From positions 1 to 43,281 of the forward strand of contig NZ_JAURWA010000128.1 of NCBI RefSeq assembly GCF_030655195.1: a DNA stretch of 43,281 bases, read 5' to 3'. The stretch is from Patulibacter sp. Lineage in GTDB: Bacteria > Actinomycetota > Thermoleophilia > Solirubrobacterales > Solirubrobacteraceae. Below, one piece after another: positions 1 to 43,281 of this stretch. The notes under the pieces were generated by a model that made no database searches, was not told the DNA's origin, and worked only from the letters and a program-made list of their open reading frames with translations. The position numbers were made by a program, and so were the translations under genes. Numbering within the stretch: position 1 is the first letter of the stretch; each line of letters begins with the position of its first letter.

Positions 1-80
1 GACGGGCGGGCGGGCGGAGGACGGGGCTGCGGCGGGCCCCGCCGGGCGAGCGCCGGCCGGTGGCCGCCGCAGCGGGGGGG

Positions 81-300
81 GTCCGGACGATCGGGTGCCG
101 ACAGGTGGCACGCGATCGACCACACCCCCCCGGGCCGACCACTCCTCCCCGACGGGTCCGGACGATCCGGTGCCGGCAGGTGGCACGGGTCCGACCGCAC
201 CCCTCGGCCGACCCCTCCTCCCCGACGGGTGGGGACGATCCTGTGCCGACAGGTGGCACGCGACCGACGCACCCCCACTCCCGGGCCCCGTCCCGCGGCC
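81..300. repeat. Array 1 of ~74-bp intergenic tandem repeat (3 copies)
   Basis: Three imperfect copies begin near 81, 156 and 229, so the period is 73-75 bp. Each holds a core GATCCGGTGCC-N6-7-GGCAC with short inverted arms (GTGCC/GGCAC), followed by a C-rich stretch and CTCCCCGACGGG. The array starts about 17 bp beyond the stop codon of the minus-strand hydrolase gene. The same core and period return at 31024-31330. The first 80 bases of the window are very GC-rich and show no gene. Confidence 0.85.
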
Positions 301-316
301 GGCGCGCCGGTCCGGT

Positions 317-1234
317 TCAGTCCTTCGGCAGCACCCGCTCGAGGAACGCGACCTGGTCGGCGGAGATCGTGCGGATCGCCTCCGGGTCGTAGAACGGCTC
401 GAAGTGGTCGACGTCGTAGGTGTGCAGCTCGCCGCGCGGGGCCTTGCGGGCGAGCTCCCGGACGGCGGCGTTGGAGACCGAGACGTCGCGCTCGCCCAAG
501 CCGACCCAGATCGGCGTCGTGATCCGGGCCGCGTGCCGGTTGGGCCGGTGCATCGCGACCGTGGCGAAGACGCCCGGGCTGATCGCGTCCTGCCACGGCG
601 AGCCGAAGGGACTGGCGGCGGCCGAGGCGGCGAAGCCCTCGGCCTCGCCCGGCAGCGTCATGGCGCCGCGCGAGCCGGGAGGACCGGTCACGGGGATCGT
701 GCGGTGGCTGCCCGCGAGGTCGGCGAGGGCCTGCGGGAGGATCCACGCCGACGTCGACAGCGGCGTCGAGAGGACGCGCGCGAAGCCGTCGAGGAACGGG
801 CAGAGGACCAGCGACGCGACGACGCCGGGCATCTCGCGGGCCAGCCGCACGACGTGGCCGCCGCTGAACGAGAAGCCCCAGAGGACGATCCGGCCGGCGA
901 GCGCGGGCTCCGCACGGCGCAGGCGGTCGGCGACGGCCAGCCAGTCCGCGCGCTGCTCGGCCGGGCGGAACCGCTGGCGGCGCTCCCCGCCGGAGTCGCC
1001 GAGGTGGCGGTGGTCGAAGGCGACGACCAGGTGGCCGGCGTCGCGCAGGGCCCGGGCGTAGGGCAGCAGGCCGTCGTGGCGGGTCATCGAGAACCCGTGC
1101 GCCATCAGGACCGCGGTCCTCGGCGGCTCCTCGGGCCGCAGGATCCACGCGGCGACCTCGCCGACGCGGACGTCCTCGACGTCGTCCGCGAGCGGCGCAT
1201 CGCGGACCGGGGCGATCGTCGTGCTCTGGGCCAT
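317..1234 (-). CDS. Alpha/beta hydrolase (serine hydrolase, acyl-peptidase/esterase-like)
   Basis: A 305-residue protein with the alpha/beta-hydrolase layout. An oxyanion-side motif AHGFSMTRHDG lies at about 45-55, DHRHLGDSGG at 74-83, the nucleophile elbow GFSFSG at 120-125 (Ser122), the acid in GLGERD (Asp250) and the base in DVDHFEP (His277). The spacing of Ser, Asp and His is normal for the fold, so the triad is complete. No signal peptide is seen, so it is probably cytosolic. The natural substrate cannot be read from sequence. It stands alone on its strand, with the ~74-bp repeat array just beyond its 3' end and the glycosyltransferase operon 87 bp upstream. The upstream bases read GATAGTGGCCC before the ATG, a weak leaderless-type -10. 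Confidence 0.9.
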   Translation of the reverse strand: MAQSTTIAPVRDAPLADDVEDVRVGEVAAWILRPEEPPRTAVLMAHGFSMTRHDGLLPYARALRDAGHLVVAFDHRHLGDSGGERRQRFRPAEQRADWLAVADRLRRAEPALAGRIVLWGFSFSGGHVVRLAREMPGVVASLVLCPFLDGFARVLSTPLSTSAWILPQALADLAGSHRTIPVTGPPGSRGAMTLPGEAEGFAASAAASPFGSPWQDAISPGVFATVAMHRPNRHAARITTPIWVGLGERDVSVSNAAVRELARKAPRGELHTYDVDHFEPFYDPEAIRTISADQVAFLERVLPKD

Positions 1235-1321
1235 GGGCCACTATCCCGCAGGACCTGGCGCCTGTCACCCCCAGTCCGTGGCGGTCGACCGACGTCCGAT
1301 GGGCCGACGGTCGACCCCGCC

Positions 1322-2500
1322 TCAGCGCCGGTCGAACCAGCGCTCGAGCTGCAGGTCCACCGGAAGCACCGGCGGCTCGTCGAGCTCGGCGCACGGCAGG
1401 TCCAGCGCGATGTCCCGCGGGGAGCGGACGGTGACCGAGGCGCCGCGGGCCGGCGCGAGGGCCTGCCAGGTCTCGAGGGTCGTGCCGTCCGTCTGGACCG
1501 GCGCGTGGACGTCGACGACCAGCTCGGCACGGCCGAGGATCTCCGGTCCCGGGAGGCCGCGGTGCAGGCGGGGGTCCGGGGAGGCGGTGGCCGCGTCGGT
1601 GCCGAGCCAGATCCCGACGTCGCCCGTGCGCAGCAGGCCCTCGGCGCAGGCCAGGCGGCGGGCCTCGCGGACGTCCTTCCCCATCGCGAAGCGGACGACG
1701 AAGCGCGGGTAGGTCCAGAGCAGGCCCCGACCACGCAGGTGCGGGTCGGTGAGCAGTCCGGCGATGCGCAGCGTCTCGCCGTCCTTGACCGCGCCGACGT
1801 CCTCGAAGCGGCCACCGAGGTCGGGTCCGTCGTGCCAGGCCAGCGCCTTCGGAGCGTGCGCGAACTCGGCGCCGGCCAGCCAGCAGCGGCGGGCGAACTC
1901 CCAGTCCTCGCCGCCGTAGCCGTTGATCTGCTCGGCGAAGCCCCCGACCCGTTCGAACAGCCACCTGGGACAGGCCAGCACCGCGCTGATGATGTACCGG
2001 TACGAGCGCAGGTCGCTCCGGGCGAGATCGTCGGAGACCGCGTAGCCCTCCGCCAGCCAGGCGGGCTCGGGCAGTCGCTCGGGTGCGGGCTCGCCCGTCG
2101 TCAGCCACGAGGCGAGCTCGTCGGGCGTCGTCGTGCTGAGGTCGGCGTGCAGCCGCCGGCCCACCGTGAGGCGCCGGCCGTCGCAGACGCGCAGCAGCTC
2201 CTCGAGGTAGGCGGGCTCGGGCACCGTGTCGCCGTCGAGCCAGACGAGGGTCTCGCCGGTGCCGATCCGCGACCCCAGGTTGCGGGCCACCCCCGGCCGG
2301 CAGCCGAGATCCTCCTGGCGCACGACGGAGACGGCGTAGGGGCGCTCGCCGGCCTCGGGGGCGGTGGCCGAGCCGTCGTCGGCGACGATCACCTCGAACG
2401 CCTCGGCCGGCAGCGTCTGCAGCTCGAGCGCCCGGAGGACCAGGTCCAGCAGCCGCTGGTCCTCGAAGTACGGGATGACGACGGTCGCGCGCAGGCTCAT
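1322..2500 (-). CDS. Family 2 glycosyltransferase (GT-A fold)
   Basis: A 392-residue protein opening with a typical GT2 N-terminus: VVIPYFEDQRLLDLVL, then VIVADDGS and a WLDGDTVPEP segment that supplies the DXD-type metal/sugar-nucleotide site. A GGFAEQINGYGGEDWEFARR block follows, as in the galactosyltransferase-like C-terminal half of many GT2 enzymes. It probably transfers a sugar from a nucleotide sugar to a surface glycan or glycolipid at the inner face of the membrane; the substrate is unknown. The ATG overlaps the stop of the preceding gene by 4 nt (ATGA), so it is the third cistron of a translationally coupled operon with the genes ending at 2497 and 3486. Confidence 0.88.
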   Translation of the reverse strand: MSLRATVVIPYFEDQRLLDLVLRALELQTLPAEAFEVIVADDGSATAPEAGERPYAVSVVRQEDLGCRPGVARNLGSRIGTGETLVWLDGDTVPEPAYLEELLRVCDGRRLTVGRRLHADLSTTTPDELASWLTTGEPAPERLPEPAWLAEGYAVSDDLARSDLRSYRYIISAVLACPRWLFERVGGFAEQINGYGGEDWEFARRCWLAGAEFAHAPKALAWHDGPDLGGRFEDVGAVKDGETLRIAGLLTDPHLRGRGLLWTYPRFVVRFAMGKDVREARRLACAEGLLRTGDVGIWLGTDAATASPDPRLHRGLPGPEILGRAELVVDVHAPVQTDGTTLETWQALAPARGASVTVRSPRDIALDLPCAELDEPPVLPVDLQLERWFDRR

Positions 2501-3489
2501 GCCGTCGTCCCCCGCGTCCGCGCCCAGCGGTCCAGCAGCGCCGTCTGGGCGACGGCCGCCTCGGCGGTGGTCGGTCCGACCCGCACGCCGGGGCGCAGCA
2601 CGGTCGATGCGGGATCGGCGAGGGCGGCGCGCAGCCCCGCGGGCAGGTCGTCGGTCAGCGCGAGCGCGCCGGGGTTGCGGGCGTCGACCTCGCGGGCGTA
2701 GCCGCCGTCGACGACGAGCGGCCTTCGACTCGCGGAGAGCCACGACCCGATCGATCCCGACGCCGACACGTGCCGGTGCGGACTCACCGGCACGGCGACA
2801 CGCGCCGCCTCGCGCAACTGTTCCATCTCCGCGAGGTACCCCGTGCACCGGAACCCGACCCCCTGCCGCGCGCACCGGGCGGCCAGCTCGCGGTCGAGAC
2901 CCTCGTGTCCACGGGCGACGCCACCGAGCGCGACGAGCGTGGCGGGCCGGTCCAGGGCGGCGAGCGCGTCGGCGACGGCCGCGTGGCCCTTGCCGGGGTG
3001 GATCCACCCGAGGACGCCGACCGTCGCGTCGTCCCGCGGGTCGGCGGGGACGCGACGCGCATCGATCGGCAGCGGGAGGACGGCGCCGCAGGACGCCCCC
3101 GCCCCCCGCATCCCCGCCCGCTCGTGCTCGCTGCTGACGACCACGAGGTCGGCCGTCGCGGCGAGCTCCCGGTAGACGGCCAGGCGTCGGGCCAGCCGCG
3201 CGTCGCCCTCGCCGGGCTGCGGGACGTCGTGCAGGGTGATCGCCAGGCGGCGACCGTCGGCCAGCGCGGAGAGCGTGGCGGCCGGGGTGGGTCCGAGCAG
3301 GTCGTCGTTGAGGTGCAGGTGCAGCGCCGGGGCGCGGTCGGGTGCGGGCAGCAGCGCCCGGGCCGCCCGCGCCCCGGCGGGGTCCAGGAGTGCGGGCAGC
3401 GTCGTGCGCGGGAGGCCGTCGGAGAGCTGCAGGGCCAGCAGCGCGACCCCGTGCGTGGGGTCGCCGACGACGACGGGGTGGACGCTCAC
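2497..3489 (-). CDS. GT-B fold glycosyltransferase (GT4-like)
   Basis: A 330-residue protein with a Rossmann-type N-terminal half (LHLHLNDDLLG, ITLHDVPQPGEG, VVVSSEHERAGM) and a C-terminal half with VLGWIHPGKGHAAVADAL, where the GKG resembles the phosphate-contacting segment of GT4 enzymes. SPHRHVSASGSIGSW sits where the nucleotide-sugar-binding glutamate motif is expected, but the usual E-x7-E is not clear. The GTG start is chosen because it overlaps the upstream stop by 4 nt (GTGA), and the stop overlaps the next start by 4 nt. Role inferred: second sugar-transfer step of the same glycan pathway as its neighbours. Confidence 0.75.
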   Translation of the reverse strand: MSVHPVVVGDPTHGVALLALQLSDGLPRTTLPALLDPAGARAARALLPAPDRAPALHLHLNDDLLGPTPAATLSALADGRRLAITLHDVPQPGEGDARLARRLAVYRELAATADLVVVSSEHERAGMRGAGASCGAVLPLPIDARRVPADPRDDATVGVLGWIHPGKGHAAVADALAALDRPATLVALGGVARGHEGLDRELAARCARQGVGFRCTGYLAEMEQLREAARVAVPVSPHRHVSASGSIGSWLSASRRPLVVDGGYAREVDARNPGALALTDDLPAGLRAALADPASTVLRPGVRVGPTTAEAAVAQTALLDRWARTRGTTA

Positions 3490-4457
3490 AGCCCCAGCGC
3501 CTCGATCGCGGGGGCGTAGCGCTCCAGCGCCGCGGCGACGACGGGGCCGCGCTCGGCGTACCAGGCGGCCTGCTCCCGGGCGACCGCGTCGTCGTCGATC
3601 CGGGTGCCGCCGACGTCCCACGTGTCCCCTCCGGCCCGGTGGCCGTCGGGGGGCGGGGCCTGCCGGGCGCCCCACGCGGCGTCGGCCGCCGCCGGGTCGA
3701 GGCCCAGCGCGTCGAGGACCTCGGGGCGGATCGGCGCCCGCACGGAGGCCAGGAGCGTCCGGCCGGGATCGCGGGCGACGGCGGAGAGCCCGCACGCCTC
3801 GAGCACCCGACCGGCCAGCGGGACGAGGACCGGGTTGCCGGGGTGGTTGATCGTGAGCATCGCGCCGGCGCCGGCGGCCTCGACGAGGTCGCTCGCGGGG
3901 ACGGCCCCGTGACGCTCCTCGCGGCGACGCAGCTCGTCCAGCGACCGTCCCGCGACGGCGCGGAACCCGGCGGGCCGCAGGTGCCCGACGGGCCGGCGCC
4001 CGGTGCCCCGGGCGACGGCCAGGATCGTGCGGAGGTCGTGGTACGGGACGGTCGGCGGGTCGCCCATCCACGGGGTGCGGACCAGCGCGCCCCACGGGTG
4101 CAGGCCGGTGTGGCGGATGACGGGCACGACGACGAGGCGGGCCCGCGGGGCACGCGCATGGACCTGGGCGGTGCCCACGGGCAGGTCGCGCCAATCGTCG
4201 CGGACGGGCTGGGCGACGAGCAGGTCGGTCCGGGCGAGCAGGCGGTCCAGGTACGGCAGATCGTCGGCCTCGAGCTCGTGCACCGGCGGGACGCGGACGG
4301 CGTCCAGCGACGGGTCCGACGCCTCGAGGACGACGCGGAGCGCCTCGGCCTGGCAGTTGCCGTGGACCACGAGCAGCGGCCGGTCACCGCCGGGCGGTGG
4401 GTCGAGCTCGTAGAATCGCCCGTAGTGGCGACGTCGGGCGGCATCTTCGGGTCGCAC
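3486..4457 (-). CDS. WcbI-like polysaccharide biosynthesis protein (putative acyltransferase)
   Basis: About 323 residues. The motif VVHGNCQAEALR near the N-terminus is the hallmark of the WcbI family, named for a Burkholderia capsule protein thought to act as an acetyltransferase or hydrolase with a nucleotide-binding pocket. Further family-like segments are DLLVAQPVRDDW and VVPVIRHTGLHPWG. It is first in a three-gene operon with two glycosyltransferases, which supports a role in modifying or building a surface polysaccharide. The start is uncertain: GTG at 4457 or TTG at 4460. A TAGATT -10 box lies at 4469-4474 on this strand. A longer frame runs upstream, but it is low-complexity Arg/Gly/Pro sequence antisense to the divergent gene and is not used. 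Confidence 0.75.
   Translation of the reverse strand: MRPEDAARRRHYGRFYELDPPPGGDRPLLVVHGNCQAEALRVVLEASDPSLDAVRVPPVHELEADDLPYLDRLLARTDLLVAQPVRDDWRDLPVGTAQVHARAPRARLVVVPVIRHTGLHPWGALVRTPWMGDPPTVPYHDLRTILAVARGTGRRPVGHLRPAGFRAVAGRSLDELRRREERHGAVPASDLVEAAGAGAMLTINHPGNPVLVPLAGRVLEACGLSAVARDPGRTLLASVRAPIRPEVLDALGLDPAAADAAWGARQAPPPDGHRAGGDTWDVGGTRIDDDAVAREQAAWYAERGPVVAAALERYAPAIEALGL
4411..4416 (+). promoter_or_regulatory. Putative -10 box TAGAAT for the divergent glycosyltransferase
   Basis: TAGAAT is a near-consensus actinobacterial -10. It lies inside the 5' end of the divergent WcbI-like gene, so the two transcripts would overlap head to head. No clear -35 is seen. A GTG (4425) follows 8 nt later and opens a 16-codon reading frame. 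Confidence 0.4.
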
Positions 4458-4475
4458 CAAGTCGGGCGAATCTAG
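4425..4475 (+). other. Possible leaderless upstream mini-ORF (16 aa), coupled to the glycosyltransferase
   Basis: The frame GTG GCG ACG to ATC TAG encodes 16 residues. It begins 8 nt after the TAGAAT box, and its TAG stop shares one base with the GTG start at 4475 (TAGTG). This arrangement could feed ribosomes to the downstream gene by termination-reinitiation. It may be chance in GC-rich DNA. Confidence 0.25.
4469..4474 (-). promoter_or_regulatory. Putative -10 box TAGATT for the WcbI/glycosyltransferase operon
   Basis: Read on the minus strand, TAGATT is followed 8 nt later by TTG and 11 nt later by GTG, the two candidate starts of the WcbI-like gene. The leader would be absent or only a few nucleotides. 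Confidence 0.4.
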
Positions 4476-5725
4476 TGGACCCGCGACCCGGCCCCCTCGG
4501 CGACGGCGCTCGTGCCCCGGCACCCGTCCCGCACCCCGACGGCCGACCCGCGCCCTCCGGCCGACCCGCGCCCGTCGGCCGGCCCGCACCCGCACCCGCG
4601 CCCGTCCGGATCGCGGCCGTCCCCGCCGGCCACCCCTACGTGCGGTCCGTGCTGCCCCCGGGCCACGTGCTGCTCCCCGATCCCCCCGTCCCCGGGGCGC
4701 CGGCGGACCGGTGGTGGCCGCCGCAGGTCCTGACGCCCGCATGGCTGCGCGGCGCGGCAGGGACGTTCGACCTGGTCCACGTCCACTTCGGCACCGAGAG
4801 CCTGCCGCCGGGCGCGCTGGAGGCGGCGCTCGCGGCCCTGCGCGAGCTCGGCACGCCGCTGGTCCACACGGTCCACGACCTCGAGCACCCGCAGCTGCAG
4901 GACCAGGCGCACCACCGCCGACAGCTCGACGCGCTGCTCGGCGCCGCGGACGAGCTGCTCACCCTGACCGACCGGGCCGCGGCGACCGTGCTGGAGCGCT
5001 GCGGCCGCACCGCGACCGTCGTCCCGCACCCGCAGCTGGCCCCCGACGCGTGGTTCGCACGGGCGGACGAGCTGCGGCGCACGGCCGGCACGGGGGCCGA
5101 CGAGCTGCGGCCCGCGGCCGGGACGGGGGCCGACGGGCCCGCTCGCGGGGGTCGCCCGCGCGCCGCCGGGCCGGTCGTCGGCGTCCACCTCCGCGGACTG
5201 CGCGCGAACGTGCGGCCCGGGGCGTGGATCGCCGAGCTCGCCGAGGCGGTCGCGGCGCGCGGCGGACGGCTGCGTCTCGTGGTCAACGACGAGGTCGCCC
5301 CCGGCACCGCCGCGCACCCCGTCCTGCTCGACCTGCACGAGCGCCTCCGCGGCCTGCCGGTGGACCACGTCCGCCGCCCCCGCCCGGACGACGACGGGCT
5401 CGCCGCGGAGCTCGCCGGCCTCGACGTCTCCGTCCTGCCCTACGCCCACGGCACCCACTCCGGCTGGCTCGAGCTGTGCTGGGACCTCGGCACGCCGGTG
5501 CTCGCCCCGGACGTCGGGGCGATCGCCGACCAGCACCGCGAGCCCTGGGCGCTGCGGACGTTCGACCCCGGACGTCCCGGCACCGTCGCCGCGGCCCTGG
5601 ACCGCGTGCTCGACGCCCCGCCCGCGCCGCCCGCCGCCGAGCGCCTCGCCGAGCGCCGGCGCGTCGCCGGGCGCAACCACGAGGCCCACGCCGCCGCCTA
5701 CGGCAGGGCGCTCGGACGACGCTGA
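4475..5725 (+). CDS. GT-B glycosyltransferase, Pro-rich N-terminus
   Basis: 416 residues from the GTG at 4475. Residues ~1-45 are Pro/Arg/Gly-rich with repeated GRPAP units and look like a disordered tail; the fold starts at VRIAAVPAGHPYVRS. FDLVHVHFGTES and TPLVHTVHDLEHP match the first Rossmann domain of GT4-like enzymes. Near the C-terminus, SVLPYAHGTHSGWLELCWD followed by GTPVLAPDVG is the usual nucleotide-sugar site. A 33-bp (11-residue) direct duplication at 5066-5131 forms a linker between the two domains. It is divergent from the WcbI-glycosyltransferase operon and presumably acts in the same glycan pathway. The true start could be further downstream, since the N-terminal tail is not conserved-looking. 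Confidence 0.75.
   Translation: MDPRPGPLGDGARAPAPVPHPDGRPAPSGRPAPVGRPAPAPAPVRIAAVPAGHPYVRSVLPPGHVLLPDPPVPGAPADRWWPPQVLTPAWLRGAAGTFDLVHVHFGTESLPPGALEAALAALRELGTPLVHTVHDLEHPQLQDQAHHRRQLDALLGAADELLTLTDRAAATVLERCGRTATVVPHPQLAPDAWFARADELRRTAGTGADELRPAAGTGADGPARGGRPRAAGPVVGVHLRGLRANVRPGAWIAELAEAVAARGGRLRLVVNDEVAPGTAAHPVLLDLHERLRGLPVDHVRRPRPDDDGLAAELAGLDVSVLPYAHGTHSGWLELCWDLGTPVLAPDVGAIADQHREPWALRTFDPGRPGTVAAALDRVLDAPPAPPAAERLAERRRVAGRNHEAHAAAYGRALGRR
5066..5131 (+). repeat. 33-bp tandem duplication inside the glycosyltransferase
   Basis: Two adjacent 33-bp units (5066-5098 and 5099-5131) encode DELRRTAGTGA and DELRPAAGTGA. They are in frame and nearly identical, so they look like a recent slippage event in the inter-domain linker. 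Confidence 0.85.
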
Positions 5726-5784
5726 CCCCTCCGGCGGTCGACACCCTGTCCGGCGTCCGCGGCCAACGGATGGACGGTCCGGTG

Positions 5785-5813
5785 TTGCCCGTCGGCGCCC
5801 GAAGGGCCATCAT
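5785..5813 (+). promoter_or_regulatory. Promoter TTGCCC-17-CATCAT for the PucR gene (leaderless)
   Basis: TTGCCC at 5785-5790 and CATCAT at 5808-5813 are separated by exactly 17 bp. The hexamer ends 7 nt before the GTG at 5821, which is leaderless geometry. The same TTGCCC hexamer with 17-bp spacing occurs at 9457-9485. Confidence 0.55.
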
Positions 5814-5820
5814 CGGTCGG

Positions 5821-7494
5821 GTGACGCTCGTGGACCCGCCCGTCTCCCCGCGCCTGCCGGCGCTCCCGGAGGTCGAGCCGTACCGGCCGCTCGCCGCCCC
5901 CACGCCGCGGATCACGGTCGCCGACGCCCTCGCCCTGCCCGTGCTCCGCCGCGGCCTGCCGGACGTCGTCTCCGGCGCCGACCACCTCTCGCGGCCGATC
6001 CGCTGGGTCCACGCCGGCGAGGTCGCGTACATGGCCTCGCAGCTGCGCGGCGGCGAGCTGCTCCTGACCACCGGGATGGGCATCGGCCGCAAGGCGGTCG
6101 ACCAACGACGGTTCGTCGCCGGCCTGGCCGAGCTGGGCCTGGCGGCGCTGGTGATCGAGCTCGGGCCGACGTTCGCGGAGCTCCCCGGCCCGCTCGTGCA
6201 GGCGGCCCGCCAGCACGAGCTCGTGCTCGTCGCGCTGAACCGCGAGGTGCCGTTCATCACCGTGACGGAGGCGATCCACACCGAGATCGTCAACGCGCAG
6301 TACGCGCTGCTCCGGCGCGGCGACGACGTGCAGGGGACGCTGACCAAGCTGCTGCTCGACGGTCACGGGATCCCCGAGGTCCTGCGCGCGACGGCGGAGA
6401 TCGTCGGCAACCCCGTGTTCCTCGAGGACGGGGAGGGGCGCCTGCTCTACCACGCCGGCACGGCGGGGGACGACGTCGACGCGCTCGACGCGTGGAAGGC
6501 CTCGAGCCGCCCGTCGGGGCGCGCGCCGTGGCGGGCGGGCCTGGCGGAGCCGGTGCCGCTGGCCGGGCACGGCGGCGACGGCCGGCTGCTGGCCCTCCCG
6601 GTCGCCGGCCCGCTCGACGAGATCGCCGGCGTCGCGCTGCAGCGGGCCGCCGGCATCGTCGCGCTCGCCCTGCTGCGCGCCAGGCAGGAGGAGGAGCTGA
6701 TCGCCCGCGAGCGCGGCAACTTCCTCGTCGACCTGGCCGAGGGCCGCACCACCGCCGCGCACGCCGAGCGGCAGGCGGGGTCGATCGGGTTCCGGACCGC
6801 GAGCGGGCACCTGCTGCCGATCGCCGCCGAGACCGGTGCGCCGGCCGCCGCGGCGTCGTGGAGCCTCGTCCTGCGCGACCTCGCGGTCGAGCTTGAGTCG
6901 CACGGTCTCGCCGTCCTCGCCGGCCAGCGCGAGCGTCCCGGCCAGCTGCTGGCGCTCGTCGGCCTGCGCGATCCCGAGGGACGGTCCGGGGTCGCCGACA
7001 CCGTCGCCCGGGCCCTGCGGACCGCCGTCGCCCGGCGGCTCGGCGACGGGGTCACCCGGATCGCCGTCGGCTCCCCCACGGCGTGGCGCGACGCCGGGCC
7101 CGCGCTGCGGCTGGCGTCGGAGACCGCGGCCAGCGCCGTCGCCCTGCCGCCGGCGGATTGGTTCGACGTGCGGTCGCTCGAGCTGCAGCGCCTGCTCTGG
7201 CGCTGGCGCGACGACCGCGAGCTGCAGGCGTTCGTCCAGCGGCGCCTCGGTCCCGTCCTCGAGCACGACCTGCGCCGCAAGCACCAGCTGCTGCCGACGC
7301 TCGAGGCGCTGTGCGCGGGGGGCTGGCGCAAGGCGGAGGCCGCACGGGCCCTGCACCTCAACCGGCAGGCCCTCTACAACCGCCTCGCCCGCATCGAGGA
7401 GCTGCTCGACGTCGACCTCGCCGACCCCGAGCAGACGCTGACGCTGCACCTCGCGCTGCGCGCGCTGCCGCACGTGACCGACCCCGGGCGCTGA
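5821..7494 (+). CDS. PucR-family transcriptional regulator
   Basis: 557 residues. An N-terminal PucR sensor domain spans ~30-150 (ITVADALALPVLRRGLPDVV, then IRWVHAGEVAYMASQLRGGE and LLLTTGMGIG). A GGDEF-like middle region follows. The C-terminal HTH_30 domain has LLPTLEALCAGGWRKAEAAR and LHLNRQALYNRLARIEELL, the family DNA-binding helix. PucR proteins control catabolism of nitrogen compounds such as purines, proline or GABA and amines. The aminotransferase - alanine dehydrogenase - aldehyde dehydrogenase operon starts 3.4 kb downstream on the same strand, so it is the best candidate local regulator. The GTG at 5821 is chosen because a promoter sits 7 nt upstream and no Shine-Dalgarno is present; an ATG at 5769 in the same frame is less likely. 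Confidence 0.9.
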   Translation: MTLVDPPVSPRLPALPEVEPYRPLAAPTPRITVADALALPVLRRGLPDVVSGADHLSRPIRWVHAGEVAYMASQLRGGELLLTTGMGIGRKAVDQRRFVAGLAELGLAALVIELGPTFAELPGPLVQAARQHELVLVALNREVPFITVTEAIHTEIVNAQYALLRRGDDVQGTLTKLLLDGHGIPEVLRATAEIVGNPVFLEDGEGRLLYHAGTAGDDVDALDAWKASSRPSGRAPWRAGLAEPVPLAGHGGDGRLLALPVAGPLDEIAGVALQRAAGIVALALLRARQEEELIARERGNFLVDLAEGRTTAAHAERQAGSIGFRTASGHLLPIAAETGAPAAAASWSLVLRDLAVELESHGLAVLAGQRERPGQLLALVGLRDPEGRSGVADTVARALRTAVARRLGDGVTRIAVGSPTAWRDAGPALRLASETAASAVALPPADWFDVRSLELQRLLWRWRDDRELQAFVQRRLGPVLEHDLRRKHQLLPTLEALCAGGWRKAEAARALHLNRQALYNRLARIEELLDVDLADPEQTLTLHLALRALPHVTDPGR

Positions 7495-7591
7495 GCGGCG
7501 CCGGGACGGAGCCGGGCCGCGACGGGGGCCAACCGGGACGGGACGCCTCGGTTGCACCGCACGGCGGCCGCCGGAGGCCCACCGGCGCCCG

Positions 7592-7597
7592 TACATT
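7592..7597 (+). promoter_or_regulatory. Putative -10 box TACATT before the 7677 gene
   Basis: TACATT is the only TANNNT box in the 182-bp gap after pucR. It would give a leader of about 75 nt. No convincing -35 is seen. The region also holds GTCCG-N3-CGGATGGAC (7612-7628), which resembles a sequence before the PucR gene (5755-5775). Confidence 0.3.
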
Positions 7598-7676
7598 TGC
7601 CGAGTCCGGGCGTCCGGCGCGGATGGACGGGTGGTGTGCGGTAGAAGGCAGGCCTCCCCCGTCGAGATCGGACACC

Positions 7677-8087
7677 ATGAGCGAAGAGCACCGTCCAGGC
7701 CCACCGGCCCGGGACCCCGGGCAGTCCGTCGCGAGCTTCGTCGAGGTCTTCGCGGTCTGGCTGACGCGCGACGCCCGCCCGACGATCTCCGAGCAGACCC
7801 GTCGGCTGCAGGCGCTGCCGACCGGCGTCCACGGCGCGGAGGAGCTCGACCTCGTCGTACGCCACCTCCAGGGGCTGCTCGGCCGGCTCGACGCCCTCGC
7901 CGAGGTCATGGCCCGCCCCCTCGGTGGCCCCGGCGCGCGCGAGATCGAGCAGCTCTCGTCCGCGGCGGCCGACCACTGCAACGAGGCCCGGACCCTGATG
8001 GCGCGGGCGCAGCGGCTGCTCGGGAGCAGACCGGAGCCCGAGGGCCGGACGACGGTGGACGACGACTGCCGGGCCCGCCCCGACTGA
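7677..8087 (+). CDS. Small hypothetical helical protein (136 aa)
   Basis: 136 residues, not recognised. It reads as soluble and mostly helical: SVASFVEVFAVWLTRDARP, then ELDLVVRHLQGLLGRLDALAE with a leucine heptad pattern, and DHCNEARTLMARAQRLLG. The tail is charged and disordered. There are no signal peptide, membrane segment or metal motif. The two ends of the protein are Pro- and Asp/Arg-rich. It lies between the PucR gene and a second tiny gene, with a strong hairpin terminator beyond that pair, so the two may form a small unit. Function unknown. Confidence 0.6.
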   Translation: MSEEHRPGPPARDPGQSVASFVEVFAVWLTRDARPTISEQTRRLQALPTGVHGAEELDLVVRHLQGLLGRLDALAEVMARPLGGPGAREIEQLSSAAADHCNEARTLMARAQRLLGSRPEPEGRTTVDDDCRARPD

Positions 8088-8138
8088 CGGGTGCCGCGAT
8101 CCGGCATCCGATCGGGCTCCGCCCGCGTTCCCGGAGGC

Positions 8139-8219
8139 ATGAAGCGCAGCGACGCGTCCCGATCGTCCCGGCAGGCGTTCCCCGACCGGGCCCCTCGCGA
8201 CCGGGGGACCCGGCGATGA
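8139..8219 (+). other. Possible mini-ORF (26 aa) overlapping the next start
   Basis: An ATG preceded by GGAGG (with only one base of spacing, too close for a normal Shine-Dalgarno) opens a 26-residue Arg/Ser-rich frame. Its TGA overlaps the ATG at 8216 (ATGA). It could couple translation of the 58-residue protein, or be chance. Confidence 0.2.
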
Positions 8220-8392
8220 GCTCGCCCGGCCCCGGCGGCACGCCCGATCCGGAGAGCCCCGCCTGGGAGGAGCCCGGGACGGACCCCCGGACCACGGCGG
8301 CGGTCGAGCGCCTGCACGCCGAGATCGTCGCCCTCCGGCGCGAGCTCCCGGGTCTCGTCGACGACGCCGAGGCCGCCGCGTCCGAGGAGTGA
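8216..8392 (+). CDS. Small hypothetical acidic protein (58 aa)
   Basis: 58 residues, very acidic. The N-terminal half is Pro/Gly-rich and looks disordered. The C-terminal half, TAAVERLHAEIVALRREL, forms one amphipathic helix with coiled-coil character. There is no recognisable domain. It follows the 136-residue gene and ends 20 bp before a strong hairpin terminator. It may be a small partner protein, but nothing proves expression. Confidence 0.4.
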   Translation: MSSPGPGGTPDPESPAWEEPGTDPRTTAAVERLHAEIVALRRELPGLVDDAEAAASEE

Positions 8393-8412
8393 GGCCGCGC
8401 CCGCGCGGGCCC

Positions 8413-8434
8413 CGGGGCGCCCGACCGGGCGCCC
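8413..8434 (+). terminator. Strong GC hairpin terminator
   Basis: GGGGCGCCC - GACC - GGGCGCCCC gives a perfect 9-bp stem with a 4-nt loop, 20 bp after the stop of the small acidic protein. There is no U-tract, as is usual in high-GC actinobacteria. Confidence 0.6.
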
Positions 8435-8495
8435 CGCTCCCGCGCGACCCTCGCCCGCGACGTCCCGCCCGGTCGGGCCGCCCACCCCGGCCCCC

Positions 8496-8501
8496 TAGGG
8501 T
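8496..8501 (+). promoter_or_regulatory. Putative -10 box TAGGGT for the LLM oxidoreductase
   Basis: TAGGGT lies 26 nt before the ATG at 8528. The start at about +20 is preceded by a good Shine-Dalgarno (GAGGAG) 6 nt upstream of the ATG, so this transcript is leadered. No clear -35 is seen. Confidence 0.4.
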
Positions 8502-8527
8502 CGGGGTCCCGACCTCGAGGAGCCCCC

Positions 8528-9451
8528 ATGAGCACGAGCACCGACAACGCCCCCGCCACCCAGGACGTCGACCTCGGCCGCGTCGGCCTCTGGTCCGGCG
8601 GCCTCGGAGGCATCGAGCTGGGCCGGCTGCGCGAGGTCGCGGCCGAGATCGAGGAGCTCGGCTTCGGCACGCTCTGGTGGGGCGAGGCCCCCGGAGCCCG
8701 CGAGACGCTCACCCAGGCGCTCGTCCTGCTCGGCGCGACGGAGCGCCTCGTCGCCGCGACCGGCATCGCGAACCTCTACATGCGCGACGCCGCCGCGACG
8801 GTCGCCGGCGCCCGCACGATCGCGGCGCTGCACCCCGGGCGCTTCGTCCTGGGACTCGGCGTCAGCCACGCGCCGCTGGTCGAGGGGATGATGCGCAAGG
8901 AGTACGGCAAGCCGCTCAAGACCATGCGCGCGTACCTCGACGCGATGGACGCCGCGCCCAAGGGCACCCCGGAGTCCCGGCAGCCCGGACCGCCCGTCCT
9001 GCTCGCCGCCCTGGGGCCGAAGATGCTCGAGCTCGCCCGGGACCGCGCCCAGGGCGCCCATCCCTACCTCGTGACCGTCGAGCACACGCAGCAGGCCCGT
9101 GAGGCGCTCGGACCCGACCGGACGCTCGCGGTCGAGCAGGGCGCGGTGCTGACGACGGACCGGGCGGACGGCCTGCGTCGTGCGCGCGTCCACCTCGAGA
9201 TGTACAAGGGCCTGCCGAACTACCGCAACGCCTGGCTGCGCCTGGGCTTCACGGAGGACGAGACCCAGGGGGACCTCAGCGACCGCCTCGTCGACGCCCT
9301 CGTCGTCATCGGCGACGAGGAGGCGATCGGGGCGCGGGTGGCCGAGCACCACGCCGCGGGTGCCGATCACGTCTGCCTGCAGGTGCTGGGCGAGAAGAAC
9401 GGCGACCCCGCCCTGGACGACGTCCGCCGGCTCGGCGCCTTGACGCGCTGA
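8528..9451 (+). CDS. LLM-class F420-dependent oxidoreductase (TIGR03620-like)
   Basis: 307 residues with the bacterial-luciferase TIM-barrel pattern. GRVGLWSGGL and EELGFGTLWWGEAPG open the barrel, LVAATGIANLYMRDAAATVA follows, and LHPGRFVLGLGVSHAP is the typical LLM core. The later segment KTMRAYLDAMD is also family-like. The combination matches the TIGR03620 subfamily of probable coenzyme F420-dependent enzymes found in actinobacteria. Substrate unknown; cytosolic. The ATG has a clear GAGGAG Shine-Dalgarno. It is monocistronic by spacing, with a terminator upstream and a new promoter downstream at 9457. Confidence 0.88.
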   Translation: MSTSTDNAPATQDVDLGRVGLWSGGLGGIELGRLREVAAEIEELGFGTLWWGEAPGARETLTQALVLLGATERLVAATGIANLYMRDAAATVAGARTIAALHPGRFVLGLGVSHAPLVEGMMRKEYGKPLKTMRAYLDAMDAAPKGTPESRQPGPPVLLAALGPKMLELARDRAQGAHPYLVTVEHTQQAREALGPDRTLAVEQGAVLTTDRADGLRRARVHLEMYKGLPNYRNAWLRLGFTEDETQGDLSDRLVDALVVIGDEEAIGARVAEHHAAGADHVCLQVLGEKNGDPALDDVRRLGALTR

Positions 9452-9456
9452 GTCCG

Positions 9457-9485
9457 TTGCCCGCCGGCGTCGGCTCGCCTACGAT
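9457..9485 (+). promoter_or_regulatory. Promoter TTGCCC-17-TACGAT for the PAS protein
   Basis: TTGCCC at 9457-9462 and TACGAT at 9480-9485 have an exact 17-bp spacer. The predicted start of transcription is near 9492, about 59 nt before the ATG at 9551 and a few bases before a GTG that opens a mini-ORF. Confidence 0.6.
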
Positions 9486-9494
9486 GGGTGGGTC

Positions 9495-9554
9495 GTGCGT
9501 CGCGTGATCCGCACCACCCCGCGTCCGTCCCCCGCCCCCGTCCCGGCCGGATGA
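9495..9554 (+). other. Possible leader mini-ORF (19 aa) coupled to the PAS gene
   Basis: A GTG lies 9 nt after the TACGAT box, in near-leaderless position. It opens a 19-residue Arg/Pro-rich frame whose TGA overlaps the ATG at 9551 (ATGA). The PAS gene itself has no Shine-Dalgarno (CCGGCCGG before the ATG), so reinitiation is plausible. Confidence 0.3.
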
Positions 9555-10804
9555 GCGACGGGTCGCCCGACGGCGGGCGCCGCGGCCCCGGCCTGCCCGA
9601 CTTCGGTGCCGCAGGGCTCACCCGCGGCGAGGTCGCCGTCGCGCTGCGGCCGGTCCGGACGGCCGAGCACGCCGCGGCGCTCGTCGCGACCCTCGGACGG
9701 ATCGGCGGCGTCCGCAGCGCCACGACGACCGCCCACGACGGTGGCGAGCTGCGCCTGGCGGTCGTCGTCTCCCGGCCGGTCCCGCTCGCGTCCGAGCTGC
9801 GGCGCGTGCTCCACCGCAACCTCGTCTCGTGCACGTTCCGGGACGGGGGCTTCCTGGTCGTGCTGAGCCCGACCGCCGCGCGCCCGGGGACCGGCGGGAC
9901 CGCCGCGCCACGTCCTCCCGTCCTCGCTCCCCCCGGCCCCCTGGCCGCCGCGACCCTCGTCCCCCCGCCCCGGTCGGCCCCCGCGCGCGCCGCGGGCCCC
10001 GGCGGTCCCGCGGACGTCGCGACCACCCCGTCGGCCGACGTGCTGGCCGGCGCGCTGCAGTCCATGACCGACGTCTCGATCCTCGTCTTCGACGCGGACC
10101 TGCGGGTCCGCGCCGTCACGGGGCACGCGCACGCGGAGGACGGCCGGACGCCCGAGCAGACCGTCGACCGGCCCGTGGTGGAGGTCCTGGCCGCCGAGCG
10201 CTGGGACCGGCTGCGCGACGCCCTGCCGGCGGCGCTGGCCGGCGAGACGACGGTGGTCGACATCGACGGCGGCGACGGGACCGCGCTCTACGAGTCGACC
10301 TGCGGCCCCGTCCTCACCGGGTCCGAGATCGCGGGCGGCATGATCGTCACGCGCGACGTCACCGACCGGCGTCGCGACCAGATGCTGCTGTCGGAGCTGC
10401 AGGAGGTCTTCGAGCTGACCTTCGAGCACTCCCCGATCTGCCAGGCGCTGCTGTCGCCGACCGGGCAGTGGCTGCGGGTCAACGATGCGCTGCGTCGCCT
10501 GCTCGGGCGCGACGAGGCCTCGCTCGCGGGGCGGCACGTCAGCGAGATCACCCACCCCGACGACCGCGCCGGCGAGCGGGCGCTCGTCGACGACCTGCTC
10601 GCGGGTCGGCGCGACCGCTACGCCCTGGACCTGCGGCTGCTGCACGCCGACGGCCGCTCCGTCGCCGTCCACGTGCGCGCGTCCGCGGTGCGCGATGCGG
10701 ACGGCAGCGCCCGCGGCATGATCGCCCAGGTCCTCGACGCCGACCTGCTGTCGCGGCCCGGCGGACCCGGCGGAACGGGCGGACCGCCGCTGGCGATGCA
10801 CTGA
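9551..10804 (+). CDS. Two-PAS-domain protein without an output domain
   Basis: 417 residues. Residues ~20-110 form a small alpha/beta domain I do not recognise (GEVAVALRPVRTAEHAAAL, then RNLVSCTFRDGGFLVVLSP). A Pro/Ala linker follows. The first PAS-like domain (~160-280) runs from SMTDVSILVFDADLRVRAV to GGMIVTRDVTDRRRDQ. The second (~285-400) contains HSPICQALLSPTGQWLRVND, ITHPDDRAGERALVDDLLAG and LLHADGRSVAVHVRAS, the PAS-PAC core. No kinase, GGDEF, EAL or HTH domain follows, so it must pass a signal to a partner. It has a good promoter and is transcribed towards the amine operon. Soluble; ligand unknown. Confidence 0.75.
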   Translation: MSDGSPDGGRRGPGLPDFGAAGLTRGEVAVALRPVRTAEHAAALVATLGRIGGVRSATTTAHDGGELRLAVVVSRPVPLASELRRVLHRNLVSCTFRDGGFLVVLSPTAARPGTGGTAAPRPPVLAPPGPLAAATLVPPPRSAPARAAGPGGPADVATTPSADVLAGALQSMTDVSILVFDADLRVRAVTGHAHAEDGRTPEQTVDRPVVEVLAAERWDRLRDALPAALAGETTVVDIDGGDGTALYESTCGPVLTGSEIAGGMIVTRDVTDRRRDQMLLSELQEVFELTFEHSPICQALLSPTGQWLRVNDALRRLLGRDEASLAGRHVSEITHPDDRAGERALVDDLLAGRRDRYALDLRLLHADGRSVAVHVRASAVRDADGSARGMIAQVLDADLLSRPGGPGGTGGPPLAMH

Positions 10805-10855
10805 GCGGCGACAGATCGTCCGCCCGGTCCGGGGAGGTCTCGACGGGCTGCTCCA

Positions 10856-10879
10856 TGACCCGGGCGAGGCCCGTGGTCA
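10856..10879 (+). terminator. Stem-loop after the PAS gene (terminator or leader structure)
   Basis: TGACC-CGGGC-GAG-GCCCG-T-GGTCA forms a 10-bp stem with one bulge, 52 bp after the PAS stop and 40 bp before the aminotransferase ATG. It may end the PAS transcript or sit in the leader of the aminotransferase mRNA. Confidence 0.35.
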
Positions 10880-10918
10880 GGCTCGGAGGACACCCGCACG
10901 TCCCCAGGAGCCGCGCCG

Positions 10919-12382
10919 ATGGCGAGCACCAGCACCACCCCCACGGCCTCTGGCCACGACGAGCTGCAGCGCGCAGCCCGCGAGCACCTGCTCCTGCACT
11001 TCACCAAGCAGGCCGCGGCGTACGGCACCGAGGCCGCGGACCCCGCCGTCGGCGAGCCGGGCCCCGCGACGGCCGGTGCGGCCCGCGACGAGCTGCTCGT
11101 CCTGGAGCGCGGTGAGGGACCGTACGTCTTCGACACGACGGGCAAGCGTCACGTGGACGCGCTGTCGAGCCTCTACTGCGCCCAGATCGGCTACTCCTAC
11201 GGCGAGGAGTTCACCGCCGCGATCGGGCAGCAGCTGGCGACGCTCCCGTTCAACACGAACTGGAACACCGCGCACCCCGCGTCGATCCGCCTGGCCGAGG
11301 CGCTCGCGCAGCGCGCGCCGGGCGACCTCAACCACGTCTTCTTCACCAACGGCGGCTCCGAGGCCGTCGAGTCGATGTGGAAGATCGCGCTGGAGTACTT
11401 CCGCTCGACCGGCCGACCGCAGCGGCGCAAGGCGATCGCGCGCAAGAACGCGTACCACGGGGTCACGCTGGGGGCCCTCGCGTTCACCGGGGTCCCGGGC
11501 TACAAGGACGGCTTCGGCACGCCGCCCATCGACGTCACCCACGTCTCGAACACCAACGCGTTCCGCGCGGAGGACGCCGGCGACGAGGCCGCGTTCTGCG
11601 CCCGTCTGCTGGACGAGGTCCGCGAGGCGATCACCGCCGCCGGCGCCGACGAGGTCGCGGTCATCATCGCCGAGCCCGTGCAGAACGCCGGCGGCTGCCT
11701 GACCCCGCCGGCGGGCTACTGGAAGGGCCTGCGCGAGATCTGCGACGAGCACGGCATCCTGCTCGTCGCCGACTCCGTCATCTGCGGCTTCGGGCGGATG
11801 GGCAACTGGCTCGGCATCGAGCACGAGGACGTCGTCCCGGACATGGTCACGACGGCCAAGGGCATCACCTCCGCGTACGTGCCCGGCGGTGCCGTCTTCG
11901 TCGGTGACAAGGTCGCGGAGGCGCTCTTCGACCCGTCGATCGTCCTGCGCCACGGGATCACCTTCGGCGGCCACCCCGTCATGGCGGCCGCGGCCCTGAA
12001 GAACATCGAGATCTTCGAGCGCGACGGCGTGCTCGAGAACGTCCGGGCGCTCGAGCCGCACCTGCGGGCCGGCGTCGAGAGCCTGCTGGACCTGCCGATC
12101 GTCGGCGACGTCCGCGGCAAGGGCTTCTTCTGGGCCGTCGAGCTCGTCAAGGACGCGGAGGGCACCCGGTACGACCAGGCCGAGCGCGACGACCTGCTGC
12201 GCGGGTTCCTCCCCCACGCCCTGCGCGAGGCCGGCATCGTCGCCCGCGCCGACGACCGCGGCGACAGCGTCCTGCAGATCGCCCCGCCGCTGATCGCCGA
12301 CGCCGCCCTGCTGGACGAGATCGTCGCCGCGCTGCGCGTCGTCCTGACCGCCGCCGGCGAGCACATGGGCCTCGCCTCGTGA
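10919..12382 (+). CDS. Class III PLP aminotransferase (omega-amine/putrescine:pyruvate type)
   Basis: 487 residues with the class III aminotransferase fold. FFTNGGSEAVESMWKIA (~141-157) binds the cofactor phosphate, KNAYHGVTLGALAFTG (~176-191) stacks on the ring, AEPVQNAGGC follows, and TTAKGITSAY (~311-320) carries the Schiff-base lysine Lys314. The usual ADEVITGFGR reads ADSVICGFGR here: Asp285 is kept, but the following Glu is Ser. Family knowledge points to terminal-amine or beta-alanine:pyruvate transaminases (SpuC-like). It is first in an operon with alanine dehydrogenase and aldehyde dehydrogenase, fitting pyruvate as acceptor and an aldehyde product. The ATG is preceded by AGGAG. A ~25-residue loop at 34-60 is absent from its paralogue at 19062. 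Confidence 0.88.
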   Translation: MASTSTTPTASGHDELQRAAREHLLLHFTKQAAAYGTEAADPAVGEPGPATAGAARDELLVLERGEGPYVFDTTGKRHVDALSSLYCAQIGYSYGEEFTAAIGQQLATLPFNTNWNTAHPASIRLAEALAQRAPGDLNHVFFTNGGSEAVESMWKIALEYFRSTGRPQRRKAIARKNAYHGVTLGALAFTGVPGYKDGFGTPPIDVTHVSNTNAFRAEDAGDEAAFCARLLDEVREAITAAGADEVAVIIAEPVQNAGGCLTPPAGYWKGLREICDEHGILLVADSVICGFGRMGNWLGIEHEDVVPDMVTTAKGITSAYVPGGAVFVGDKVAEALFDPSIVLRHGITFGGHPVMAAAALKNIEIFERDGVLENVRALEPHLRAGVESLLDLPIVGDVRGKGFFWAVELVKDAEGTRYDQAERDDLLRGFLPHALREAGIVARADDRGDSVLQIAPPLIADAALLDEIVAALRVVLTAAGEHMGLAS

Positions 12383-12456
12383 GCACCGGCGTCCCCCGCA
12401 CCTCCACGGCCACCCCGGCCGTCCCCCGCCCCACCCCGTCCGAGAAGAGCCACTGA
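12379..12456 (+). other. Bridging mini-ORF (25 aa) overlapping both flanking genes
   Basis: GTG at 12379 overlaps the aminotransferase stop (GTGA), and its TGA at 12454-12456 shares one base with the ATG of alanine dehydrogenase (TGATG). The 25 residues are Pro/Thr/Ser-rich. This would carry terminating ribosomes across the 73-bp gap. A weak Shine-Dalgarno (AGAAG) also lies near its end. Confidence 0.3.
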
Positions 12457-13559
12457 TGCGCGTCGGCGTCGTCACCGAGATCAAGCCCGCGGAGAAGCGC
12501 GTCGCGCTCACCCCGGCGGGCGCCCACGAGCTGGCCGCCACCGGCCACGACGTGCTCGTCCAGGCCGGCGCCGGCCTCGGCTCCGGGTTCACCGACCAGG
12601 CCTACGTCGGCGCCGGCGCACGGATCGTCGAGACCGCCGCCGGCGTCTGGTCCGACGCCGAGCTGCTGCTGAAGGTCAAGGAGCCGATCGCGTCGGAGTA
12701 CGCGTCGCTGAACCCCGACGCCACGCTCTTCACGTACCTGCACCTCGCCGCCGACCCGGCGCTCACCGACGCGCTCGTCGCGTCGGGGACCACCGCCATC
12801 GCGTACGAGACGGTCACAGGACCCGCCGGGAAGGGCCTCCCCCTCCTCGCACCGATGAGCGAGGTCGCCGGCCGCCTGGCCGCGCAGGCCGGCGCGTACT
12901 TCCTGCAGGACCCGTTCGGCGGCCGCGGCGTGCTGATCGGCGGCGTCCCCGGCGTCGCCCCGGCGCGGATCGTGGTCATCGGCGGCGGTGTCGTGGGCAC
13001 CAACGCCGCGCGCGTCGCGGTCGGGATGGGAGCGGAGGTCACGATCCTCGAGCGGTCGATCGCGCGCCTGACCGAGCTGGAGCTCCTCTTCGACGGCCGC
13101 GCAAGGGTCCTCATGAGCGACCCGCTGACCCTCCGCGAGGAGGTCTCCCACGCCGACGTCGTCATCGGCGCGGTCCTCGTCGCCGGCGCCGCGGCGCCGA
13201 AGCTCATCACCCGCGAGATGCTCGGCGCGATGCGCCCCAGGGCGGTCATCGTGGACGTCGCCATCGACCAGGGCGGCTGCGCGGAGACCTCGACCCCGAC
13301 CACGCACGGCGACCCGACCTACGTCGTCGACGACGTCCTGCACTACTGCGTGGCCAACATGCCCGGCGGCGTGCCCAACACCTCCACGCGTGCGCTGACC
13401 AACGCCACGCTCCCGTACGTCCGCGCGCTGGCGGACCGCGGCATCGACGCGGCCCTGACCGCCGATCCCGGTCTGGCCGCCGGCGTCAACGTGCGCGCCG
13501 GTGCGATCCTGGTCCCGGCCGTGCAGCAGGCGCTCGACGCGAGCCGCCACGCCGCCTGA
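12456..13559 (+). CDS. ald: Alanine dehydrogenase
   Basis: 367 residues, the usual length. It catalyses reversible NAD-dependent oxidative deamination of L-alanine to pyruvate and ammonia. The substrate residues are in place: Arg15 in EKRVALTP, Lys75 in KVKEP and His96 in FTYLHLAAD. The Rossmann motif GGGVVG is at ~176-181, and the catalytic aspartate is in VAIDQGG (~271). [20 protein letters not shown] is the family signature near the C-terminus. Placed between an aminotransferase and an aldehyde dehydrogenase, it likely turns alanine made by transamination back into pyruvate, releasing ammonium and NADH. Start ATG with AGAAGAG upstream; 40 bp to the next gene. Confidence 0.97.
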
Positions 13560-13599
13560 GGGCGGAGCCGCACCGCCCACCGACCCCGAGGAGCACCGC

Positions 13600-15063
13600 A
13601 TGAGCACCACCGAGGTCACGACCCTGAAGAACGTCGTCGGCGGCGAGGTCGTCGACGCGACCACCGGCGAGCTCGAGGACGTCCTGGACCCCGCGACGGA
13701 GGAGGTCATCGCCCGTGTGCCCCTCGGCGGTCCGGCCGACGTGCTCCGCGCGGTGGACGCCGCCGCCGGTGCGGCGCGGGCCTGGGGCCGCACCACGCCG
13801 AAGGACCGCGCCACCGCGATCCTGGCGCTCGCCGACGCGCTCGACGCCCACGAGGCGGAGCTGGCCGACCTCGAGTCGCGCGACGCGGGCAAGCCCCGAC
13901 CCGCCGCGCTGGAGGAGGTCCGCAGCTGCTCGGACCACCTGCGGTTCTTCGCCGGCGCGGCCCGCTCCCTGAACGGGCAGGCCGCCGGCGAGTACTCGGG
14001 CGAGCACACCTCGATCATCCGCCGCGAGCCGCTCGGCGTCGTCGGACAGATCACCCCGTGGAACTACCCGCTGCCGATGGCGATGTGGAAGATCGGCCCG
14101 GCGCTGGCCGGCGGCAACACGATCGTCCTGAAGCCGTCGGAGCTCACGCCGCTGACCACCGTGCGCCTCGGCGAGATCGCCGCGGGCATCCTGCCCCCGG
14201 GCGTCCTGAACGTCATCACCGGCCACGGCATGCCGGTCGGCGCCGGGATCGTCGACGACCGGCGGGTCCGCCTGGTCTCGCTCACGGGCTCGGTCGCGAC
14301 GGGCCGGCGGATCGCCGCCGCGGCCGCGGAGCGCCTGGCGATCACCCACCTCGAGCTGGGCGGCAAGGCCCCGGTCGTCGTCCTCGACGACGCCGACGTC
14401 GACGCCGTGGTCGAGGGCATCAAGGTCGGTGGGCTCTACAACGCCGGCCAGGACTGCACCGCAGCCTGCCGCGTGATCGCCACGCCGGGGGTCCACGACC
14501 GGCTGCTCGAGGCCCTCGTTCCCGCGTTCCAGGGCCTCGTCGTCGGCGAGCCGGGCGGCTCCCCGGGCGGGCCGCACCAGGACGACGTCGAGCTCGGCCC
14601 GGTCATCTCGGGTCCGCAGCGCGAGAAGGTCCTCGGCTTCGTCGACCGCGCCGCCGACGCCGGGGCGCAGGTCCTGACCGGCGGCAGCGCCGTCGGCGAC
14701 CGCGGCTTCTTCGTCGCACCGACCCTGGTCGCCGGCCCCGCGCAGGACAGCGAGATCGTGCAGCGCGAGGTCTTCGGTCCGGTCGTCTCGGTCCAGCGGG
14801 CCGCCGACGCCGACCAGGCGCTCGAGTGGGCCAACGACACCGTCTACGGCCTCGCGGCGTCCGTCTGGACCCGGGACGTCGGCGCCGCGATGCGGTTCAC
14901 GCGCGAGCTGCACTTCGGGTGCGTCTGGGTCAACGACCACATGCCCTATCTCTCCGAGATGCCCCACGGCGGCTTCGGCGAGTCGGGCTACGGCAAGGAC
15001 CTCTCGGCGTACTCGCTCGAGGAGTACACGCGGATCAAGCACGTGATGGTCCGCCTCGACTGA
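13600..15063 (+). CDS. Aldehyde dehydrogenase (aminobutyraldehyde/betaine-aldehyde type)
   Basis: 487 residues of the NAD(P)-dependent aldehyde dehydrogenase superfamily. Visible active-site elements are TPWNYPLPM (Asn154), LKPSE (Lys178), [16 protein letters not shown] (Glu252) and GQDCTAACR (Cys286), then EVFGPVVSV and a typical C-terminus. The [11 protein letters not shown] context resembles gamma-aminobutyraldehyde dehydrogenases (PatD/PuuC-like). As third gene after an omega-aminotransferase and alanine dehydrogenase, it would oxidise the amino-aldehyde product, for example 4-aminobutyraldehyde to GABA. The start ATG has GAGGAG 6 nt upstream. Exact substrate is inferred from context only. 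Confidence 0.9.
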
Positions 15064-15065
15064 CC

Positions 15066-15079
15066 GGCCGGCGCCGGCC
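15066..15079 (+). terminator. GC palindrome after the amine operon
   Basis: A perfect 14-bp palindrome GGCCGGCGCCGGCC starts 3 bp after the aldehyde dehydrogenase stop and is followed by more GC-rich inverted segments up to about 15130. It is a plausible intrinsic terminator without a U-tract. Confidence 0.35.
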
Positions 15080-15226
15080 CCGGAGCCTGGCCCGGGGCCC
15101 CGGCGGGCGCCCCGGCCGGCCGGCGCCGCGCGCACAGCACGGCCCCGGGGTCCCGGCGGGGCCGGATCCGAGCGGGGACGCGCCACGGTCTCAATCGTTT
15201 CTCACGATGCGGACGCCGGACGCAAC

Positions 15227-15232
15227 TACCGT
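15227..15232 (+). promoter_or_regulatory. Putative -10 box TACCGT for the lipoprotein gene
   Basis: TACCGT sits 54 nt before the GTG start at 15286. The leader contains a short GGAG about 8 nt before the GTG. The 220-bp gap before this gene otherwise holds only GC-rich palindromes. Confidence 0.4.
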
Positions 15233-15285
15233 CCTGCGGGACAGATCCGCCGTCGGGGCGGGTCGCGAACTCCCCGGAGCGTCCC

Positions 15286-16290
15286 GTGAAGCAGCACCTC
15301 CTGAAGGCCTCGATCGTCGCCACGTTGAGCGCGGTCGCGTTCACCGGCTGCGGCGGCGACGACGGCGGAGAGGGCGGCGGTGGGGGCGACGAGTTCGCCG
15401 CGTTCACCACGCAGGACGTCCAGCAGCGCTTCAAGGAGCTCGCCGGCATCGACCTGCGGGTGATGGGCTCCTCCGGGCAGGGGACGGACACGCTCAGCCT
15501 GCCGAGCGGTGGCACGGACTCCACGAGGATCCGCCAGCGGTACGGCAGCTTCCTCATCACCGTCTCCAACGACGAGGAGAGCTTCAAGCGGCGGCGGGAG
15601 TTCGCGTCGTCCACCGGGACCGAGAAGGTCGTCAAGAACGTCGTGCTCCGCGGCATCGGGTCCGACGACGTCGAGTTCCAGCGCGTGGCCCGCATCGTCG
15701 GCTCCCTCGGCACGCCCGTCGCCCAGGTGCGGCTGGCGCCCGAGGACACCCCGTGCTCCAAGCTCGGGATCGACCCCGACGGCGGCACGGGGAAGACGGG
15801 CACCTGCCTCGACCGGCAGCAGACCGTCACGGTCGTGGACGCGAAGGGCCCGCTGGAGCTGCCGCTGGCCACCGTGGGCTCGCTGGACCAGAAGATCGGC
15901 CGGACGCTGACGTCGAAGCGCTTCGGCACGACCCGCCGCGTCCGTGCCCAGGGCGCGTTCGTCGCCGTGCGCGTGAAGATCGAGAACACCTCGGACGCGC
16001 CGCTGACCGGCCTGCGGCCCGACCTCGTCATCAACGGCCGCCGCTACGGTGCGGACACCCGCAACGGCTACTACCTGGACTCCGACGCGTTCCCCATGCA
16101 GCCGGGCGCCACCGCGCGCGCGACGTTCCTCTTCGACGTCCCCCGCACCGCGGACGACCCACGAGAGGGCGGGGCGCTCGAGTTCGCCTCGGACGGCGAG
16201 AGCTACACCTCGCCCGAGAACGCCGGGGTCGTCGGGCGCATCCGCCTGTCCCCGGGCACCGGCTCGACGTCGGGCGACGCCAGCCGGTGA
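15286..16290 (+). CDS. Secreted lipoprotein with DUF4352-like C-terminal domain
   Basis: 334 residues. The signal peptide KASIVATLSAVAF ends in a lipobox (AFTGC, lipidation at Cys22), followed by a Gly/Asp linker, so it should be anchored outside the membrane. The middle part has no recognised fold. The C-terminal ~110 residues (GAFVAVRVKIENTSDAPLTG, then FPMQPGATARATFLFDVP) look like the immunoglobulin-like DUF4352 domain found on many Gram-positive lipoproteins. Role unknown. GTG start chosen because it directly precedes the basic residues of the signal peptide. It converges on the next gene, with a hairpin in between. Confidence 0.75.
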   Translation: MKQHLLKASIVATLSAVAFTGCGGDDGGEGGGGGDEFAAFTTQDVQQRFKELAGIDLRVMGSSGQGTDTLSLPSGGTDSTRIRQRYGSFLITVSNDEESFKRRREFASSTGTEKVVKNVVLRGIGSDDVEFQRVARIVGSLGTPVAQVRLAPEDTPCSKLGIDPDGGTGKTGTCLDRQQTVTVVDAKGPLELPLATVGSLDQKIGRTLTSKRFGTTRRVRAQGAFVAVRVKIENTSDAPLTGLRPDLVINGRRYGADTRNGYYLDSDAFPMQPGATARATFLFDVPRTADDPREGGALEFASDGESYTSPENAGVVGRIRLSPGTGSTSGDASR

Positions 16291-16306
16291 CGCCGGCGGG
16301 CCCCGT

Positions 16307-16329
16307 CCCGAGCCGCCTGAGCGCTCGGG
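16307..16329. terminator. Bidirectional hairpin between convergent genes
   Basis: CCCGAGC - 9 nt - GCTCGGG forms a 7-bp stem in the 57-bp gap between the lipoprotein gene and the convergent coiled-coil gene. Flanking GCCGGC copies could extend it. Confidence 0.45.
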
Positions 16330-16347
16330 GCCGGCGGCCCCGTGGGG

Positions 16348-16926
16348 CTACGGCGTCGTCCCGTCGGACGGCGCCGTCGGGTCGTCCGTCGTCGTCCCCT
16401 GCTCGAGGGCGTCGACCCGGGTGGCCAGGTCGCTCAGCTGACTCTCGAGCCCGCTGGTGTCCGGGGCCTCCGTCGCCTCGGTGGTGGTCGTCTCGCCGGA
16501 CGAGGAGCCTGCCGCGGCGACCGACTTCTGCAGCGCGGTGATGTCGTCCTGCAGGTCCGAGACGTCGCCCTTCGTCGCGCGGTCGGCGACGCGGTCCTCC
16601 AGCCGATCGACGCTCTTGCGCAGCGCCGCCGGGGTGCGGGCGCCGGAGGAGGAGTCGTCGTCGCCACCGGACACGAGCGCCCACGCCGCGACGCCGAGCG
16701 CCACGACGGCGAGGACCGCCAGCGCCGTCATCCACGTGCGCAGCGAGCGGACCTGCTGCTCCAGGGCGTAGAGCTGCGGATCGCCCGGAGCCGCGGCGAG
16801 CGGGCGCTCGCCGGTCGGCGGACCGGCGCCCGGGGGCTGCGCCTGGCGCTCGCGAGGCCGCGGGGGACCGGGCTCCCGCGGCGGCATGGGCAGCCGACGC
16901 GTCGGTGGATCCTCGTCGTAGCTCAT
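16348..16926 (-). CDS. Single-pass membrane protein with extracytoplasmic coiled coil
   Basis: 192 residues, no family recognised. Residues ~1-55 are Pro/Arg-rich and probably cytoplasmic. One strong membrane helix spans about 66-86 (MTALAVLAVVALGVAAWALV). After a Ser/Asp-rich stretch comes a heptad region (LRKSVDRLEDRVADRATKGD to DITALQKSVAA) and a shorter second one (GLESQLSDLATRVDALEQ), separated by a Thr/Glu linker. The layout suggests a small bitopic protein forming an external coiled coil, perhaps dimeric. It lies 75 bp downstream of the polytopic membrane protein gene on the same strand and may share its transcript. Confidence 0.65.
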   Translation of the reverse strand: MSYDEDPPTRRLPMPPREPGPPRPRERQAQPPGAGPPTGERPLAAAPGDPQLYALEQQVRSLRTWMTALAVLAVVALGVAAWALVSGGDDDSSSGARTPAALRKSVDRLEDRVADRATKGDVSDLQDDITALQKSVAAAGSSSGETTTTEATEAPDTSGLESQLSDLATRVDALEQGTTTDDPTAPSDGTTP

Positions 16927-17001
16927 GGCCGACCCGTACCCGCCGCCGCGCCCGGGACACGAACGGGCGCGGTCGTGCGTCCGCCCGGCCCGTTGCCGGC
17001 G

Positions 17002-18921
17002 TCAGTCCGCCGCGCCGGCGCCCGCCGCGACGTGCCGCCGCCCGGCCCGGCCCGGCGCGACCGGGTCGGCCGCGCGGGCCGCGTCCCCACCGGACCCCCG
17101 CCGCGGGCCCTTCTGCATGCGCCCGACGCGGACGACGATCGCCGCGAGCAGCACGATCATCAGGAGGATCGACAGCAGCACGGTCAGCGTCGCCGCGGTC
17201 CAGAGCCACGTCGCGACGCCCGGCTTGCGCTCGATCTGCATCAGCGCGCGGTCGGCGACCATCGGGCGGGTGACCTGGGCGCGGGCCGGGAAGCCGCCGA
17301 AGGCGATGGCCGGATCGGCCGCCATGCGGATCGGGGCGGACAGCATCGTCCGGCCCTCCTGCACGCGCACGAACGACTTCCAGGTCCCCGTCAGCGGGAC
17401 CGGCGAGGTCGAGACGTACGACCCGTCGCCCTGGCGCCGCAGGTCGTCCAGGTACCGCCCCTTGCCCTGCCAGCCCAGCGCGGAGACGTACATCGCGTCC
17501 TCCGTGTCGACGTTCGAGAACGAGACGCGCAGGTCGCCGACGGTCTGCGGGCCGCCCGTCCCCGGCACGTCGGCCTGGCGCAGGTTCGAGAGCGCCATCG
17601 TCACGCGCGCGTCCTTCGGCGTGGTGGCGAGGAACGCGTTGACGCCCAGGGCGATCACGAGCAGGCCCGCGGCGGACGCCACGACGAGCGGACGACGCAG
17701 GACCGGGCCGCGGCGCGACGGGGCCAGCGTGCCCTGGAGCGCCTGCGCCATGAGGGCGCCGAGGACACCGCCGGCGACCCCGGCGAGGATCGCGACGGGG
17801 ACGCCCTCGGGCAGCATCGCGGGCGTCCACGGGATCGGCATGATCGCGTGGGTCCAGGCGTACTCCGAGGCGAAGCCGACGGTGCCGATCAGGACGCCGG
17901 CGACCGCGCCGAAGCGGACGGGGCTGCGCCAGGCGCCCCGGATGGCGAGCAGCTCGACGATCAGCACCTCGACCACGAACAGCGGCATGCCCGGCGCGGT
18001 GACCTCGAGCGGGCCGCCGATCATCAGCGACATGAAGACCTGCATCGGTGCCCAGATGGCGAGCGCCAGGAGCGCCGAGCCGCGGCCGCCCCAGATCCGC
18101 GCCAGGACGAGCGCCTGACCGGCGCCCAGGGCGAGCAGGAGCGGGTGCCAGACCATCCGGTACTGCGGGACGCCCCAGTTGAACTCGTGCAGCGACGCGG
18201 CCCAGAGGTAGAGGAAGATCGCGGCCAGCAGCGCGGGCAGCGGGCGCATCAGCGCGTTCTTCCCGTTCGCCGGCTCGCGGCCGACGGAGCGCGCGCCCTC
18301 GACCAGCAGGAGGACGCCGGCGGTGCCGCCCACGGCGGTGCCGGCGACGATCATCAGGTGCGTCGGGCCCCAGAGGGTCACGTCCTGCCCGAAGGTGCGG
18401 TGCCACAGGTCGTCGAGCGGGAACGCGGCGAAGCCGAACGCGCCGCCGGCCAGCAGCAGGACGCCGCCTGCGGGAAGCGGCCACAGCCCCCTGATCCGCA
18501 GAGCGACCGGCGACGAGCGCGCCGGGTTCTTCGGCGCCATGCCGATGGCGAGCAGCCCCATCTGGAAGACGCCGAAGAGGCCGACGAGCAGCGGGTAGTG
18601 CGCCGTCGTGCCGAGCGGGCCCTCGTCGCGGCCGACGTCGATGTGCAGACCGATGTCCCAGGTCGCGCCCAGGATGATGATCGTGGCGAACGCGACGGTG
18701 GAGATGCCGGGGACCGCTGCCCAGCCGGGGATCCCGATCGTGCGCTCCGCCAGCGCCGAGAGCGCGCGCAGCGGCTTGGCGCCACCGGCGCGGTAGCGGG
18801 CGATCAGGAGCAGCATCAGCAGCGTGACGCCGGTCGTGGCGGCCGCGACGATCGCGATCTGGTCCAGTGGCGCGCCGCCGCCCTCGGAGCGTGCGGCGGC
18901 CTTTGCGAGAAGTGGGCTCAT
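17002..18921 (-). CDS. Polytopic membrane protein, His-rich, with C-terminal FixH/YtkA-like domain
   Basis: 639 residues from MSPLLAK; the frame extends upstream but that part has no membrane character. I count roughly 11-12 hydrophobic helices. Histidines cluster at helix ends: GLHIDVGRDEG, TTAHYPLLVG, DDLWHRTFGQ, WGPTHLMIVAG, LHEFNWGVPQ and RMVWHPLLL. The C-terminal ~180 residues are extracytoplasmic and end with a last membrane helix; the segment GDGSYVSTSPVPLTGTWKSF resembles FixH/YtkA-type beta domains that appear near metal or cytochrome oxidase systems. The full protein matches no family I know. The promoter region is shared with the divergent aminotransferase and contains two palindromes. 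A metal- or haem-related membrane role is only an inference. Confidence 0.7.
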   Translation of the reverse strand: MSPLLAKAAARSEGGGAPLDQIAIVAAATTGVTLLMLLLIARYRAGGAKPLRALSALAERTIGIPGWAAVPGISTVAFATIIILGATWDIGLHIDVGRDEGPLGTTAHYPLLVGLFGVFQMGLLAIGMAPKNPARSSPVALRIRGLWPLPAGGVLLLAGGAFGFAAFPLDDLWHRTFGQDVTLWGPTHLMIVAGTAVGGTAGVLLLVEGARSVGREPANGKNALMRPLPALLAAIFLYLWAASLHEFNWGVPQYRMVWHPLLLALGAGQALVLARIWGGRGSALLALAIWAPMQVFMSLMIGGPLEVTAPGMPLFVVEVLIVELLAIRGAWRSPVRFGAVAGVLIGTVGFASEYAWTHAIMPIPWTPAMLPEGVPVAILAGVAGGVLGALMAQALQGTLAPSRRGPVLRRPLVVASAAGLLVIALGVNAFLATTPKDARVTMALSNLRQADVPGTGGPQTVGDLRVSFSNVDTEDAMYVSALGWQGKGRYLDDLRRQGDGSYVSTSPVPLTGTWKSFVRVQEGRTMLSAPIRMAADPAIAFGGFPARAQVTRPMVADRALMQIERKPGVATWLWTAATLTVLLSILLMIVLLAAIVVRVGRMQKGPRRGSGGDAARAADPVAPGRAGRRHVAAGAGAAD

Positions 18922-18961
18922 GGTGCGGGCGATCCGGCTGGGGAACAGGGCGGCCGAGGTG

Positions 18962-18977
18962 CCTACGGAGTCGTAGG
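18962..18977. promoter_or_regulatory. Palindrome CCTACG-GAGT-CGTAGG (operator or leader hairpin)
   Basis: Perfect 6-bp arms with a 4-nt centre. It lies just downstream of a minus-strand TACGGT -10 (18984-18989), so it would cover the transcription start of the membrane protein gene. It could be a repressor site or a short 5' hairpin. Confidence 0.45.
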
Positions 18978-18983
18978 TACGGG

Positions 18984-18989
18984 ACCGTA
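18984..18989 (-). promoter_or_regulatory. Putative -10 box TACGGT for the polytopic membrane protein
   Basis: TACGGT on the minus strand, with TTGCTA (19009-19014) 19 bp upstream as a weak -35. The leader to the ATG at 18921 would be about 55 nt. Confidence 0.4.
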
Positions 18990-19039
18990 GGCGGAGTTGT
19001 ACCACCGGTAGCAATTCCCCGCCACTGGCATTTCGAGCT

Positions 19040-19059
19040 AACTGATGTCAATATCAGTT
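19040..19059. promoter_or_regulatory. Palindromic operator AACTGAT-N6-ATCAGTT
   Basis: The 20-bp site AACTGATGTCAATATCAGTT has perfect 7-bp arms and ends 2 nt before the aminotransferase ATG. It is strikingly AT-rich for this DNA. Its centre contains CAATAT (19049-19054), 7 nt before the ATG, the position of a leaderless -10 box; TGGCAT lies 17 bp further up as a possible -35. A dimeric repressor (TetR-, GntR- or MarR-like) bound here would cover the -10 and start site. Confidence 0.65.
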
Positions 19060-19061
19060 GC

Positions 19062-20513
19062 ATGAGCACGACGCAGAAGGCCAGCCACGCCGGGGCCGCG
19101 GAGCTGCGCCGTTCCGCGCAGGACCACCTCTGGCTGCATTTCACGCAGATGTCCGACTTCGAGAAGCGGCCGCTGCCGATCATCGTCTCGGGCGACGGCT
19201 GCCACCTGACCGACGTCGACGGCAAGCGCTTCCTCGACGGCCTCGCCGGCCTCTTCGCCGTGCAGATCGGCTACTCGCACGGCGAGGAGATCGGCGAGGC
19301 GGCGGCCGCCCAGATGCGCGAGCTGCCCTTCTACACGAACTGGAACTACGCCCACCCGCGTGCGATCGAGCTCGCGGAGGAGGTCGCGTCGCTCGCGCCG
19401 GAGAACTTCAACCGCGTCTTCTTCACCTCGGGCGGCGCCGAGTCCGTCGAGTCCGCGTGGAAGATCGCCCGGCAGTACCACGCGCTCAACGGCGAGCGCC
19501 GTTGGAAGGCCATCGGGCGCGACGTCGCCTACCACGGCACCACGATGGGCGCGCTGTCGATCACGGGCGTCGAGTCGATCCGCAACCCCTTCGAGCCGCT
19601 CGTCCCGCAGGTCTCCCACGTCCGCAACACGGACCGCTTCCACCGTCCCGAGGGCGAGACGGAGGAGCAGTTCACCGCGATGCTGCTCGACGACATGGAG
19701 CACCGGATCCTCTCCGAGGGCCCCGAGACGATCGCGATGGTCATCCTCGAGCCCGTGCAGAACTCCGGTGGCGCGTTCACGCCGCCGAAGGGCTACTTCC
19801 AGGGCGTCCGGGCCCTCTGCGACGAGTACGGGATCCTGCTCTGCGCCGACGAGGTCATCACCGGCTTCGGGCGCCTCGGCGACTGGTTCGGCTCGCTGAA
19901 GTACGACATCCGCCCCGACCTCCTGACGTCCGCCAAGGGCCTCTCGTCGGCCTACGCCTCGATCGGCGCGCTGCTCGTGTCGGACAAGGTCGCCGAGCCG
20001 TTCTACGGCCACGAGCAGATGTTCAAGCACGGCATCACCTTCGGCGGGCACCCGGTCCAGGCCGCGATCGCGCTGAAGAACATCGAGATCATGAAGCGCC
20101 TGGACGTCGTCGGGCACGTGAACCGCGAGCAGGACGCGTTCCGCCGCACGCTCGAGCCGCTGCTCGACCTGCCGATCGTCGGCGACCTGCGCGGGACCGG
20201 GTTCTTCTACGCGCTCGAGCTCGTCAAGGACAAGGACACGAAGCAGGGCTTCTCCTCGTCCGAGGGCAAGGACCTGCTGCAGAACTTCCTCTCCGACCGC
20301 CTCTTCGACGCCGGCCTGATCTGCCGCGCGGACGACCGCGGCGAGCCGGTCATCCAGGTGTCCCCGCCGCTGGTGGCCGACCAGGCGATCTTCGACGAGA
20401 TGACGGGCATCCTCGGCGAGGTCCTGACGGAGGCCACCGCGCGGGTCAAGGCGATGCCGTCGGGCTCGGTCGGCGACGAGCTGCGCGCGGGCAACCAGAG
20501 CGCCCAGGGGTGA
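19062..20513 (+). CDS. Class III PLP aminotransferase, second paralogue
   Basis: 483 residues, a paralogue of the protein at 10919. FFTSGGAESVESAWKIAR (~120-137), AYHGTTMGALSITG (~156-169), LEPVQNSGGA, CADEVITGFGRLG (Asp263, Glu264) and TSAKGLSSAY (Lys292) give a complete class III active site. This copy keeps the normal Asp-Glu pair that the first copy has changed. Likely acceptor is pyruvate, with an omega-amino acid or diamine as donor, for example GABA or putrescine. No Shine-Dalgarno precedes the ATG; a palindromic operator overlapping a leaderless promoter does. It is therefore likely induced separately from the first aminotransferase. Confidence 0.88.
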   Translation: MSTTQKASHAGAAELRRSAQDHLWLHFTQMSDFEKRPLPIIVSGDGCHLTDVDGKRFLDGLAGLFAVQIGYSHGEEIGEAAAAQMRELPFYTNWNYAHPRAIELAEEVASLAPENFNRVFFTSGGAESVESAWKIARQYHALNGERRWKAIGRDVAYHGTTMGALSITGVESIRNPFEPLVPQVSHVRNTDRFHRPEGETEEQFTAMLLDDMEHRILSEGPETIAMVILEPVQNSGGAFTPPKGYFQGVRALCDEYGILLCADEVITGFGRLGDWFGSLKYDIRPDLLTSAKGLSSAYASIGALLVSDKVAEPFYGHEQMFKHGITFGGHPVQAAIALKNIEIMKRLDVVGHVNREQDAFRRTLEPLLDLPIVGDLRGTGFFYALELVKDKDTKQGFSSSEGKDLLQNFLSDRLFDAGLICRADDRGEPVIQVSPPLVADQAIFDEMTGILGEVLTEATARVKAMPSGSVGDELRAGNQSAQG

Positions 20514-20520
20514 GCCCGCA

Positions 20521-20556
20521 GCGGCACGGACGCCCCCTCCGGGTGCCCCGTGCCGC
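20521..20556. terminator. Bidirectional hairpin between convergent genes
   Basis: GCGGCACGG and CCGTGCCGC form a perfect 9-bp stem around an 18-nt loop that can itself pair in part. It lies 7 bp after the aminotransferase stop and faces the convergent LCP gene. Confidence 0.5.
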
Positions 20557-20614
20557 GCCGCAGGCCGACCCGGTGTCGACCCGAGACGCACGGGGCGGGG
20601 CCCGGCCTTCTCTC

Positions 20615-22183
20615 CTAGCGGCGGTGCAGGCTCTTGGCGATCGCGTACATCTCCGCGCCGTCGAGCTCGTCGGTCAGGGTGTTGGTGATCCAGTACGTGC
20701 CGCCGCCGTCCGGGTCGCGCCAGAACAGCCGGTGCACGCGGCGCCCGACGTACTGGACGCTCCACGTCCGGCCGCCGATGCGGACGACGTCGCTCGCCAG
20801 GTCCAGGGCGGGCGGGGCCTTCCAGCCCGTGCCCTGGATGCCGTAGGCCTGGCCGGTCGCCGTCCGGGCGACGACGCGGTAGGCCGGCCACCCGCCGCGG
20901 CCCCGCGGTCCGGCGATCCGGTAGCCGCGGCCGGCCGCGAGGTCGTAGCCCGCCGATCCGGGCCGCAGGTCGGGGACGAAGACCGCGAGGCGCCCGGCGC
21001 CGCGGGCCACCCGACGGGCGACCGCCCGGGCCCCGGCGACGTCGCGCACGAGCGAGGACGGGCTGCTCGTCCGCAGCCGTCGGCCGCGCCCGGGCAGCAC
21101 GGCGGGGCGCCCGGTGCGCTCCTCCACGGGGGTCTTCTGCGCCGGCAGCCGCGGGTCCAGGAAGCGGTCGCGGGCCCGTCGGAGCGCCGCCTCCGAGGCG
21201 AGCACGTCGCCCGACCCGTCGGTCGCGTCGCGGATCCCGTCGATCTCGACGCGCGCGGTCGGGCGCCCGACGACGTAGACCGCGAGCCGCACGAGCTCCG
21301 CGAGCCCCTCGCGCGTCCCGGCGTCCTTCCCGATCAGCCGCGCCAGCCGGGGCAGCAGCCCGCCGTCGAGGACCGCGAGCGGGTCGATCTGCGTGCGGGC
21401 CTCGGTGAGGAAGTTCGCCTGGCGCGCCTCGCGGACGAAGTCGCTGTCCCCGATCCGGTAGCGCACGTAGGCCAGGGCGTCCTCGCCGCACAGCCGCGCG
21501 TAGCCCGCGGGCTGGTCGATCTCGGCGTGCCCGGCGCCCGGTGGGACGAGGTAACGCCGGTCGACGTCGGCGTAGAGGCAGCCCAGGGCGTTGACGATCT
21601 TCGCGAAGGTCCCGAAGCGGACGGAGAGGACGTCGTCGATCTCGAACGGGTCGTCCTCCGTGCCGAGCACCTCGGTCCCGACGATCTCGGTCAGCCGGCG
21701 CTGCCCGCCCTGGAACCACGCCTGGTTCAGCTTGTCCCGGTCGCGCCCCCCGAGCGCCTCGACCCGCAGGTCGCGGGGCAGGGAGAGCATCGCGGTCGCC
21801 TTCGCCCGCGGGTCCAGCCGGACGAGCAGCATCGTGTCGGAGCGCGTGCGGGCGTTCGGTCCGTCCGCGAACCGGCGGTCCAGCCCGGCGAGCAGGATCG
21901 TGCGCGCCTCGCCGGGGTCGGGCAGGTCGACGGCGGGGAGCGGGGTCGTCTGCGGCGCGTCGGGCGTCGCGTCGCCGACGGAGTCGTCCCCTCCCCCGCA
22001 GCCGGCGAGCGCCGCCGGGGCGGCCACGGCGAGCACCGCGGTCACCAGCACCGGCACGAGCCGGCGGGCGAGCGCGGGTCGGCCGCAGCGGGGTGGCCGA
22101 CCGGCCGGGCGCTGCGGGCTCACGCGGCGTGCCGGACGACGACGGCGGTCTGCTGGGACGACGGCGACGGCACGCGATCCCAT
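20615..22183 (-). CDS. LytR-CpsA-Psr (LCP) family protein, lipoprotein-anchored
   Basis: 522 residues. The start MGSRAVAVVP leads to a basic stretch, a hydrophobic segment (LVPVLVTAVLAVAAPAALA, ~42-60) and a lipobox ALAGC (Cys62). The LCP domain follows: ARTILLAGLDRR, NARTRSDTMLLVRLDP (Arg114, Asp116), LSLPRDLRV and DRDKLNQAW, the residues that bind the polyprenyl pyrophosphate. A later block, ALAYVRYRIGDSDFVREARQ, is also typical. LCP enzymes attach glycopolymers to peptidoglycan outside the cell. Most are anchored by a membrane helix; a lipobox is unusual. The C-terminal ~140 residues form a second, extracellular domain (LytR_C-like). Confidence 0.88.
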   Translation of the reverse strand: MGSRAVAVVPADRRRRPARRVSPQRPAGRPPRCGRPALARRLVPVLVTAVLAVAAPAALAGCGGGDDSVGDATPDAPQTTPLPAVDLPDPGEARTILLAGLDRRFADGPNARTRSDTMLLVRLDPRAKATAMLSLPRDLRVEALGGRDRDKLNQAWFQGGQRRLTEIVGTEVLGTEDDPFEIDDVLSVRFGTFAKIVNALGCLYADVDRRYLVPPGAGHAEIDQPAGYARLCGEDALAYVRYRIGDSDFVREARQANFLTEARTQIDPLAVLDGGLLPRLARLIGKDAGTREGLAELVRLAVYVVGRPTARVEIDGIRDATDGSGDVLASEAALRRARDRFLDPRLPAQKTPVEERTGRPAVLPGRGRRLRTSSPSSLVRDVAGARAVARRVARGAGRLAVFVPDLRPGSAGYDLAAGRGYRIAGPRGRGGWPAYRVVARTATGQAYGIQGTGWKAPPALDLASDVVRIGGRTWSVQYVGRRVHRLFWRDPDGGGTYWITNTLTDELDGAEMYAIAKSLHRR

Positions 22184-22194
22184 CAGACCACATG

Positions 22195-22208
22195 CCTGCG
22201 CGCGCAGG
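22195..22208. promoter_or_regulatory. Palindrome CCTGCGCGCGCAGG between divergent genes
   Basis: A perfect 14-bp palindrome in the 44-bp gap between the LCP gene start and the FAD oxidase start. In DNA of this composition it could be chance, but its central placement would suit a shared operator. Confidence 0.3.
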
Positions 22209-22227
22209 GAACGGGCACCGGCCGACC

Positions 22228-23640
22228 ATGAGCGCCTCCGTGTCGCATTGGTTCTCGGCCCTCGGCGGCGACGCCGGGATGCCCGCCGCCCGACCGCCGC
22301 TGGACGGCGACCGACGCGTCGACGTCTGCATCGTCGGCGGGGGCTACACGGGCCTCTGGACCGCGTACGAGCTGCGGCGCACGCACCCGGAGCTCGAGGT
22401 CCTCGTCGTGGAGCGCGAGGTCTGCGGCTTCGGCGCGTCGGGGCGCAACGGCGGCTGGGTGCAGGGCGCGCTGGCCGGCGACCCGTCGACGTGGACGGGC
22501 CGCGGCGACCCGGAGGGCGCCCGGCGCATGCGGGCCGCGATCCGGTCGACCGTCGGCGAGATCGCGTCGGTGGTGCAGGCCGAGGGCATCGCCTGCGACC
22601 TGCTCGTCGGCGGCACGCTGACCATCGCCCGCTCCGCCGTGGAGCTCGATCGGCTGCGCGAGCTGGAGCACGCCGCCCGCCGGGACGGCCTGTGGGACGA
22701 GGGCGAGGACGCGCTCCTCGGCCCGGACGAGGTCGCCGCACGCGTGCGGATCCCCGGCGCCGTCGGCGCGCTGTTCGACCCGGCGTGCGCGCGGGTGCAG
22801 CCGGCAGCGCTGGCCCGGGGCCTGGCCGACGCCGTCGAGCGGGCCGGAGCGACGATCGTCGAGGGGACGGCGGTGACCGCGATCGAGCCGATCCGCGGGA
22901 CCGTCCCCGCCGTCGCCCGCACGGACCACGGGGACGTCCACGCCCGCTGGGTCGTCCGCGCGACGGAGGGCTACACCCCGGAGCTGCCCGGCGAGCGCCG
23001 CACCCTCGCGCCGATCACGAGCTCGATGATCGTCACCGAGCCGCTCGGCGCCGAGCGGTGGGCGCAGGTCGGCTGGGACGGCGCGGAGACGATCCTCGAC
23101 GCCGGCCCGCTCTACCACTACCTCCAGCGCACGGCCGACGGCCGGATCGCCATCGGCGGGCGCGGCGTGCCGTACCGCTACGGCTCGCGGACGGACCGCG
23201 AGGGCCCGGTGCCCGCGTCGACCGTCGCGACGCTGCGCGACGGCCTCGTCCGGCTCTTCGGGCCCGCGCTGACGGACGTCGCCGTCGACGACGCGTGGCA
23301 CGGCGTCCTCGGCGTCGCCCGCGACTGGACCCCGTTCGTGACGGCGGACAGCGCGACCGGGGTGGCCTCCGCCGGCGGCTACGTCGGCGAGGGCGTCGCC
23401 GCATCGAACCTGGCCGGCCGCACCCTGCGCGACCTGCTCGTCGGGCGCCGCTCGGACCTCGCGGCGCTGCCCTGGGTGCTGCCGCCCGGCGGCCGGCCGC
23501 CGCGCTGGGAGCCGGAGCCCTTGCGCTGGGCGGGCGTCCGCGGCGTCTACGGCCTGCTCGGCCTGGGCCAGGAGATCGAGCGCCGGACGGGCCGCCCCTC
23601 GCGGGTCACGGCCCTGGCCGAGCGGATCTCGGGGCACTGA
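22228..23640 (+). CDS. FAD-dependent amine oxidoreductase (PuuB/DadA-like)
   Basis: 470 residues of the DAO superfamily. VCIVGGGYTGLWTAYEL (~33-49) is the FAD-binding Rossmann motif, and CGFGASGRNGGWVQGAL (~66-82) is the signature shared with gamma-glutamylputrescine oxidase PuuB and related enzymes. TAVTAIEP, ATEGYTPELPG and RIAIGGRGVPYRYG follow in the usual order, and GYVGEGVAASNLAGRTLRDL closes the FAD site. It likely oxidises a primary or gamma-glutamylated amine to aldehyde, ammonia and hydrogen peroxide. Two aminotransferases, alanine dehydrogenase and an aldehyde dehydrogenase nearby support polyamine catabolism. The ATG at 22228 is preferred; an in-frame ATG at 22192 overlaps the palindrome. 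Confidence 0.88.
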   Translation: MSASVSHWFSALGGDAGMPAARPPLDGDRRVDVCIVGGGYTGLWTAYELRRTHPELEVLVVEREVCGFGASGRNGGWVQGALAGDPSTWTGRGDPEGARRMRAAIRSTVGEIASVVQAEGIACDLLVGGTLTIARSAVELDRLRELEHAARRDGLWDEGEDALLGPDEVAARVRIPGAVGALFDPACARVQPAALARGLADAVERAGATIVEGTAVTAIEPIRGTVPAVARTDHGDVHARWVVRATEGYTPELPGERRTLAPITSSMIVTEPLGAERWAQVGWDGAETILDAGPLYHYLQRTADGRIAIGGRGVPYRYGSRTDREGPVPASTVATLRDGLVRLFGPALTDVAVDDAWHGVLGVARDWTPFVTADSATGVASAGGYVGEGVAASNLAGRTLRDLLVGRRSDLAALPWVLPPGGRPPRWEPEPLRWAGVRGVYGLLGLGQEIERRTGRPSRVTALAERISGH

Positions 23641-23655
23641 GGCCCCGCGGTCCGC

Positions 23656-24876
<1,221 letters not shown>

Positions 24877-24882
24877 GCCTCG

Positions 24883-24888
24883 ACGCTA
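24883..24888 (-). promoter_or_regulatory. -10 box TAGCGT, leaderless start of the acyl-CoA dehydrogenase
   Basis: TAGCGT on the minus strand ends 6 nt before the ATG at 24876. No Shine-Dalgarno is present. Confidence 0.55.
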
Positions 24889-24955
24889 CCTCAGACCCCG
24901 CGGCCACCGGGACACGGCCCCGGCGGCCCGGGGCCGACACGGGCGGGGCCCGGTC

Positions 24956-25723
24956 TCAGCGCCCCTTCCAGACCGGGTCGCGCCGCTCCTTGAACGCGAT
25001 GGCGCCCTCGCGCGCGTCCTCCGAGAACAGCACCGGGCCGGCGATCTCGCCCTGCTTCTCCCAGAACTCCTGCTCGCCCCAGTCGCCCTGGGCGTGCAGG
25101 ATGCGCTTGGACGACGCCAGACCGAGCGGCCCGTTCGGCACGATCCTCGCGGCCAGCTCGAACGCGGCGTCCAGCGCGCCGCCCGCGGGCGTGACCCGGT
25201 TGACGAGCCCCACCTCGTAGCCGCGCCGCCCGGTGATCGGGTCGCCGGTCAGCGCCATCTCCATCGCCACCCCCATCGGGATGCGCTCCGGCAGGCGTCT
25301 GAGCGCACCACCCGCGGCCACGAGCGAGCGCTTGACCTCGGGGATGCCGAGCTTCGCGTCCTCCGCTGCGACGAGCAGGTCGGCACAGAGCGCGATCTCG
25401 AGGCCGCCCGCGACGGCGAAGCCCTCGACGGCGGCGATGACCGGCTTGGCGGGCCGCTGCTGCGCCATCCCGGCGAAGCCGCGCTCGGGGTCGAACGGCA
25501 GCTCGCCCTTGGCGAACGCGGCCAGGTCCATCCCGGCCGAGAAGCCCTTCCCGGCCCCGGTGAGGATGCCGACGATGAGCTCCGGGTCGTCCTCGAGCTG
25601 CCGGATCGCCGCTCCGATCGCGTCCGAGACGGCCTTGTTGACGGCGTTGCGCTGATCGGGCCGGTTGATGGTGATGAGGAGCACCGCGTCGCGGCGCTCG
25701 ACGAGGACGGGCTGGTCGGTCAT
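24956..25723 (-). CDS. Enoyl-CoA hydratase/isomerase (crotonase family)
   Basis: 255 residues. The crotonase oxyanion hole is formed by KGFSAGMDLAAF (~59-70) and VEGFAVAGGLEIALCADLLV (~99-118). LGIPEVKRSLVAAGGALRRL (~125-144) is the trimer and active-site segment. One catalytic glutamate position, the one equivalent to Glu164 of the rat hydratase, falls in an AAGG stretch here, so hydratase activity is not certain and an isomerase or other crotonase reaction is possible. Upstream of and on the same strand as the acyl-CoA dehydrogenase. A TAGCAT -10 box ends 6 nt before the ATG, so it is probably leaderless. Confidence 0.9.
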   Translation of the reverse strand: MTDQPVLVERRDAVLLITINRPDQRNAVNKAVSDAIGAAIRQLEDDPELIVGILTGAGKGFSAGMDLAAFAKGELPFDPERGFAGMAQQRPAKPVIAAVEGFAVAGGLEIALCADLLVAAEDAKLGIPEVKRSLVAAGGALRRLPERIPMGVAMEMALTGDPITGRRGYEVGLVNRVTPAGGALDAAFELAARIVPNGPLGLASSKRILHAQGDWGEQEFWEKQGEIAGPVLFSEDAREGAIAFKERRDPVWKGR

Positions 25724-25729
25724 GGCGCG

Positions 25730-25735
25730 ATGCTA
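25730..25735 (-). promoter_or_regulatory. -10 box TAGCAT, leaderless start of the crotonase gene
   Basis: TAGCAT on the minus strand ends 6 nt before the ATG at 25723, with no Shine-Dalgarno. The 94-bp divergent region also holds the promoter of the MBL-fold gene. Confidence 0.55.
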
Positions 25736-25805
25736 CCCGAGAGTAGGAGGTGCCACATCTCACTTCAGCGGCCGCGACTCCCGCTCCGGCGACGGTCGGC
25801 GGCGC

Positions 25806-25811
25806 TAGTCT
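25806..25811 (+). promoter_or_regulatory. -10 box TAGTCT, leaderless start of the MBL-fold gene
   Basis: TAGTCT ends 6 nt before the ATG at 25818. There is no Shine-Dalgarno. Confidence 0.55.
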
Positions 25812-25817
25812 CCGCGC

Positions 25818-26489
25818 ATGCGCGAGGTCGCCGACGACGTCTTCCACCTGCCCCTGGCTCCGCGCAACAGCGTGAACGCCTACCTGATCGGCGACGTGCT
25901 CGTCGACGCGGGCGTGGCGCTCCAGGCGGGTCGGGTGCTCTCCGCGGTGCGCGGCCGGGTCGTCACCCAGCACGTGCTGACGCACGCCCACCCCGATCAC
26001 GCCGGCGGGACCCGCAAGGTCGTCGACGCCCTGCGGATCCCGGTCCGGGCCGGCGCGCGCGACCTGCCGGCGCTGCACGCCGGGCAGAGCGCGCTCGAGC
26101 TCCCCGGGCCGCTCCGGGCCCTCGGTCGCCGCTTCGGCAGCTTCTCCGCCGTGCCCGAGGCCGCGGCGCTGCGTGCGGGCGACGTCGTGGGACCGGACTT
26201 CGTGGTGCTCGACACCCCGGGCCACAGCGCGGGTCACGTGAGCTTCTGGCGCGAGCGCGACGGCGTGCTGATCTGCGGCGACGTCGTCAACAGCATGGAC
26301 CTGAAGACGACGATCCCCGGCCTGCGGGAGCCGCCGAAGCCGCTCACGCCCGACCCGGCCCAGAACCGCCAGTCGATCCGCACCCTCGCGGACCTCTCGC
26401 CGCGCCTCGTGCTGGTCGGCCACGGCCCGCCGGTGACGAACGCCGCCACGCCCTTCCGCGAGTTCGCCGGCCGCCTGCCCCAGGACTGA
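25818..26489 (+). CDS. MBL-fold metallo-hydrolase
   Basis: 223 residues, the compact size of glyoxalase II-like and related hydrolases. The metal motif THAHPDH (55-61) holds His56, His58, Asp60 and His61. LDTPGHSAGHVSFW supplies the next histidine, ICGDVVNSMD the bridging aspartate and VLVGHGPPVTN the last histidine, so both zinc sites are complete. NSVNAYLIGDVLVDAG at the N-terminus is typical of the general MBL hydrolase group. Substrate unknown; cytosolic. It has a leaderless promoter. Its last 146 bp are overlapped antisense by the reading frame of the neighbouring convergent gene. Confidence 0.92.
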   Translation: MREVADDVFHLPLAPRNSVNAYLIGDVLVDAGVALQAGRVLSAVRGRVVTQHVLTHAHPDHAGGTRKVVDALRIPVRAGARDLPALHAGQSALELPGPLRALGRRFGSFSAVPEAAALRAGDVVGPDFVVLDTPGHSAGHVSFWRERDGVLICGDVVNSMDLKTTIPGLREPPKPLTPDPAQNRQSIRTLADLSPRLVLVGHGPPVTNAATPFREFAGRLPQD

Positions 26490-27108
26490 GGCCGACCCCG
26501 GACACGGGACGGGCGGCCCGTGGCCGCCCGTCGGTGTGGCGGGCCTCATCGCCCGCGAAGCTGGATGCCGCCGGGGCTAAGGGGCAGCCGGAGGAGACCT
26601 TGACGCGCCACCAGCCGCCGAGGATCCCGACGAGGCCGAAGCGCGGGACGACCTCGTAGACGCGGCAGCCGCGCTCGGCGAGGTCCGACGTCTCCAGCCG
26701 CGTGTGCTTGTACGCGGCGGGGTCGCGGTACATCTCGCGCAGCAGCACCCGGTTGTGGAGCTCCTCGGTGCGACGCGCCTCGACCTCGGTCAGGCGGGCG
26801 ACGAGCTCGTCGCGCCGCCGCTCGAGCTCGCCGAGGGACTGGAGTCGCGCGACGCCCGCGGGGGCGGCGAGGACGTCGGTCTGCAGGCGCCCTCGGGCAC
26901 CGGCCAAGAGGTCGTCGGCGACGGCGATCGAGAGCTGCTGCTCCAACCGCGCGACCTGGCGGCGCAGCGTGCGGCGAGCGGCGTGCTCGTCCTGCTCTAG
27001 GGCCCGGTCGGGCAGGGACGGAACGACGGGGAGCCGCTCCGTGGCTGGTGCGGCGAACGGCGCCACGGGCTCCTCGTCGACCAGCTCGAGTCCTTCGATC
27101 CCGCGCAT
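26344..27108 (-). CDS. Coiled-coil protein of unknown function, tail antisense to the MBL gene
   Basis: 254 residues as read. The ATG at 27108 has an excellent Shine-Dalgarno (GGAGGAGG). Residues ~35-120 form a coiled coil (RTLRRQVARLEQQLSIA, then LGELERRRDELVARLTEVEA). A conserved-looking globular end follows: TSDLAERGCRVYEVVPRFGL and GILGGWWRVKVSSGCPLAP. After about residue 185 the sequence turns into Arg/Gly/Pro-rich text that runs through a hairpin terminator and 146 bp into the opposite-strand MBL gene. The tail may be non-functional read-through caused by loss of a stop or a frameshift near 26550; a stop exists in an adjacent frame at 26546. Function unknown. Confidence 0.6.
   Translation of the reverse strand: MRGIEGLELVDEEPVAPFAAPATERLPVVPSLPDRALEQDEHAARRTLRRQVARLEQQLSIAVADDLLAGARGRLQTDVLAAPAGVARLQSLGELERRRDELVARLTEVEARRTEELHNRVLLREMYRDPAAYKHTRLETSDLAERGCRVYEVVPRFGLVGILGGWWRVKVSSGCPLAPAASSFAGDEARHTDGRPRAARPVSGVGLSPGAGGRRTRGRAWRRSSPAGRGRPARGAARGPRGCGSTGGSGPGRA
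26508..26532. terminator. Strong bidirectional hairpin after the MBL gene
   Basis: GACGGGCGGCC - CGT - GGCCGCCCGTC forms a perfect 11-bp stem with a 3-nt loop, 19 bp after the MBL stop. It lies inside the 3' tail of the convergent reading frame, which suggests that gene originally ended before it. Confidence 0.65.
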
Positions 27109-27141
27109 ACCCACCTCCTCCACGTCGCCTTCCGTCCTTCG

Positions 27142-27147
27142 ACCGTA
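27142..27147 (-). promoter_or_regulatory. -10 box TACGGT for the coiled-coil gene
   Basis: TACGGT on the minus strand gives a leader of about 27 nt that contains the GGAGGAGG Shine-Dalgarno before the ATG at 27108. Confidence 0.45.
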
Positions 27148-27224
27148 GCAGCGCGCGTCGGTGGCGTCGACCGGCAACCGACACGTGAGCCGACGCCGTA
27201 CGTGACGCGGGTCCGATCCGATCC

Positions 27225-27258
27225 ACGGTGTCCCGGATCGGTCGGCGGGCGACACCGT
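27225..27258 (-). terminator. Possible hairpin downstream of the nucS operon
   Basis: ACGGTGTC and GACACCGT are perfect 8-bp arms around an 18-nt loop, 62 bp beyond the stop of the B3/B4-domain gene. It may end the nucS transcript. Confidence 0.35.
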
Positions 27259-27320
27259 GCGACGTCGGACGGCGCCACCGACCGGCGATGGGGCCGGGGC
27301 GGGCCGCGGGTCGCCCCGCC

Positions 27321-28001
27321 TCAGGCGATCCGCAGGAGCTTGCGACAGGTGTTGAGCGACTCCTGCACGTCGAGCGCCGGGACGCCCGGCACCTGCAGGA
27401 CGTAGAGGACGACGCGCCGCGTGGTCGGGCCGACGGCGAACGGCGGGGCGAGCGGCTCGAAGATGCGGGCGACGGGCCGGTCGGCGTCGGCGATCACGAG
27501 CTCGCCCTTCGCCAGCGGCCGGACCTGACCGGCCGTCCACAGCTCCTCCCCCGTCCGGGCGCCGCGCACGCCGAGCGGGCCCGACAGCGCGGCGGCGTCG
27601 GCCGCCCAGACGGCGACGCCGGTCTCGAGCAGGCCGACGAGGAGCGCGTCCCCGGGCATCCCTCCCGGGACGAAGCCGCCGCTCCACAGGCGGTCGAACA
27701 GCGCCTGCTCCAGCGGGGGTCGGCGGACGTCGGGGTCCAGCCCGAGCTGTCGGTAGAACGCCCGGTGCAGCGCGGGGACGGGCAGCTGCCGGACGCGCAG
27801 CGCGTAGGGGCCGGTGATGCGGTTGGCGAGGTCCGTCAGGCGGTGGACGACCCACGGCGCGGTGCGGGTGGGCCGGCAGGGGACCTCGACCGTGACGAGC
27901 GCGAGACCCGGGAACTCGTCCTCGATCTCGGCCTCGATCCAGCCGAGCTGCGCGGGGCCCTCGCCCTCCTCGGCCGGTGGGTCGTCCGGGAGGCCCGCCA
28001 T
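27321..28001 (-). CDS. B3/B4 tRNA-binding-domain protein (PheRS beta B3/4-like)
   Basis: 226 residues. The region ANRITGPYALRVRQLPVPAL, followed by FYRQLGLDPDVRRPPLEQAL and DALLVGLLETGVAVWAADA, has the order and spacing of the B3/B4 domain of phenylalanyl-tRNA synthetase beta, which also occurs as stand-alone proteins of the YxxD/LysR-unrelated type. In such proteins it is thought to bind or edit amino-acid derivatives or nucleic acid, but the role is unproven. Its ATG lies 9 bp after the nucS stop, so the two are almost certainly co-transcribed. That pairing with a mismatch endonuclease is the only functional clue. Assignment is by pattern only. Confidence 0.5.
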   Translation of the reverse strand: MAGLPDDPPAEEGEGPAQLGWIEAEIEDEFPGLALVTVEVPCRPTRTAPWVVHRLTDLANRITGPYALRVRQLPVPALHRAFYRQLGLDPDVRRPPLEQALFDRLWSGGFVPGGMPGDALLVGLLETGVAVWAADAAALSGPLGVRGARTGEELWTAGQVRPLAKGELVIADADRPVARIFEPLAPPFAVGPTTRRVVLYVLQVPGVPALDVQESLNTCRKLLRIA

Positions 28002-28010
28002 CGGTCCGGC

Positions 28011-28868
28011 CTAGAGCTCGAAGAGCTTGAGGGCGGGCTCGCGGTCGCCGCGCAGGACGTCCAGGTCGACCTCGACCCAGCCCAGCCCGCGGCTCTCCGC
28101 GAGGACGCGGGCCTGGGGCTTGATCGACTGCGCCGCCAGGACGCCCTTGATGTCGCCCATCCCGGGGTCGTCCCGCATCCGCTCGAGGTAGCGCGAGAGC
28201 TGCTCGACGGCGTCGATCGTGCCCACCCGCTTGATCTCGACCGCGACCCAGCCGTCGTCCTCGTCGCGACACATCAGGTCGACGGGGCCGATGTCCGTCG
28301 GCCACTCGCGCCGCACCAGGCGGAAGCCGTCGCCGCAGTGGTGCGGCGCGTCGGCCAGGAGCTCCTGCAACTCGCGCTCGACGCCGGACTTCTCGAGCGC
28401 CGCGGCCTCCCCCATGTCGTGGAAGACGTCCGAGACGACCTCGGAGATCACGATGTCCAACCGGTCCTCGGTCGAGCCGGCGCGCTTGCGGACGACGATC
28501 TTCGACAGCGGCTCGTCGATCACCGCGGCCGCCGCGGCGGCGGCCTGGTCGGCGGCGGCGCGCTCGGCGGGCGTCGGCTCCTCCTCGACCAGCCCCAGGC
28601 CGGCCGCGGCGGCCCGGGCCTCGGTCACGGTGCGCACGCCGCCGAGGTCCGGGAAGCCCGAGGCGACCTCGGGGACGGGGACGCCGCCGCGCTCCAGCTC
28701 GATCACCGTCGGCGGTGTCATCCAGTTCTGCGGCTTGAAGCCGCCCGTGTCGGCGTGGACCATGACCGACCCGTCCGACTTGATCATCAGGAGGCGCAGG
28801 GCCTCGGGCAGCAGGGCCTCGAGGCGCCCGGAGTAGCGGACCTCGCAGCGGGCGACGATGAGACGCAC
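28011..28868 (-). CDS. nucS: Mismatch-specific endonuclease NucS (EndoMS)
   Basis: 285 residues. NucS performs non-canonical mismatch repair in actinobacteria by cutting both strands at G-T, G-G and T-T mismatches, guided by the sliding clamp. The N-terminal DNA-binding half has VARCEVRYSGRLEALLPEA, MIKSDGSVMVHAD and FKPQNWMTPP. The nuclease half has VRREWPTDIGPVDLMCRDE, VAVEIKRVG and AAQSIKPQARVLAE, with catalytic Asp197, Glu211 and Lys213. The C-terminus DREPALKLFEL fits the clamp-binding tail. Mycobacterial NucS is about 226 residues; this one carries an Ala/Glu-rich insertion of about 55 residues (~65-120) between domains. GTG at 28868 is chosen because a TACGGT box ends 7 nt upstream; GTG at 28877 lies inside that box. 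Confidence 0.95.
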   Translation of the reverse strand: MRLIVARCEVRYSGRLEALLPEALRLLMIKSDGSVMVHADTGGFKPQNWMTPPTVIELERGGVPVPEVASGFPDLGGVRTVTEARAAAAGLGLVEEEPTPAERAAADQAAAAAAAVIDEPLSKIVVRKRAGSTEDRLDIVISEVVSDVFHDMGEAAALEKSGVERELQELLADAPHHCGDGFRLVRREWPTDIGPVDLMCRDEDDGWVAVEIKRVGTIDAVEQLSRYLERMRDDPGMGDIKGVLAAQSIKPQARVLAESRGLGWVEVDLDVLRGDREPALKLFEL

Positions 28869-28875
28869 GTCCGAC

Positions 28876-28881
28876 ACCGTA
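28876..28881 (-). promoter_or_regulatory. -10 box TACGGT, leaderless start of nucS
   Basis: TACGGT on the minus strand ends 7 nt before the GTG at 28868. The 136-bp gap upstream of nucS otherwise holds GC-rich inverted repeats and no gene. Confidence 0.55.
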
Positions 28882-29004
28882 CCCGGCAGGGCGGCCGGGA
28901 CCGGGGCGGGTGACGACGGGGCCGCGGTGCGCCGGCGGCCGCGTCGGCGACGAGCACCCCGGGCGCGGCCGGATCGGCCGGTCGAGGGCGACGCCGACGG
29001 CCGG

Positions 29005-29472
29005 TCAGAGGTTCTGGCGACGGAACGACGCCCGGTACTCGCGACCCTGGATGCGGACGTCGTACCGGAACTCGACGCGGCGGCGCTCCTTGATCTGCGC
29101 CGTCCGCGTGTAGCTGCGGGTGAGGTCTCCGCCGCCGCCGTCCCCACCGATCACGACCCAGCGGCCGTTCCGTCGCTCCCAGCCCTTCGTGCTGGACTCG
29201 TGGAGGACCTCGCGACCGCCGAACCGGATCTCGATGCAGTACCGGTCGGGGTCCGCCCGCGTCGGGGTGACGACGACGCGGCCCGGCTCCCAGGTGCGGC
29301 GGCCGTCCTTGAAGCGGTACGACTCCCGCTCCCCGCGGTCGAGGGACTCCTTGCACGCGTCCGGCGGCTGCGCCGCCCCCTGGGCGCCCGCAGGCGCGGC
29401 GACCGCCCCGACCGCGGAGGGGACCGCGAGCGAGGCGAGGACGAGGGCGACGGACGGTCGGACGCGGCGCAT
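29005..29472 (-). CDS. Secreted hypothetical protein (155 aa)
   Basis: 155 residues, no family recognised. A clear signal peptide (RRVRPSVALVLASLAVPSAV, then VAAPAGAQG) suggests cleavage near residue 31. The mature part is a small beta-rich, basic domain with YRFKDGRRTWEPGRVVVTPT, DRYCIEIRFGGREVLHES, WERRNGRWVVIGG and KERRRVEFRYDVRIQGREY. Two cysteines (DACKES and RYCIE) could form a disulphide. It lies 116 bp downstream of the glycerophosphodiesterase gene on the same strand, so it may be part of the same secreted set. Confidence 0.65.
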   Translation of the reverse strand: MRRVRPSVALVLASLAVPSAVGAVAAPAGAQGAAQPPDACKESLDRGERESYRFKDGRRTWEPGRVVVTPTRADPDRYCIEIRFGGREVLHESSTKGWERRNGRWVVIGGDGGGGDLTRSYTRTAQIKERRRVEFRYDVRIQGREYRASFRRQNL

Positions 29473-29588
29473 CGCCCGGGATCTTCGCGGCGCCGTGCCG
29501 CTCGTGCGTGAGAAGTTCGTGAGGGAACGCGGCACGGGCCGCCGGGGCGGACCGCACCGCGATGGTGCGGCACCGCCCGGGCGCGGGA

Positions 29589-30917
29589 CTACTTCGCCTC
29601 GAACGCCTTCACGGCCGCGACGCCGAGGTCCGGGTTGTCCGTGAACAGCGCGTCGACGCCGAGATCCAGCATCTGGCCCATGTAGCCCTGCAGGTCGCCG
29701 ATGCCGGCCGGGTCGGCGCTCGACCGGCGCTCGAGCGGCAGGAACTGGTTCTCGCGACGGAACGTGTAGACGACGACCGGCAGCCCGGCGGCGTGGGCGT
29801 CCCGCACGAACGAGGTCGGGGCGAGCGAGGCTCCGGTGGTCGCGTCGCGGGGGATCACGTAGTCCGTGTTGGGCGAGACCGTGTCGGCGTACCGGGCGAT
29901 GCCCTTCAGGCCCGCGGGGGTCGCGAGCTGCCCGTAGGTCGTGGTGCCGCCGGCGGCCACGACGTCGGCCGGGCTGCTCTTCGCCGCGTCGAGCAGCTGG
30001 ACCGTGTGGACCTTCGACTCGCGGCGGATGAGCTTGAGGTTGGCGACCTCGAAGGACTGCACGATGACCGGCGCGCGACGGTCGTCGAGGCGGTTCTTCC
30101 GGAGCGTGCGCAGGACGGCCGACTCCTGGTCGATGCCGACGGAGCGGAAGTACGTCGAGTGCTTGATCTCGGGCGAGATCGCGATCGTGCGGCGCGTCGT
30201 GCGGCTGGCCTTCCTGGCGGTGTCGATGACCTCCTGGAAGGTCGGCACCTGGTACTTGCCGTCGTAGGCGGTGTTCGCCGGGCGGACGGCCGGGAGGCGC
30301 TCCTTCGCCCGCAGCGTCCGCAGCTCCTTCAGCGTGAAGTCCTCGGTGAACCAGCCGGTGTACGAGACGCCGTCGATCGTCTTCGTGCGCTTGCGGTCGG
30401 CGAACTCCGGCCGGGTCGCGACGTCGGTCGTGCCGCCGATCTCGTTCTCGTGCCGGTCGACGAGCTGCCCGTCCTTCGTCGAGACGAGGTCGGGCTCGAT
30501 GACGTCGGCGCCCTGCTGGATCGCCAGGCGGTAGGCCTCGAGCGTGTGCTCCGGCCGGTAGCCGCTGGCGCCGCGGTGGGCGTAGACCACGCGGTTCTTC
30601 GCGGAGCCGAAGTCGGGCGCGCTGCGCTCCCAGGAGCGGGAGCCCTTGCCGGGCCCGGTCGGCTTGCCGGGCTTGGACGGCTTGCCGGGCTTGGTCGCCC
30701 CGCCGGGCCCGCCGGGCTTGTCGTGGCCCTGCGTGGGGCCGCCGTGGGAGGACCCGTGCCCCTGGCCGTCGCGGGCGTCGGCGGCCGCCGGGACCGCGAG
30801 TCCGAGCACGACGACGCCCGCGACGAGCGGTGCGGCCAGGCCGCGGCGGCGGGACCGGCGGCCGCCGGACGGGGTCGCGTCGGACGCGGGCGGAGGGACG
30901 GGAGCGTGGGGGATCAT
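29589..30917 (-). CDS. glpQ: Secreted glycerophosphodiester phosphodiesterase
   Basis: 442 residues. It hydrolyses glycerophosphodiesters to glycerol-3-phosphate and an alcohol, and some homologues attack teichoic acids. A Tat/Sec-like N-terminus (GRRSRRRGLAAPLVAGVVVL) leads to a Gly/Pro/Lys-rich, collagen-like linker (~68-93) and the TIM barrel. Catalytic motifs are VVYAHRGASGYRPEHTLEAY (His114, Arg115, Glu123), DVIEPDLVSTKDG (Glu141, Asp143) and DRHEN (His156). The C-terminal GVDALFTDNPDLGV is typical. The GPK-rich linker suggests the enzyme is held away from the membrane or wall. The ~74-bp repeat array lies just upstream. Confidence 0.93.
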   Translation of the reverse strand: MIPHAPVPPPASDATPSGGRRSRRRGLAAPLVAGVVVLGLAVPAAADARDGQGHGSSHGGPTQGHDKPGGPGGATKPGKPSKPGKPTGPGKGSRSWERSAPDFGSAKNRVVYAHRGASGYRPEHTLEAYRLAIQQGADVIEPDLVSTKDGQLVDRHENEIGGTTDVATRPEFADRKRTKTIDGVSYTGWFTEDFTLKELRTLRAKERLPAVRPANTAYDGKYQVPTFQEVIDTARKASRTTRRTIAISPEIKHSTYFRSVGIDQESAVLRTLRKNRLDDRRAPVIVQSFEVANLKLIRRESKVHTVQLLDAAKSSPADVVAAGGTTTYGQLATPAGLKGIARYADTVSPNTDYVIPRDATTGASLAPTSFVRDAHAAGLPVVVYTFRRENQFLPLERRSSADPAGIGDLQGYMGQMLDLGVDALFTDNPDLGVAAVKAFEAK

Positions 30918-31023
30918 CCGGCCCAGTCAACCGCCGACGGGCCGCCGCGATGTGTCGCGGACGTGAAGGTGGCGGAACCGCGGGGAATCACGTGGAAGGG
31001 TTCGGCCGATCGCCCCGGGGCGC

Positions 31024-31330
31024 CAGGGGCCCGGTCGATCCGGTGCCACCCCGTGGCACAGGTTCGCCCCACCCCCTGTCGCCCATCCCGGCCCGACCAG
31101 GGGCCCGGTCGATCCGGTGCCACCCCCTGGCACAGGTTCGCCCCACCCCCCGTCGACCATCACGACCCGACCAGGGGCCCGGTCGATCCGGTGCCATCCC
31201 CTGGCACGGGTTCGCCCGCACCCCCCGTCGCCCATCACGACCCGACCAGGGGTCCGGTCGATCCGGTGCCACCCCCTGGCACAGGTTCGCCCCACCCCCG
31301 CCCCCACCCCCCGTCGGGCGCCACGACCCG
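31024..31330. repeat. Array 2 of ~74-bp intergenic tandem repeat (4 copies)
   Basis: Copies start at 31024, 31098, 31172 and 31247 (period 74, 74, 75; the last one is longer by a C-rich insertion). Each contains GGTCGATCCGGTGCCA, a CCCCC centre, TGGCACAGGTTCGCCC and CGACCAGGGGCC. GTGCCA/TGGCAC is a 6-bp inverted repeat with a 5-nt loop. The array fills most of the 485-bp gap between the glycerophosphodiesterase start and the J-domain gene stop. No gene is seen in that gap. Confidence 0.9.
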
Positions 31331-31402
31331 ACGAGAGCAGCGCCAAGGCCGCACCCGACGTGCCGCTCGGGCGGCCAAGCCGGCCCGCCCCCGGGCAGGC
31401 CC

Positions 31403-32758
31403 TCAGCCCGCGGCGGTCTGCAGCTCGCGCGGGATGCGCTCGCGCAGGCGGTCGCGCAGGTCGCGGACCTCGCGGTCCTCGGGCGCCAGGTCGAGCGCCC
31501 GGTCCGCCGCGGAGAGCGCATCGGTCGTGCGGTCGGTCCGGGCCAGAGCGTGGGCGTAGCGGGACCAGGCCCGGGCGCGCAGGGCCGGGGTGACGCCCGC
31601 GGGCGATTCGTCGTCGTCCTGGACCGCGGTGCCCGACGCCCCGGCGTCCGCCGAGCCCGCGCGCGCGTCGTCGGCACGCGATCCGCTCGCCCCGTCGGCC
31701 AGCCGCGTGGCCTGCAGGCACGCGTCGACCTGACGGCCGATGTCGCCGGCGAGGTGCGCGGCCAGCGCGAGGTCCAGCAGGCCCTCGACCGTCGGGTCCA
31801 GCTGCATGCCGCGCTCGAGCGCCACGAGGGCGCCTTCGCGGTCGTGCAGGCGCAGGCGCAGGCGCCCCAGCCGCGCCCAGGCGGCGCCGTCGGCCGGGGT
31901 CAGGCGCACGACACGGGCCGCCGACTCCTCCGCCTGGAGGTTGGCGCCCTGCGCCTCGTAGATCCGGGCGGCGAAGCGGTGCGGCGCGGGACGCTCACCC
32001 TCGGCGCGCAGCCAGTCGCGGACGGCGCGCCCGGCGGCGGGCAGGTCGTCGGCCTGGAGCAGCGCGACGGTCAGCATCCGCAGGACGGCGGCGTTGGCGG
32101 GGTCGGCGTCGCGGGCGTAGAGCAGGCGCTTGGCGGCGACCTTGAACTCGCCCTCGGCCATGGCGTGCTGCGCGGCGGTCATGAACCGCTGCACGCGCTC
32201 CGCGCCGGGGTCGGGCTTGGAGAAGTCGACGAACTGCAGCGTGCCGGCCGGAACCGTGCGCACGCCGAGGTGGAACGAGACGCGGGCGAACTGCAGGATC
32301 TCGTCGCCCTCGCCCGTGAAGTACACGCCGGTGACGTTGCCGACGCCCCACTCGGGGTACGACACGCAGCGGGCGTAGCGGTGGACGACCGAGTGGTCGG
32401 GCGTGCGGCTGCCGAACGGGTCGTGCTTCGCCCGGTCGCGGGTGGCCTGCTCGTTCTCGTAGGCGCGACGGCCGGCCTCCTCGCGCGCGGCGCGGGCGGC
32501 GGCGGCGTTGACCTTGACGGCGGTCGCAGTGACCTCGCCGCCGTGGGAGTCCTCGGCGAGCTTCTCGAGCCGGTCGGCCGCCTCGTTGATGCCCTTGAGG
32601 TGGCGCTCGTGCTCGAACTGCTTGCCCGGCGGGGCCAGGTCGGGGTGCCAGCGCTTGGCCAGCGAGCGACGGGCCTGCTGCACGTCGCGCTTGCCGAACG
32701 GGGGGCGCAGCTCGAGCAGTCCGAGTGCGTGCTCGATGTCGAAGACGGAACCGGCCAC
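31403..32758 (-). CDS. J-domain protein with tetratricopeptide repeats
   Basis: 451 residues from the GTG at 32758. The N-terminal J domain has DIEHALGLLELRPPF, VQQARRSLAKRWHPDLAPPG with an intact HPD (38-40), and HLKGINEAADRLEKL, so it should stimulate an Hsp70 (DnaK). A linker carrying a KOW/SH3-like patch (YPEWGVGNVTGVYFTGEGDE) follows. The C-terminal half is TPR-like: FKVAAKRLLYARDADPANAA, AAWARLGRLRLRLHDREGAL and ALSAADRALDLAPEDREVRD. No Gly/Phe or zinc-finger region is present, so it is a type III J protein, probably with a dedicated client bound by the TPRs. A TACTCT box 7 nt upstream supports this start over ATG at 32785. Confidence 0.8.
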   Translation of the reverse strand: MAGSVFDIEHALGLLELRPPFGKRDVQQARRSLAKRWHPDLAPPGKQFEHERHLKGINEAADRLEKLAEDSHGGEVTATAVKVNAAAARAAREEAGRRAYENEQATRDRAKHDPFGSRTPDHSVVHRYARCVSYPEWGVGNVTGVYFTGEGDEILQFARVSFHLGVRTVPAGTLQFVDFSKPDPGAERVQRFMTAAQHAMAEGEFKVAAKRLLYARDADPANAAVLRMLTVALLQADDLPAAGRAVRDWLRAEGERPAPHRFAARIYEAQGANLQAEESAARVVRLTPADGAAWARLGRLRLRLHDREGALVALERGMQLDPTVEGLLDLALAAHLAGDIGRQVDACLQATRLADGASGSRADDARAGSADAGASGTAVQDDDESPAGVTPALRARAWSRYAHALARTDRTTDALSAADRALDLAPEDREVRDLRDRLRERIPRELQTAAG

Positions 32759-32765
32759 TGCATCC

Positions 32766-32771
32766 AGAGTA
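32766..32771 (-). promoter_or_regulatory. -10 box TACTCT, leaderless start of the J-domain gene
   Basis: TACTCT on the minus strand ends 7 nt before the GTG at 32758. No Shine-Dalgarno is present. Confidence 0.55.
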
Positions 32772-32880
32772 CCGCGCCGCGACACCCCGCCAGGCAGGTC
32801 ACGGGCCCTGGCACGGGCGTCCTCGAGGTGCTACGGGACGGCGCTCCGGGCGCCTGCGTGCCCGCGGACCGCGACGGTGC

Positions 32881-33618
32881 TCAGGCGGGGTCTCCGGGCC
32901 CCGACGCGGCGTCGACCACCGTCCGCAGCTCGGCGGCCAGCAGAGCGACCGGATCGAGGTCCATGTCGCCGAGGATCCCCGCCAGCTCGAGCCCGAGGAG
33001 TCCGTGGAGCCGGGTCCACGTGAGGACGCCGAGACGCAGCACGAGCGGGTCGGGGTCCTCCCCCGCACCGGTGCTCCCGCGGGACGCCGCCCAGCGCAGG
33101 AGCTGCTCGTCGAGGGCGTCGCGCGGCCGTCGCGGTCGCGGTCCGACGGCGATCGCCCCGATCGTCCGCAGCAGCACCTCCATCGCCCCCTGGATCGCGG
33201 CGATCGCCTCGTCGCCGTCCTCGTATCCCGCCGGCCGGAGCCCGAAGAGCAGGGCGTAGAGCTGGGGCTGCGCCGTCGCCCAGGTGCGGTACGCCTCGGC
33301 CAGCACCTCGAGGCGTCGTTCCGGGGTGCGCCTCCGGGCTCCGGCGTCGGCCTGTTCGAGCACGGCGGTGAGCTGGGCGTAGCCGTCGGTGACCAGAGCC
33401 GACAGGACCGCGTCGCGCGACGGGAAGTACCGGTAGATCGCCGGCCCGGACATCCCCATCGCCTTGCCGATGGCGTTCAGCGACAGCGCGGCCGCACCAC
33501 CGTCGGCGACCTGACCGAGCGCGTGCTCCTTGATCTCCCCCAGCGTCTGTCGGCGCAGCCGCTCGCGGCGGGACCCCGCCGGCTCGGCGGACTCGGACGG
33601 GTCGGCGTTCGCGGGCAC
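32881..33618 (-). CDS. TetR/AcrR-family repressor (WHG-type C-terminus)
   Basis: 245 residues from the GTG at 33618. The HTH lies at ~46-66 (LSLNAIGKAMGMSGPAIYRY, then FPSRDAVL), typical of TetR. The C-terminal ligand domain contains AYRTWATAQPQLYALLFG and LTWTRLHGLLGLELAG, matching the TetR_C_25 (WHG) subgroup. It is divergent from a quinone oxidoreductase-like gene; a perfect GTTAGA-ACA-TCTAAC palindrome between them is the expected operator for both. A TACGGT box ends 6 nt before 33618, so this start is preferred over GTG at 33642. It probably senses a small lipophilic or reactive compound handled by the oxidoreductase and reductase next door. Confidence 0.88.
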   Translation of the reverse strand: MPANADPSESAEPAGSRRERLRRQTLGEIKEHALGQVADGGAAALSLNAIGKAMGMSGPAIYRYFPSRDAVLSALVTDGYAQLTAVLEQADAGARRRTPERRLEVLAEAYRTWATAQPQLYALLFGLRPAGYEDGDEAIAAIQGAMEVLLRTIGAIAVGPRPRRPRDALDEQLLRWAASRGSTGAGEDPDPLVLRLGVLTWTRLHGLLGLELAGILGDMDLDPVALLAAELRTVVDAASGPGDPA

Positions 33619-33624
33619 GGCCCC

Positions 33625-33630
33625 ACCGTA
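33625..33630 (-). promoter_or_regulatory. -10 box TACGGT, leaderless start of the TetR gene
   Basis: TACGGT on the minus strand ends 6 nt before the GTG at 33618. The operator at 33666-33680 lies about 35 bp upstream, near the -35 region. Confidence 0.5.
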
Positions 33631-33665
33631 ACGGATCGACACTCTCGCGATTGGGTCTCCTTTGT

Positions 33666-33680
33666 GTTAGAACATCTAAC
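33666..33680. promoter_or_regulatory. TetR operator GTTAGA-ACA-TCTAAC
   Basis: A perfect 15-bp palindrome, AT-rich against its surroundings, midway between the divergent TetR and oxidoreductase genes. The spacing to either gene and its symmetry match the sites bound by TetR dimers. It is also 32 nt before the oxidoreductase ATG and probably overlaps that promoter. Confidence 0.75.
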
Positions 33681-33711
33681 CAAAGCAACAGCACCGAACA
33701 GCGAGACGACC

Positions 33712-34755
33712 ATGCGCACCACCCAGATCGAACTGCCGGCCATCGGCGAACCCGAGACCCTCCGCGTCCGGGAGCGGGAGCTCCCCGCCCCCGGCGACGG
33801 CGAGGCCCTCGTCCGCGTCGAGGCCACGGGCGTCTCGTTCGCCGAGCAGCAGATGCGGCGTGGCAAGTACTACGACCAGCCGGCGTTCCCGTTCGTCCCC
33901 GGCTACGACCTGGTGGGGGTCGTCGAGCAGGTCGGCGCCGGGGTCCCCGACGTCGTGCCCGGCGACCGCGTCGCCGCCCTGACGAAGACGGGCGGCTGGG
34001 CCACCCACGTGCTCCTGCAGGCCCGCGACCTGGCGCCCGTGCCGGAGGGCCTGGACCCCGCCGCGGCCGAGACCGCGGTCGTCAACGGCCTCACGGCGTG
34101 GCGGATGCTGCACCGCACCGCGAAGGTGCGGGCCGGGGACACGGTGGTCGTGCTCGGCGCCGCCGGGGGCGTCGGCTCGTTGCTGGTGCAGCTCGCGATC
34201 GAGGCCGGGGCGACCGTCGTCGGCGTGGCCGGCGTCCGACAGCTCGACCGGGTGCGCGAGCTCGGGGCCATCCCGGTCGACCACCGCACCGAGGACGTCG
34301 CCTCCCGGGTCCGTGAGATCGCGCCCGAGGGCGTGGCCGCGGTCTTCGACCACGTCGGCGGTCCGGGACTGGTCCGCTCCTGGCGGATGCTCGGCCGCGG
34401 GGGCACGCTCGTCTCCTACGGGACGGCCGCCACGAAGGACCTCCCCGGCGATCCGCGGCTGCCGGTGCTCCGGCTCCTCGCCCGACTCCTGCTCTGGAAC
34501 GCGCTGCCCAACGGCCGGCGCGCGTCGTTCTTCGACCTCTGGGCCGGCAACCGTCGGCATCCCGACCGCTACCGCCGCGAGGCCCGCGCGGACCTCTCCC
34601 ACGTGTTCGCCCTGCTGCGCGACGGCCGCCTGACCGCCCAGATCGCCGCGGAGTTCGCGCTGGAGGACGCCGCGGCGGCGTTGCGCCTCGCGGAGGGCGG
34701 CGGCCTGACGGGCAAGGTGCTGCTGCGGCCGGCGGCGGCCGGCGGTGCCGGGTGA
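33712..34755 (+). CDS. Zinc-independent MDR oxidoreductase (quinone oxidoreductase-like)
   Basis: 347 residues. The GroES-like N-terminal domain has VRVEATGVSFAEQQMRRGKY and FPFVPGYDLVGVVEQVG. The NADPH-binding Rossmann domain has VVLGAAGGVGSLLVQLA with GAAGGVGS at 149-156. The zinc ligands of classic alcohol dehydrogenases are absent, so this is the zinc-free quinone oxidoreductase/synaptic-vesicle VAT1-like branch, which reduces quinones or enones with NADPH. It is divergent from its likely TetR repressor, and its stop overlaps an upstream candidate start of the aldo/keto reductase (GTGA), so the two are probably co-expressed for detoxification of reactive carbonyls or quinones. Confidence 0.88.
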   Translation: MRTTQIELPAIGEPETLRVRERELPAPGDGEALVRVEATGVSFAEQQMRRGKYYDQPAFPFVPGYDLVGVVEQVGAGVPDVVPGDRVAALTKTGGWATHVLLQARDLAPVPEGLDPAAAETAVVNGLTAWRMLHRTAKVRAGDTVVVLGAAGGVGSLLVQLAIEAGATVVGVAGVRQLDRVRELGAIPVDHRTEDVASRVREIAPEGVAAVFDHVGGPGLVRSWRMLGRGGTLVSYGTAATKDLPGDPRLPVLRLLARLLLWNALPNGRRASFFDLWAGNRRHPDRYRREARADLSHVFALLRDGRLTAQIAAEFALEDAAAALRLAEGGGLTGKVLLRPAAAGGAG

Positions 34756-34805
34756 CGCAGGCGCGGCCGCCTCGTCGTCGGACCCCGACCTGGCACCCTC
34801 GACGG

Positions 34806-35837
<1,032 letters not shown>

Positions 35838-35864
35838 GACCGCGCTCGGGCCGGATCGAGACCC

Positions 35865-37031
35865 TCAGTCCGCCGCGATCGCCGGTGCCGACGCCCGTCG
35901 CACCGGCCGGTCCCGCAGCGCCATCTCCGCGTCGGCCGCGGCGAGGTACCAGCCGAAGGCGCGGTCGACGACCGGCTGCGGGGAGACGAGCTTGAAGCCG
36001 AGGGTCAGCAGGCGCGGCGGGATCCGTGGCATCACGCGTTGGAGCAGCAGGAGCCGGCGGAAGAACGCGGCACGCGTCTTCGAGAACGCCGCGTACGCGA
36101 CCAGGGCCTCGTCGCGGGTCTGCGCACCGTCCAGGACCTTCGCGATCTCGCGCGCCGCGGCGATGCCGAAGAGGAACGCGGTGCGGATGCCCTCGCCCGA
36201 GACCGGGATGCAGTGGCCCGCGGAGTCGCCGCAGAAGAAGACCCCGTCCTCGGCCGCCGGGCGCAGGCGGTGCGGGAACCAGTTGCCCTGGTAGCGGACC
36301 GCGTCGACGTCGAGGCGCCGGGCGACCTCCTGGGTCGGCGCCTTGACGTGGTCGTGCGGGTCGTAGGAGCCGACCCCGACCCGCGACTCGCCGCCGGCCG
36401 GTACGCGCCAGGCGTAGCCGCGGGGGATCACCGAGCGGTCGATCCAGCAGTCCAGCGCGTCGTCCTGGGTCGCGGGATCGACGTCGGGATGGACCTCGAG
36501 GCCCCGGGAGAGCGGGGCGTCCGGTGGCTGGTAGTGCGGCGTGGCGAGCGTGCGGCGCCAGCCCATCGCGTCCACCACGATTGGTGCGGAGACGTCGCCG
36601 CGGTCCGTGTGGACCACGTGGCCGTCGGCCGTGCGGGTCCGCCCCTGGACCTTCGCCGTGACGAACCGCGCATCGCCGCACTGGTCCCACAGCTCGTGGC
36701 AGAGCGTGCGGTAGTCGAAGCTCGTCCAGGTCCACGGCAGGCGGTAGCGCGCGGAGCCGTGGGGGGTCGTGAAGGACATGTGCGGCAGCTCGGAGCGCCG
36801 GGCCTCGTGGATCCCCAGCGCGTCGAGCCACGGGGTCGGCACCGCGCAGGCCGAGGTCTGCCGCTCGCCGATCTCGTAGCGGTCCAGCAGCAGGACGTCG
36901 TGGCCGAGGCCCGCGAGCTCGCGGGCGAGCGCGAGGCCGGCGAAGGAGGCCCCGCAGACGAGGACGTCGGCCGCGTCGCCGTCGATCGACGTGCGCTCGG
37001 CACCGCGGAGCGTGGCGCGCCTGGGACTCAT
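35865..37031 (-). CDS. Geranylgeranyl-reductase-like FAD oxidoreductase
   Basis: 388 residues. The FAD motif is VLVCGASFAGLALARELAG (~23-41), followed by VLLLDRYEIGERQTSACAVP, an element shared with the geranylgeranyl reductase and lycopene cyclase group. Further segments are VVDAMGWRRTLAT, DRSVIPRGYAWRVPAGGESR and FFCGDSAGHCIPVSGEGIRT, the second FAD contact. The group reduces isoprenoid double bonds or modifies lipids at the membrane. A C-terminal ~90-residue helical region may contact the membrane. TAGCCT 7 nt before the ATG indicates a leaderless mRNA. Specific substrate unknown. Confidence 0.85.
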   Translation of the reverse strand: MSPRRATLRGAERTSIDGDAADVLVCGASFAGLALARELAGLGHDVLLLDRYEIGERQTSACAVPTPWLDALGIHEARRSELPHMSFTTPHGSARYRLPWTWTSFDYRTLCHELWDQCGDARFVTAKVQGRTRTADGHVVHTDRGDVSAPIVVDAMGWRRTLATPHYQPPDAPLSRGLEVHPDVDPATQDDALDCWIDRSVIPRGYAWRVPAGGESRVGVGSYDPHDHVKAPTQEVARRLDVDAVRYQGNWFPHRLRPAAEDGVFFCGDSAGHCIPVSGEGIRTAFLFGIAAAREIAKVLDGAQTRDEALVAYAAFSKTRAAFFRRLLLLQRVMPRIPPRLLTLGFKLVSPQPVVDRAFGWYLAAADAEMALRDRPVRRASAPAIAAD

Positions 37032-37038
37032 GGCCCCG

Positions 37039-37044
37039 AGGCTA
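37039..37044 (-). promoter_or_regulatory. -10 box TAGCCT, leaderless start of the FAD oxidoreductase
   Basis: TAGCCT on the minus strand ends 7 nt before the ATG at 37031. It lies within the 21-bp gap after the gdx gene stop. Confidence 0.55.
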
Positions 37045-37052
37045 TCCCCCGC

Positions 37053-37379
37053 TCACGATCCCGCGGGGCTCGCGAGCGCCAGTCCCACGATGCCCGCCGC
37101 GATCAGGGCGATGCTGACGAGACGCAGGGCCGCGGCCGACTCGCCCAGGAACGCGATCCCGACGATGGCGGTCCCGACCGCGCCGATGCCGGTCCAGACG
37201 GCGTAGCCGGTCCCGACCGGGAGCGACCGCAGCGCGAGGGCCAGGAGCGCCATGCTGGCGACGAGCGCGACGACGAAGGCGACGGTCTCCGGCAGCTTCG
37301 AGAAGCCCTCGGACCGCTTCAGGGCGAGCGCCCAGACCACTTCGAGCAGGCCTGCGGCGATCAGCGAGATCCACGCCAT
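37053..37379 (-). CDS. gdx: Guanidinium exporter, SMR family (Gdx/SugE)
   Basis: 108 residues with four membrane helices, the size of small multidrug resistance transporters. The N-terminus MAWISLIAAGLLEVVWALAL, then KRSEGFSKL, closely follows the Gdx (SugE) signature, with the proton/substrate glutamate at Glu13. Later segments SMALLALALRSLPVGTGYAV and WTGIGAVGTAIVGIAFLGES also match that clade rather than EmrE. Gdx proteins form antiparallel dimers that exchange protons for guanidinium. A guanidine-III riboswitch lies directly upstream, which supports guanidine as substrate. A Shine-Dalgarno (AAGGGA, 37387-37392) sits 7 nt before the ATG and 4 nt after the riboswitch. Confidence 0.95.
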   Translation of the reverse strand: MAWISLIAAGLLEVVWALALKRSEGFSKLPETVAFVVALVASMALLALALRSLPVGTGYAVWTGIGAVGTAIVGIAFLGESAAALRLVSIALIAAGIVGLALASPAGS

Positions 37380-37396
37380 GGTGGTGTCCCTTCGAG

Positions 37397-37437
37397 GCGC
37401 CGTCGTCGTGCCGGGTACGGCGCGTCCTCTCGTCCGG
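37397..37437 (-). promoter_or_regulatory. Guanidine-III (ykkC-III) riboswitch
   Basis: Read on the minus strand the 41-nt element starts CCGGACGAG and contains GCGCCGTACCCGG and ACGGCGC. GCGCCGT (37417-37423) pairs with ACGGCGC (37397-37403) as a 7-bp stem. The leading CCGG (37434-37437) can pair with CCGG in the loop (37411-37414) to make the pseudoknot that defines this class. Sequence, topology and length agree with the Thermobifida fusca aptamer as I remember it. The 3' end is 4 nt from the Shine-Dalgarno of the Gdx gene, which suggests translational control: guanidine binding should free the ribosome site. Confidence 0.88.
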
Positions 37438-37463
37438 GCGGGCCCCATCGGGGTCGCCGGTCG

Positions 37464-37469
37464 ACCGTA
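37464..37469 (-). promoter_or_regulatory. -10 box TACGGT for the riboswitch-gdx transcript
   Basis: TACGGT on the minus strand would start transcription near 37457, about 20 nt before the aptamer. A small hairpin GACCCC-GAT-GGGGCC (37441-37455) lies between them. No clear -35. Confidence 0.45.
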
Positions 37470-37518
37470 GCACCGGGGGCCGACCCCCGCCGCGTCCCGG
37501 ATCGCCCCGCACGCCGCG

Positions 37519-37547
37519 TTCGAGAACCGTCCGATCCCCGGTACCGT
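37519..37547 (+). promoter_or_regulatory. Promoter TTCGAG-17-TACCGT for ettA (leaderless)
   Basis: TTCGAG (37519-37524) and TACCGT (37542-37547) are 17 bp apart, and the -10 ends 7 nt before the ATG at 37555. GGGGGA also precedes the ATG, so both leaderless and weakly leadered initiation are possible. Confidence 0.5.
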
Positions 37548-37554
37548 TGGGGGA

Positions 37555-39207
37555 ATGAGCACGCAGTTCGTCTTCTCGATGTACCAGCTGACCAAGGTGC
37601 ATCCTCCGGACAAGACGGTGTTCAAGGACCTGTCGCTGTCCTTCCTGCCGGGCGCCAAGATCGGCGTCCTGGGCATCAACGGCTCGGGCAAGTCCTCCCT
37701 GCTGAAGATCATGGCCGGGACCGACACCGACTTCGACGGCGAGGCCACGCTGCTGGCCGGCGCGACGGTCGGGATCCTGGAGCAGGAGCCCAACCTCGAC
37801 GAGTCCAAGACGGTCCACGAGAACGTCATGGAGGGCCTCTCCGAGCTCAAGGGCCTCGTCACGAGGTTCAACGAGCTCGCGATGAACTACTCGGACGAGA
37901 CGGCCGACGAGTTCGCCCGCCTGCAGGCCGAGATCGACGCCGCCGACGCGTGGGACCTCGACGCCAAGGTCGAGTACGCGATGGACGCGCTGCGCTGCCC
38001 GCCCGGCGACTGGAACGTCGTCGACCTCTCCGGCGGCGAGAAGCGCCGCGTGGCGCTCGCCCGCCTGCTCCTGCGCGCACCCGACCTGCTGCTGCTGGAC
38101 GAGCCGACCAACCACCTCGACGCCGAGTCCGTCGCCTGGCTGGAGCGCCACCTCGAGGCCTACAAGGGCACCGTCGTCGCGGTGACCCACGATCGTTACT
38201 TCCTGGACAACGTCGCCGGCTGGATCCTCGAGCTCGACCGTGGCCGCGGCATCCCCTTCGAGGGCAACTACTCCGGCTGGCTCGACAACAAGGCCAAGCG
38301 CATGGCCATGGAGAAGCGCACCGACGTGGCCCGCCAGAAGCGGATCAACGAGGAGCTCGACTGGTCGCGCAAGAACCCCAAGGGCCGCCAGGTCAAGCAG
38401 AAGGCCCGCCTGAACAACCTCGACGAGCTGATGAAGGAGCAGTCGGCGATGCGCCTGGACGAGACGCGCATCACGATCCCGCCCGGACCGCGCCTGGGCG
38501 ACACCGTCATCGAGGCCAAGGGCCTCTCCAAGGCGTTCGGCGACAAGCTGCTGTTCGAGGACCTCTCCTTCACGCTGCCCCCGGGCGGCATGGTCGGCGT
38601 CATCGGCCCCAACGGCGCGGGCAAGTCGACGCTGTTCAAGCTGCTGACCGGGCTCGAGAAGCCCGACACCGGCGAGATCAAGCTCGGCGAGACCGTCGAC
38701 CTCTCCTACGTCGACCAGTCGCGCGACAACCTGGACCCGAACAACAACGTCTGGGAGGAGATCTCCGAGAAGCTCGACTACGTCAAGGTCGGCGACCGCG
38801 AGATGAACTCCCGCCAGTACGTCGCGTCGTTCAACTTCAAGAAGGGCGACCAGCAGAAGAAGGTCGGCAACCTCTCCGGTGGTGAGCGCAACCGCGTCCA
38901 CCTCGCCAAGCTGCTGCGCCGCGGCGGCAACCTGCTGCTGCTGGACGAGCCGACCAACGACCTCGACACCGAGACGCTGCAGGCGCTGGAGGAAGGCCTC
39001 CTGGCGTTCCCCGGCTGCGCCGTCGTGATCTCCCACGATCGCTGGTTCCTGGACCGCATCGCCACCCACATCCTCGCCTTCGAGGGCAACTCGACCGCCA
39101 CCTGGTTCGAGGGCAACCTGCAGGCGTACGAGGCGTGGCGTCGCGAGGAGCTCGGCGACGAGGCCGACCGCCCGCACCGCCTCACGTACAAGAAGCTCGC
39201 ACGCTGA
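37555..39207 (+). CDS. ettA: Energy-dependent translational throttle protein EttA (ABC-F)
   Basis: 550 residues, close to the ~555 usual for EttA. Two ABC domains: Walker A GINGSGKSS (~40-48), signature LSGGEKRR and Walker B LLLLDEPTNHLD in the first; GPNGAGKST, LSGGERNR and LLLLDEPTNDLD in the second. The inter-domain linker contains RINEELDWSRKNPKGRQ, the conserved P-site tRNA-interacting motif, and the segment GKSSLLKIMAGTDTDFDGEA is typical. EttA binds the ribosomal E site and gates entry into elongation according to the ATP/ADP ratio. It has no membrane domain. Transcribed divergently from the riboswitch-controlled exporter. Confidence 0.97.
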   Translation: MSTQFVFSMYQLTKVHPPDKTVFKDLSLSFLPGAKIGVLGINGSGKSSLLKIMAGTDTDFDGEATLLAGATVGILEQEPNLDESKTVHENVMEGLSELKGLVTRFNELAMNYSDETADEFARLQAEIDAADAWDLDAKVEYAMDALRCPPGDWNVVDLSGGEKRRVALARLLLRAPDLLLLDEPTNHLDAESVAWLERHLEAYKGTVVAVTHDRYFLDNVAGWILELDRGRGIPFEGNYSGWLDNKAKRMAMEKRTDVARQKRINEELDWSRKNPKGRQVKQKARLNNLDELMKEQSAMRLDETRITIPPGPRLGDTVIEAKGLSKAFGDKLLFEDLSFTLPPGGMVGVIGPNGAGKSTLFKLLTGLEKPDTGEIKLGETVDLSYVDQSRDNLDPNNNVWEEISEKLDYVKVGDREMNSRQYVASFNFKKGDQQKKVGNLSGGERNRVHLAKLLRRGGNLLLLDEPTNDLDTETLQALEEGLLAFPGCAVVISHDRWFLDRIATHILAFEGNSTATWFEGNLQAYEAWRREELGDEADRPHRLTYKKLAR

Positions 39208-39246
39208 GGGCAGGCCCCGGCGTGCCAGGGCGCTGACCCGCGCTCG

Positions 39247-39262
39247 GCCTCGCCGGCGAGGC
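39247..39262. terminator. Palindrome after ettA, bidirectional terminator
   Basis: GCCTCGCCGGCGAGGC is a perfect 16-bp palindrome in the 58-bp gap between the convergent ettA and 39266 genes. Confidence 0.5.
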
Positions 39263-39265
39263 ACA

Positions 39266-39826
39266 TCACGGTCCGGGGTCGAGCAGCGCCGCGAGGCGCT
39301 CGACCTCGGCCGGCGTGAACGGTGGGCGCTCGACGCGCCGCGCCACCCGGCCGCGCGCCGCGAGGCGGTCGACGAACGCGGCGAGCGACTCCCCGTCCGG
39401 CTCGGGCGACCACGCCACGAAGCGGTCGCCCGGGGCGTCGGCGGGGAGCCCGCCCGCCGTCAGGAGGACGCCGTGGCCGAGGACGACGTCGCCTCCGCCG
39501 AGGGTCCGGGCGTGCGGGCCGACCACGGACCGCACCCGGTCCTCCGCGCCCCGGGCGCCGGCGACGACGTCGCGCGCCCCGTGGCCCGCGAACCACCAGC
39601 CGCCGGCCTCCCAGCGGAAGCGGAACCCGTGCGCCAGCCACAGGACGCCGGGCGGTCCGACGAGCGCCCAGCCGGTCAGCTGCAGCCGGTCCTCCCGGGG
39701 CAGCCCCGGCAGCGGCCGCAGGACGACGATCCACTCGTCCGACAGCTCCTGCCGGAGCGCGTCGCAGAGCTCGCGGGCCTCGGGCGAGCGGTCCGGTGGG
39801 GCGTCCGGGGGTCGCAGAGAGGCCAT
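39266..39826 (-). CDS. Hypothetical protein (186 aa)
   Basis: 186 residues, not recognised. It is soluble and mixed alpha/beta: ARELCDALRQELSDEWIVVL and LQLTGWALVGPPGVLWLAHG, followed by FRFRWEAGGWWFAGHGARDV. It has many tryptophans and an Arg-rich C-terminal helix (VDRLAARGRVARRVERPPF). The ATG at 39826 has a weak leaderless -10 (GAGGAT, gap 6 nt). It is divergent from the DUF1707 gene by 47 bp. The frame is clearly coding by its third-position GC bias, but there is no functional hint. Confidence 0.6.
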   Translation of the reverse strand: MASLRPPDAPPDRSPEARELCDALRQELSDEWIVVLRPLPGLPREDRLQLTGWALVGPPGVLWLAHGFRFRWEAGGWWFAGHGARDVVAGARGAEDRVRSVVGPHARTLGGGDVVLGHGVLLTAGGLPADAPGDRFVAWSPEPDGESLAAFVDRLAARGRVARRVERPPFTPAEVERLAALLDPGP

Positions 39827-39860
39827 GCCCCCATCCTCGCGGGTCCGTCGCGGACCGGGC

Positions 39861-39866
39861 TACGAT
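39861..39866 (+). promoter_or_regulatory. -10 box TACGAT, leaderless start of the DUF1707 gene
   Basis: TACGAT ends 7 nt before the ATG at 39874; no Shine-Dalgarno. Confidence 0.55.
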
Positions 39867-39873
39867 CCCGTGC

Positions 39874-40536
39874 ATGCCCGGCGAGGCCGACCACGACCGG
39901 CCGCGTCCCGGCGCCGTCCCGATCCGCGCGTCCGACGCCGAGCGCGACCACGTCATCGACGCCCTGCGCGACGCCGCGGCCGAGGGGCGGCTGACGTTCG
40001 AGGAGCTCGCCGACCGGATCGACGCCGCGGGGCGCGCCGTCACCCGGGACGACCTGGGCGCCCTGATCGCCGACCTGCCGCCCACGGGCGGGCACGGGGC
40101 GGCGGGCCTGCCGAGCGCGGTCGCACCCGCCGACGGCCCGGGCACCGCGGTGCGGGCCCCCGAGAACCGGCGGTCCGTCTTCGGCGACGTCCGGCAGGCC
40201 GGGGCGTGGCGCGTCCCGTACGTCAGCCGCTGGTCGACCGTGTTCGGCGACATCGACATCGACCTGCGCGAGGCCGTCGTCTCGCACGGGCGGATCGAGA
40301 TCGACGCGCAGACGGTCTTCGGCGACGTCACGCTGCTCGTCCCCGAGGGCGTCGTGGTGGACGTGCGCAGCCGGACGGGGTTCGGCGTCGTGCGGCAGGA
40401 GGCCGGGGAGTCCGGCCCGCCCGGCGCCCCGGTGGTCGTCCTCACGGGCGGCTCGTGGTTCGGCGACGTGCGGGTCCGCGCCAAGCGCCTGCGCGAGCGC
40501 CTCGCCGACGTGCTGCGCGGCCGGCTCGGGCCCTGA
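39874..40536 (+). CDS. DUF1707 / LiaF-C-like domain protein
   Basis: 220 residues. The N-terminal DUF1707 domain (~16-70) has IRASDAERDHVIDALRDAAA, EGRLTFEELADRIDAAGRAV and DDLGALIADLPP, the standard actinobacterial pattern. The C-terminal part has repeated VFGDV turns (SVFGDVRQAGAWRV, TVFGDIDIDLREAV, QTVFGDVTLLVPEGVVVDV and GGSWFGDVRV) forming a beta-helix/LiaF-C-like fold found in cell-wall stress proteins. No membrane segment is present, unlike many relatives. Likely cytosolic side of an envelope-stress system, role unproven. Leaderless start. Confidence 0.85.
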   Translation: MPGEADHDRPRPGAVPIRASDAERDHVIDALRDAAAEGRLTFEELADRIDAAGRAVTRDDLGALIADLPPTGGHGAAGLPSAVAPADGPGTAVRAPENRRSVFGDVRQAGAWRVPYVSRWSTVFGDIDIDLREAVVSHGRIEIDAQTVFGDVTLLVPEGVVVDVRSRTGFGVVRQEAGESGPPGAPVVVLTGGSWFGDVRVRAKRLRERLADVLRGRLGP

Positions 40537-40591
40537 GGACCTGGCGCGTACACCTGCTCAGGAGACTTTTACGTGGCCCGGCGCCCGAGGC

Positions 40592-40597
40592 GGGTAC
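40592..40597 (+). promoter_or_regulatory. Possible SigB/SigF-type -10 GGGTAC before csbD
   Basis: GGGTAC resembles the -10 of general-stress sigma factors (GGGTAT type), with GTGG 15 bp upstream as a poor -35. The TSS would be about 65 nt before the ATG. CsbD genes are stress-sigma controlled in Bacillus. Confidence 0.3.
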
Positions 40598-40668
40598 GTG
40601 ATGACCGAGGGCGGAGCGGGGCCCCAGCGGCCCCGCATCAGCCGGACCCCACGATCCAGGACGAAGAC

Positions 40669-40839
40669 ATGACCGGGAACACGGACAAGCTCAAGGGCAA
40701 GGTCAAGGAGACCGCCGGCACCGCCACGGGTGACGACCAGCTCAAGGCCGAGGGCAAGACCGACCAGAACGTCGGCAAGGTCAAGGAGAAGGTCGAGGGC
40801 GCCCTCGACGCCGTCAAGGACAAGCTCTCCGGCAAGTAG
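40669..40839 (+). CDS. CsbD-family stress protein
   Basis: 56 residues. NTDKLKGKVKETAGTATGDD, LKAEGKTDQNVGKVKEKVEG and ALDAVKDKLSGK contain the CsbD repeat of KGK/KVKE helices. These small, charged, unstructured-in-solution proteins rise under general stress; molecular role unknown. A Shine-Dalgarno (AGGACGAAG) precedes the ATG. A hairpin terminator follows 5 bp after the stop, so it is a monocistronic unit. Confidence 0.92.
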   Translation: MTGNTDKLKGKVKETAGTATGDDQLKAEGKTDQNVGKVKEKVEGALDAVKDKLSGK

Positions 40840-40843
40840 TCCC

Positions 40844-40859
40844 GACGCCCTCGGGCGTC
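40844..40859 (+). terminator. Hairpin terminator after csbD
   Basis: GACGCCC-TC-GGGCGTC (7-bp arms, loop effectively 4 nt) starts 4 bp after the stop. The following 200 bp are extremely G/C-biased with a run of nine G near 40950 and hold no gene. Confidence 0.55.
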
Positions 40860-41068
40860 ACCTGGATCCGGCCCGCACCCTCCACGGCGCGCCGGGCCCG
40901 CGTTCCTCGACCCGTCGCCCGACCAGGCGGCGGGTCGTCATCGTTCCGGGGGGGGGCGGGTCCGCCCGGGCGGACGCCGGGCGGGCGGCGCTCCGTCCCG
41001 GACCAGGGCCGCCCGCCCGTCCCCGCCCGTGCGCCGCGCCTGCCCGTTCCGTGCTCCCCCGCCCCGGG

Positions 41069-41074
41069 TAGCGT
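41069..41074 (+). promoter_or_regulatory. -10 box TAGCGT, leaderless start of the DsbA-fold gene
   Basis: TAGCGT ends 6 nt before the GTG at 41081; TTCCGT 16 bp upstream is a possible -35. Confidence 0.5.
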
Positions 41075-41080
41075 GAGGAC

Positions 41081-41959
41081 GTGCCCCGCGTCTCCGTCGT
41101 CGAGTTCACCGATCCGGCCTGCCCGTTCGCCTACAGCGCCGAGCCCGTGCGGTGGAGGCTCGCCTGGCGCTTCGGCGACCAGCTCGACTGGACCGTGCGG
41201 ATGGTCGGTCTCGCACGGGACGCCGCCGCCCAGGAGGCCAAGGGCTTCGACGCGGAGCGGAACGCCGAGATCCTGCGCAACTTCGACCGCTTCGGGATGC
41301 CGCTGAGCACCGCGGAGCGCCGCGAGCCCGCCGGCAGCTGGGACGCGTGCCGGCTCGTCGTGGCCGCGCGCCGCGACGACGAGGACGGCGCGGTCCGGCT
41401 GCTGCGCGCCCTGCGCGTCGCGGGGCTGGCCGAGGCCCGCCCGATCGACAATCCCGACGTCCTGTCCGACGCGTGCGAGACCGCCGGTCTGCCGCCCGAC
41501 GCGTTGCTCGAGCGGATGCGCGACGACGCCACGGAGCGCGACTTCCGCGCCGACTGCGACGCCGCGCGCGCCCCCGGTCCGGCGGCGCTGGCGATGGACC
41601 ACAAGCTCGCGGACGTCGAGGAGGACTGGGACGGCGCCTCCGGTCCGTCGGGTCGTCGCTACACCTGCCCGACGTTCGTGTTCGAGCTGGACGACGAGCA
41701 GGGGACGGTCGCCGAGGTCCCGGGCTTCCAGCCGTGGGCCGCGGTCGAGGCCGTGGTCGCGAACCTCGCGCCGGGCCTCGAGCGCCGCGACTGGCCGGAG
41801 GACGCGGCCGAGGTCCTGCGTTGGGCGCCGGTGCCGCTCTCGACCCAGGAGCTCGCGGATCTCATGGACGTCGACCGCGACGAGGCCCGCGAGCGGCTGC
41901 GCACGGCCGGCGGCGTGGAGCACGAGGTCGGCACGGACGCGTTCTGGTCGCTCGCATGA
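41081..41959 (+). CDS. DsbA/FrnE-like thioredoxin-fold protein with C-terminal helical (HTH-like) domain
   Basis: 292 residues. The N-terminus VSVVEFTDPACPFAYSAEP has the DsbA-fold start, but the CxxC motif is reduced to one cysteine (CPFA), as in FrnE or hydroxychromene isomerase-like members. SWDACRLVVAARR and ARPIDNPDVLSDACETAGLP are typical of the inserted helical domain, and YTCPTFVFEL carries the cis-proline. The last ~55 residues (LSTQELADLMDVDRDEARER and LRTAGGVEHEVG) look like a small winged-helix domain. No signal peptide, so it acts in the cytosol, more likely as an isomerase or transferase than a disulphide oxidase. GTG start with a TAGCGT box. Confidence 0.82.
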   Translation: MPRVSVVEFTDPACPFAYSAEPVRWRLAWRFGDQLDWTVRMVGLARDAAAQEAKGFDAERNAEILRNFDRFGMPLSTAERREPAGSWDACRLVVAARRDDEDGAVRLLRALRVAGLAEARPIDNPDVLSDACETAGLPPDALLERMRDDATERDFRADCDAARAPGPAALAMDHKLADVEEDWDGASGPSGRRYTCPTFVFELDDEQGTVAEVPGFQPWAAVEAVVANLAPGLERRDWPEDAAEVLRWAPVPLSTQELADLMDVDRDEARERLRTAGGVEHEVGTDAFWSLA

Positions 41960-42019
41960 GCGGCGCCCCGCGCCCGGTGCCGATGCGTCCGACGGGGCCC
42001 CGGACCGCGTAGCCCGGAC

Positions 42020-43138
42020 GTGCGCCTGACCTCCCCCGTCCGGGTCCCGGGCGTCCCGCTCCGCGACCCCGTCCGGGCCGCCGGCGGCGTCCTGCGGACC
42101 CCCGTCCGGGTCGCCGGGGCCGTGCTGCAGACGCCGGTGCGGGTCGCGAGCACCGTGCTCCCCGGCCCGACGCGCCTGGCCGGGTCGCTGCTCCCGCTCG
42201 GGTTGACCCCGGCCGAGCAGGACGCCCCGCGGCGGTCGCCCGCGATGCCGCCCGCCGGGGACGGCCCGCCGCTGGGCCTCGGCCCCGGCTCGCTCGTCTG
42301 GCGCCTCTTCGCCGAGTCCTACCAGGCGCTCACGGCCGGCTCGATCGGGCTGCTGCAGACGATGCATCCGGGGATCGGCCAGTCGCTGCAGGACCACTCG
42401 AACTTCTTCGAGGACCCTCTGGACCGCATCTTCCGGTCGCTGCCGCACATCATGCGCGTGGTCTACGCCGACCCGTTCGCGCCGCCCGGACCGACCGCGA
42501 AGGGCGAGCTCGTCCGGAGCTTCCACGGGTCGATCAAGGGGACCGACGACGAGGGTCGCGACTACGACGCGCTCGACGGCGAGACGTTCTTCTGGGCGCA
42601 CATGACCTTCGTCTACGGGATCGTCGCCGGCAGCGACCGGCTCGGGGTGCCGCTGACGGAGGAGGAGCGCGATCAGCTCTTCGCGGAGGCCCTGCTCTGG
42701 TACCGCCGCTACGGCGCGAGCGAGGACGGCATGCCGGAGACCCGGGCCGAGCTCGAGGCCTGGTGGGCGCACATGTGCCGCGACGTGCTCGAGCTGAACG
42801 CCACGTCGCAGGGGATCCTCGACGCCGCGAAGGACGGGGTCCCGTGCCCGGTCCCCGGGCTGCCCGAGCCCGTGTGGGAGCTGGTCCAGCGGCCGCTCCT
42901 GACCGCGTGGCTCTGGGTTGGGGTCGGGCTGCTGCCCGAGGACTGCCGGGACACCCTCGGCGTGGCGTGGACGGACCGCGACGAGCGCCGGCTCGCGTAC
43001 CTGCGGACGGCGATCCGCTCGTTCAACGGCCTGCTGCCGCCGTTCGTGCGGTACCACCCGCTCGCCTACGCGGCGATGCGCGAGATCGCCCGGGAGCAGC
43101 GCGTCTCGTTCCGCCGGGCGGTCGACGGACCCGTCTGA
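42020..43138 (+). CDS. MpaB-type (DUF2236) oxygenase with N-terminal 11-residue repeats
   Basis: 372 residues. Residues ~90 onward match DUF2236/MpaB: SLVWRLFAESYQALTAGSIG, LLQTMHPGIGQSLQDHSNFF, GETFFWAHMTFVYGIV and RYHPLAYAAMRE, with histidines expected to ligate haem b as in latex-clearing oxygenases. Before that, residues 5-59 are five 11-residue units of the form xPVRVAGxVLx (S/D/T/T/G at the first position), an arrangement I have not seen in this family. The repeat may pack as an amphipathic lipid-binding or oligomerising element. Substrate unknown, probably a hydrophobic compound. 60 bp after the DsbA-fold gene; a 24-bp tandem repeat begins 6 bp after the stop. Confidence 0.85.
   Translation: MRLTSPVRVPGVPLRDPVRAAGGVLRTPVRVAGAVLQTPVRVASTVLPGPTRLAGSLLPLGLTPAEQDAPRRSPAMPPAGDGPPLGLGPGSLVWRLFAESYQALTAGSIGLLQTMHPGIGQSLQDHSNFFEDPLDRIFRSLPHIMRVVYADPFAPPGPTAKGELVRSFHGSIKGTDDEGRDYDALDGETFFWAHMTFVYGIVAGSDRLGVPLTEEERDQLFAEALLWYRRYGASEDGMPETRAELEAWWAHMCRDVLELNATSQGILDAAKDGVPCPVPGLPEPVWELVQRPLLTAWLWVGVGLLPEDCRDTLGVAWTDRDERRLAYLRTAIRSFNGLLPPFVRYHPLAYAAMREIAREQRVSFRRAVDGPV
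42032..42196 (+). repeat. Five in-frame 33-bp repeats in the MpaB gene
   Basis: Five consecutive 33-bp units, each coding an 11-residue motif: SPVRVPGVPLR, DPVRAAGGVLR, TPVRVAGAVLQ, TPVRVASTVLP and GPTRLAGSLLP. The protein period is exact although the DNA has diverged, so selection on the protein is likely. Confidence 0.85.
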
Positions 43139-43144
43139 AGGGTT

Positions 43145-43281
43145 GGGCGCCGGGGCTGGCCGAGGGCCGGGCGCCGGGGCGGTCCGAGAGCCGGGCGCCG
43201 GGGCGGTCCGAGAGCCGGGCGCCGGGGCGGTCCGAGAGCCGGGCGCCGGGGCTGTCCGAGAGCCGGGCGCCGGGGCGGTCC
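43145..43281. repeat. 24-bp GC-rich tandem repeat at the window edge
   Basis: Five full copies and a partial sixth of a 24-bp unit (GGGCGCCGGGGCGGTCCGAG then AGCC) start at 43145, 43169, 43193, 43217, 43241 and 43265. The unit includes GGCGCC. The array begins 6 bp after the MpaB stop codon and continues beyond the window. The first and fifth copies carry single-base changes. Confidence 0.95.

What the first reader, a model, noticed from the sequence alone, without database searches (positions are those of the whole stretch)
37053..37469. Guanidine-III riboswitch controlling a Gdx exporter
The 41 nt at 37397-37437 (minus strand) carry the conserved CCGGACGAG and CCGTACCCGG blocks, a 7-bp stem and a four-base CCGG/CCGG pseudoknot. 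The gene behind it has a clear Gdx/SugE N-terminus with Glu13. The aptamer ends 4 nt before the Shine-Dalgarno, so control is likely at translation. No guanidine carboxylase or urea genes are nearby, so export appears to be the only local response. The loop between CCGG and the closing stem is shorter, and the 5' linker longer, than in the Thermobifida example I recall.
Basis: partly seen in the sequence, partly recalled or inferred. Interest (0 to 1): 0.75.

Follow-up and report, generated by a model that had tools for sequence, protein, structure and literature searches.

The report
Short-loop guanidine switch before an exporter
An actinobacterium carries a small RNA switch, almost certainly sensing guanidine, directly in front of a guanidine exporter gene; the kind of switch is known, but this one is a trimmed version that falls below the standard detection cut-off.

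Summary
37397-37437 (-) is a guanidine-III (ykkC-III) aptamer: conserved core, 7-bp P2, four-pair CCGG/CCGG pseudoknot. It lies directly before a SugE/Gdx gene with all five Gdx-Clo substrate-site residues that I checked. Orthologues answer it: six of six close Patulibacter Gdx genes carry the aptamer just upstream, two of the six reaching the cut-off, and it is the main conserved block of the leader.

The low score reflects a lineage variant: a 7-nt loop (10 in T. fusca) and a 5-nt linker AGNNN (2 in T. fusca). Seven-nt loops make up 17 of 34 aptamers in the class sample (counted by hand) and 0 of 38 readable ones elsewhere in the phylum sample (9-15 nt). Ligand-contacting residues are intact.

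Folding gave no support for Shine-Dalgarno release, so the output step stays open: translation or mRNA protection.

In passing: 12 of 24 seven-nt-loop aptamers collected precede a CBU_0592-like membrane protein.

The parts
37397..37437 (-). Guanidine-III aptamer (41 nt), short-loop type
   Evidence: RF01763 29.4 bits
37434..37437 (-). P1 (pseudoknot) 5' strand CCGG
   Evidence: P1 covaries in the family
37429..37433 (-). ACGAG: A5 C6 G7 A8 G9 in T. fusca numbering; in the crystal structure guanidine stacks on C6 and bonds to G7
   Evidence: PMC5696562
37424..37428 (-). AGGAC linker (5 nt; 2 nt in T. fusca), AGNNN type
37417..37423 (-). P2 5' strand GCGCCGU (includes ligand-binding G17)
37415..37416 (-). 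A19 C20 of the core
37411..37414 (-). P1 (pseudoknot) 3' strand CCGG
37404..37410 (-). 7-nt loop CACGACG; fourth base G in the place of G29, AC in the place of A30-A33, then G34
   Evidence: the assignment to G29/G34 is inferred from the Rfam alignment
37397..37403 (-). P2 3' strand ACGGCGC
37438..37457 (-). P0 hairpin abutting the aptamer's 5' end (GCG..CCC GAUG GGG..CGC)
37464..37472 (-). Extended -10-like element TGCTACGGT; would place the transcript start near the 5' edge of P0 (inferred)
   Evidence: GTGCTAC in 4 of 6 Patulibacter leaders, TAGGCT in the other 2 (read by eye); the consensus scan found no sigma-70-type site
37387..37392 (-). Shine-Dalgarno-like AAGGGA
37053..37379 (-). gdx/sugE, SMR-family guanidinium exporter, 108 aa
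   Evidence: PF00893 E 3.9e-27; NF008512 SugE 129.1 bits, cut-off 126; E13 W16 S42 Y59 W62

Best explanation
This is a guanidine-III riboswitch of a short-loop subtype in the 5' leader of a Gdx guanidinium exporter gene in Patulibacter or a very near relative. Guanidinium binds between G7 and G17, stacks on C6 and locks the third strand into P2, giving a rigid pseudoknot. Export is thereby raised when guanidine is present (ON switch). Shown here: aptamer anatomy, conservation, position, gene identity. Inferred from the family: ligand and ON direction. Open: whether the pseudoknot acts by exposing the start site, by shielding the mRNA from RNase E scanning, or both.
For: RF01763 full-length match, E 9.3e-5 on 181 nt. 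Core pattern once in the window, 0 of 100 shuffles. All six genomes of the genus with a close Gdx (136 bits or more; own, G002, G004-G007) have the aptamer ending 15-20 nt before its start codon. G001 and G003 have no close Gdx; G001 has no model match and G003's single weak match (23.4 bits) lacks the core. In six aligned leaders the aptamer is nearly invariant while the rest has drifted. The Rfam model does not score P1; in 56 of 56 core matches lying inside a model hit P1 pairs 4 of 4, in five combinations, against 0-2 pairs in all 13 core matches elsewhere in the same loci. C6, G7 and G17 are present. Gdx residues E13, W16, S42, Y59, W62 are present, W16 being the mark of Gdx against Qac. 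An RNase E/G gene is in the own genome.
Against: The Rfam score is below the curated cut-off. Two bases of the stacked A30-A33 segment of the crystal structure are missing. Nearest-neighbour folding gave no consistent change of Shine-Dalgarno access between free and aptamer-folded states (7-nt loops: up in 10, down in 9 of 23). No ligand binding was measured.
Confidence: 0.93

Rival explanations
1. Output by translation: the ligand-locked pseudoknot destabilises competing structures and frees the Shine-Dalgarno sequence 4 nt downstream. (Not exclusive with the next.)
For: Closeness of aptamer to Shine-Dalgarno; proposed for T. fusca, whose ribosome binding site is 16 nt away (PMC5696562 Discussion part 1); no terminator found.
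Against: Folding shows no consistent opening. P2 ends so near the Shine-Dalgarno that it would fall under the 30S footprint (inference).
Confidence: 0.45
2. Output by mRNA protection: the pseudoknot near the 5' end is an obstacle to RNase E scanning, needing no overlapping expression platform.
For: Stated for guanidine-III in a 2025 review (PMC12186494, passages, citing Richards and Belasco 2021, which is not held). The inferred start lies at P0, so nearly the whole leader would be P0 plus aptamer. RNase E/G gene present. Fits the absence of a visible platform.
Against: No transcript data; the start site is a guess from a -10-like element; whether RNase E dominates mRNA decay here is unknown.
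Confidence: 0.45
3. The short-loop subtype has shifted to another guanidinium compound (for example methylguanidine or a larger one).
For: Bases are lost in the segment that passes from P1 to the core; 16 of 24 seven-nt aptamers sit before something other than a Gdx gene.
Against: C6, G7, G17 and the surrounding core are unchanged; the window's target is a Gdx with the guanidinium-site residues.
Confidence: 0.07
4. A chance resemblance or a decayed, non-functional copy.
For: Sub-threshold Rfam score.
Against: Conserved as the main block across six leaders; 0 of 100 shuffles; intact pairs and gene.
Confidence: 0.01

Closest known systems
Guanidine-III riboswitch (ykkC-III, RF01763), T. fusca crystal structure 5NWQ
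   Same: H-type pseudoknot with P1 4 bp and P2 7 bp, core ACGAG / CGUAC, C6, G7 and G17, SMR exporter as target
   Different: Loop 7 nt not 10 (AC for A30-A33 between the bases placed at G29 and G34); linker to P2 5 nt not 2; Shine-Dalgarno 4 nt from the aptamer, not 16; Rfam score under the cut-off
Short-loop guanidine-III aptamers of the same class and some other actinobacteria (this survey)
   Same: 7-nt NNNGACG loop (24 of 24); AGNNN linker in 15 loci
   Different: The window's gene is Gdx; 12 of the 24 seven-nt loci precede a CBU_0592-like membrane protein
Gdx-Clo and other SugE/Gdx exporters (PDB 6wk5; that this entry is Gdx-Clo is recalled)
   Same: E13, W16, S42, Y59, W62; phmmer 93.7 bits to 6wk5 and 93.9 to 8vxu
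   Different: No difference at the five residues checked

Membership tests
Guanidine-III riboswitch (RF01763) | Score at or above the Rfam gathering cut-off (36 bits) | tested here: not met
   29.4 bits. This is a curation threshold, not an anatomical feature; G006 with the same loop and linker lengths scores 36 and G005 with a 7-nt loop 41.6, both marked over the cut-off.
Guanidine-III riboswitch (RF01763) | P2 stem (7 bp) closing the core | tested here: met
   7 of 7 pairs
Guanidine-III riboswitch (RF01763) | P1 pseudoknot of four pairs | tested here: met
   CCGG/CCGG; covaries across the family, 56 of 56 inside model hits with four pairs
Guanidine-III riboswitch (RF01763) | Ligand-site residues C6, G7, G17 and core ACGA / CGUAC | tested here: met
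Guanidine-III riboswitch (RF01763) | G29 pairing C20 and the base stack A30-A33 before G34 | tested here: inconclusive
   A G is kept at the fourth loop position in 24 of 24 seven-nt loops, but the stack segment is 2 nt, not 4; no RNA 3D model was possible
Guanidine-III riboswitch (RF01763) | Binds guanidine and raises expression | not testable with these tools
   needs in-line probing and reporters
Gdx/SugE subtype of SMR transporters | Family score over the curated cut-off | tested here: met
   NF008512 129.1 bits, cut-off 126; every Qac model listed is far below its own cut-off
Gdx/SugE subtype of SMR transporters | E13, S42, Y59, W62 and the Gdx-specific W16 | tested here: met
Gdx/SugE subtype of SMR transporters | Guanidinium/proton exchange | not testable with these tools
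   needs proteoliposome transport

The most novel reading that the evidence does not exclude
The short-loop subtype is a separate, widely spread lineage of guanidine-III switches that works without an overlapping expression platform, and its second main target, the three-helix CBU_0592-family membrane protein, is an unrecognised guanidinium-handling (perhaps transport) protein.
Probability: 0.3. Interest if true: 0.65.

Novelty: new variant of a known kind. Interest (0 to 1): 0.33.

Why it matters
It has the shortest guanidine-III loop met in this survey, with the binding residues untouched, so it shows how far the aptamer can be trimmed. It explains why the Rfam cut-off misses true switches in this lineage: own, G002, G004, G007 and, further off, G036, G058 and G077 all score below 36 bits. 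An aptamer with so little sequence before the ribosome site makes a clean test between translation control and mRNA protection. The same subtype points to a membrane protein family that may belong to guanidine biology.

Tried and rejected
A tie between loop length and closeness to the Shine-Dalgarno was considered and rejected: 11-nt-loop aptamers (L124, L126, L129, L140) also end 0-4 nt before it.

Conserved Shine-Dalgarno sequestration as platform: not supported. 71 of 75 loci had a usable start; the automatic start or Shine-Dalgarno choices for L061, L086, L107 and L155 look wrong and were left in the counts.

CBU_0592 as a distant SMR protein: the short LLExxWA resemblance gives hhalign probability 4.8%; the AlphaFold model (mean pLDDT 82.9, six sequences) has three helices, not four; the best PDB match has E 1.0. 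Rejected as homology. ExxW also stands in many CBU_0592 proteins that lack an aptamer: of 30 such loci from the phylum sample none has a guanidine-III core just upstream (one weak, wobble-paired core-like match, about 850 nt upstream of L200, was taken as chance). So the motif is not specific to riboswitch-linked members, and most CBU_0592 genes in that sample show no link to guanidine.

The gene after gdx (35865-37031, geranylgeranyl-reductase-like) as part of the response: found beside gdx only in the own genome among the 17 loci searched, some of which hold only a few hundred bases past gdx; not treated as part.

Counting limits. One search looked only for loops of 5-8 nt, so the 75-locus set over-represents short loops; that set's filter also demanded four P1 pairs. 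Of 77 loci brought in by the Rfam model, 17 lacked my core pattern and were not counted, among them strong hits (L131, L132, L142). The pattern demands CCGG/CCGG and so misses other P1 types; its backward control gave 1 match in 399 genomes. At E 0.1 the Rfam search also rang in 3 of 14 control genomes, so weak hits there were not used as evidence.

Full report
What is there. The 41 nt at 37437..37397 (minus) match the guanidine-III aptamer block by block. The degenerate core pattern occurs once in the window and in 0 of 100 dinucleotide shuffles. Rfam RF01763 aligns full length, 29.4 bits, E 9.3e-5 on the 181 nt searched, but the family's gathering score is 36, and the window scan at gathering thresholds returns nothing. 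It is the only match at E 0.001 in the own genome, a 198-contig assembly (94.9% complete) of which the window is one whole contig.

Gene. 37053-37379 (-) is an SMR protein (Pfam PF00893) that passes NCBIfam's SugE cut-off (129.1 versus 126 bits) and stays far below the cut-off of each Qac model listed. The best matches among solved structures are the SMR chains 8vxu and 6wk5 (93.9 and 93.7 bits), ahead of EmrE. It has E13, W16, S42, Y59 and W62, the residues that PMC7695847 (passages read) places around the substrate in Gdx-Clo; that paper says W16 is conserved in Gdx but Gly or Ala in Qac.

Whose it is.

Conservation. Of the eight genomes of the genus searched (own plus G001-G007), six encode a close Gdx (136 bits or more) and all six have the aptamer ending 15-20 nt before its start codon. 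G001 has only a distant SMR gene and no model match; G003, 75% complete, has no Gdx match and one weak model match (23.4 bits) without the core. ettA stands divergently next to the leader in the own genome, G002, G006 and G007; in G004 it is about 1.8 kb away, and in G005 it was not seen in the stretch held. In the alignment of six leaders the aptamer is nearly invariant, its linker apart, and the remainder has drifted, save a -10-like GTGCTAC in four and TAGGCT in two (read by eye). Two of the six reach the Rfam cut-off (G005 41.6, G006 36); the others give 31.3, 31.0, 29.4 and 23.1 bits.

The variant. I collected 75 distinct aptamer loci. Loop lengths were 7 nt in 24, 8 in 15, 9 in 12, 10 in 11, 11 in 11 and 12 in 2; sought only short loops, so these are not frequencies. 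Two less biased samples: (1) 399 genomes of the class searched by an exact-core pattern, 33 with a match, 34 places, of which I count 17 with a 7-nt loop, by hand from the listing (backward control 1 match); (2) 396 genomes of the phylum searched with the Rfam model, where 47 loci outside the class were fetched, 38 had a readable core, and their loops are 9 to 15 nt, none shorter. All 24 seven-nt loops read NNNGACG. Placing the kept G at T. fusca G29, which pairs with C20 in the crystal structure, leaves AC where the structure has A30-A33, part of a continuous base stack (PMC5696562, Results part 1; the placement follows the Rfam alignment and is inferred). A 5-nt linker AGNNN before P2 occurs in 15 loci, 14 of them with 7-nt loops, all with G38. 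Fourteen of the 15 belong to genomes labelled same class or closer, and the last is a named Solirubrobacter record. The residues that touch the ligand, C6, G7 and G17, do not change.

Pair evidence. The Rfam model has no pseudoknot, so P1 is an independent test. In 77 loci brought in by the model, 56 core matches lie inside a model hit, and all 56 have 4 of 4 P1 pairs, in five combinations (CCGG/CCGG 35, CCCG/CGGG 10, CCTG/CAGG 6, TCTG/CAGA 4, TCGG/CCGA 1); the 13 core matches elsewhere in the same loci have 0-2 pairs (one search gave 55 and 13 after removal of duplicates). Seventeen loci had no core match and are outside this count. Where the linker has two bases, positions 10 and 38, which meet in the triple C15-G38.G10 of the crystal structure, change together: A/A 27, G/G 6, G/A 2, C/G 1, A/G 0 (Fisher on the A and G rows, P 1.7e-5, not corrected for relatedness).

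Mechanism. The family binds guanidine and turns genes on (PMC5696562, Introduction and Discussion part 1). For the output step two proposals exist: freeing the Shine-Dalgarno sequence (same paper) and protecting the mRNA from RNase E scanning (review PMC12186494, passages; its source, Richards and Belasco 2021, is not held). I compared predicted Shine-Dalgarno access with and without the folded aptamer in 71 of 75 loci. For 7-nt loops access rose in 10 and fell in 9 of 23; for 8-nt, 8 and 5 of 15; for 9 nt or more, 11 and 9 of 33 (changes within 0.05 count as neither). For the window it stayed the same (0.55 and 0.52). This gives no support to simple sequestration, though such folding cannot treat the pseudoknot or the ligand. 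No terminator was found. The own genome encodes RNase E/G. With a start near P0 (inferred) almost the whole leader would be P0 plus aptamer, which suits the protection model. I give the two equal weight; they are not exclusive.

Local response. No urea/guanidine carboxylase passes its cut-off in the own genome; the partial matches to TIGR02712 look like the biotin-carboxylase and biotinyl parts of other enzymes (interpretation mine; not followed up). The ten window proteins scanned and the six show no guanidine or urea gene; not every gene of the window was scanned. Guanidine hydrolase and other degradation families were not searched, so 'export only' is likely but not proved.

Beyond the window. 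Of the 75 loci, genes behind 7-nt loops are CBU_0592-like in 12, Gdx in 8, other or none in 4; behind 8-nt loops 2, 10 and 3; behind loops of 9 nt or more 0, 30 and 6 (by tblastn to one Gdx and two CBU_0592-like queries). Three of these proteins were scanned and pass NF047864's cut-off of 25 bits (41, 45 and 41.1 bits). BLAST at 1e-6 found no family shared by the ORFs that follow, as chained by a simple rule that also picks up doubtful ORFs. In the phylum at large 25 of 296 genomes have a CBU_0592 match, and 30 fetched loci show no aptamer just upstream, so the link holds for a part of the family only. The library holds no paper with the term CBU_0592; other names were not searched. The window's own genome has none. 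Similarity to SMR exporters was tested and not found.

Verdict. The new part is a coherent short-loop variant, visible only by comparison. I did not see this variant described, but I read only parts: sections of PMC5696562 and passages of PMC7736828, PMC2864571, PMC8492726, PMC12186494 and PMC7266159, from the searches. The validation paper (Sherlock and Breaker 2017) was not listed by any search, Weinberg's supplementary gene table was not seen, and Rfam already accepts some members.

Noticed in passing
L015, L020, L063, L067, L069, L072, L075, L079, L091, L104, L111, L170 (7-nt loop), L070, L089 (8-nt loop): Short-loop guanidine-III aptamers stand before genes for CBU_0592-like membrane proteins (about 80 aa in most, three predicted helices in the one modelled; GFLLLExxW in 8 of 8 aligned, not in L072 and L091); none behind 36 aptamers with loops of 9 nt or more.
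   Followed up: partly
75-locus set; T. fusca positions 10 and 38: Third-strand base 10 and P2 base 38 change together (A/A or G/G) in 33 of 36 two-base-linker aptamers, as expected from the C15-G38.G10 triple; A38 makes a C.A mismatch in P2.
   Followed up: partly
L074, L087: Guanidine-III aptamer 13-15 nt before a hydrolase-like gene in Microbispora and Micromonospora (L087 protein: metallo-beta-lactamase fold PF00753; the L074 protein looks alike but was not scanned).
   Followed up: no
L127, L145, L153: Guanidine-III aptamer before an unidentified hydrophobic protein of about 155 aa.
   Followed up: no
L019 and L033 (G077): The aptamer precedes a short-chain dehydrogenase, while that genome's Gdx (83% identical to the window's) lies elsewhere without an aptamer in the 160 nt upstream.
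   Followed up: partly
L063, L088: Short-loop aptamer and CBU_0592-like gene in MAG contigs labelled Deltaproteobacteria and Syntrophomonadaceae: transfer or mis-binning.
   Followed up: no
L086, L107: Intact short-loop aptamers without a recognised target gene directly downstream.
   Followed up: no
window 35865-37031 (-): Geranylgeranyl-reductase-like FAD protein starting 21 nt after the gdx stop, possibly co-transcribed; seen beside gdx only in the own genome.
   Followed up: partly
G584:C1, G632:C69, G661:C83, G496:C112: CBU_0592-family matches in neighbouring pairs, which recalls two-gene SMR exporters (comparison recalled).
   Followed up: no
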